Made by a program: the position numbers and the translations under genes. A model generated the notes under the pieces. It searched no databases. It had not been told where the DNA came from and saw only the letters and a program-made list of their open reading frames with translations. Shown here piece after piece: positions 1-39,858 of a stretch of DNA of 39,858 bases. The DNA comes from Methylococcales bacterium (lineage in GTDB: Bacteria > Pseudomonadota > Gammaproteobacteria > Methylococcales > Methylomonadaceae): assembly GCA_026399095.1 (NCBI GenBank), contig JAPLRP010000078.1:1-39858 (forward strand). The letters are read 5' to 3'. Each line of letters begins with the position of its first letter. The first letter of the stretch is position 1.

Positions 1-107
1 AGTGGGATATTGTGAATGCGGGCAACTACCTCAACAGGCTCTTTTCTAAGAACCACTGCTTCTACAATTTCTTTACGTTTTTGGCTTCGTTTCTCGGCTC
101 TATTCAT
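1..107 (-). CDS. Partial IS630-like transposase N-terminus (runs off the left edge)
   Basis: Reading leftward from an ATG at 105-107, an open frame of 35 codons runs to the window edge. It begins MNRAEKRSQKRKEIVEAVV and continues into a helix-turn-helix-like stretch (EVVARIHNIP). This resembles the DNA-binding start of IS630/Tc1-type transposases, which bind the element ends. A TATAAT-like box lies only a few bases before the ATG. The stretch near 127-152 (catgcgaaaacttatgggac followed by aattaa) may be the outer end of the element, since IS630 elements insert at TA. The family call comes from a short fragment, so it is tentative. Two plus-strand ORFs across this interval look like antisense shadows. 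Confidence 0.5.
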   Translation of the reverse strand, partial: MNRAEKRSQKRKEIVEAVVLRKEPVEVVARIHNIP

Positions 108-329
108 GGTTATATTATACCATGTCATGCGAAAACTTATGGGACAATTAATACTTACCGATTATTGCTATTACGTATCTCTTGCCAGATTTTTCTGGCC
201 CTTCAAGCTGTGGGCGGATAAAAGCAATCTGTATCTTCAACACAAAGGGTAATGGCATCGGCAAACCTGTCATTAAAAGCATAAACTACAGACAGCCAAG
301 ATTACAATAGCTTTACAAAATCAACAGGC

Positions 330-360
330 AAAAAAAGGGGGGGGCATAAAGCCCCCCCCC
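330..360 (-). terminator. Rho-independent terminator of ftsH
   Basis: On the minus strand a 9-bp all-GC stem (G8C pairing with GC8) closes a 5-base loop and is followed by seven T residues. It starts 14 bases after the ftsH stop codon. The G8 and C9 homopolymers are unusually pure for a terminator stem. Confidence 0.9.
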
Positions 361-373
361 ATATGAGCGCACC

Positions 374-2293
374 TCAAACTTGTCCAGCAGGTTTATTTTT
401 ATTGATATTAGTTTTAATTACTTTGTTTGTATCAATTTTTTCCTGCTTGTTATACATATTAGGTTGAATGACTTCATCTTCTTTAGGTGGACGAGGCTCA
501 TTACCGGCCATCAAGTCATCAATTTGATCTTTATCAATGGTTTCCCATTTCATTAAAGCGTCAGCCATTTTATGAAGTATGCTAATGTTCTCTTGCAATA
601 TTGTTTCTGCACGATGATAGTTACTATCGATTACCGCTCGTATTTCTTCATCTATTAGTTGTGCAACCGATCCAGAAACTTTGCTACCTTGTGATCCTGG
701 ATAACCCATAAAAGGCTGTCCACCTTCTTCACCATAGACCAAAGGACCTAGTTTTTCTGAAAATCCCCAACGGGTTACCATGTTTCGCGCCAATTCAGTT
801 GCTCTTTCGATGTCGTTAGAAGCGCCTGTCGTTACTCTGTCACCACCATAGATCATTAACTCTGCAATTCTTCCACCGAATAGACTGGCTATTTGGCTTT
901 CAAGTTTTCGTTTGCTCGCACTGTATTGATCTCTTTCTGGTAAAAACATGGTAATACCCAATGCTCTGCCTCTTGGCATAATACTAACCTTATAGACTGG
1001 ATCGTGATCAGGTGATGTTTGCCCAACAATACAGTGGCCAGCTTCGTGATAGGCCGTTAATAACTTGTCATCTTCTGTCATCACCATGGTATGTTTTTCA
1101 GCACCCATCAGGATTTTGTCTTTAGCCTTCTCAAGATCACTCATGTTAACTTGTACTTTATTGGATCTAGCAGCAAATAAGGCGGCTTCATTTACAACGT
1201 TAGCGAGTTCAGCACCTGAAAATCCTGGTGTGCCTCTTGCAATGTCTTTTAATTTGACATCATCAGCAGCCGGTACTTTTTTGATGTGAACATTTAATAT
1301 TTGCTCACGACCACGAACATCAGGCAAACCTACATTTACTTGACGATCAAATCTTCCGGGTCTTAACAAAGCTTTATCAAGAACATCTGCACGGTTTGTT
1401 GCTGCAATGACAATAACGCCTTCGTTACCTGTAAAACCATCCATTTCAACCAATAATTGGTTAAGTGTTTGTTCACGCTCGTCATTACCACCACCCATGC
1501 CTGCACCGCCTCTTTGGCGACCAACAGCATCGATCTCGTCAATAAAGATAATACAAGGCGCGTGCTCTTTAGCTTGAGCAAACATGTCTCTTACTCTTGA
1601 TGCACCAACGCCCACAAACATTTCTACAAAATCAGAACCCGATACGGTAAAGAATTTAACACCTGCTTCACCAGCTATTGCTCTTGCAATCAATGTTTTA
1701 CCTGTTCCTGGAGGACCTACCATCAAAATTCCGCGTGGTATTTGTCCGCCCAAGCGTTGGAATTTTTGTGGATCTCTCAAAAAATCTACCAATTCTGTCA
1801 CTTCTTCTTTTGCTTCTTCACAGCCAGCTACGTCTGCAAATTTTGCGGTTAGCTTATCTTCTTCAAGTAGCTTAGCCTTACTTTTACCAAAAGCATTGCC
1901 ACCCATGCCTCCACCTTGTGTTTTACGCATGTAAATGATCCATACAGCAATCAACAGGAGCATTGGAAACCAGGATATAAACATCTGCATAAAAAGTGAT
2001 TGTTGAGCAGGTGGCTTGGTTCTTACCTGAACACCGGCACTTAAAAGATCATCAATCAAATGGGGATCATTTGGATTATAGGTTTCATAGTTTTGACCAT
2101 CGGCTGTACGCAACTTAATGGTTTGGCCGGTCATTTCTACACGATCAACCAGCTTATTCTTAACTTTGACGATAAATTCCGAATAAGCAAGGGATTCGTC
2201 TATCGGTGGCGTAGTATTTACACGATTGTAAATAAGAAATGCACCGGCTATTACAACACTCCAAAGAAGAGCGTTTAGGATATGTTTTTTCAT
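374..2293 (-). CDS. ftsH: ATP-dependent zinc metalloprotease FtsH
   Basis: FtsH is a membrane-anchored hexameric AAA+ protease that degrades misfolded membrane proteins and short-lived cytoplasmic regulators. The 639-residue length is normal. Two membrane segments (about 5-22 and 103-121) flank a periplasmic domain. Walker A GPPGTGKT is at 193-200, Walker B IIFIDEID at 248-255, and the second region of homology ([20 protein letters not shown]) at about 298-317. The zinc site HEAGH is at 416-420, with Asp494 as the likely third ligand. A CAGGAG ribosome site sits about 8 bases before the ATG. In many gammaproteobacteria ftsH follows rlmE. Here it stands alone downstream of a sigma factor gene, and its own hairpin ends the transcript. 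Confidence 0.98.
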
Positions 2294-2451
2294 GGTTTAA
2301 TCTCCTGACCTTATAAAAAGATCAATATGTAGCGTTACGGTTAACTACAGCTCCATCCAAAACTAAATGTCGTTAAATTACCCAACCATCAGTTTGAAAT
2401 ATTTTTCTTTTCTGCCTTAAGACAGACGTTTAATACTAACTCTTTTATTTA

Positions 2452-3834
2452 TTATAAAAAAGCCATTAATTCATCACCAAAACTTCTTCTAATTTTATCT
2501 AGCGCCATGACCTGTATTTGTCTTACGCGCTCTCTGGTTAAATTAAGCTCTGCGCCAATTTCCTGCAAAGTCATTGCATTGTCCGTATCAACTCCAAAAT
2601 GACAACTAATCACTTTTGCTTCTCTTGGATTAAGGATTTTAATGGCTTTTTCTATCAAACTTTCAAGATCTGTTTGTGCAATTTTCATAAAAGAACAAGT
2701 AAAAACATCTTGTTCCAAAAAATCAATTGGCGAGAATGCTGTCTCACCATCTTCTTCTGACCCCTCAAGTGACGTTGCTGTTTGTGATATTGATAAAAAA
2801 GAGCATATCTCGTCAGTTGAAAGCTTTGCCTGTTCTGCCAACTCTTTTATGCTTGGATCTCTCCCATTTTGAGCGATAAATTTGTCTTTAGATCGAAATA
2901 CTTTATTAATATTTGCAACTTGCCCACAAGGCACTCGAACAACTCGTTCGCTTCGTGATAATGATCTTGATATCGCTTGTCTAATCCAATAACCTGCATA
3001 GGTTGAAAATTGAAATCCCAAACGATAATCATATCTATCAACAGCTTTTAATAAACCGGTCTGACCTTCTTGGACAAGATCATCAAAATCCAGAAAGCTA
3101 CCTTTATATTGATTGGCTATAAATAAAACTAATCTTGAATTAGCTGTAGCTATTTGTTGCCTTAACTGTAACCAATGATATTCTGATAAAACGACTTCAG
3201 AAAAATATTTATGCATCTCACTACTAGACATAAAAAGAAATTGTTCGTCGTAACTTAGCAACATATCAGAAAAATTTGAATCTTTAATGGTGTTACGGCG
3301 ACTAACACCTTCCAATCTTTTAAGTATGATATCTGAATCCTTCTTATCAATATGGCTACCAACTTGATAACAAAGACCTCTTAACTTGTGCGCATAAACA
3401 ATTACATCTACCAGCTTTACCAAATCATTGAAGGAGAATGAAAATAATTGCAATGCTGTGACAAGATTTAACTTATCAGCGCTATAAGCGCCGTCTGTTA
3501 TAGCATTGCGTGATAAGCATTGAAAATATTTCTTTATATCTGTTAAATCAGTTGTTATTCCTGTTTCCGGTGTAACTTCATCATCCTGTTCTACACTATT
3601 ACAATCTTGATCGTATTGATTTAATAACCATAATGCAGTCACAGGAAATTGAGAAAGTGCGGTTATAAGTTTAGATTTCTCGTCTTTTAATTTACTAGCA
3701 ATGTGAAAATTACTGTTTTCTACATAGTCTGTCGAATCAGACATACTGACTACAGGTAGTTCAGTTTCGCTAGTCGCATTATCAACAACAAATCCTATAT
3801 TTTGTTTTGACAACTGTGTATTTAAATAAGCCAT
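2452..3834 (-). CDS. Divergent RNA polymerase sigma-70 family factor
   Basis: A sigma-70 factor of 460 residues. Region 2 is well kept at about 228-300 (FLDFDDLVQEGQTGLLKAVD, then FSTYAGYWIRQAISRSL). Region 3 follows to about 350. Region 4 is at about 400-450 and ends in the helix-turn-helix (TLQEIGAELNLTRERVRQIQ). The first 225 residues are unusual. There is no acidic region 1.1, and region 1.2 is barely recognisable near 97-115. A stretch around 55-75 (ALSQFPVTALWLLNQYDQ) recalls the non-conserved insert of RpoD. I infer an RpoD-derived alternative (group 2-like) sigma factor rather than the housekeeping one. RpoS is the main alternative, but the long N-terminus argues against it. The gene is monocistronic, 158 bases upstream of ftsH. 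Confidence 0.88.
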   Translation of the reverse strand: MAYLNTQLSKQNIGFVVDNATSETELPVVSMSDSTDYVENSNFHIASKLKDEKSKLITALSQFPVTALWLLNQYDQDCNSVEQDDEVTPETGITTDLTDIKKYFQCLSRNAITDGAYSADKLNLVTALQLFSFSFNDLVKLVDVIVYAHKLRGLCYQVGSHIDKKDSDIILKRLEGVSRRNTIKDSNFSDMLLSYDEQFLFMSSSEMHKYFSEVVLSEYHWLQLRQQIATANSRLVLFIANQYKGSFLDFDDLVQEGQTGLLKAVDRYDYRLGFQFSTYAGYWIRQAISRSLSRSERVVRVPCGQVANINKVFRSKDKFIAQNGRDPSIKELAEQAKLSTDEICSFLSISQTATSLEGSEEDGETAFSPIDFLEQDVFTCSFMKIAQTDLESLIEKAIKILNPREAKVISCHFGVDTDNAMTLQEIGAELNLTRERVRQIQVMALDKIRRSFGDELMAFL

Positions 3835-4254
3835 AACACCAAATCCTCACAAGCAGAGTATTTTGAATACTTAAATAGCTGGTTATCGTTAAATTAAATC
3901 GATATAGCTATTTAATTTCTTTAAAAGCATCAATACGATCAGGTACTTTTAACACCAGATCAGAAAACATTAGTATTTGCTGTTAACAATTTGTTTACTA
4001 ATCATTTCGCAATAGAGTATCAATTAGAAATAATCTTGTCAAAGTATAGTTTAACAAAACATGAACAAAGTATTTCAATAGCATGACAATATTTAAAAAA
4101 ATTTATCACTACAATCCTCTGGCCGCAAAATTAAAAACAAAAAATCATAAAATACAACAAATTATAATGTCTTCCCTCGCCATAAATAAACCACACAGTT
4201 AGCATACAAATACTGTACAAGAACAAACAAAATTTTGTTTTTATTTGAAATATC
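3835..4254. other. AT-rich non-coding region upstream of the sigma factor gene
   Basis: About 420 bases without a convincing gene lie between the divergent sigma factor and arfB. The sequence is rich in A and T and should hold the minus-strand promoter of the sigma gene. I see no strong hairpin, tRNA or repeat in it. Confidence 0.5.
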
Positions 4255-4263
4255 TTGATTGGC

Positions 4264-4482
4264 ATGGTTTTAGTTGCGCTTAAAGCGAATAAAACCATGA
4301 GAAAGAGAGCTGAACAACTACTTGGGAAAAGATTGAATGAATATTTTATTAGCGGTCACCAGCTCAAAAATAATCCATTCAGCAGGCGTTGCATCAATAT
4401 TTTCGACGGACTATTCAAAAAAAAATACTTTTGGCGTTATAACGAAGATAATATCAGGCCCATACCCCAATTATTGATGTAA
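4264..4482 (+). CDS. Doubtful small ORF just upstream of arfB
   Basis: An ATG at 4264 opens a 72-codon basic reading frame (starting MVLVALKANKTMRKRAEQLL) that ends 7 bases before the arfB start. No ribosome binding site is visible and I recognise no family. The tight spacing to arfB is the only support. It may be a short leader gene or simply chance coding. Confidence 0.2.
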   Translation: MVLVALKANKTMRKRAEQLLGKRLNEYFISGHQLKNNPFSRRCINIFDGLFKKKYFWRYNEDNIRPIPQLLM

Positions 4483-4489
4483 CCCAAAA

Positions 4490-4903
4490 ATGTTACTCAT
4501 ATCCAATCAAATTAGTATTCCAGAAACAGAGATCGAAGTTAATGCTATTCGCGCTCAAGGTTCTGGCGGTCAGAATGTTAATAAAGTATCAACGGCAGTT
4601 CACTTACGTTTTGATATTAATGCCTCATCATTACCGGATTTTTACAAAGAAAAGTTACTGACTTTAAAAGACCAACGTATTTCAAAAGAAGGTGTAATTG
4701 TCATTAAAGCACAGCAATATCGTAGCCAGGAAAAGAACAAAGAGGACGCCTATAATCGACTAATAGCTCTAGTAAAAAACGTAGCCTTGGCCTGTAAAAA
4801 GCGTAAAACAACCAAACCAACCAAAGGTTCAAAACTTAAACGTCTCGATGACAAAACCAAGCAAGGAAAAATTAAAGCGTTAAGAGGGAAAGTTGATTTT
4901 TAG
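4490..4903 (+). CDS. arfB: Alternative ribosome-rescue factor ArfB (YaeJ), peptidyl-tRNA hydrolase
   Basis: ArfB frees ribosomes stalled at mRNA ends by hydrolysing the peptidyl-tRNA. It is a back-up to tmRNA. The 137-residue protein carries the catalytic loop RAQGSGGQNVNKVSTAVHLR with the GGQ motif at residues 26-28. It ends in the basic tail (KKRKTTKPTK and then RLDDKTKQGKIKALRGKVDF) that enters the empty mRNA channel. Length and start agree with the E. coli protein. It converges with the minus-strand gene that ends at 4913, leaving only 9 bases between stop codons. Confidence 0.96.
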   Translation: MLLISNQISIPETEIEVNAIRAQGSGGQNVNKVSTAVHLRFDINASSLPDFYKEKLLTLKDQRISKEGVIVIKAQQYRSQEKNKEDAYNRLIALVKNVALACKKRKTTKPTKGSKLKRLDDKTKQGKIKALRGKVDF

Positions 4904-4912
4904 TGACAGCAC

Positions 4913-5404
4913 TTAATTACCTATCTGCATCGCAGACAACTTCATTAGCGTTAGGCTTGCAAGGGCATCTCCGCCACTAATATCAGGAATAATTCGTAAC
5001 TCAAGTGCATTTAACTGCTTAAGATCAACAGTATAATTTTCAAGCTGCCTGATTGTAAGCGGGGGGCTAAAATGATATTGCTGACGCAAAATTTCTTGAA
5101 AAAAATCTTCATTTTCCCTACGCCAAAGCAAAATAAACTCTTGGGTACGAGCCTGTTTATTCTCATCAAACGCAAGGGATATAAATTTAATGACCTGAGG
5201 TTGATCAAAAATAAGCCGTATTGTTTGTTCACCTGAACTGGCCGCCTGCCAACCCGAATTGAAACCACAAACCAAAGCTGATTCAATTGGATATTCCGGA
5301 TTTTCTGAGCTTATTTCTACTTGTGCCAACTTTTCAAGGTCTAAATAATCCAAATCAGAAGAGTGTGAGGATTTTGTAATTTGTTCAATCAATGTTTTAC
5401 GCAT
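4913..5404 (-). CDS. Conserved hypothetical protein, possibly a discoidin/XRCC1-like beta-sandwich
   Basis: A 163-residue soluble protein with no signal peptide. The middle (SGWQAASSGEQTIRLIFDQP, then VIKFISLAFDEN, then EFILLWRREN) has the alternating pattern of a galactose-binding-like beta-sandwich, with phrases typical of discoidin-like domains in cytoplasmic bacterial proteins. The start is supported by an AAAGG site before the ATG. It lies 43 bases downstream of the large SNF2 gene on the same strand, so the two are probably co-transcribed. The function is unknown, and the domain assignment rests on pattern recognition only. Confidence 0.7.
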   Translation of the reverse strand: MRKTLIEQITKSSHSSDLDYLDLEKLAQVEISSENPEYPIESALVCGFNSGWQAASSGEQTIRLIFDQPQVIKFISLAFDENKQARTQEFILLWRRENEDFFQEILRQQYHFSPPLTIRQLENYTVDLKQLNALELRIIPDISGGDALASLTLMKLSAMQIGN

Positions 5405-5447
5405 ATGAAACCTTTAAAATAGCTGTAGGATTGACGCTAGCTAACCT

Positions 5448-8400
5448 TTAATCAATATCTTTTATCAATGCCATCATGTCCTCAACAGACATTTTCCCAC
5501 TAACTTCGCCACCTTCAAGCAAACTATTGGCCAAATCACGCTTATGTTTATGAAGATCAACAATTTTATCCTCTATAGTATCTTTTGCAACCAAACGATA
5601 AATAGTGACCGGTCGCTTCTGGCCCATACGATGTGCACGATCAGAAGCCTGATCTTCCACTGCTGGATTCCACCAGGGATCCATGTGAATAACATAGTCC
5701 GCTGCAGTTAAATTTAAACCGGTGCCACCCGCTTTCAGGCTGATTAAAAATAAATCCCCCTCTCCTGCCTGAAATAAATTAACCGCTTTTTTACGCTGAG
5801 GGACTGGGGTCGAACCATCCAGATAATGGTAATTTATGCCTTTTTTGTCTAACAGCTGTCGGATTAACTTTAAGTGACCGACAAATTGACTAAATACCAA
5901 TGCTTTGTGACGATTATCCAGTAACTCATCAACCAGCTCTTCAAAAGCTTGCAGCTTAGAACTAGCCAAGGTACTTTCTTCCATTACCAAGCTCGGATGA
6001 CAACAGGCTCTTCGTAATTTCATGATTTCAGCTAATATTTTCAGTTGCTTATGCCCAGGCTGATCTGATGATGACAACATGGCTTGCATGGCATTTCGAC
6101 GCAAGGCTTCGTAGAGCGCGCGCTCTTCAGGGCTCAGTTCGATATGTAAAGTAACTTCAGTTCGTGGCGGTAATTCGGTCAAAACATCATTTTTAAGGCG
6201 ACGAAGAATAAACGGCCTTAATAACTTTTTTAGACGCTGTTGAATTTCATGATCTTTCTGATTTTCAATAGCCTGTGCATAGCGTTCATTAAACTTTTGT
6301 AAAGAACCCAATAAGCCGGGATTTATAAAATTAAATAAATTCCACAATTCCCCCAAATGGTTTTCTATGGGCGTGCCCGTAGTAATCAATTTGAAATCAG
6401 CCTGCAAAGAAAGCGCCGCTTTAGAGCGTTTTGTCAAGGAATTTTTAATAGCCTGCGCTTCATCAGCCACCAAGGTATGCCATTTTTTTAAAGCCAAGCG
6501 ATCCGCTTCTGTTTGTAATAACCCATAACTACAAACTACCAAATCAAAAGGTCCTGCGTTATCCAGCATTTCTTGCCTGTCACCGATTCCAAATTGATAA
6601 ACATTCAGAGTGGGCGCAAAGCGCTGCGCTTCTTCCAGCCAATTAATACAAACTGAAGTCGGTGCCAATATTAACGTAGGCCCTTTAGGGGCGCGTGATA
6701 AAATCAAGGCCAAAGCCTGTATAGTCTTACCTAAACCCATATCATCTGCCAAACAGGCACCGGCTCCCCAATGAGCCAGACGCATCATCCATTGAAATCC
6801 CTCACGCTGATAATCACGTAATTCACCTTGTAAGGTTGATGGCAACTTGGGATTTAAATCACCCATTTCGTTTAATCTGAGTAATTGATCTTTCCATGGC
6901 TTACTGGCGGCAATAGCCATACCATTGGTAATTTCATCTAAAGCCAAAGCTGCCAAGGGATGAAAACGAACTATATCTTTTTGCACGTCACCCAAACCGG
7001 ACAAATCATCAAGTCGCTGCCGTAATTCACGCGTCAACGCGATAATCTGCCCATCTTCCAGCTTTAAAAAACGCCCTGTAGAGGCATTTAAGAGCCCCAT
7101 CAATCGCTGCATATCCAAAACTTGCTCGGCATCAATTTGGATATTGCCTTCCACGCTAAACCAATCTTTTTCTTTGCGCACTGAAAACTGCACTTGTGCT
7201 AAGCCGGCTTCACGACTGAGTTGAATTTTTTTACCTTTTGGCCATTCAAGCACAGCAAAATCTTCTAGCGCTTGTAAATTTAATAGGGCTTCCAATGCTA
7301 ATTCTGTATCATCCAATTGCCATTTAGGCTCTTTAACGGCATATAACTCAGGACACTCAATCAATGCTTGCTTTAGATAATTATTTTCAAGACTAAAATC
7401 GCGGGTAGTTTGTAGTTGTTTACCATTAATTTCTGCCAAAACGGTTGCTCCACCAACACCCGGCCTATAAAGAGGACCACCATCACTAAAAGGTTGTACA
7501 AACATTTCTATTTGTATTCCCTGCCCGACAGGCTGTAAATGAATATGCAATCGACTATCTGCAGGAACGGTGACGGCATGATTCGACGATCCACCAATAT
7601 CGGATTGTACTGTCAACATTGAAGCAATTGAAGAAATAGAATCAATCACTTGCTGCCGAGCTGAAGTGGGCACTGTCAAACCGTTTTTACCTAAAATTTC
7701 AGCAACATGACGATGAGAATCACTAATCACATAAACCAATAAACCATTGCTTGCGGTTTTTTGGGCAACAATCTTCTGTGTGGTAATTTGCGGTATTAAG
7801 GAAATATGTAAATTTTCTTGTTGCTCTTTAACCAGTAATTGGGGCTCAGACAAACTGATATCAACTGGACTATTTAAGGCTTCCTGATTAGCCCAAAATA
7901 TAGAGGGATGTCCAACAGCCTCTGTAATTGCATTACTCGGCAACACATAAACTTCTTTGTTGTAGTATCCGTAATAATCCGATTCTTTTTCAATCTGGAT
8001 ATGAGCGCAAATACGGCGATCTTGTTCGGCGAGGTATTCAAATTCTGCCATGTTATGGTAAAGCTTTTTTAATGCGATAACTCGACCTTTGGTCCAACTT
8101 CCCGTTTTACCCAATCGCTGCTCTTTTGGCACCAATGTTACCATGTTACTATCTAAACTAAGTGACCAAATAAGGCGTAGTTCTTTTTGTGCAACTGGCC
8201 CAGGCTCAGCTGTTAGCTGCGTTAATGCCTCTAAAGCTCTTTCCCAAGCAGAAACTTGCGGTAATAAATCAATAATTTGATTAAACGGCGATTGAATATA
8301 CTTTTGCGTTATTTGCTGACAGGGCTTATTTTGATAATCCAAGCGTTGTAATAACGATGAGCTTACAGCAGCATACCAGCTATAACCTTGCTGCTGTGCT

Positions 8401-9575
8401 TGTTGACAAAACCCTGCCAAATCAGCCAAGAAAGCACTATTTTTGGGGTTGCGGGTGATAATTTCAGCCTCACCAATCCAAAACAACAATAAAGCCTGAA
8501 ACAAATACTCATAAGCATATTTGTTGACCTTCAACAAATATGTGCTTTGCTCAACACTGGATTTACCCTGATAAACATCAACTGCTTCCAACAGGATCAA
8601 GCTTAGTATATAAAACTCATTTTGTAAGCCCTGTTTGATGGTTAACTGAACCTGCTGCCTGAGCAACATCAGATTTGCCAAGCTACGACTGCGTAGCAAT
8701 GCCAGATTAAAAAAATAACCTTGAATACCATCAATACTGATATTGCGTTTACCCGTTTCTTTTTTTAACGTTTTCAATGCTAGGTTAAATAAAGCAATCG
8801 CCTCATCATTTCGATTTTGTAAGAAACGCAACGTTGCTATTAACTTCAGTCCTTCTCCTGATAAGTCCCCTGCTAGCCATTCTTCCGCATCTTTAAGATT
8901 ACCTCGAAACAAGCGCTCTTCAATAACAACATGAACTATATACGGACTATGATGTTTTACCTCGCCAAAAAAATGTTCAAGTAATTGATATTGAAAAGAC
9001 ACATCATTAATATCTATGCGACTGTCATGCAAAAAATAACTTAAGGCCAAAGACTTAATCTGATCCGACAAAGATGAAAACCATTCAGCGTTATAATCTG
9101 CAAAGAAAATCTTTTTGATATTGTTAGCAAAATTCTGCCTGTAATCGCTATGAAAGCGTTCAATATTCGCAGCAAATGCAACATCATTGCCTTGGTACAA
9201 AAAAATTCGTAATTGCTTTATCGCATGATATGCACCAACTCTCTCTGGATAATAGTAACTAGGCTCAGCAATTAATAATTGTGCTAATTTGTAAAACCAA
9301 GGCTCTTTAATAGCGCGCCGCATTAATTGCTCGGCAATATCTTCATTACAACGCAACCCATCGGCACTAATAACAATCAATCCAGCTTTCTGTAATTTTT
9401 CACGTAATGGCTTATCAATTAAAGCTATTTTTCTAGGCTCGAAATAACCTGTCGCCTTAAATAATCCTTGCAAGGAAGACTGGCCTATCGGGGCATAAAT
9501 AACTGATAAAAAGAGCATGATAGTCTGCTCATCATTTGATAGCGCATTAAAAAAAGGCAATAATTTATTTTTCAT
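5448..9575 (-). CDS. Very large SNF2-family DEAD/DEAH-box helicase
   Basis: A 1375-residue protein with the Swi2/Snf2 ATPase engine at its C-terminus. Motif I (ADDMGLGKT) is near residue 940 and motif II reads DEAQ near 1037. GTPIENHLGELWNLFNFINP follows, and motif VI (DRAHRMGQKRPVTIYRLV) is near 1318. Such enzymes translocate on double-stranded DNA and displace bound proteins, in bacteria often RNA polymerase. The N-terminal 900 residues are mostly unrecognised. They include a helical, repeat-like part (about 1-450) and then a beta-rich region. No SWIM zinc motif was seen. The frame is intact. The start lacks a clear ribosome site, so the exact N-terminus is less certain. The small gene downstream is probably its partner in one transcript. 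Confidence 0.93.
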   Translation of the reverse strand: MKNKLLPFFNALSNDEQTIMLFLSVIYAPIGQSSLQGLFKATGYFEPRKIALIDKPLREKLQKAGLIVISADGLRCNEDIAEQLMRRAIKEPWFYKLAQLLIAEPSYYYPERVGAYHAIKQLRIFLYQGNDVAFAANIERFHSDYRQNFANNIKKIFFADYNAEWFSSLSDQIKSLALSYFLHDSRIDINDVSFQYQLLEHFFGEVKHHSPYIVHVVIEERLFRGNLKDAEEWLAGDLSGEGLKLIATLRFLQNRNDEAIALFNLALKTLKKETGKRNISIDGIQGYFFNLALLRSRSLANLMLLRQQVQLTIKQGLQNEFYILSLILLEAVDVYQGKSSVEQSTYLLKVNKYAYEYLFQALLLFWIGEAEIITRNPKNSAFLADLAGFCQQAQQQGYSWYAAVSSSLLQRLDYQNKPCQQITQKYIQSPFNQIIDLLPQVSAWERALEALTQLTAEPGPVAQKELRLIWSLSLDSNMVTLVPKEQRLGKTGSWTKGRVIALKKLYHNMAEFEYLAEQDRRICAHIQIEKESDYYGYYNKEVYVLPSNAITEAVGHPSIFWANQEALNSPVDISLSEPQLLVKEQQENLHISLIPQITTQKIVAQKTASNGLLVYVISDSHRHVAEILGKNGLTVPTSARQQVIDSISSIASMLTVQSDIGGSSNHAVTVPADSRLHIHLQPVGQGIQIEMFVQPFSDGGPLYRPGVGGATVLAEINGKQLQTTRDFSLENNYLKQALIECPELYAVKEPKWQLDDTELALEALLNLQALEDFAVLEWPKGKKIQLSREAGLAQVQFSVRKEKDWFSVEGNIQIDAEQVLDMQRLMGLLNASTGRFLKLEDGQIIALTRELRQRLDDLSGLGDVQKDIVRFHPLAALALDEITNGMAIAASKPWKDQLLRLNEMGDLNPKLPSTLQGELRDYQREGFQWMMRLAHWGAGACLADDMGLGKTIQALALILSRAPKGPTLILAPTSVCINWLEEAQRFAPTLNVYQFGIGDRQEMLDNAGPFDLVVCSYGLLQTEADRLALKKWHTLVADEAQAIKNSLTKRSKAALSLQADFKLITTGTPIENHLGELWNLFNFINPGLLGSLQKFNERYAQAIENQKDHEIQQRLKKLLRPFILRRLKNDVLTELPPRTEVTLHIELSPEERALYEALRRNAMQAMLSSSDQPGHKQLKILAEIMKLRRACCHPSLVMEESTLASSKLQAFEELVDELLDNRHKALVFSQFVGHLKLIRQLLDKKGINYHYLDGSTPVPQRKKAVNLFQAGEGDLFLISLKAGGTGLNLTAADYVIHMDPWWNPAVEDQASDRAHRMGQKRPVTIYRLVAKDTIEDKIVDLHKHKRDLANSLLEGGEVSGKMSVEDMMALIKDID

Positions 9576-9769
9576 TTATATTTTTTTGATTTCAGACACG
9601 GAAAAAATTGAGTCGAACTGCTATCTTTTCGATCCATCCGTAAGAATACTTCGGTGAATTTTATTTACAAGTATAACGTGAGCGCAATAAAAAAAGCACT
9701 CAAAGGGTGAAAGGACTTTTAATATCTTATTTATTCGTAATAAAACAAAAATTGACGAAAACACAAAGA

Positions 9770-9797
9770 TCTCTTATTCAATGATATGAATAAGAGA
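9770..9797 (-). terminator. Perfect 11-bp inverted repeat, likely terminator
   Basis: The arms TCTCTTATTCA and TGAATAAGAGA pair perfectly around a 6-base loop (atgata). The hairpin lies about 70 bases downstream of the stop of the minus-strand gene that ends at 9870. On that strand it is followed by a T-rich but imperfect tail (tctttgtgtttt). A terminator is the simplest reading. A protein-binding palindrome upstream of the SNF2 gene is the alternative. Confidence 0.5.
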
Positions 9798-9869
9798 ATG
9801 TTCTTCGTAGCTTTGTCAGCTTAAATTTAGATGTTTGAGCTAAACAATTAACACCTTACAATTTCTTAA

Positions 9870-11162
9870 TTACAAAATATTTGCGTAATCTTGCTCAAGT
9901 TGTCGAAAATTGAGTGAGGACATAAATCGACTAAAACTTAACCAAGATGATAAGCCCATCAAATCTCTAAATTGCGGAGGTAAAAAAAGAGGCGCAATAA
10001 CAGTTCCTTCTTCTACCAAATCGACCAACACCTTCATATCTTCAATCATTGTTTTACCACAAAACAATAAAGGAATACGATCAGGTTTACCTTTACTGAC
10101 CGCTAGTCTCATAAAATTATAAGTCAAGACAAAACCTTTTAGATATGTCAAATCTTTAGTAAACGGCAAGCCATCAGAACTGCTGCCCCTAAAAACACGA
10201 CTACTGAGAGTATAACTTTCCTCCTCATCCAGTCCTTTCTCTCTAAAAAATTTAAATATATCCATAAAGTCTGCGCCTTCTTCAGTCAGGGTAATGGCGC
10301 GTACCCGGTTAATCAATCGCATAAGTCGGTTAGGGGTAGAACTAAATGTTAATATTTCCATTAGCACTGCCAACCCTTCCTGAGTAACAGTGGCAGATGG
10401 GGGGCCTTTACCCAGAAAAGTACAATATGGCTGAGCCAGCCCGTTAAGTGTAGTACCTAAATGTACCCACACCTCATGAACTTCCAGCACCCGTAAATCA
10501 CGCATATTAAAAAAAGCATCTGCGCGTAATTTAATGTAATCAGTGCCCGCTGCTGCATCAGCAATAATACCATCACTCAGCATTGCACGAAGTCCGTCAC
10601 CAGGAAACATACTCTCAATTCTTTCGTTAAGAATTTCGACAGCTTCTTTTGCATTTATCGTCTTAGGCTCTTCAGTTAAAGAATCAAGTTGCAAAAGCTG
10701 AGATATGGTTGCTTCCATCATACTGCCCAAATTTGCAATCGTTGGATCACCAACATGAAACACATCCTGGGAAGATCCGTATAATTCTTGAGAAATATTC
10801 GAAAATCCTGGCGTTCCTCTGGCCTCAAGCATACAAACGACATCTTGATATTCCCTGCTTATACGTCGCATAATAACGCTTAGCGGGTTAAGCTGTCCCA
10901 ATTTACGAACTAAATCTCGCTCAATCTGATAAAACTCTTGTTTTTTTTCAGCAGGATCAAAACCCAAAGGCCGATTTTGATAATAATCTGTTGTGACAGC
11001 GGGCGGACTTTTACACTTACCTTTAAAAAACTCCTGCTTAATAACATCATCCCATTTTATTGCATCCAGAATTCTAATTGGCTGCTGGGCTTTAACAATT
11101 CGATCAGAAAGGGTTTTAACTTCAATTAGATAGGTAGAAGGTTTAACGATTTTTTTACTCAT
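9870..11162 (-). CDS. DUF1704 / QEGLA-motif protein, putative tyrosine-carboxypeptidase-like metalloprotein
   Basis: A 430-residue protein of the family annotated as flavohemoglobin expression-modulating QEGLA motif protein (DUF1704). It carries HEVWVH at 229-234, which is an HExxxH zinc site, and TQEGLA at 260-265, whose Glu262 is the likely third ligand. Established knowledge: eukaryotic relatives (MATCAP) use the same HExxxH plus Glu arrangement to trim C-terminal tyrosine from tubulin, while the bacterial substrates are unknown to me. No signal peptide or membrane segment is seen, so it should be cytoplasmic. It is a single gene followed by the hairpin at 9770-9797. Nearby flavohemoglobin genes are absent, so the historical name says little here. 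Confidence 0.87.
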   Translation of the reverse strand: MSKKIVKPSTYLIEVKTLSDRIVKAQQPIRILDAIKWDDVIKQEFFKGKCKSPPAVTTDYYQNRPLGFDPAEKKQEFYQIERDLVRKLGQLNPLSVIMRRISREYQDVVCMLEARGTPGFSNISQELYGSSQDVFHVGDPTIANLGSMMEATISQLLQLDSLTEEPKTINAKEAVEILNERIESMFPGDGLRAMLSDGIIADAAAGTDYIKLRADAFFNMRDLRVLEVHEVWVHLGTTLNGLAQPYCTFLGKGPPSATVTQEGLAVLMEILTFSSTPNRLMRLINRVRAITLTEEGADFMDIFKFFREKGLDEEESYTLSSRVFRGSSSDGLPFTKDLTYLKGFVLTYNFMRLAVSKGKPDRIPLLFCGKTMIEDMKVLVDLVEEGTVIAPLFLPPQFRDLMGLSSWLSFSRFMSSLNFRQLEQDYANIL

Positions 11163-11466
11163 ATCTATTTCATCCGCTAGTAATCTATCGTTAATATGGC
11201 AATATTTTTCAGTAAGCGATTACATATATAGCAGATGCAGACCATATATATCAATAGATTAAGAAAGCCAAATAAATAATAATAATAATAAAATTTATAT
11301 ATATTAGATAATATACTGTTTTTAAAAGCTTTATAATTTTTTTTATCGAACGAACAGGTGTAAATATGTAAAATTAACAGAAACTGAACAAGGCATGAAC
11401 CTCTGCTTAAGATAAATTTAAGACTATATAGTGAAAATAGGCTTAAAGCAGCACACGAGGTAATTT
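11163..11466. other. AT-rich divergent intergenic region
   Basis: About 300 bases separate the divergent DUF1704 and MepK-like genes. A short AAT microsatellite (about six units) lies at 11275-11291, inside a very AT-rich stretch that runs to about 11345. The promoters of both genes must be here, but no operator is convincing. The downstream gene has a good GAGGT ribosome site. Confidence 0.5.
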
Positions 11467-12186
11467 ATGAACCAGCAACCATTAAAAAACGTAATTGATC
11501 AAGACAATGAGATAGCATCAAGACGCAGGTTTCTTAAGCAAATAGCTTGTGGGTCTTTGCTAGCAATGGGCGGTTCCGGAATTGCCGCTGCAACCGTCAG
11601 AGATATAATACATCCAGGTGGTAAGTATGGACATGGCCGTACTTATGGAATGAGCCATACTCAACCCATCAATTCTGACTTTCGAGCATTTCGTTCACGT
11701 TTATTTACACGTGATCATAAGGCAGGCTCTTTTTACTCAACCGCACACAAAACGCTCTCCTTTGAACATGCCCATACGGGTGACAAGTTAAAGTTAACTT
11801 ATTTTGAACGAGGCAGGTATGTAAAAGGCGCTCTTCAGGAAATCAATTATTTATTACGCGATTACCATACTGACGACATCCACCCCATTGATACGGCATT
11901 GCTTGATCAGTTGTTTGATCTAAAGCAAACACTCGGCATTAATAAACCTTTTCATATTGTTTCCGGTTATCGCTCACCCTTTACCAATGCTCAATTACGT
12001 AAACATAGTCATGGCGTTGCAGAGCATAGCTTTCATATGCAAGGCAGAGCCATTGATATAAGAGTTGAAGGACTCCATGCTAAAACCATCAAAAACGCTG
12101 CACTAACTATGGCTAGAGGGGGCGTTGGCTATTACCCACAAAATGACTTTGTCCATCTCGATACTGGTGATATTAGAAACTGGTAA
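11467..12186 (+). CDS. mepK: MepK/YcbK-like murein endopeptidase (DUF882), Tat-exported
   Basis: This family cleaves peptide cross-links in peptidoglycan, including the 3-3 links made by L,D-transpeptidases. The N-terminus has a twin-arginine signal (SRRRFLK at 18-24) followed by a hydrophobic stretch, so it should be exported folded to the periplasm. The M15-like zinc site is visible: SFHMQGRAID with His190 and Asp197, and His230 in FVHLD. The substrate-binding phrase SGYRSPFTNAQLR precedes it. The 239-residue length suits the family. It converges on an LdtD-type L,D-transpeptidase gene, as ycbK and ycbB are neighbours in E. coli, which supports a shared role in 3-3 cross-link turnover. The start is preceded by GAGGT. 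Confidence 0.93.
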   Translation: MNQQPLKNVIDQDNEIASRRRFLKQIACGSLLAMGGSGIAAATVRDIIHPGGKYGHGRTYGMSHTQPINSDFRAFRSRLFTRDHKAGSFYSTAHKTLSFEHAHTGDKLKLTYFERGRYVKGALQEINYLLRDYHTDDIHPIDTALLDQLFDLKQTLGINKPFHIVSGYRSPFTNAQLRKHSHGVAEHSFHMQGRAIDIRVEGLHAKTIKNAALTMARGGVGYYPQNDFVHLDTGDIRNW

Positions 12187-12254
12187 GTTTTTAAATTAAA
12201 CCAACCACGATATTTAAGTTTTACATTCTGGTTATTTAAAGTAATCACCAATCA

Positions 12255-14195
12255 TCAAGGTTCTCCATCATTTTCTAAATCGGCTTCTGGTTTTATTGGT
12301 TCTTTGGGCGCAATAACCTCTACCGGAACTAATGCAGGAAGTGGCGCAAAAATATCTTTATCAGATACATCCACAGACTTATTAAGTGCTTCTTGTAACA
12401 CCGCATCATAACCGTAAATATCCGAATAAAACGCCACGTTATCATACTGATCAATAAATGATGTCACATAAAAAAACAAAACAGGAATCGATTTCTTTAA
12501 TATGACTCGTCGTGTTTTTTGTGTTGCCAAAGCGTCCTCAATGGCTTCTTTAGTCCATTGATTTTTTAATACAAACTCAGCTAACTGCTCAGGATTTGCA
12601 ACACGCACACAGCCATGGCTAAAATCCCTTCGAGATCGACTGAATAAAGAATGAGAAGGCGTATCGTGCAGGTAAACATCACTCTTATTTGGGAATATAA
12701 ACTTTACCTTACCTAGCGCATTTTTTTGGCCCGGACGCTGCCTAATTCTTAAGGTGCCTTGTTTAAGCCCATTAATCGTTGATGAATTAAAAGAAACTGC
12801 TTTTGTTTCATTACCAAAAGTAGTAACCAATTCCATATTTTCTGCTTCTAAGTAACCAGGATTTTGAATTATCTTAGGCAATATTTCTTTCTTAACGATA
12901 TTGTAGGGTACATTCCAATAAGGCATAAAATCAATAAAACGCATTTCCGCCATCAACACCGGCGTTTCATTTTTTAATGCTTTACCAACCACTACACGCA
13001 TATTTGGCATGTTTGCATTAATCTCGTTAACGTCATCAAACGCCCATAATTGAAAAGCTGGAATATTAACAATAATAGAGGCTCCCGAACTCGGCTCAGG
13101 CAACCAGCGCAGCCGTTCCATTGCCAACTCAATTTGAGTAACCCTCTGACTTAAAGGCACAGTCATTGCAGCAACAGTGCTTTTTCCTAATACACCATCA
13201 GCATTCATGCCATGCCGAAGCTGGAATTTTTTTACGCCCGCAACTAATTCATCCGTATAACGGTTGGATTTTTTAGAATCACTTAAAGTCTCTGCTGGCA
13301 CATCACCAACAGCGATTAAAAACTGCTCCATAGAAGTTGCTTTTGTCAATACATCACCTGGATTAATAGATTTTATAAACTCCATATTAAAATCAACCGG
13401 CGTTTTAGCCAACACACGATAAGTTGCTAAAGACTTTTTAAGATTTTGATATTGTTTAAACTTAGGCTCCAGTAATTCTGGCAATTGCAAGACTGTATCT
13501 TGCTCTAAATGTTGATTAATTAAAGCAGGCAAATCAATGAGCTTTTTATCTCTTAATTTGAGATTAAAATTTATTGCTTTTGGATTTACTCGCCCGTAAT
13601 GTAAATCATGCAAAAAACGCAACATGGATATACTGACAGCAGTGTCATAGAGAGCTAATTGCTTATAATTATCAGAAGCAAGATTTAAGGCGGCCGGTCT
13701 TTTTTGCTTTAGAGATTGAGCATCATAATTATTTGGATTCAAGCCATTAACAGCCGCTTTTTCTAAAATATCCAATACCTGGGCACCATTTTTTTCCGCC
13801 TCGGGACTACCTAACCATAATAATTTATAACCCGTCGTTTTATAAAGCGTTTCAATATCTTCTGATCGATTTTTAAAATCAGGCCTTTGTAAATAAGGAT
13901 TATTTTTTGTAGTAACAATATAAGTAATTTCGTTAGCCAAGCTACCATTTTGATTAGCTATGATTTTATCTGCCATGCTGGCAGACTGCTTATCTGTAGA
14001 CATAAAATCGGTTAATTGAGTAATGATGCCCTCTGCAAACAAAGAATGGGATGACAAGCTCAGGACACAAAAAACTACTAACTGACTTGAGGTGTAAGTA
14101 CTACACTTCTTTAAACACATATTTTTTGTAACAAAACAAATTCGATTTTTTAACTGTCTTTTTTGCCTAAAAAATAATTTCTTCAAATTCAGCAT
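12255..14195 (-). CDS. ldtD: Periplasmic L,D-transpeptidase, LdtD/YcbB family
   Basis: The enzyme forms 3-3 (mDAP-mDAP) cross-links in peptidoglycan. After an N-terminal signal region (hydrophobic QLVVFCVLSLSSHSLFA) comes the long helical scaffold typical of YcbB. A peptidoglycan-binding repeat follows (LVAGVKKFQLRHGMNADGVLG), then the YkuD catalytic domain with DFSHGCVRV, its nucleophilic Cys at about residue 528. I chose the ATG at 14195, preceded by AAGGTG, giving 646 residues. The frame is open upstream to an ATG at 14303, but those extra 36 residues are a poor signal sequence. A further ATG at 14120 would leave a classic short signal peptide and is also possible. It converges on the MepK-like gene. 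Confidence 0.92.
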   Translation of the reverse strand: MLNLKKLFFRQKRQLKNRICFVTKNMCLKKCSTYTSSQLVVFCVLSLSSHSLFAEGIITQLTDFMSTDKQSASMADKIIANQNGSLANEITYIVTTKNNPYLQRPDFKNRSEDIETLYKTTGYKLLWLGSPEAEKNGAQVLDILEKAAVNGLNPNNYDAQSLKQKRPAALNLASDNYKQLALYDTAVSISMLRFLHDLHYGRVNPKAINFNLKLRDKKLIDLPALINQHLEQDTVLQLPELLEPKFKQYQNLKKSLATYRVLAKTPVDFNMEFIKSINPGDVLTKATSMEQFLIAVGDVPAETLSDSKKSNRYTDELVAGVKKFQLRHGMNADGVLGKSTVAAMTVPLSQRVTQIELAMERLRWLPEPSSGASIIVNIPAFQLWAFDDVNEINANMPNMRVVVGKALKNETPVLMAEMRFIDFMPYWNVPYNIVKKEILPKIIQNPGYLEAENMELVTTFGNETKAVSFNSSTINGLKQGTLRIRQRPGQKNALGKVKFIFPNKSDVYLHDTPSHSLFSRSRRDFSHGCVRVANPEQLAEFVLKNQWTKEAIEDALATQKTRRVILKKSIPVLFFYVTSFIDQYDNVAFYSDIYGYDAVLQEALNKSVDVSDKDIFAPLPALVPVEVIAPKEPIKPEADLENDGEP

Positions 14196-14410
14196 ATACA
14201 CCTTATTTACCAATATACTTAACTGCATACAATAAATGTCCACCATAAATATAATTACAATTAACTTTGCCACTATCTTGTTTAGCAATACTAACACCAA
14301 CAAGCTGTTTTAAAAGAAAAAATCAGTATTAGGAACAATACATATAATATTTCTGATCCTTTGTGCTTAATATAACATTTATTTGTTAATACAAATATCA
14401 CGGAAAATCG

Positions 14411-15322
14411 ATGGCAAAAAAAACCTTAATACCCTGTGAAAGCCCTTTCCCCTCAGCCAAACAGGATGCCGCAAGTGTATCTTATGATTATGACACACCT
14501 CAAAGTCATTCACCCTCCTATCGCTTGGCTTACGATGACTTTAACTTTATCATGCGAGATGAACTGAGGCCTGTTCGCTTACAGCTAGAACTACTTAAAC
14601 CTGAACTGGCCCAACTTGAAGAAAATATTAAAGCAACAGTTGTTATTTTTGGCAGCGCTCGTCTTTTTGATCATCAAACCGCTTTAAAAAATCTGCACTA
14701 TGCAGCAGAACTACTTGCTTTAAACCCAAGCAATTCGGAGATTGAAAATAACGTCGATATTGCCGGCCAAATGCTCAAAAAAAGTCATTATTACGACGAG
14801 GCTCGTAAACTGGGGACACTGATAACCCTAAGTGAAGATGATATTAATCAACCATTGACGGTAGTAACAGGTGGTGGCCCAGGTATTATGGAAGCCGCTA
14901 ATCGAGGCGCAGCTGATGTAGGTGGAAAAAGCATAGGACTGAATATTGTCCTACCTGGGGAGCAAAAACCTAATCCTTATATTACCCCTGAATTATGCTT
15001 TCAATTTCATTACTTTGCTATCCGTAAAATGCACTTTTTAATGCGAGCCATTGCATTGGTTGCATTTCCAGGTGGCTTTGGCACACTAGATGAACTTTTT
15101 GAGGCACTGACCCTCATTCAAACCAAAAAAGTCAGAACCATCCCCGTTATCCTGTTTGGAGAGGAATACTGGAGCAATCTAATTAACTTCGATATGCTCG
15201 TTAAAGAAGGTGTTATTACAGCCGGTGATCGCAATCTAATACAATACGCAGAAACCGCTGAACAGGCTTGGCAGCTCATCTTGCAAAGCTACACCATAAA
15301 CAGCGACAATCAGACTGATTAA
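14411..15322 (+). CDS. LOG-family nucleotide 5'-monophosphate nucleosidase (TIGR00730 type)
   Basis: A Rossmann-fold protein of the lysine-decarboxylase-like LOG family. Members hydrolyse the N-glycosidic bond of nucleoside monophosphates, releasing the base and ribose 5-phosphate. Both signature motifs are present: GGGPGIMEAANRGA at about 154-167 and PGGFGTLDELFEALTLIQT at about 219-237. At 303 residues it is longer than the plant-hormone type (about 190). The extra N-terminal 100 residues look helical. A GGAAAA site supports the start. It is transcribed divergently from ldtD and convergently with hypE. Whether it acts on AMP-like substrates or makes cytokinin-like bases cannot be read from the sequence. 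Confidence 0.88.
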   Translation: MAKKTLIPCESPFPSAKQDAASVSYDYDTPQSHSPSYRLAYDDFNFIMRDELRPVRLQLELLKPELAQLEENIKATVVIFGSARLFDHQTALKNLHYAAELLALNPSNSEIENNVDIAGQMLKKSHYYDEARKLGTLITLSEDDINQPLTVVTGGGPGIMEAANRGAADVGGKSIGLNIVLPGEQKPNPYITPELCFQFHYFAIRKMHFLMRAIALVAFPGGFGTLDELFEALTLIQTKKVRTIPVILFGEEYWSNLINFDMLVKEGVITAGDRNLIQYAETAEQAWQLILQSYTINSDNQTD

Positions 15323-15360
15323 AAATAAACCCTGATAAAATAGACTTTTAAAGGTGTGCC

Positions 15361-16386
15361 TTAACAAATTCGTGGCAAAGGATCCTCCTCCAGTTCTTGC
15401 AATATACGCTCGCCACCCAATACTGTTTCAATGAGCGCATGTGCATAACCCGTTTCAATTCGACCTATTATTACGGCATCTAAATAACCCGCTTTATGTA
15501 AATTCGTTACAGCGAGTTCAGCAGAAGCCGGATCAATCACGGCTAAAACACGGCCTTCACAAGCCATATATAAAGGATCATAGCCCAGCATTTCAGCGAC
15601 GGTTCTTACTTGTTCATTGACAGGGATTTTATCCTCATAGAAGCGAACAGAATTTTGAGTTGCCTGTGCAATTTCATGAGCTATTGTGGCAATTCCACCT
15701 CGCGTGGGATCGCGCATGAACCGTAATCCTGGTATTTCAAGCAAAACTTGGGTGATCGGTATAACACTTGCTGCATCTGATTTTAAACTGCCACTCAAAC
15801 CAAATTGTTCTCGCGCCAACATCACGGCCGTGCCATGATCACCAGCGGTTCCACTTAATAAAATAGCATCACCCGATTTTATCTGAGTGATACCCATGCA
15901 TAGGCTTGGTGAACGCTGACCAATGCCGGTAGTCGAAAAATAAATCCCCCCACCCTGCCCTCGTCTTAAAACTTTAGTATCACCGGCCACTATTTTTACT
16001 CCGCATTCTCGACAAGTTTTTGCCATGCTTTGAACAATTCGGTCGAGTAAAGCGATTTCCAAGCCTTCTTCGATAAAAGCATTCAATGTTAAATAAAGCG
16101 GCGTAGCACCGGAAACGGCTAAATCATTGACCGTACCATGCACAGCTAAACTGCCAATATCACCACCGGGAAACTCGAGCGGCTCAACTGTAAATCCATC
16201 AGTTGTTATTACGACAACTCCATCCTTAAGATCCAAGGGGATCAAAGCTGCATCGGTTTGTGTATCCAACAAATCATTTTTAAGATGGCTAGCAAATAAT
16301 TGATCAATTAATTCCCGCATTAACCGGCCTCCATTGCCATGCGCTAGGCTGATATGGGTATCAGATAAGGAGTGTTTTGAAATCAT
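15361..16386 (-). CDS. hypE: Hydrogenase maturation factor HypE
   Basis: HypE dehydrates the carbamoyl group that HypF loads onto its C-terminal cysteine to a thiocyanate, the source of CN ligands for [NiFe] hydrogenase. The protein has the PurM-like fold signature (SLAHGNGGRLMRELIDQLF near the start, DPTRGGIATIAHEIA in the C-terminal half). It ends in PLPRIC, with the acceptor Cys as the final residue 341. The ribosome site AAGGA is well placed. No other hyp gene and no hydrogenase gene lies in the window, so this copy is displaced from the usual hypABCDF cluster. Everything needed for activity seems intact. Confidence 0.96.
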   Translation of the reverse strand: MISKHSLSDTHISLAHGNGGRLMRELIDQLFASHLKNDLLDTQTDAALIPLDLKDGVVVITTDGFTVEPLEFPGGDIGSLAVHGTVNDLAVSGATPLYLTLNAFIEEGLEIALLDRIVQSMAKTCRECGVKIVAGDTKVLRRGQGGGIYFSTTGIGQRSPSLCMGITQIKSGDAILLSGTAGDHGTAVMLAREQFGLSGSLKSDAASVIPITQVLLEIPGLRFMRDPTRGGIATIAHEIAQATQNSVRFYEDKIPVNEQVRTVAEMLGYDPLYMACEGRVLAVIDPASAELAVTNLHKAGYLDAVIIGRIETGYAHALIETVLGGERILQELEEDPLPRIC

Positions 16387-16507
16387 GACTTAATCCTTTA
16401 AAAATCGGGTGGGCATATGTATGGAAGTTTAATTTAATGGCTCTAAGATGAAGAGATTAAGACTTATGCTACCTCATCTCACAAGCAAAAGGCATAATTA
16501 CGTTCCC

Positions 16508-17866
16508 TTAATTTTCAGACACTAACGGCTTTAAAGGCTTAACATCAATTTCAAAATCCATTCTTATACGTTTTGCAATCGCATTAACTTCCTTCTTGTT
16601 TTTAAACGGCCCTGCTAACACCTGATAAAAATTATCTTTTTTAACTTTACGCGAGGGAATAATAGGACCCTGATGATTGAGCATGGCTGCCAACTCTTGT
16701 GCTTCTTGCTCATTATCAAAACTAGCGACCAAAACAGACCAGTCACTATCCTTTAAATCATCTACTACCGGCTGTTGATAGAGTTTTTCTGGATGCTCCA
16801 ACTTTACTGCTGCTGCAATGATCTCTAACTCATCAGGACTATTTACCAGAATAGGAGTTGGGATACCATCTGATCTTTGAAGAATAGTCTCGACTCTTTT
16901 CCAATCTATGGATACATTTTTTTCAATACTGATTTGTTGTAACTGTTTTAATAACTGTTTTTTTAGCTTCGGTTTATCCTGCATCCATTTTTGTAGTGGC
17001 TCATTTGCTTCAAGATAAAGCATGTCTTGTTGCCAAGCAAACAAATAGGGCTGGTGAATTATACGTACCGGCATTCCTACCGAAGCATTTTTGAATAGCA
17101 CCTCAATGTCCTCCGGATAAAGCTGCACACATCCGTGACTAATTTGCATGCCAATACCGTAAGGTTTATTGGTTCCATGTATAAGATAACGAGGAAAGCC
17201 AAGTCGCATTGCATAAAGTCCCAAAGGATTATTAGGTCCTGCTGCTACTACGCTAGGCAAAGAATCGCCTTTCTGTTCATGCTCTTGGTGAATGGATTCT
17301 GGCACAACCCAGGTTGGATTAGCTTTTTTGGCAACGATACTGGTTAAACCCATCGGCGTATTCCAGCCTTGCCGACCTATTCCAACCGGATAGGTAAACA
17401 CCTTATCGGCGTGTTGTTTAGGATAGTAAAATAAACGCATATTTGCGAGATTCAATACAATACCCTTATGAGGCGTATCTGGAAGAATGAATTGTAAAGG
17501 CAATACTACTCGACTTCCTGCTTGAGGAGTCCACGGAGCAATGGTTGGATTAGCCACACTAATATCGTTATAGCCAAGACCAAAATGCCGAGCTATATCT
17601 GATAAGGTATCATTTTCACGCGTGGTAACTACGGCCAACTTGCCAATGATAGTTTGATTATCAGCCAACTGAAACTCATGTGCCTCAATAGCTTCAGATT
17701 GCGGCTGAATTCCTTGCTCTTTATCTTCTTCATTAAAAACCACGTTTTCGCCAAAATCGGGGAAGAAAACCATGTGCTGACAGCCACTGATTAATAGACT
17801 GAATACAATGCCCCCTGATAACTTTATAACCGATGAGATTGAATATTTAAAGCCTGACGTGTTCAT
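16508..17866 (-). CDS. L,D-transpeptidase lipoprotein with LysM and SPOR domains
   Basis: A 452-residue envelope protein. A lipobox (LLISGC) near residue 29 predicts a lipoprotein. LysM is at about 78-122 (TRENDTLSDIARHFGLGYND). The YkuD L,D-transpeptidase domain is at about 132-265 with ISHGCVQLYPED, its catalytic Cys near 244. A SPOR domain covers about 373-445 (WSVLVASFDNEQEAQELAAM, then FYQVLAGPFKNKKEV). LysM and SPOR both bind glycan strands, SPOR preferring strands stripped of stem peptides at division sites. The enzyme may therefore attach an outer-membrane lipoprotein or make cross-links near the septum. ErfK/YbiS-type lipoprotein-anchoring enzymes are the closest known functional class, but they lack SPOR. 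Confidence 0.9.
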   Translation of the reverse strand: MNTSGFKYSISSVIKLSGGIVFSLLISGCQHMVFFPDFGENVVFNEEDKEQGIQPQSEAIEAHEFQLADNQTIIGKLAVVTTRENDTLSDIARHFGLGYNDISVANPTIAPWTPQAGSRVVLPLQFILPDTPHKGIVLNLANMRLFYYPKQHADKVFTYPVGIGRQGWNTPMGLTSIVAKKANPTWVVPESIHQEHEQKGDSLPSVVAAGPNNPLGLYAMRLGFPRYLIHGTNKPYGIGMQISHGCVQLYPEDIEVLFKNASVGMPVRIIHQPYLFAWQQDMLYLEANEPLQKWMQDKPKLKKQLLKQLQQISIEKNVSIDWKRVETILQRSDGIPTPILVNSPDELEIIAAAVKLEHPEKLYQQPVVDDLKDSDWSVLVASFDNEQEAQELAAMLNHQGPIIPSRKVKKDNFYQVLAGPFKNKKEVNAIAKRIRMDFEIDVKPLKPLVSEN

Positions 17867-18129
17867 TTATTTTACCCGAAACGTAAAGACCATTTATTTT
17901 AGTCTTTAATATAATTGTGAACATTTAGGAAACCTTCTATTTTTTAACAACTTCCCAAGTTTTTCTTTAGTTTAATACAGTAAAACTTAACGGACTATTA
18001 ACCTTACCAGTATTTTTCTTGGTCTATTAAACTCATAATAGAATTATCCCCCGTATCATGTAGTATCATGATATTTTGTTAAGAACAGATCACCCTATCT
18101 TCAATTGCTTTAACGACTAAAAATTTACT

Positions 18130-18573
18130 ATGCAAATATGGGTCGATGCAGATGCCTGTCCAAAAGCAGTAAAAGAAATTTTATTTAGGGTAGCAGAGCG
18201 CACCACAATACTAACAACACTGGTTGCCAACCAATTTTTACAAACGCCACCTTCACGCTATATCAAGTTTTTACAAGTTAAATCAGGCTATGATGTGGCC
18301 GATAATGAAATCGTCAAAAGATTAATTGCTGGTGACTTGGTCATTACCGCTGATATTCCTTTAGCTTATGAGGTTATTGAAAAAGGCGGGCATGCTATCA
18401 ACCCTCGAGGAGAACTTTATAACCAAGAAAATATAAAAGATCGCTTGAGTATGCGTGACTTTATGGATACTTTGCGATCTAGCGGTATCGATACAGGCGG
18501 CCCTGCTACCTTACACTCAAGGGATATACAGGCATTTGCAAATCAATTGGATAAGTTTTTAGCTCAACAATAA
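18130..18573 (+). CDS. YaiI/YqxD family protein (DUF188)
   Basis: A 147-residue member of the DUF188 family, with a PIN-like fold and unknown substrate. It has the typical start [18 protein letters not shown] and the acidic motifs [11 protein letters not shown] and [20 protein letters not shown]. The end [20 protein letters not shown] is also typical. The acidic residues could hold a metal as in PIN nucleases, but no activity is established that I know of. Length and start agree with the family. It is a single gene 141 bases upstream of the FSA aldolase gene. Confidence 0.92.
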
Positions 18574-18714
18574 TTACTCACCGTTAATTTAAATGAGTTT
18601 TCTGCTATTGAAAAAATAACGACTACCACAAAAAACAAACAAACTTTGTATTTTCCCTTAATTTTACGCAGCCTGTTAAAATGACAGTTATTTTTTCAAA
18701 TGGGATTTCAAATA

Positions 18715-19389
18715 ATGTTTGAGCTATATCTTGATACCGCAGATGCAAAACAAGTTGCTCGCTTTAATGCCTGTTTACCTATCAAGGGAATAACAACAAA
18801 CCCTTCGATTCTAGCTAAATCAGGTAAGGGCTTGAAGCAAGTGTTATCAGAATTGGACAGCGTTATAGGAAGTGGTGGCCGCTATCATGTTCAGGTTGTA
18901 AGCCAAACCGTTGATAATATAGTAGAAGAAGCTAAAAACATCCATAAACTACCTTATGATATGGTAGTAAAAATTCCGGCAACTGAAGTGGGCCTTGCTG
19001 CTATCAAAAAGATAAAAGCTGAAAAGATCACAGTACTTGCAACCGCTATTTACAGTGCTCAGCAAGGTTTTCTTGCCGCCTTATGTGGCGCAGATTACCT
19101 TGCTCCTTATGTTAACCGGATTGATGCAATGGGTGCGAATGGTAATGGTGTAGTGGCTGACTTGCAATTATTGCTAAACCAACACCACTTAGAAAGCAAA
19201 ATACTACCCGCTAGCTTTAAAAACGTTCAACAGGTCATGGATGTCCTAAAACTGGGTGTTGGCGCCATCACACTTCCCTATGATATCGCAGTGCAGTTGT
19301 TTGCTCATCCATCGGTTCAGCCTGCTGTCGATCAATTTAGTCATGATTGGCAAGAAGCTTTCGGCAGTAAGCTTTCATTTGAAAGCTGA
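18715..19389 (+). CDS. fsa: Fructose-6-phosphate aldolase (FSA / small transaldolase)
   Basis: FSA-type enzymes split fructose 6-phosphate to dihydroxyacetone and glyceraldehyde 3-phosphate. Some family members act as transaldolases. It aligns along its whole length with E. coli FsaA: LYLDTADAKQVARF at the start, GITTNPSILAKSGKG, VVKIPATEVGLAAIKKI with the Schiff-base Lys, and YVNRIDAMGANG. An ATG 15 bases upstream at 18700 is in frame. The start at 18715 matches the family N-terminus and has GGGA in front, so I prefer it. In a methylotroph it would feed sugar-phosphate rearrangement alongside the zwf-edd-eda block nearby. Aldolase versus transaldolase activity is not decided by the sequence as I read it. 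Confidence 0.92.
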   Translation: MFELYLDTADAKQVARFNACLPIKGITTNPSILAKSGKGLKQVLSELDSVIGSGGRYHVQVVSQTVDNIVEEAKNIHKLPYDMVVKIPATEVGLAAIKKIKAEKITVLATAIYSAQQGFLAALCGADYLAPYVNRIDAMGANGNGVVADLQLLLNQHHLESKILPASFKNVQQVMDVLKLGVGAITLPYDIAVQLFAHPSVQPAVDQFSHDWQEAFGSKLSFES

Positions 19390-19430
19390 ATCTATAATTG
19401 ATAACCTTTGTTACGATTAACAATGAATAT

Positions 19431-19934
19431 TCAGTATAGCTTTCCCGTTAAATCCAGATACGTCAAGTAAAGCCGCATATCAAATTCTAACTGGTAGTAT
19501 TCAGGCTCCATATACTCACATAACTTATAAAACGACTTGTTATGTTCTTTTTCTTTTAAATGTGCCAACTCATGTACGACAATCATTTTTAAGAATTCAA
19601 TTGGGCATTTTTTAAACACTACCCCTATGCGAATTTCATTTTTTGATTTCAGATTATTACCCTGAACCCTCGATACAAAAGAATGTAATCCTAGCGCTTG
19701 ATGCAGCACATCTATTTTATCATCGTAAATAATTTTACTAAGCGGACTGGATTGACGAAGAAACTGATTCTTTATAGCTATTACGTAGCCATAGAGCGCT
19801 TTATCCGTTCTAATATCATGGCTAAGCGGATATTTCTTTAATAAGACTTCGCCCAATTTTTTATTATTGATAAGTTTATGTACTTGATCCATTACCGTTT
19901 CCGAATAACCTGCCAAGTATTTTAATTTAATCAT
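19431..19934 (-). CDS. YgjP-like / M48-type metallopeptidase-domain protein
   Basis: A 167-residue cytoplasmic protein with the zinc motif HELAHLKEKEHNKSFY, that is, HExxH plus a third histidine five residues on. This is the arrangement of the YgjP/WLM metallohydrolase group. Basic phrases before it (LHSFVSRVQGNNLKSKNEIR) correspond to the family's beta region. The substrate is uncertain in the family. It converges with the FSA gene and lies 49 bases downstream of the DUF5710 gene on the same strand, so those two may share a transcript. Confidence 0.85.
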   Translation of the reverse strand: MIKLKYLAGYSETVMDQVHKLINNKKLGEVLLKKYPLSHDIRTDKALYGYVIAIKNQFLRQSSPLSKIIYDDKIDVLHQALGLHSFVSRVQGNNLKSKNEIRIGVVFKKCPIEFLKMIVVHELAHLKEKEHNKSFYKLCEYMEPEYYQLEFDMRLYLTYLDLTGKLY

Positions 19935-19983
19935 TTAATATAACTGAATGTGTAAAGCCAATTGGCGGTAATGAAAGCAACCG

Positions 19984-20295
19984 TTAATTCCAAGGCGGCT
20001 GATCGCCGCTATAGGCAATAAAATCCTTATCTGCCGGATACGTAATGACCCCAGGCTTATCCTGATTAGCGGCTGAACTGTTTGGCTTAGCTGTTTTTAA
20101 AGAACTTGATTTAGCCTTCAACGTTAAAGATGCAGCGTCGGCGATCGTTTCAGACTGCCATTGCTTAAAAGGCGTCATATCCAAATCACTTGAAACATAC
20201 CATTTTTTATTGATGGCATCCCATCTGGCACCCAATGCTTTTACAGCATCTTTTTGCGCATAAGGAACATTAAGATATATTTTCGAGTTTGTCAT
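19984..20295 (-). CDS. DUF5710 domain protein
   Basis: A 103-residue protein whose first 50 residues form the DUF5710 motif (YLNVPYAQKDAVKALGARWD, then KKWYVSSDLD). This small domain is often found appended to primases and other DNA-handling proteins, and is thought to bind nucleic acid or protein. The C-terminal half is low-complexity (rich in Ser, Ala, Lys) and ends in SGDQPPWN. No catalytic domain is attached here. A purine-rich GGTAAAA precedes the ATG. Confidence 0.85.
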   Translation of the reverse strand: MTNSKIYLNVPYAQKDAVKALGARWDAINKKWYVSSDLDMTPFKQWQSETIADAASLTLKAKSSSLKTAKPNSSAANQDKPGVITYPADKDFIAYSGDQPPWN

Positions 20296-20480
20296 TTTTA
20301 CCGGGTAGAGATCCTTAGAGTATATGCGTCGATATTGTAAAGGATTGCTTGGTCAATAAGCTGAGAAATTTAAAATAAAGCCCATAAGAGAATGGTTAAC
20401 TCTTAGTACTAACTAGGAAAAAGTCATACGCCTCGCTTTGTGCCCTTTGCTTTAACGCTATAAATAGAATCTAAAAACTA

Positions 20481-20515
20481 TTGTCATAAAGAAGTAACAT
20501 ACTGTTTGTTACAAT
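20481..20515 (+). promoter_or_regulatory. Possible phoB promoter with degenerate PHO box
   Basis: TTGTCAT at 20481-20487 matches one 7-base unit of the PHO box (CTGTCAT). The second unit, 4 bases later, is poor (3 of 7). A TACAAT -10-like box at 20510-20515 lies at the distance usual for a PhoB-activated promoter. phoB is self-activated in many bacteria. This is suggestive only. Confidence 0.3.
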
Positions 20516-20542
20516 AGCTTTTTAATATTTGATAAATTAATT

Positions 20543-21235
20543 ATGTCTAGTTTTACTATTCTCGTTGTTGAAGATGAAGACGCTATCAGAGGCATGTTAA
20601 TGATGGTGCTTGAACAAGCCGGCTTTTTTCCCATTGCTGCGATTGATGCAGAAGACGCGCAAAAGACCTTGGATGAAAATCCACCTGACTTAGTTCTGCT
20701 AGACTGGATGTTACCCGGGATAAGTGGTGCTGAATGGGCACGGCGACTAAAAAAAGAACCCATTTATCGCGAAATACCCATAATATTATTAACCGCACGC
20801 GGGGAAGAAGAAGATAAAGTTAGAGGCCTTGAAATTGGTGCTGATGACTATATGACTAAACCGTTCTCTCCCAAAGAATTAGTAGCACGTATTCGCGCTG
20901 TTTTACGAAGAAGTGGTAAAATACAAGGGCAAGCACAAATCAACCTGGGTGATTTAATGCTCGATACCGAACAGCATCGACTCAGTATTGGTGATAAACA
21001 ATTAGAAGTCAGCCCTACAGAATTTCGGTTAATGCATTTTTTCATGACGCACCCCAACAAAGTGTACACTCGCACCCAATTGCTCGACCAAGTCTGGGGA
21101 CGCAGTGTCTACATTGAGGAGCGCACTATTGATGTTCATATTCGCCGACTTAGAAAAATCCTTGAAGAATACGGACGTGAGGATTTGGTTCAAACTGTCC
21201 GTGGTTTTGGCTATCGATTCTCTTTGACAGATTAA
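20543..21235 (+). CDS. phoB: Phosphate-regulon response regulator PhoB
   Basis: An OmpR/PhoB-class regulator that activates phosphate-starvation genes when phosphorylated by PhoR. The receiver domain (1-120) has the acidic pair DED at 11-13, the phospho-acceptor Asp54 in [11 protein letters not shown], and the conserved Lys in [10 protein letters not shown]. The C-terminal winged helix (about 130-228) ends in [18 protein letters not shown] and VRGFGYRF. The 230-residue length is exact for PhoB. phoR starts 5 bases after its stop codon, so the two genes are one operon. Confidence 0.97.
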
Positions 21236-21240
21236 TTATT

Positions 21241-22518
21241 ATGGGCGTGTGGCAAAAAGAAATTATTTCAGTAATTTTGCTATTATTGGTGGTGGTTATT
21301 GTTGGAGCAATGACCGGACACTTAATTCTCATGATATTTTTGCTAATGCTGGGCATTATTATTCGCCTGACTACGCAAATTAACCGATTTGAAAAATGGA
21401 TAAGTACCGGAGGCAGAAGCAAATACCCAAAAGCCAAGGGTATTTGGGAAGAAATTTATTACCATGTTTATCGCCTAAAAAAACAGGATAAAAATCGTAA
21501 GAAGAAGCTCAGTAAAATGATTGACCAATTTCGTCAGTCAACCGAAGCTTTACCGGATGCCGCAATAGTTTTAGGTGTGAATGATGAAATTGACTGGGCT
21601 AATAAAGCGGCAAGAGAGGTTTTTGGCCTACATAAATCAGATATCGGCCAACGGATTCCAAACCTCATTCGCTTTCCTGACTTTATTCGTTATCTAAAGT
21701 CAGGGAATTACAAAGACTCTGTGATTTTGCCCTCCCCCATTAATAGTCGTATTACCCTTGAAGTTCGGGTTATACCCTATGGCGCTGGACTGCGATTACT
21801 CCTTGCACAAGATATTACGCAACTTAAAAAAATGGAACGAATGCGTAAAGATTTTGTGGCAAATGTATCGCATGAACTGAGAACCCCATTAACCGTTTTA
21901 AAAGGTTACCTGGAAACGCTTCAGGATATGGATGATGAACAATCCCCCTTATTAACCAATTCGTTTAAACAAATGCAGGGGCAAACTGAGCGCATGCAGC
22001 ATCTTGTCGATGATTTGTTATTATTAACCCGACTGGAAACCCAACAGAAAAAAACACAGTGTGTTGATGTGCCTGCATTACTAAACCAAATATGTTCAGA
22101 AATTGAGGCCCTTGAAAGCGCAACAAAACGCATCGAATTAACCTTGGAAACTGCAGCCCATATTGTTGGCGAAGAACAAGAATTACGTAGCGCATTTACT
22201 AATTTATTAGGTAATGCGCTTAAATATTCTAACCCGAACACATTAGTAAAATTGCGATGGCATCAAGAACAAGGATCTGTAGTACTGACTATTGAAGATG
22301 AGGGGGAAGGCATTTCTAAAAGTGATATTCCCAGAATTACAGAAAGATTTTACCGCGTTGAAACCAAGCGCATAACAAAAGTCACTGGAACCGGGCTTGG
22401 TTTGGCAATTGTTAAACATGTACTGATGCGGCACGATGCCCACCTAGATATCACCAGTGAACTGGGCAAAGGGAGTTGTTTCAGTTGCTCCTTTCCTGAC
22501 AAACGTATTTGCAACTAA
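21241..22518 (+). CDS. phoR: Phosphate-regulon sensor histidine kinase PhoR
   Basis: The partner kinase of PhoB. Two membrane segments lie in the first 55 residues (IISVILLLLVVVIVGAM and then LILMIFLLMLGIII) with almost no periplasmic loop, as in PhoR proteins that sense through the Pst transporter and PhoU. A PAS domain covers about 95-185. The phospho-acceptor box VSHELRTPLTVLKGYLETL is near residue 210. The ATPase domain has NLLGNALKYS, EDEGEGISKSDIPRITERF and GTGLGLAIVKH. The 425-residue length is normal. The ATG follows phoB closely, which suggests coupled translation. pst or phoU genes are not in the window. Confidence 0.96.
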   Translation: MGVWQKEIISVILLLLVVVIVGAMTGHLILMIFLLMLGIIIRLTTQINRFEKWISTGGRSKYPKAKGIWEEIYYHVYRLKKQDKNRKKKLSKMIDQFRQSTEALPDAAIVLGVNDEIDWANKAAREVFGLHKSDIGQRIPNLIRFPDFIRYLKSGNYKDSVILPSPINSRITLEVRVIPYGAGLRLLLAQDITQLKKMERMRKDFVANVSHELRTPLTVLKGYLETLQDMDDEQSPLLTNSFKQMQGQTERMQHLVDDLLLLTRLETQQKKTQCVDVPALLNQICSEIEALESATKRIELTLETAAHIVGEEQELRSAFTNLLGNALKYSNPNTLVKLRWHQEQGSVVLTIEDEGEGISKSDIPRITERFYRVETKRITKVTGTGLGLAIVKHVLMRHDAHLDITSELGKGSCFSCSFPDKRICN

Positions 22519-22882
22519 AGTAAATCAGCTAATTACATTTAAAGTAGTTAAATTATCCCTAATCAGCATTAGCTTTTGCAAGACAGTACCTCAAACTTAC
22601 AAATAGCATTTGTTCCACCATTTACATAACCACCCTCGCAAAAACGACCTTGTCGTTATTCTTTACGGCCACTAAAGAGCAACCATATTTGCACCAGACA
22701 AAACTTTTTAATGTCTTTACTGTGCTTCCTGACACCCATTATTTTATTGTGATAAATAGTTCCACAACCATCAATCAATACAGCATCTTGCATCAAATTC
22801 TGCGATAATAAAACTTAAATATTTCACTAAAATCTTCGTTTCTCTTATATCAGCTAATATTCTCTTACTTGACGACTAACCT
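22519..22882. other. Intergenic region between phoR and zwf
   Basis: There are 364 bases without a gene. A small hairpin AACGAC-ctt-GTCGTT at about 22643-22657 with a T-rich tail (attcttt) may end the phoBR transcript, although the stem is weak. The zwf promoter should be in the AT-rich last 100 bases. No operator is clear. Confidence 0.4.
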
Positions 22883-24352
22883 ATGAAAGCCAAAAATACA
22901 TTTAACCCCTGTGATTTAGTAATTTATGGCGCACTGGGTGATCTATCGAAACGCAAGCTAATCATTTCCTTATATCGCCTTGAAAATGCTAACTTTCTTG
23001 AACCTGATACCCGTATTATTGGCGTCGATTTACACGACATAAAAAGCTCTGGATTTGTTGAAATAGCACAAAAAAGCCTGCAAGATTTTTTGAGTGACAA
23101 GATTGATCCAGCCGTATGGGAACGCTTCTCAGCCAGACTATCCTATCTAAAAATAGACCTGACCAAGCCCGAGCAATATAAACAACTAAACGCAGTTATT
23201 GACCAAAAATCGAGAATCATGGTCAATTACTTTGCTGTATCGCCCTTTTTGTTCAAAAATATTTGCCAGGGACTCGATCAATCAGGTGTTTTAACTGAAA
23301 CCTCGCGCATGGTGATGGAAAAGCCCATCGGACATGATCTTAAGTCTTCAAAAGAAATCAATGATGTCGTCGCCAGTGTATTCAATGAGAAACAGGTTTA
23401 TCGAATTGATCATTACCTAGGCAAAGAAACCGTATTAAATTTGTTAGCACTGCGCTTTGCCAATTCTATTTTTACCACTAACTGGAATCACAACACCATT
23501 GATCATATTCAGATTACTGTTGCTGAAGAAGTGGGTATTGAAGGTCGCTGGGATTATTTTGATAAAACAGGTCAGTTGCGTGACATGGTGCAAAATCATT
23601 TATTACAGATTTTAACCTTCATTGCCATGGAACCCCCCGTTAATCTCGAAGCTGAAAGCATTCACAATGAAAAAATAAAAGTGCTTAAAGCCCTGCGCCC
23701 TATTACTCACCACAATGTAGAAGAAAAAACCGTACGCGGACAATATACTGCGGGCTACATTAAAGGCTGTGCTGTTCCTGGCTACCTTGAAGAAAAGGGA
23801 GCCAATACTGAAAGCACAACAGAAAGCTTTGTCGCTTTACGGGTTGATATTGATAATTGGCGTTGGGCGGGCGTACCCTTTTACTTGCGTACAGGTAAAG
23901 CCTTAACCGGAAAAAGAACTGAAATTGTGGTTTATTTTAAACAGTTACCCCACAATATTTTTAAAGACAGTTTCCGTGATTTACCGCCTAATAAATTAAT
24001 CATTCACCTACAACCGAATGAAGGCGTAGAAATCGAAATGCTTAATAAAATACCCGGCATTGATGAGCATATTAAGCTAAAAAAGACCAAGCTGGATTTA
24101 AGTTTTTCTGATACTTTTAAAGAAAGCCGTATTTTTGGTGGTTACGAAAAATTGGTACTCGAAGCCATGCGTGGTAATCCAACACTATTTTTAAGTCGCG
24201 AAGAAATTGAACAAGCCTGGACTTGGGTTGATTCAATTCAAAACGCCTGGCATCATTATAAAGATGCACCCAAGCCCTATTCGGCAGGTACTTGGGGCCC
24301 TGTTGCCTCAGTTGCTTTAATTGCCAGAGATGGCCGAGCTTGGGAAGAATAA
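22883..24352 (+). CDS. zwf: Glucose-6-phosphate 1-dehydrogenase
   Basis: It oxidises glucose 6-phosphate to 6-phosphogluconolactone with NAD(P)+, the entry to the Entner-Doudoroff and oxidative pentose-phosphate routes. The nucleotide-binding start reads VIYGALGDLSKRKLIISLY. The family active-site signature RIDHYLGKETVLNLLALRF is near 175-193. FYLRTGKALTGKRTEIVVYF follows in the substrate domain. The 489-residue length is normal. edd follows 36 bases later on the same strand, so this is the first gene of a zwf-edd-eda group. No separate 6-phosphogluconolactonase gene is present between them. Confidence 0.98.
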   Translation: MKAKNTFNPCDLVIYGALGDLSKRKLIISLYRLENANFLEPDTRIIGVDLHDIKSSGFVEIAQKSLQDFLSDKIDPAVWERFSARLSYLKIDLTKPEQYKQLNAVIDQKSRIMVNYFAVSPFLFKNICQGLDQSGVLTETSRMVMEKPIGHDLKSSKEINDVVASVFNEKQVYRIDHYLGKETVLNLLALRFANSIFTTNWNHNTIDHIQITVAEEVGIEGRWDYFDKTGQLRDMVQNHLLQILTFIAMEPPVNLEAESIHNEKIKVLKALRPITHHNVEEKTVRGQYTAGYIKGCAVPGYLEEKGANTESTTESFVALRVDIDNWRWAGVPFYLRTGKALTGKRTEIVVYFKQLPHNIFKDSFRDLPPNKLIIHLQPNEGVEIEMLNKIPGIDEHIKLKKTKLDLSFSDTFKESRIFGGYEKLVLEAMRGNPTLFLSREEIEQAWTWVDSIQNAWHHYKDAPKPYSAGTWGPVASVALIARDGRAWEE

Positions 24353-24388
24353 CTAATCCTCCTCCGATCCATAAATCAGGAATAAAAG

Positions 24389-26209
24389 ATGCATCCAGTA
24401 ATTGATAAAGTCACGCAAGAAATCGTTGAGCGCAGCCATAAGACGCGCTCGGCCTACCTAAATTATATTGATGCAATCGCAAAAAAAGGCCCTATCCGTT
24501 CAGGCATGGGCTGCGGTAATTTAGCGCATGGCTTTGCCGCGTGCAGTGCCAGCGAAAAAGCAGATTTAACTGGCGATCAAAAAGCCAACATCGCTATCAT
24601 TACCTCTTACAATGATATGCTATCTGCACATCAACCCTACAAAGATGCACCTGATTTAATTAAAACCGCTATTAGAGCAGCGGGTGGTGTTGCACAAGTT
24701 GCCGGCGGAGTTCCCGCCATGTGTGATGGCATCACTCAAGGTCAACCGGGCATGGAACTATCATTATTTAGTCGTGATTTGATTGCCATGACCACCGCTA
24801 TTGGCATGAGCCATAACATGTTTGATGGCGCTATCTATTTAGGCGTTTGTGACAAAATTGTACCGGGGCTTCTCATTGGCGCACTGAGTTTTGGTCACTT
24901 ACCGGCAATATTTATCCCTGCAGGCCCCATGCCCAGCGGCTTAACTAACAAAGAAAAAGCGCGTGCTCGTCAAGCTTATGCCACCGGTCAAATTGGTCGT
25001 AAAGAACTGCTTGAAGCCGAATCTGCGTCTTACCACAGTCCCGGCACGTGTACCTTTTACGGCACAGCAAACAGCAACCAAATGATGATGGAAATTATGG
25101 GCTTGCACCTACCGGGTAGCTCGTTCATTAATCCTTACACACCCTTACGTGAAGAATTAACCATCGCAGCGGCCAAACAGGTTTTAAAATTTACGGCATT
25201 GGGTAATGATTATCGTCCGATTGCCCACATGGTTTCCGAAAAAGCAATCGTAAATGCTGTCATCGGGCTATTGGCAACTGGTGGTTCAACCAATCATACC
25301 ATGCACTTAATAGCAATTGCGCGTGCATCCGGCATCGTGCTTAACTGGGATGATTTTGACAAACTGTCCAAAGCCGTTCCATTAATCACCAAAATATATC
25401 CAAACGGCCCTGCTGATGTTAACCATTTTCAAGCGGCTGGCGGAATGGGCGTATTAATAGCGGAGCTATTAAGAAACGGGCTTCTGCATGAAGATATTTT
25501 GACAGTTGCTGACCAACGGGGTATGAACAACTATTGCCAAGAACCCAAGCTGATTGACGAAAAATTAATTTGGGTACCTGTTCCTGAAACGTCTTTAGAC
25601 ACCCAAGTTCTGGGTACTGTAGAAAAACCCTTTGCAACAGGGGGTGGTTTACATGTTATGCACGGTAATTTAGGTCGTGGCATATCCAAATTGTCCGCCG
25701 TATCACCCGAACATCATATCGTAGAGGCACCTGCTATTGTCTTTGATGACCAAGAAGATATGCTGGCTGCTTTTAAACGTGGTGAATTGGAAAAAGATTT
25801 TATTGCTGTCTTACGTTTTCAAGGTCCCCGTTCCAATGGTATGCCAGAACTGCACAAACTCACGCCACCCTTAGGTGTATTACAAGATAAAGGCTTCAAA
25901 GTTGCATTGGTTACAGACGGCCGTATGTCTGGCGCTTCGGGTAAAGTGCCTTCTGCCATTCATATGTGTCCGGAATGTGAATCCGGTGGTCCGTTAGCTA
26001 AAGTACGTAGTGGCGATATTATTTACATGAATCTGCAAACCGGCCACATCAATGTTCTGGTTGAAGAAGCCGAATTCAATGCCAGAATTCCAGTGCCTAA
26101 TTCTGCTAAAAATCACCACTATGGAATGGGACGCGAAATGTTCGGGGGCTTCCGCTTAGGCGCCTCTTCTGCAGAAACAGGCGCCTCAAATCTGTTTTTG
26201 GTTGACTGA
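24389..26209 (+). CDS. edd: 6-phosphogluconate dehydratase
   Basis: Edd dehydrates 6-phosphogluconate to 2-keto-3-deoxy-6-phosphogluconate (KDPG). It belongs to the IlvD/Edd iron-sulfur dehydratases. Key motifs are [20 protein letters not shown] near 71, [20 protein letters not shown] near 106, the second cluster cysteine in [11 protein letters not shown], and [20 protein letters not shown] near 510. The third cysteine is in [20 protein letters not shown]. The 606-residue length is exact for Edd, and DUF-like extensions are absent. An AGGAA site precedes the ATG. Together with the eda gene downstream it makes a complete Entner-Doudoroff pathway. Confidence 0.98.
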
Positions 26210-26293
26210 TACCACACAAACTTATATGAACCCCTGTCGGCTTACGCAGTTGCTAAACCGACCTACAAACATAACAAACTAGCGAGTCATACA

Positions 26294-26944
26294 ATGAGTT
26301 CAAATAACTGGAAAATTCAACCTACAGACGTTTTAAACGCTGGCCCTGTCATGCCTGTTATGGTCATTCAAAACCTTGATGATGCAGTGCCCTTAGCAAA
26401 AGCTTTGGTTGCAGGTGGCATTAGAGTTTTAGAAATTACTCTGCGCACACCTATTGCATTAGAAGCTATCAAACTCATTAGTCAACAAGTTGAAGGAGCG
26501 ATTGTTGGTGCAGGTACTATTACAACACCGGAACAATTAAAAGCCGCTGAAGATGCAGGCGCCGTATTTGCGATTAGTCCCGGATTAACCCCTACCCTAT
26601 TGGCTGCAGCTAAAGCCGGCACTATTGCCCTGATTCCCGGTATATCAAGCCTGTCAGAATTAATGTTGGGTATGGAATACGGACTAGATCACTTTAAATT
26701 TTTCCCGGCGGAAGCTGCGGGGGGCATACCCATGCTTAAATCTATTGCCGGTCCTATTCCATCAGCCACTTTTTGCCCAACCGGCGGAATTTCTCCAGAA
26801 AATTACAATGCCTATTTAAAGCTTGGTAATGTAGCCTGTGTTGGCGGTTCCTGGCTTGTTCCTGCTGATGCAGTAAAAGACAAAAACTGGGATAAAGTCA
26901 CAGCATTAGCAAAACAAGCCATCGCTGATGTCACTTACTCCTAA
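26294..26944 (+). CDS. eda: KDPG aldolase (2-dehydro-3-deoxy-phosphogluconate aldolase)
   Basis: Eda splits KDPG to pyruvate and glyceraldehyde 3-phosphate. The 216-residue TIM barrel shows the catalytic Glu region (VLEITLRTP), the phosphate-side phrase [11 protein letters not shown], and the Schiff-base lysine in [12 protein letters not shown] near residue 135. FCPTGGIS then closes the barrel. It lies 84 bases after edd on the same strand and is presumably co-transcribed with zwf and edd. Many members of the family also act on 4-hydroxy-2-oxoglutarate. Confidence 0.98.
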
Positions 26945-26967
26945 GAAACACTAAAATAAAGTCAACT

Positions 26968-27018
26968 TTAATCTGACAGATTAACTTCTTGATGTCGGTA
27001 ATTTTAGCTAGGCTAAAA
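26968..27018 (+). promoter_or_regulatory. Two palindromes in the gltA leader
   Basis: TTAATCTG-A-CAGATTAA (26968-26984) and TTTTAGC-TAG-GCTAAAA (27002-27018) lie 90-140 bases before the gltA ATG. Each has perfect 7-8-bp arms around an odd-numbered centre, the form of sites for dimeric repressors. They could instead be weak hairpins ending the eda transcript, but neither has a T-run. I know of no regulator matched to them. Confidence 0.4.
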
Positions 27019-27107
27019 CAGCAACTACACATTAATTAAGCTAAGCTGTTATTTAAAAACTTTACCAGGCCCTGATAACGCCATCCGTTTTAACTTAAGA
27101 GAAAATC

Positions 27108-28409
27108 ATGACCAATCAACGTAATCTGACCTTAAATGAAAATGCTCAATCTTTATGCGAGCTACCTATTTTATCCGGAACTACAGGACCTGATGTCATT
27201 GATGTCGAGACCTTGTATAAACAAACCGGTATGTTTACTTACGATCCTGGTTTTACATCTACCGCCAGTTGCAGCTCAACCATTACCTATATAGATGGTG
27301 AAGCCGGCATATTACTATACCGTGGCTACCCTATCGAACAACTGGCAGAAAAATGTACTTTTCTGGAGGTTTGTTATTTGTTACTGAATGGCGAACTACC
27401 CTCAAATGAAGAACTGCTTGAATTTCAAGGCACTATAACCATGCACACCATGGTTCATGATCAGCTTACCAACTTTTTTAAAGGCTTTCGTCGTGATGCC
27501 CACCCTATGGCTATTATGGTTGGCGTAGTCGGTGCCTTGTCAGCGTTTTACCATGATGCACTCGATATAAAATCCAAAAATGATCGCGATATCAGCGCTA
27601 TTCGTCTGATTGCTAAAGTACCGACAATCGCAGCCATGTGTCATAAATACAGCACAGGCTTGCCCTTTATGTACCCGCAAAACAAACTCAGTTATGTGGA
27701 AAATTTCATGCGCATGATGCTGGCAACCCCCTGCGATGTTTTCGTACCTAATCCGGTATTGGTCCGCGCCTTGGACAGAATATTAATTCTGCATGCCGAC
27801 CATGAACAAAACGCCTCAACGTCTACCGTACGTTTAGCCGGCTCCAGTGGTGCCAATCCTTACGCCTGCATTACCTCTGGCATTGCCTGTCTTTGGGGAG
27901 CCGCACACGGTGGCGCTAATGAAGCTGTATTGAATATGCTCACTGAAATTGGCGATGCTGCACATATACCTGAATATATCGCCAAAGCAAAAGATAAAAA
28001 CGACCCGTTTAGACTCATGGGTTTTGGTCACCGTGTCTATAAAAATCATGATCCCCGTGCCAAATTGATGCGAGCAACCTGTCATGAAGTCCTCACAGAA
28101 TTGGGCTTACATGACGATCCAATATTTAAATTAGCACTAGAACTTGAGCGCATCGCCCTTGAAGACAGTTACTTTATCGAGAAAAAACTTTACCCGAATG
28201 TCGATTTTTATTCCGGCATTGTTTTTCACGCCCTAGGCATACCCACCAATATGTTTACCGCCATGTTTGCAATGGGCAGAACCGTTGGTTGGATAGCACA
28301 TTGGGATGAAATGATCGCTGATCCCAATCAAAGAATCGGACGCCCCCGACAGCTTTACACGGGCGAAAAAATGCGAGATGTTCCCGCTAATCATGGTAAA
28401 CCAGCTTAA
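27108..28409 (+). CDS. gltA: Citrate synthase (hexameric, type II)
   Basis: It condenses acetyl-CoA and oxaloacetate to citrate, the entry step of the TCA cycle. The 433-residue protein has the family His motifs: [20 protein letters not shown] near 228-247 and [13 protein letters not shown]. The signature [14 protein letters not shown] is near 305-318. Asp in [17 protein letters not shown] supplies the third catalytic residue. Length and N-terminal beta domain indicate the NADH-sensitive gram-negative form. It follows eda after a 163-base leader that carries two palindromes, so it may have its own promoter. A hairpin terminator lies at 28428-28459. Confidence 0.98.
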
Positions 28410-28427
28410 TTCTGATAGATACCACTA

Positions 28428-28459
28428 AACAACCATCAACTTAAACTGATGGTTGTTTT
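28428..28459 (+). terminator. Rho-independent terminator after gltA
   Basis: The arms AACAACCATCA and TGATGGTTGTT form a perfect 11-bp stem around an 8-base loop, followed by TT. The run TTTT spans the end of the stem. On the minus strand the same hairpin is followed by TTTAG, so it may also stop the converging chorismate mutase transcript. Confidence 0.8.
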
Positions 28460-28528
28460 GGCTAACCTAGAAAAATTATTACGAAATAAGATAAATCTAT
28501 TGATTATTTGCTTTGCAGAGCCGTTTCT

Positions 28529-28873
28529 TTAGCCAAGCTTTCTTGATGAATTGCATGCATGCATGATTGCCTTGATAAAGGTTTCAGACAGTTGCGCTTG
28601 CTGTCCTAATTGAATGTTTTTTTGAACAATTTCTTCAGATCTTTTTGATTGCAAAACCGGTAGGTTGTAGCTCGCTTTATAACGACCAACAGCGCTTACC
28701 ACCTTCATTCTTTCTCCCAATACTTGTATAAGCTGGGCATCCAGTTTGTCTATTTCAGCGCGATAGCCTTGCAAGCTTTCTTGTTGTTTATTTTCAGCAT
28801 GACAAGGTGCCTGAAAAAAGAGTGTGATGGATAAAATGGCTATCAGCTGGACGTTGTTATTCATTAAACGCAT
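28529..28873 (-). pseudogene. Exported AroQ-type chorismate mutase with a frame-shifted C-terminus
   Basis: The family converts chorismate to prephenate. Exported forms occur in several proteobacteria. After a signal peptide (VQLIAILSITLFFQAPCHA) comes an AroQ helix bundle: YRAEIDKLDAQLIQVLGERM, then VSAVGRYKASYNLPVLQSKR, then EEIVQKNIQLGQQ. The last helix is abnormal. A (GCAT)3 repeat at 28553-28564 throws the frame, so the protein ends KAIMHACNSSRKLG. With one GCAT unit fewer, the frame would read KAIMHAIHQESLAKETALQSK and stop at 28504. That restores an ES...E pattern matching the DS...Q active-site helix of E. coli chorismate mutase. I therefore call it a probable frameshift mutant or slippage variant. 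I chose the ATG at 28873. The frame also opens with a TTG at 28894, and an ATG at 28864 is possible. Confidence 0.75.
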
Positions 28874-28967
28874 AGAACACAATACTATTTTCAAGATAAA
28901 TAGGGCTTAATAAATAACTTACTCATGCAAACGAAGCCAAGAGCAAGTCATTCTAATTTACGTGGCT

Positions 28968-29813
28968 TTATTCAATAACAACAACGTCGTTACGTTTAAT
29001 AACGCCTGTTTGAATCACTTTAGCGTAAACACCGACAGAAGGTAGAGCCTTGTTAGCGAAAGGCACATGCACGGTATTTTCAGCAATTATCTTTAAAATC
29101 TTGGCATCTTTAGCAAGGTCACTTTGCGCAAGCGTTGGCATGACACAGCGTGGACACGGATCAGTTATTAATAATTTAACTTCACCGATACGAATTGTTT
29201 TACCCACCCAGTCATTTTCGACAAAGCCGGTTTGTTCAGGTAATGTTGAAATGATCAAATTAGGACGAAAACGTCGTGACTCCATTCTTCCAGCGGGATA
29301 TCTTTTTTGTAACTCTGTTAAGGTAGCAGTGGTTAAAATATGTACGGTTGAATAATCAAAAAAACTCCCCTCACCGGCATCACCCGAAATAGCTTCATCA
29401 CTGATTTCAGTGTTTTCACCATCATATTCAGGCCAATATTGCTCAAGAGTCGCTTGAGTAGGCGCTTGTTTTATTAACGTCACCTCACGATTTAATGCAG
29501 TCGTCAGTAAGGCTTGCGCATCAACTTGATCACTATCTAAGGCGTTACCGTTGGGCAAAGTAATTGATACTTCAGGAATGGGGTTATTAATTTCGGGTGT
29601 TTGTTTGTAACGGGCATGGAAATAAAATATTTCAGGCCATTTTTTCGGGTTTTTAGCGCTGACAATTTTATTCGTTTGCGTATCAAGTAAGGCATAACTA
29701 CGATCGCCCAATAAGCCGTTATCCGTTACAACAGCAGAATTTAGTTCTTCTCCCATCATTGATTTAACAGGGTAACGCCAAATCGAAGCTAGAAACATTG
29801 TGGTATCTGACAT
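28968..29813 (-). CDS. MOSC domain-containing protein (mARC/YcbX type)
   Basis: A 281-residue protein with the MOSC N-terminal beta-barrel (IWRYPVKSMMGEELNSAVV, GDRSYALLD) and the C-terminal MOSC domain. The latter contains the cysteine motif LLITDPCPRCVMPTLAQ, which binds the molybdenum cofactor in relatives such as mARC and YcbX. Those relatives reduce N-hydroxylated bases. No ferredoxin domain is fused, unlike E. coli YcbX, so an external electron donor would be needed. A GAGG site precedes the ATG. It is a single gene with no molybdenum-cofactor genes nearby. Confidence 0.9.
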   Translation of the reverse strand: MSDTTMFLASIWRYPVKSMMGEELNSAVVTDNGLLGDRSYALLDTQTNKIVSAKNPKKWPEIFYFHARYKQTPEINNPIPEVSITLPNGNALDSDQVDAQALLTTALNREVTLIKQAPTQATLEQYWPEYDGENTEISDEAISGDAGEGSFFDYSTVHILTTATLTELQKRYPAGRMESRRFRPNLIISTLPEQTGFVENDWVGKTIRIGEVKLLITDPCPRCVMPTLAQSDLAKDAKILKIIAENTVHVPFANKALPSVGVYAKVIQTGVIKRNDVVVIE

Positions 29814-29968
29814 AAGTAAAATCCTCTTTTATTATTATTTTATAGTTGTACGAAACACTTTTTAATTTTTATTATTGCATAAGCCTTAACTCAGGCTTGG
29901 TTCCACTTAAACACATTTTAACCGGATATGACTCGCAGTAGAAGCCGATTTAACGGGGTTAGTTTGAA

Positions 29969-30610
29969 TCACTCATACCAATAAATCTCATCTATATCTG
30001 TTATTTCGTCTTTTAACACATTCAAATCTTTAATCTTGCCGGTTTTCATATCATAAATCCAGCCATGTATATTTAAATGGCGCTCTTTCCACGCTTTTTG
30101 TACTATCGACGTTTTAGTTAAATTATGGACTTGTTCAATCACATTAAACTCTACCAGCTTATCAGCACGTAAGTTTAGATCATCAATTAAAGTCAGCTCT
30201 GCTTTGTGTTTTACATAAATATCTTTAATATTTAAAAGCCATTTATTAACCAAACCATGATTCTTTTTAGTCATGGACGCTAATATCCCGCCACAACCGT
30301 AATGACCACAAACGATAATATGCTTAACCTTTAAAACTTCAACTGCATATTGCAAGACACTCATCACGTTTAAATCGGTATGAACCACCATGTTAGCAAT
30401 GTTTCTTTGCTCAAAAATCATCCCTTTTTGAGTTTTACAGATTTCATGCGGTGGCACTCGACTATCAGAACATCCTATCCATAAGAATTCAGGATGTTGG
30501 CCTTCAGCATGCTTAGTAAAATAATCAGGATTTTTAGCTAATTGCTCTTGGGCCCATTCTTCATTATTGGCGAGTAATTGTTTATATTCAATTTCTTGAT
30601 TACCAAACAT
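29969..30610 (-). CDS. can: Beta-class carbonic anhydrase
   Basis: It interconverts CO2 and bicarbonate. The zinc ligands are visible: Cys and Asp of CSDSRVPPHEI near 48-58, and His and Cys of HYGCGGI near 103-109. The phrase FEQRNIANMVVHTDLNVMSV between them is typical of E. coli Can. The 213-residue length is normal and there is no signal peptide, so it is cytoplasmic. In a C1 organism it would supply bicarbonate to carboxylases. It stands alone on the minus strand. Confidence 0.96.
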   Translation of the reverse strand: MFGNQEIEYKQLLANNEEWAQEQLAKNPDYFTKHAEGQHPEFLWIGCSDSRVPPHEICKTQKGMIFEQRNIANMVVHTDLNVMSVLQYAVEVLKVKHIIVCGHYGCGGILASMTKKNHGLVNKWLLNIKDIYVKHKAELTLIDDLNLRADKLVEFNVIEQVHNLTKTSIVQKAWKERHLNIHGWIYDMKTGKIKDLNVLKDEITDIDEIYWYE

Positions 30611-30768
30611 AGTTGTTTCGTGATGTTAAGATTAAAAGCTGATTGAAAAATACCTAAATGATAGCCCCTCGCACGAATTAAGTGCGCAGTTTGGATTATA
30701 AACACCAACAGTCGTATTTACCACAGCAACCCTCAATTTATGAAATAAAACCTGTACTCTCAAAAAGC

Positions 30769-32040
30769 TTAAACAGGAATATCAACAAAAGTGGCGTCAT
30801 AACTTGTCTTAACAATAGATCCGGTTAATGGCTTAAGCATTGATGTTTTACCCACCATAATATCGACTGCTTTTAACAAGCGCTTAAAAACCGACTCTTG
30901 TAGATAAGGAATGTTATGTTTTTTGCACAATGCCATCACCAGGGGCTGCACTTTCTGATACTGACTTAAGGGCATATCCGGCCACAAATGATGTTCAATT
31001 TGATAATTTAACCAACCGTAAAAGAAGTCGTTTAAATTGGAGCCGGTTGGATAATTCACAGAGCCTAAAATTTGCCGCAGGTAAAATTCTCCCTTACCCT
31101 TAGCTTTTTCGTCAAACATCATGACATCATCACCGGCATGATTCGGGATCATTACCAAAAAACTGTGCATATTAGTCAATATTTCCGCCAAAATTGAATT
31201 AAGCAAGACGCTAATAACAGCAAAGCTTCCCAACGGTAAAAACAGCAAAGGCAACAAAACAAAGCGATAAGCGATATAAGGCAAAATACTCTGTAACCAT
31301 AAGCCCCTGCCCTGTTTGGTATATAAACTCCAGGCGCCCAAGCGAGTCATCACGGGTGCGGCCTCACCCTGATGCTTGGCAGCATCCAGACATAATTCCT
31401 TATGAGTTCGGGGGGTGTAATAGACAATTTTCCAAATTCCGGAAAAAAGCGCCACAATCACATAACGCAGCCACATCGGCAGGCTTGATTGTCTTAACCA
31501 CTCCATATTATGTTGCGCATTGTTGGGGTCATTAATTTCACCCAAACTATAATGATGAAGCTTGTCATGCTCATGATGCCACCCAGCCGGTGTCATCCAG
31601 TCAGGCCAATCCAAAAATCGTCGCCAACCTTGCGCAAAAGTCTTGCTGGTATAATTACTGCTAACGCCTTCAATTTTGTTGTAGGCTCTATGAACAATCG
31701 GATGACCCACTTGTGTCCAGCGCGTAAAACTACCTTGACTAATTAATAATGCAGAAAAAGGATTAGGGAAAATCCAGGCCGTAGCATAACCAACGAGTGA
31801 ACAAATTTTTCCCCACCGTTCCATTTTTATTAAATGCTTAAAATCCTCAATGCCGATATTGTCTAAGGCTTGTTGGTGAATTTCATTGATGTCTTTAACT
31901 AATTGATTACGATCTACTGCTTGATAACTCTGTAAACTCAAAACGTGTTGCCCTTTTTTAATTGTAATAACCCTAAAAACCACAGTTAGTTCACGAAAAA
32001 ATCGAAAGTAAGCATTATGTTCTAATGCACAGTCTCTCAT
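30769..32040 (-). CDS. Membrane fatty acid desaturase
   Basis: A di-iron membrane desaturase. The histidine boxes are all present: GHPIVHRAYN near 112, HHEHDKLHHYSLGEINDPNN near 148, and QIEHHLWPDMP near 343. A QxxHH third box is seen in acyl-lipid and front-end desaturases. Several hydrophobic segments lie between the boxes (for example LPYIAYRFVLLPLLFLPLG). The ATG at 32040 gives 423 residues. The first 33 residues look unlike the family, and a TTG at 31941 with AAAGGG in front is a credible real start. It probably tunes membrane lipid unsaturation. The exact double-bond position cannot be told. Confidence 0.9.
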   Translation of the reverse strand: MRDCALEHNAYFRFFRELTVVFRVITIKKGQHVLSLQSYQAVDRNQLVKDINEIHQQALDNIGIEDFKHLIKMERWGKICSLVGYATAWIFPNPFSALLISQGSFTRWTQVGHPIVHRAYNKIEGVSSNYTSKTFAQGWRRFLDWPDWMTPAGWHHEHDKLHHYSLGEINDPNNAQHNMEWLRQSSLPMWLRYVIVALFSGIWKIVYYTPRTHKELCLDAAKHQGEAAPVMTRLGAWSLYTKQGRGLWLQSILPYIAYRFVLLPLLFLPLGSFAVISVLLNSILAEILTNMHSFLVMIPNHAGDDVMMFDEKAKGKGEFYLRQILGSVNYPTGSNLNDFFYGWLNYQIEHHLWPDMPLSQYQKVQPLVMALCKKHNIPYLQESVFKRLLKAVDIMVGKTSMLKPLTGSIVKTSYDATFVDIPV

Positions 32041-32246
32041 CTTTTAGATGACCAACTGCACATTGTATCTTTTTGAATATTTTCATGCTCTTTGTATTTT
32101 CGTGGAGCCATTTATTTCTACTCTATCTTTTTGACGTAGACTCAGACACCCTGATCTCTACCCGGCGTGATTTTCTTTTAACGTCAATAAAACATCATAC
32201 AAATTAAACAGATACCATCATAAAGCTGAAAAAAAGACAATATAGC

Positions 32247-32810
32247 TTGCTAAGTGCGTCGGATTTTGAAATGATCCCGAATTTGCTGCTGCCCTCACTA
32301 TTAGAGCTCTGTACACTCAGCCAGGAATTCAAAATGCCTCAGTTACAACTGCCGATGTTTCCTTTTGGTGTCACCCCTGTTACCGCCTTACTCTCCTTCA
32401 TCAAGGAGGATAAGAACATTACCTATTTCAATGGTAGCTTACCGGTGCTTAGTCACCTGGAAGAAGATAGCCAATCATTCCGTATGATCACGGCGCAATT
32501 CTGTGTCAATGGTCATGCTCAACAAATGGAGATTGTCCGCGCATTTGGGGTAACCCCTATCAGTGTTAAGCGCTCCGTCAAATTGTATCGAGAAGAAGGC
32601 CCTCGCGGTTTCTATAATCAAAAAACTAAACGCGGTGCGGCGATATTAACGCCCACGGTGATCGAGCAAGTTCAACAGTTTTTGAGTAATCACGAAGAAG
32701 TTGCCGATATTGCCGCAAAGTTCGGCATCAAAGTCGACACCTTGTCTAAAGCCATCCGGGCAGGACGGCTACATAAGCCCGCTAAAAAAAAGACAGTACT
32801 AACCTCGTAA
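32247..32810 (+). pseudogene. N-terminal part of a decayed transposase (helix-turn-helix region)
   Basis: A 187-codon frame whose second half is a tandem DNA-binding region (MEIVRAFGVTPISVKRSVKL, then VADIAAKFGIKVDTLSKAIR). The family, known to me as a putative transposase of about 600-700 residues, carries IDGHVRVY further on. Here the frame ends shortly after an A8 tract at 32784-32791. A -1 slip on that tract (GCT AAA AAA AAG) would join it to the next fragment, whose own frame reads DSTNLVSCKSLRSSADRAAL up to its first ATG. The slip may be programmed, as in other insertion sequences, or a decay mutation. Because the next fragment is clearly broken, I treat the whole as a pseudogene. Confidence 0.7.
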
Positions 32811-32851
32811 GCTGTAAAAGTCTGCGTAGTAGCGCTGATCGAGCCGCACTT

Positions 32852-33430
32852 ATGGGCGTCGGTGCACAAGATGTGATGGGGCGAGTTGCTGCCAGTATTG
32901 GTGACCTGGAATCTGTAGCACCCGAGTTTCAAGCCGTTTTAGATGTCCCCAATGGCGGTGTCCTGTTCGCTGTGCCAGCCTTGTTAGCCATGGGGCTGTT
33001 GAAATATACCGACCAGTTTTTCAAATTGCCTAAAGGTTACTATGGCATGGACAGCCTATTTTTATTGTTGGCTTTCATGGTCTTTACGCGGCTCAAATGT
33101 ATTGAAAAGTTACGCTATTGCGCTCCCGGTGAATGGGGAAAATTATTAGGGCTGGATCGTATTCCTGAAGCACGCACCTTGCGCAACAAAGTACAACTAC
33201 TCACTGATGATAACCAGGCTAAAGGCTGGAGCGCTGAAATGTGTAGCTATTGGATGGAATTAGCCCCGGAACAAGCCGCTGTTTTATACATCGACGGCCA
33301 TGTTCGCGTCTATAACGGTAGCCAAACCCAATTGCCCCGGCATCTGGCGAGGCTACAAGAACCCGTTGCAAAAACATGCCGCTATCAGCCACCCGAAGAT
33401 GCGCTGATGCAGTTCCTTCAATCGCTATAA
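32852..33430 (+). pseudogene. Central part of the decayed transposase
   Basis: A 192-codon frame continuing the previous fragment after a -1 shift. It holds family blocks MGVGAQDVMGRVAASIG, VPNGGVLFAVPALLAMGLLK, KLLGLDRIPEARTLRNKVQL and VLYIDGHVRVYNGSQTQLPR. In family members as I remember them, IDGHVRVY is followed by a long catalytic half (LCLRGTTDYWVN onward). Here it runs into unrelated sequence and stops at 33428-33430, so most of the catalytic part is deleted. Beyond that stop the same frame stays open to 33601 (ending NQRQHYMQLLSFKSP), but I do not recognise that tail. Confidence 0.75.
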
Positions 33431-33532
33431 CTATGTGAAGATCTAGGTCGGCTCAATGCTTCTAGTATAAGGGCCGACCAAGGAGATGACACCGCAACTT
33501 CACATAGCTTTGACCTAAACATAGGTGTCATC
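33431..33532. repeat. Cluster of three interlocking inverted repeats
   Basis: CTATGTGAAG (33431-33440) pairs with CTTCACATAG (33498-33507). Inside it, GGTCGGC (33446-33452) pairs with GCCGACC (33473-33479). GATGACACC (33485-33493), inside the first pair, matches GGTGTCATC (33524-33532), outside it. The first and third pairs therefore cross, which in one strand would be a pseudoknot. The cluster directly follows the stop codon of the decayed transposase. It may be an element end, a recombination site or a structured RNA. Confidence 0.6.
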
Positions 33533-33671
33533 AGCGGACTGACGGCTACTCCCAACCAACGTCAGCATTATATGCAATTGCTGTCTTTCAAGTCGCCCTA
33601 ATGAAGGTATTTTAAGATATTAAAAATGTAAAATACAGGATGTATTATTAATACTGATCTTGAACATTGGT

Positions 33672-33811
33672 CTGAAGTTTCCCAGTTTCTAAAAACCTTT
33701 ATCCCGCTACTTATCTGGGTATTTAATGTAGGGTTTGCTACGATTATGGCAAACTCCACTTTAATAAGTTTTCCCTTATAGGCTAATGACTCAAGAACTG
33801 GGAAACTTCAC
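33672..33811. mobile_element. MITE-like element with 16-bp terminal inverted repeats
   Basis: A 140-bp segment begins TGAAGTTTCCCAGTTT (33673-33688) and ends GAACTGGGAAACTTCA (33795-33810). The ends are inverted repeats matching at 15 of 16 bases. It is flanked by 7-base direct repeats CATTGGT at 33665-33671 and 33812-33818, the mark of a target duplication. It contains no open frame of useful size, but has an inner inverted repeat GTTTGC/GCAAAC. Such elements are moved by the transposase of a related full-size element, which I do not see in this window. Confidence 0.75.
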
Positions 33812-33830
33812 CATTGGTTAAACAAATAGT

Positions 33831-34055
33831 TTATGTATGCGCAAGAAAAACTCGCTCAATGATATTATCCGGTAAGTTAATACGATCAAACGCAGTTACA
33901 GGATAAAGATAGTCTTCACCAGATTCATCAATAACTCTAATTTGACCATGCTTTTTTGCATCGGCATCAGCGACTATCTCATAGAGTTTACGCATTTCCA
34001 GTGATACTTCGTAGCCATGGTTATCGACACAGACAACAAATTCGTGTGTATTCAT
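33831..34055 (-). CDS. Conserved small hypothetical protein
   Basis: A 74-residue protein with a core (YEVSLEMRKLYEIVADADA, then IRVIDESGEDYLYP) that I recall from many small bacterial proteins of unknown role. It has no signal peptide or membrane segment. Its ATG lies 2 bases after the stop of the upstream reading frame, so the pair was translationally coupled. That upstream partner is now frameshifted. The MITE-like element ends 20 bases past its stop codon. No function can be assigned. Confidence 0.7.
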   Translation of the reverse strand: MNTHEFVVCVDNHGYEVSLEMRKLYEIVADADAKKHGQIRVIDESGEDYLYPVTAFDRINLPDNIIERVFLAHT

Positions 34056-34057
34056 AG

Positions 34058-34293
34058 TTATATATCCAAATAACGCTTAATTTTAAACTCGCACTTTCCA
34101 ATGCCATTAGCTTCATACCAGTGAAGCTCTGCATCGCGAAGCGTCCCATCACTCAAACGAACATAGCGAAACCTTTACGCTTACGCCAGTTACCCAGACC
34201 ATGAACTTTCCTAAGACGTGGCAACTCTCTGATAGCAGAGCCACGAGCAAAAGTCTCAGTTTGTCTGATTTTACCAATTATTTCAAAGTCCAT
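34058..34293 (-). pseudogene. Frameshifted small conserved gene, partner of the 74-residue protein gene
   Basis: The frame from the ATG at 34291-34293 reads MDFEIIGKIRQTETFARGSA and on to GLGNWRKRKGF, then stops early at 34153. In the adjacent frame the family's second half continues (YVRLSDGTLRDAELHWYEAN, then GIGKCEFKIKRYLDI) to a stop at 34058-34060. Loss of one base near 34160-34172 explains this. The repaired product would be about 78 residues, a type I recall as a small protein of unknown function that often sits next to the gene downstream. Confidence 0.75.
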
Positions 34294-34427
34294 TTCCTGA
34301 TTCTAGCACGACTGACTCTATCTAGCTAAAGATAAGGCCAAGCCAAGCAATAACAAGTCTATGTATTGATTGTCCGGGGGTAGTTAGAGTTAATGAGCGC
34401 ACTTGTGCCGCATATCAACAGCTTAGA

Positions 34428-37171
34428 TTAGTGCATAAGCCAGCCTTTTAAGCCTTTGCTGCCCTTAAAATTATCAATATCTTTCTCGCCAGATAACAAA
34501 AGCTGTAATAAAGACTTGTTTTGAAACCGGCAGGTCTGTGTAACACTTAGGAGTCTCAAATAATGGGGAGTTGTTTCTTTACCAAAGGTTCCTGAAATCT
34601 TTCTTTGAACTGCCAAATGTCGGATTGCCCTCTCAGCTGCATTATTATTCCAAGGTATGCCATCAATATCGATAAAAACAAATAGTTTTTCACGGTATTT
34701 TATGAATCGTTTTTGAAAAGTCTGTGTAGTATCTGATGTGTAGACGTTGTCATTAATGAATTTCTCATAAAAGCTATCAACATTTAATTTGAACTTACGT
34801 AAATGCCTTGTTTTTAAGCCATATTTTTCAACGGCCTGTAGGATAGGGGTGATTAGTTCTCCAACTGCACAGACGAAATTTTCATATTCTTTATCAAAAG
34901 GTGATTTGCGGAGATTCTCGTTTAAATCGCGAATCAAATGTGCCCAACATTTTTGCTGTAAACAAGGAACTGAATCATAACCGCCGTAGAAATCCGAGCA
35001 AAGAACCCCAGCATAGCCATTCAGCAACTCATGAACTATTGTCGATTCTCTATTTTCAGTTAGTTTGAAAATTACATGTGTTCCGTCTGTGATTACCCAA
35101 ACGTATTGCGAAGCTCCAACGATATTAATAGTGGTTTCATCCATATGAATAACTGGGCTATTCAGAATACGTTCAAGCAACATTTTTTCTGTATCTTTGT
35201 AAAAACCAGAAAAACTTACAATTTGACTTTGTATAGTTGATTCGTTAATGTATTCTCCAAAACTATCCTCAACTAATTGGGCAATTTTATTGAAAGGTAG
35301 GCGCATAGGTAATCTGTGATAGCTTACCCATGCTATAAAGCCATGTCCATACATGGTTCCTGCGCCAAGCTTTCGAATTTGTGGCGGACTAAATGAATGT
35401 TTGCATGCTGTGCAACGGCCTTTCTTGCCTATGTACTTGGTAATATCTTTCTTGACTCCTCTTGATGTAAATTTCAAATCAAATATTGTTTGGGATGCTT
35501 CAATCTGGGTAGGCTTAAGTTTTCTTCCTGGATGATTCGGGCACGTCCTACCTCGTCTAACTTGATTAATCTTATTGACTTTTCTACCTTGTGAAATAAG
35601 CCGTTTCTTCTTATTGTCGCCACTATCATCAGTAGATGTGGTTACATCTTCCTTATTTTTAAGCCTAATTTTCTTTTGCTCATAAGTTCCGTGAGCCGAA
35701 AGTAAAATATTCGACAACTGTTTTGAGAGATTAGACGCCGATTCTGGCATGGAACCACCTTCCTTATCAGCAAACCTAACATGTTCAGAATGTGAGCCGT
35801 CAGCAGCGATCAGCCTGAGATGCTCTGTTAGTCCTTTAAAATTTAGACAATCTTCAAGGTTATTGGTTTGCAGCAACTCCCGATAACAATTTTCTTTACT
35901 TTGATCGTATTCGTGTCGCCAAACTATGGATTGCAAACCTGTTGCGTTGGGTGAACTCCAGGATAAACCCAAATAATTACAAATATCCTTCAAACCATTC
36001 GAATAGACAGGAAAATATATTTTTCCATAAATGCAAGTATTGATGTTTAAGAGTCTTTCAATTATTGTTTTGGTTGGTGTGCCATATCTTTCCCCAAGCT
36101 TTAAAATTGCTTTGCTTTCAAAGCTGCCATAATGAAACAAGGGAGAGCTACCGTACTGTTCAATAACAGAAATAAAATCATTCCATGCTGATTCTTCGTC
36201 ATTTTTTGTAACCGCCCAAAATTGATTATTAACTTGTTTATCTGCTTGATAAACAACGGTTCCAAATAAATAGAAAAAGCTTTCATTCGGAATGCATTCA
36301 AAATCGATAAATATTTCAACTTCATGCTTTGGGATTTCAGTGGTTTTATCCTGAATATAAATATTCCCGGTTCTTATTGCGAGCGCTTGAAGCTCATATT
36401 TGTGGGCAACATGTTCCTGACGTGAACGTCGCCCCCTTTTGCGAGTGCGATAAAGATATAAAAGCTGCTTGACTGTGAAAATGCCTTTTTTTTCGAACTT
36501 TAAGATTTGTTTTTTATTCATTCTACCAAGCAGAAAAAGACTGTCTTCCTGAATGGCAGTCTCTTTACAACTATTTTGAAATTCGCAATAAGGACAATGT
36601 TTATTTAAAAAGACAGGAGGTAAACCGCTATTTTGTGTTAACCAATCTTGAAGTAAAGTAATGCTGGGTTGGCATTTTTTATATTCTCAGATAATTTGAC
36701 TGTTATGGTTCTACCATCTACTAAAATGACATGTCCATTGTCAGGCAAGTAATTCAGGAGCTTTGAAAGTGTATATCCAATAAATGAAAGTTCGATTTTA
36801 TCCTCTTGTCCAATTTTATTTGCACTAGAAAAAATAATGGGTTCTTAGCGTGACTCATCTAGTGGCAGTTTATTTGGCACCTTAATTAGCGTTGCGTTTC
36901 TTTCGGATAAGCAATCAACTGACAAATTAGCGCAGGTCAGTATATCAACGCCTTTCGAAATTGCTAAAGGAGAGAATGATTCAACGACTAATTGATTGGA
37001 GCTTGAGTGAAAATAATTCTGGCGGGTCATGTTGCTTAATTCACTTTGCATATTTTCATAGGCATTTGGTGAGCTTAAGTTAGGAGAAAAAATCAATAAA
37101 TAGGCTTTTCGCAAGCACAAATTATATCCGCGTATCGCGCGTTCAGAAACTTGTAAGTCATTTTTAATCAT
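34428..37171 (-). pseudogene. TM0106-type RecB-like nuclease fused to an IS66-type transposase, N-terminal half broken
   Basis: One ancestral gene of about 914 codons. Its start (from 37171, ending LPLDES at 36848) and the segment IIFSSANKIGQEDKIELSFI match the TM0106 RecB-like nuclease family. So does the cysteine cluster LNKHCPYCEFQNSC (about 36563-36608). A TAA at 36845-36847 and a one-base loss near 36678-36690 break this half. The last 697 codons (from 36521) are intact. They hold an RNase-H-like exonuclease domain at 70-235 with FIDFE and NLEDC, a possible zinc ribbon (C327, C370, C373), and an IS66-type DDE domain with Asp461 (HMDET), Asp510 (SDFYGGYD) and Glu630 (NNNAAERAIRHLAVQRKISG). 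IS66 accessory genes (tnpA, tnpB) are absent, and I found no terminal repeats. Related fusions exist in my memory of cyanobacterial proteins, which I could not check. Confidence 0.85.
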
Positions 37172-37236
37172 GCGTTACACCTTACATATTGATAATGTTG
37201 TCGTCATTTTATTTCTAACATTTTAAATCTAGAAAC

Positions 37237-37452
37237 CTAATTTATAAAGTATAAAATTGTATTATCCGTTATTTCTCTAAAACCGACTGACTGCTTTCCG
37301 TGAGACTGCTGCCAGATTAAAAATCTGGGATCAATGACAACTTTGGGTCGTTTGTACTCCTTCACTTTTGACAGAGCAAGTTGTGCCATCAAGAGTAATT
37401 CACCAACGGCAGCTTTATCGCGATCAATAGGGTAGCTTTGGATGATGAACAT
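37237..37452 (-). CDS. Small hypothetical protein
   Basis: A 71-codon frame (MFIIQSYPIDRDKAAVGELL at the start, VVIDPRFLIWQQSHGKQ near the end). I recognise no family. The composition looks protein-like rather than random, but only a weak GAAG lies before the ATG. It sits between the broken nuclease-transposase gene and the frmA promoter, and may be a fragment of an older gene. Confidence 0.35.
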   Translation of the reverse strand: MFIIQSYPIDRDKAAVGELLLMAQLALSKVKEYKRPKVVIDPRFLIWQQSHGKQSVGFREITDNTILYFIN

Positions 37453-37551
37453 GAATGCAGCTTCAAAATCAAATGAGAGAAATACTCATTTGCCATTGAA
37501 ATGAAACCCTTAGTCTTTTCCTGCTTTATTTAATATCTAAATCTGGTATCT

Positions 37552-37579
37552 TTGTTCACAATTCAACTGGCTATATATA
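37552..37579 (+). promoter_or_regulatory. Possible frmA promoter
   Basis: TTGTTC (37552-37557) and TATATA (37574-37579) are separated by 16 bases, a fair sigma-70 arrangement, about 60 bases before the frmA ATG. No formaldehyde-type FrmR gene or clear FrmR operator is nearby. Confidence 0.3.
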
Positions 37580-37634
37580 CTTGTCTTGTCTTTTTATATC
37601 TCACCTTATTCCCCCTAACTTATTAATAGGATAA

Positions 37635-38747
<1,113 letters not shown>

Positions 38748-38759
38748 GATATAAATACC

Positions 38760-39617
38760 ATGACTACTATTGAATTAACAAAAAAAGCAAAATGTTTTGG
38801 CGGACGAGTGGAATACTATACTCATGCCTCAGTCGCTACCAAAACTCCAATGACCTTTTCAGTCTTTATCCCTGAAAGTGCGGCGACAAAAGCAAATAAA
38901 CCAGCAATTATCTGGCTTTCAGGCTTGACCTGCACCGAAGAAAACTTCATCACTAAAGCAGGCGTGTTTCCTTGGGCTAGCGAGCATGGTATTACGGTCA
39001 TATGCCCCGACACATCACCACGAGGTACCGATTTACCAGGTGAACATGACAGTTACGACTTTGGTTCTGGCGCAGGCTTTTATCTAAATGCCACAGCACA
39101 ACCTTGGTCAAAAAACTACCACATGTATGATTATGTAGTGAATGAAATCACAGACATTTTATATAACAACTTTGCAATATCGAAAGATAATCTAGCTATT
39201 TCTGGCCATTCCATGGGCGGACATGGTGCGTTAATCATGGCTTTGAAAAACAGAAACAAATTTAAGTCAGTTTCTGCCTTTTCACCTATTGTTAATCCAA
39301 TCAATTGCCCTTGGGGACAAAAAGCGTTTTCTCTTTATTTGGGTGAAAACAAAGCCGATTGGGAGCAGTACGATAGCCTAATGCTAGTTGAAAAATCTGA
39401 GTCCATTCCGCCCATATTGATTGATCAAGGTCTTGCCGATGACTTTCTAGCAGAACAGTTAAAAACCGAGGTCTTTGCCAACAAAATCAAAGAAAAAGGT
39501 TTTAGCGATTACTGTACTATCCGCATGCAAGAAGGTTATGATCACAGTTATTTCTTCATCACTAGCTTCATTAAAGATCACATGGACTTTCATGCGAGCC
39601 ATATTTGTCGTGATTAA
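38760..39617 (+). CDS. frmB: S-formylglutathione hydrolase
   Basis: It releases formate and glutathione from the product of FrmA. The 285-residue alpha/beta hydrolase shows the nucleophile elbow SGHSMGGHGALIMAL, with Ser near residue 150. Other family phrases are IIWLSGLTCTEENFITKAG and HDSYDFGSGAGFYLNAT, and the catalytic His is in GYDHSYFFITSFI. It closes a two-gene glutathione-dependent formaldehyde oxidation operon. AGGAT precedes the ATG. The start and length match E. coli FrmB/YeiG and human esterase D. Confidence 0.97.
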   Translation: MTTIELTKKAKCFGGRVEYYTHASVATKTPMTFSVFIPESAATKANKPAIIWLSGLTCTEENFITKAGVFPWASEHGITVICPDTSPRGTDLPGEHDSYDFGSGAGFYLNATAQPWSKNYHMYDYVVNEITDILYNNFAISKDNLAISGHSMGGHGALIMALKNRNKFKSVSAFSPIVNPINCPWGQKAFSLYLGENKADWEQYDSLMLVEKSESIPPILIDQGLADDFLAEQLKTEVFANKIKEKGFSDYCTIRMQEGYDHSYFFITSFIKDHMDFHASHICRD

Positions 39618-39858
39618 ATAGTCATCATAAGTTAGCCACAAAAAATTCAACGTACGTCTTCCCTGCATGGACTGCCGGGAAGACGTATCCATGTTGCACG
39701 CGTAATAGCTGTATTTCCGACACGAGGATTTTCAGCCCTCTGCTCGAACGACTGAGCAAACACTCGACATTGAGAGGGTTACGGTTTTTGTGTGGACAAT
39801 CAAGATCAGTGATGGATTGGCGAGACAAGGACTATCAGTCACTGACTCTAAAGACGGC
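39618..39858. other. Right-edge non-coding region with a hairpin and a tRNA-Phe-like fragment
   Basis: A perfect 11-bp inverted repeat (TACGTCTTCCC at 39653-39663, GGGAAGACGTA at 39677-39687) closes a 13-base loop 36 bases after frmB, but lacks a T-tail. On the minus strand 39717-39757 reads like the D-arm and anticodon arm of tRNA-Phe: GCTC/GAGC, then GAGGG-CTGAAAA-TCCTC with GAA at the anticodon position. The sequence after it (aaatacagctattacgcg) cannot form a T-arm. I therefore do not call a tRNA gene. Confidence 0.5.

Follow-up and report, generated by a model that had tools for sequence, protein, structure and literature searches.

The fusion gene and its decayed copy in the window

The window, the whole stretch of 39,858 nucleotides that was analysed, is one entire contig of a Methylococcales bacterium genome (2.77 Mb, 94 contigs), and at 34428-37171 on its minus strand it carries a single gene in which a TM0106/Cas4-like domain and a DEDDy RNase-H-like domain precede an IS66 DDE transposase. 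The features of the locus are listed below; L026 denotes the Nitrosomonas homologue.

34428..37171, minus strand: decayed fusion gene, whole, delimited by tblastn of the intact 918-aa L026 protein in two frames
36659..37171, minus strand: N-terminal RecB/Cas4-like piece with one in-frame stop, then a frame change (TIGR03491 positions 3-173, E 9.2e-5)
36567..36596, minus strand: C-terminal cysteine triad, CPYCEFQNSC, of the Cas4-like domain, its columns conserved in 12 of 12 sequences including the window
35817..36314, minus strand: the DEDDy exonuclease-like domain, matched by RNase_H_2 (PF13482, E 3.5e-18) over residues 70-235 in the 697-aa ORF
35408..35550 (approximate limits), minus strand: C..H/C...CxxC finger ahead of the DDE domain, read from the sequence and presumably the IS66 zinc finger
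34572..35357, minus strand: DDE_Tnp_IS66 domain (PF03050, NF033517) with D461, D510 and E630 in 697-aa ORF numbering
33802..34427, minus strand: 3' flank common to the window, L024 and L028 (blastn and alignment), with the distal ORF at 33831-34055

The 751-codon open frame at 34428-36683 (minus strand) matched the second part of TIGR03491 (E 2.6e-45, profile positions 186-458 of 462), Pfam RNase_H_2 (E ~4e-18, positions 1-164 of 165) and the IS66 transposase profile NF033517 (E 1.2e-60 to 1.4e-60, over the cut-off), and DDE_Tnp_IS66 was matched in the window at E 6.8e-41 to 6.9e-40, also over its cut-off. These profiles bear out the first-pass annotation, made from the letters alone, in its reading of RecB-like, RNase-H-like and IS66 parts within one gene; its placement of D461, D510, E630 and the RNase-H-like region at residues 70-235 is correct in the ATG-started 697-aa ORF (34428-36521, minus strand), and the Cas4-type cysteine cluster that it reported is present as the CPYCEF...C triad. 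When L026 was aligned to the window by tblastn, its residues 5-175 fell at 37171-36659, with 63% identity across one in-frame stop, and its residues 169-918 at 36680-34431 (79% identity), and a TIGR03491 search of the whole genome returned two pieces at this locus with one TAA. The N-terminal Cys of the Cas4-like domain lies in the other, upstream-frame piece, the four finger columns are Cys or His/Cys in 12 of 12 sequences including the window, and the Tyr of DEDDy motif III is replaced by Asn in the window copy. Owing to the in-frame stop, the frame change and the loss of this Tyr, the window copy is a decayed, dead gene.

Upstream of the fusion gene, a 71-aa ORF at 37237-37452 has no NCBIfam match, and the DNA around it has many short matches elsewhere in genomes of the genus. 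Downstream, the window, L024 and L028 have ~620 bp in common with two small co-oriented ORFs, which at L024:2408-2871 encode 78 and 74 aa and match no NCBIfam family; the window copy of the 74-aa ORF has no Pfam match. The position of these ORFs is that at which other loci carry toxin genes, and the two may constitute an unknown pair.

Homologues, conserved residues and ancestry

Scanning 84,980 species genomes by pattern, which detects close relatives only, returned five fusion loci. Intact fusions of 918 and 917 aa are encoded by Nitrosomonas supralitoralis (L026) and a Methyloligella MAG (L025), a 915-aa fusion by a unicellular cyanobacterium, and fragments by a Bacteroidales MAG (at a contig end) and a Methylobacter MAG (L028). 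Among plasmid records, those of Calothrix PCC 7716 (p4) and Acaryochloris marina (pREC4) each have an intact fusion and one of Aulosira has a short remnant, in keeping with the cyanobacterial fusions that the first-pass annotation had mentioned; the two intact plasmid copies are annotated as 'transposase IS66, putative' and 'TM0106 family RecB-like putative nuclease', each of which names one half. In all, 11 intact homologues (L025, L026, L027, L029, L030 and L050-L055; 897-956 aa, 30-86% identical) were obtained from cyanobacteria and proteobacteria, two of them on plasmids, and a twelfth fusion, L114, reaches the end of its contig before any stop. The profile matches of L050 and L051 include or pass the terminal stop, both being open over 911 and 897 aa, respectively; L054 was read from a codon later than its listed TTG start, and L025 starts with GTG. 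L028 and L032, which are fragments, and L024, which is cut at a contig end, are not counted as intact. Since uninterrupted one-frame homologues exist elsewhere, the fusion is not a product of chance.

With a fusion profile (A3) at a cut-off of E <= 1e-60, matches were obtained in 2 of 386 genomes of the unicellular cyanobacterium's phylum, 2 of 369 of the window's class, 2 of 398 of its phylum, 1 of 200 of the order of the Nitrosomonas genome and 4 of 195 of the order of G238; these counts include the starting genomes, come from overlapping samples and are lower bounds, as 2-4 candidates were scored per genome in the large samples. The suggestion that the architecture may be widespread consequently holds for taxonomic breadth and fails for frequency (1-4 genomes per 195-398 sampled). 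Viral contigs yielded no fusion and two distant TM0106-like loci. A single fusion copy was present per genome, except for one genome with two that are 48% identical, and near-identical copies within one genome were not seen. Decayed copies are represented by the window, L028, L032 and L111; at the last (L111:5916-5966) a related genome retains, at the same site and adjoined by the same two genes, no more than 17 codons from the start of the fusion, and this remnant is an old, mostly deleted copy.

In the NCBIfam scan, which covered ten intact fusions (L052 and L114 being left out), both domains share one frame in all ten. TIGR03491 was matched over its cut-off (97.45 bits) in each, from position 1-4 to 458-462 of 462, and NF033517 was also matched in each, reaching position 379-381 of 387, over the cut-off in six and at 147-179 bits, as against 180, in the other four. 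The N-terminal Cys and C-terminal Cys triad of the Cas4-like domain, the DEDDy acidic residues and Tyr (motif II being E or D), the finger columns (one being H or C) and the D, D, E of the IS66 domain are conserved in 11 of 11 intact fusions and also in L114. The DEDDy motifs are DxE, an acidic motif II and Yx3D, and the catalytic motif of PD-(D/E)XK nucleases is D/E-x-K. The D and K of the latter are absent from all 12 homologues (11 intact and L114), for which reason the nucleases, in the plural, with which the transposase had been credited are not supported and the DEDDy domain is probably the sole active nuclease of the fusion, as judged from conserved residues. This loss is not peculiar to the fusion, as only 2 of 30 cyanobacterial standalone TM0106 proteins keep D/E-x-K, as do 2 of 3 other comparators (the three include the cyanobacterial SU3 protein, itself one of the 30). 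Resemblance of the N-terminal domain to Cas4 is weak: the best matches to PADLOC Cas4 models were at E 4e-9 to 1e-5 in the four fusions scanned, NCBIfam cas4 was listed for 2 of 10 fusions at ~20 bits versus a cut-off of 65, and the best PDB sequence match of the fusion profile was Cas4 (4r5q) at E 0.014, a single-sequence PDB search giving no match at 0.1.

A structure model of the full-length 918-aa protein had a pLDDT of 37.6 and was set aside. A model of the 468 N-terminal residues, built with seven sequences, reached block-mean pLDDT values of 74-95 over L026 residues 281-460, which correspond to the RNase-H part; before residue 281 confidence was low, and the N-terminal domain is without a credible model. 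In a Foldseek search of the PDB with the exonuclease model the top two matches were DnaQ domains of Streptococcus thermophilus DGCC 7710 (E 0.016 and 0.026, probability 1.00 and 0.99), followed by RNase HI, and nothing was matched at E <= 0.001. The RNase-H-like fold predicted for the middle domain is thus upheld by the model and its nearest PDB neighbour; we take this DnaQ to be the one linked to CRISPR Cas2.

In an IS66 tree the 13 fusion rows are split by a branch from 15 ordinary IS66 proteins (SH-aLRT 99), and in a TM0106 tree they are split from 32 unfused TM0106 proteins (SH-aLRT 100); both are quick trees with limited sampling and flagged long branches, L024 is a row in each, and the IS66 tree omits L019 and L020, which are too short, and L016, L021 and L023. 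Four subgroups are common to the two trees (L030/L054; L052/L053; L029/L051; window/L024/L025/L026), which is what joint travel of the two halves would produce; L027, L050 and L055 are placed differently between the two trees. A counting script gave dN/dS values of 0.10-0.23 in four parts of the gene (Cas4-like, RNase-H, linker and IS66) for the pairs L025/L026 and L052/L053, and of 0.12-0.19 in three parts for L030/L054, in whose fourth part dS was saturated, so that 11 of 12 region comparisons were measurable. Horizontal spread is suggested by the 79-86% identity among window-type proteins from records of alpha-, beta- and gammaproteobacteria. Because both halves stand apart from their unfused relatives and dN/dS lies at 0.10-0.23, sequence comparison indicates that the fusion is old, selected and horizontally spread.

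Element ends and neighbouring genes

The IS66 family is characterized by terminal inverted repeats, usually GTAA..., and an 8-bp target duplication. A scan for inverted repeats of at least 14/18 flanked by 8-bp duplications with at most one mismatch detected ends at 5 of 16 ordinary IS66 loci (four starting with GTAA; at most 0.2 matches per shuffle) as compared to none of the 12 fusion loci, the window among them (two-sided p 0.053), and a shorter scan (11/14 inverted repeat, exact duplication) was positive at 6 of 16 versus 0 of 12 (two-sided p 0.024). In the full sets such ends were present at 0 of 13 fusion loci and at 5 and 6 of 20 ordinary ones, respectively (one-sided p, calculated by hand, 0.065 and 0.035), the controls L008, L016, L021 and L023 having been added later, all negative, with a weakening of the contrast. 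The contrast is no more than suggestive, to be read with the scan's frequent misses, which are evident from the 5-6 of 20 ordinary loci at which ends were found, and with the flanks of less than 1.5 kb on one side of L050, L114, L025, L051 and L052. Comparison of flanks, which the first-pass annotation had proposed as a way to define ends and target duplications, defined none at the fusion loci. By contrast, the other IS66 copy of the window genome, L002 (G000:C17:72250-73068), one of the five positives of the first scan, has clear inverted ends GTAACTACTC and a perfect 8-bp duplication GATATAAC.

L025 (1226-5067) and L026 (4344-8194) have 3.84 kb in common at 85% within unlike surroundings, a unit in which a PIN-domain toxin/antitoxin-like pair accompanies the fusion gene and which has a weak 15-bp inverted motif near both ends (GGCCAAAAGCGGACG / GGCCCAAAGCAGACG in L026). 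At L026:8197-8348 a perfect 20-bp inverted repeat, its arms 112 bp apart, begins at the end of the L025 homology and looks like a small transposon remnant. No clean empty site was found among frmA-side relatives of the window, on Acaryochloris pMB06 or in the genus of G558, where the comparisons gave variable regions or the 17-codon L111 remnant, and no tRNA, as a potential target, was present in the 12 loci scanned. No TnpA/TnpB-like gene was seen among the ORFs beside the window fusion, where the two neighbouring ORFs have no NCBIfam match, or among the neighbour ORFs of the fusion loci and the first 25 of 36 Pfam families listed for them. The apparent absence of these helpers had been taken as a sign of an unusual insertion mode; it is not distinctive, because the ISBst12 group of IS66 also has a single ORF and lacks TnpA/TnpB (PMC12898284).

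A main rival of the reading preferred below, and only a little less likely, is that the gene is an ordinary single-ORF ISBst12-like IS66 element with an accessory nuclease, its ends being unlike those scanned for or lying beyond the flanks in hand. Six of ten fusions exceed the curated NF033517 cut-off, scan misses are common, several fusion flanks are short and the L025/L026 unit has its inverted motif, all of which would suit such an element; the lack of any positive among 13 fusion loci, and the absence of near-identical copies in any genome seen (the one genome with two copies having them at 48% identity), argue against it.

A toxin or restriction gene lies within ~1.5 kb of the fusion at 7 of 12 loci (7 of 11 before L114, on whose single usable flank no toxin gene is evident by eye). 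PIN_2 adjoins L025 and L026, PIN L030, Fic L027, PemK L051 and YhaV with PrlF L054, and at L055 the fusion gene shares ~10 bp at its end with a co-oriented ORF (4104-5066) for a XamI-type restriction endonuclease, after which comes an Eco57I-type methylase. The intervening gaps are 24-201 bp, apart from 726 bp with an RF-1-domain gene at L054. One further ORF in the neighbour set of the 11 fusions matches a Tse2-type toxin family, and a Schlafen AlbA_2 gene adjoins L053. At L054:9625-12363, ~1.9 kb past the fusion 5' end and with a resolvase between, there are homologues of DISARM DrmB and DrmC. No toxin or restriction family occurred among the first 25 of 32 families at 17 ordinary IS66 loci (L016, L021 and L023 omitted), where one ORF had a DruA domain, among the first 25 of 60 at 30 standalone TM0106 loci, or among the first 25 of 44 for 67 farther ORFs on nine fusion contigs, a set that lists PLDc_2 and includes the DrmC of L054; toxin families beyond those listed are possible in these controls. 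In the control analysis (A5) 3 of 72 ORFs, the transposase frames themselves, were left out. The association, which was noticed post hoc and includes the related L025 and L026, gave p 2.8e-4 for 7 of 11 versus 0 of 17, p 7e-4 for 6 of 10 versus 0 of 17 and p 5e-4 for 7 of 12.

Such neighbours, together with the lack of recognisable element ends and the low copy number, would be compatible with a domesticated, non-transposing gene that processes DNA in defence or plasmid maintenance near toxin-antitoxin, restriction-modification or DISARM-like genes: PIN, Fic, PemK, YhaV/PrlF or XamI stand close by in seven of 11 loci, the XamI gene even overlaps the fusion at L055, DrmB/DrmC are near L054 and AlbA_2 is beside L053. 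We consider domestication, the other main rival, unlikely, as all 12 homologues, intact or open, retain D, D, E and the finger, the IS66 part is under purifying selection in the three pairs tested, the neighbouring modules vary by locus in the manner of cargo, decayed copies (window, L028, L032, L111) occur as they do for mobile genes, PADLOC returned nothing but weak Cas4 matches in the four fusions scanned, and the one usable L114 flank is without a toxin by eye. That two adjacent genes were joined, in this genome alone, through misassembly or a reading that crosses a frameshift, as the stop and frame change of the window copy might suggest, is ruled out to near certainty by other records, which hold 11 one-frame homologues and a twelfth whose frame stays open up to the contig end; in none of these are the halves separate genes.

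A possible trim-and-join mechanism and its relation to known systems

Our tentative preference, held at well under even confidence, is that the fusion is an old, horizontally spreading, single-protein trim-and-join recombinase or transposase of a non-canonical mobile unit without ordinary IS66 ends. In such a protein the Cas4-like domain, its active site gone and its four cysteines kept, would probably bind and orient DNA ends, the DEDDy domain would trim flaps or 3' ends, after which the processed end would be joined to target DNA by the IS66-type DDE domain; the unit moved, now or formerly, would be the compact fusion gene with a toxin or restriction module. The chemistry of these steps and the unit's mobility are our inference, the order and substrates being suggested by the parts and by analogy with the CRISPR trimmer-integrase (PMC10284694). 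Against this reading stand the 0 of 13 loci with ends, the lack of a proven empty site, the mostly single copy per genome, the absence of a Foldseek match at E <= 0.001, the weakness of the 15-bp motif and the differing placement of L027, L050 and L055.

A more specific version, which we regard as distinctly improbable, is that of a trimmer-transposase, the DDE counterpart of the CRISPR trimmer-integrase, in which a dead Cas4-like domain would capture ends, the DEDDy domain would trim them and the DDE domain would insert them; as it would capture, trim and insert, no fixed terminal repeats would be needed, and the varied toxin and restriction modules would be cargo. A precedent for a fused DnaQ-like trimmer and integrase is Cas1-Cas2/DnaQ (PMC10284694), and Cas4-like or DnaQ-like end processing coupled to a DNA integrase is the feature in common with that system and with Cas4-assisted adaptation. 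The integrase of the fusion, in contrast, is a DDE transposase and not Cas1, and no cas1, cas2 or CRISPR array was seen in the neighbour tables of the fusion loci. Nuclease-assisted integration is known from CRISPR adaptation, where the integrase is Cas1; if the trim-and-join reading is true, evolution would have reached a similar arrangement by way of a transposase chemistry that is very common, and if the toxin/restriction association holds, it would suggest how such modules spread.

Like IS66 TnpC and the single-ORF ISBst12 group, the fusion has a cysteine finger followed by a DDE domain in which D, D, E are present. It differs from TnpC in ~450-530 extra N-terminal residues that hold the Cas4-like and DEDDy domains and in the lack of detected inverted ends with an 8-bp duplication, and its identity to ordinary IS66 proteins is ~22-28% in most longer matches. 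The likeness to the TM0106 family (TIGR03491, COG2251; DUF83-like and PF13482) comprises a full-length match, the four cysteines and the DEDDy motifs, whereas TM0106 is standalone in the 30 cyanobacterial loci compared and is here fused to a transposase, with the PD-(D/E)XK D and K missing in 12 of 12 fusions. For COG2251, Majorek et al. 2014 (PMC3985635) predicted a 3'-5' exonuclease activity and noted DUF83 and, often, AAA partners; the portion consulted names no transposase fusion. Searches of the literature for IS66 or another transposase with a TM0106, COG2251, RecB-like or Cas4-like nuclease identified no paper describing the fusion, which agrees with its earlier description as unstudied, and it may represent an unstudied kind of DNA-moving machine. 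As regards the standalone proteins, 28 of the 30 cyanobacterial ones (L056-L085) are without D/E-x-K and retain the DEDDy residues and cysteines, and the TM0106 family was present in 39 of the 79 genomes sampled from the cyanobacterial phylum.
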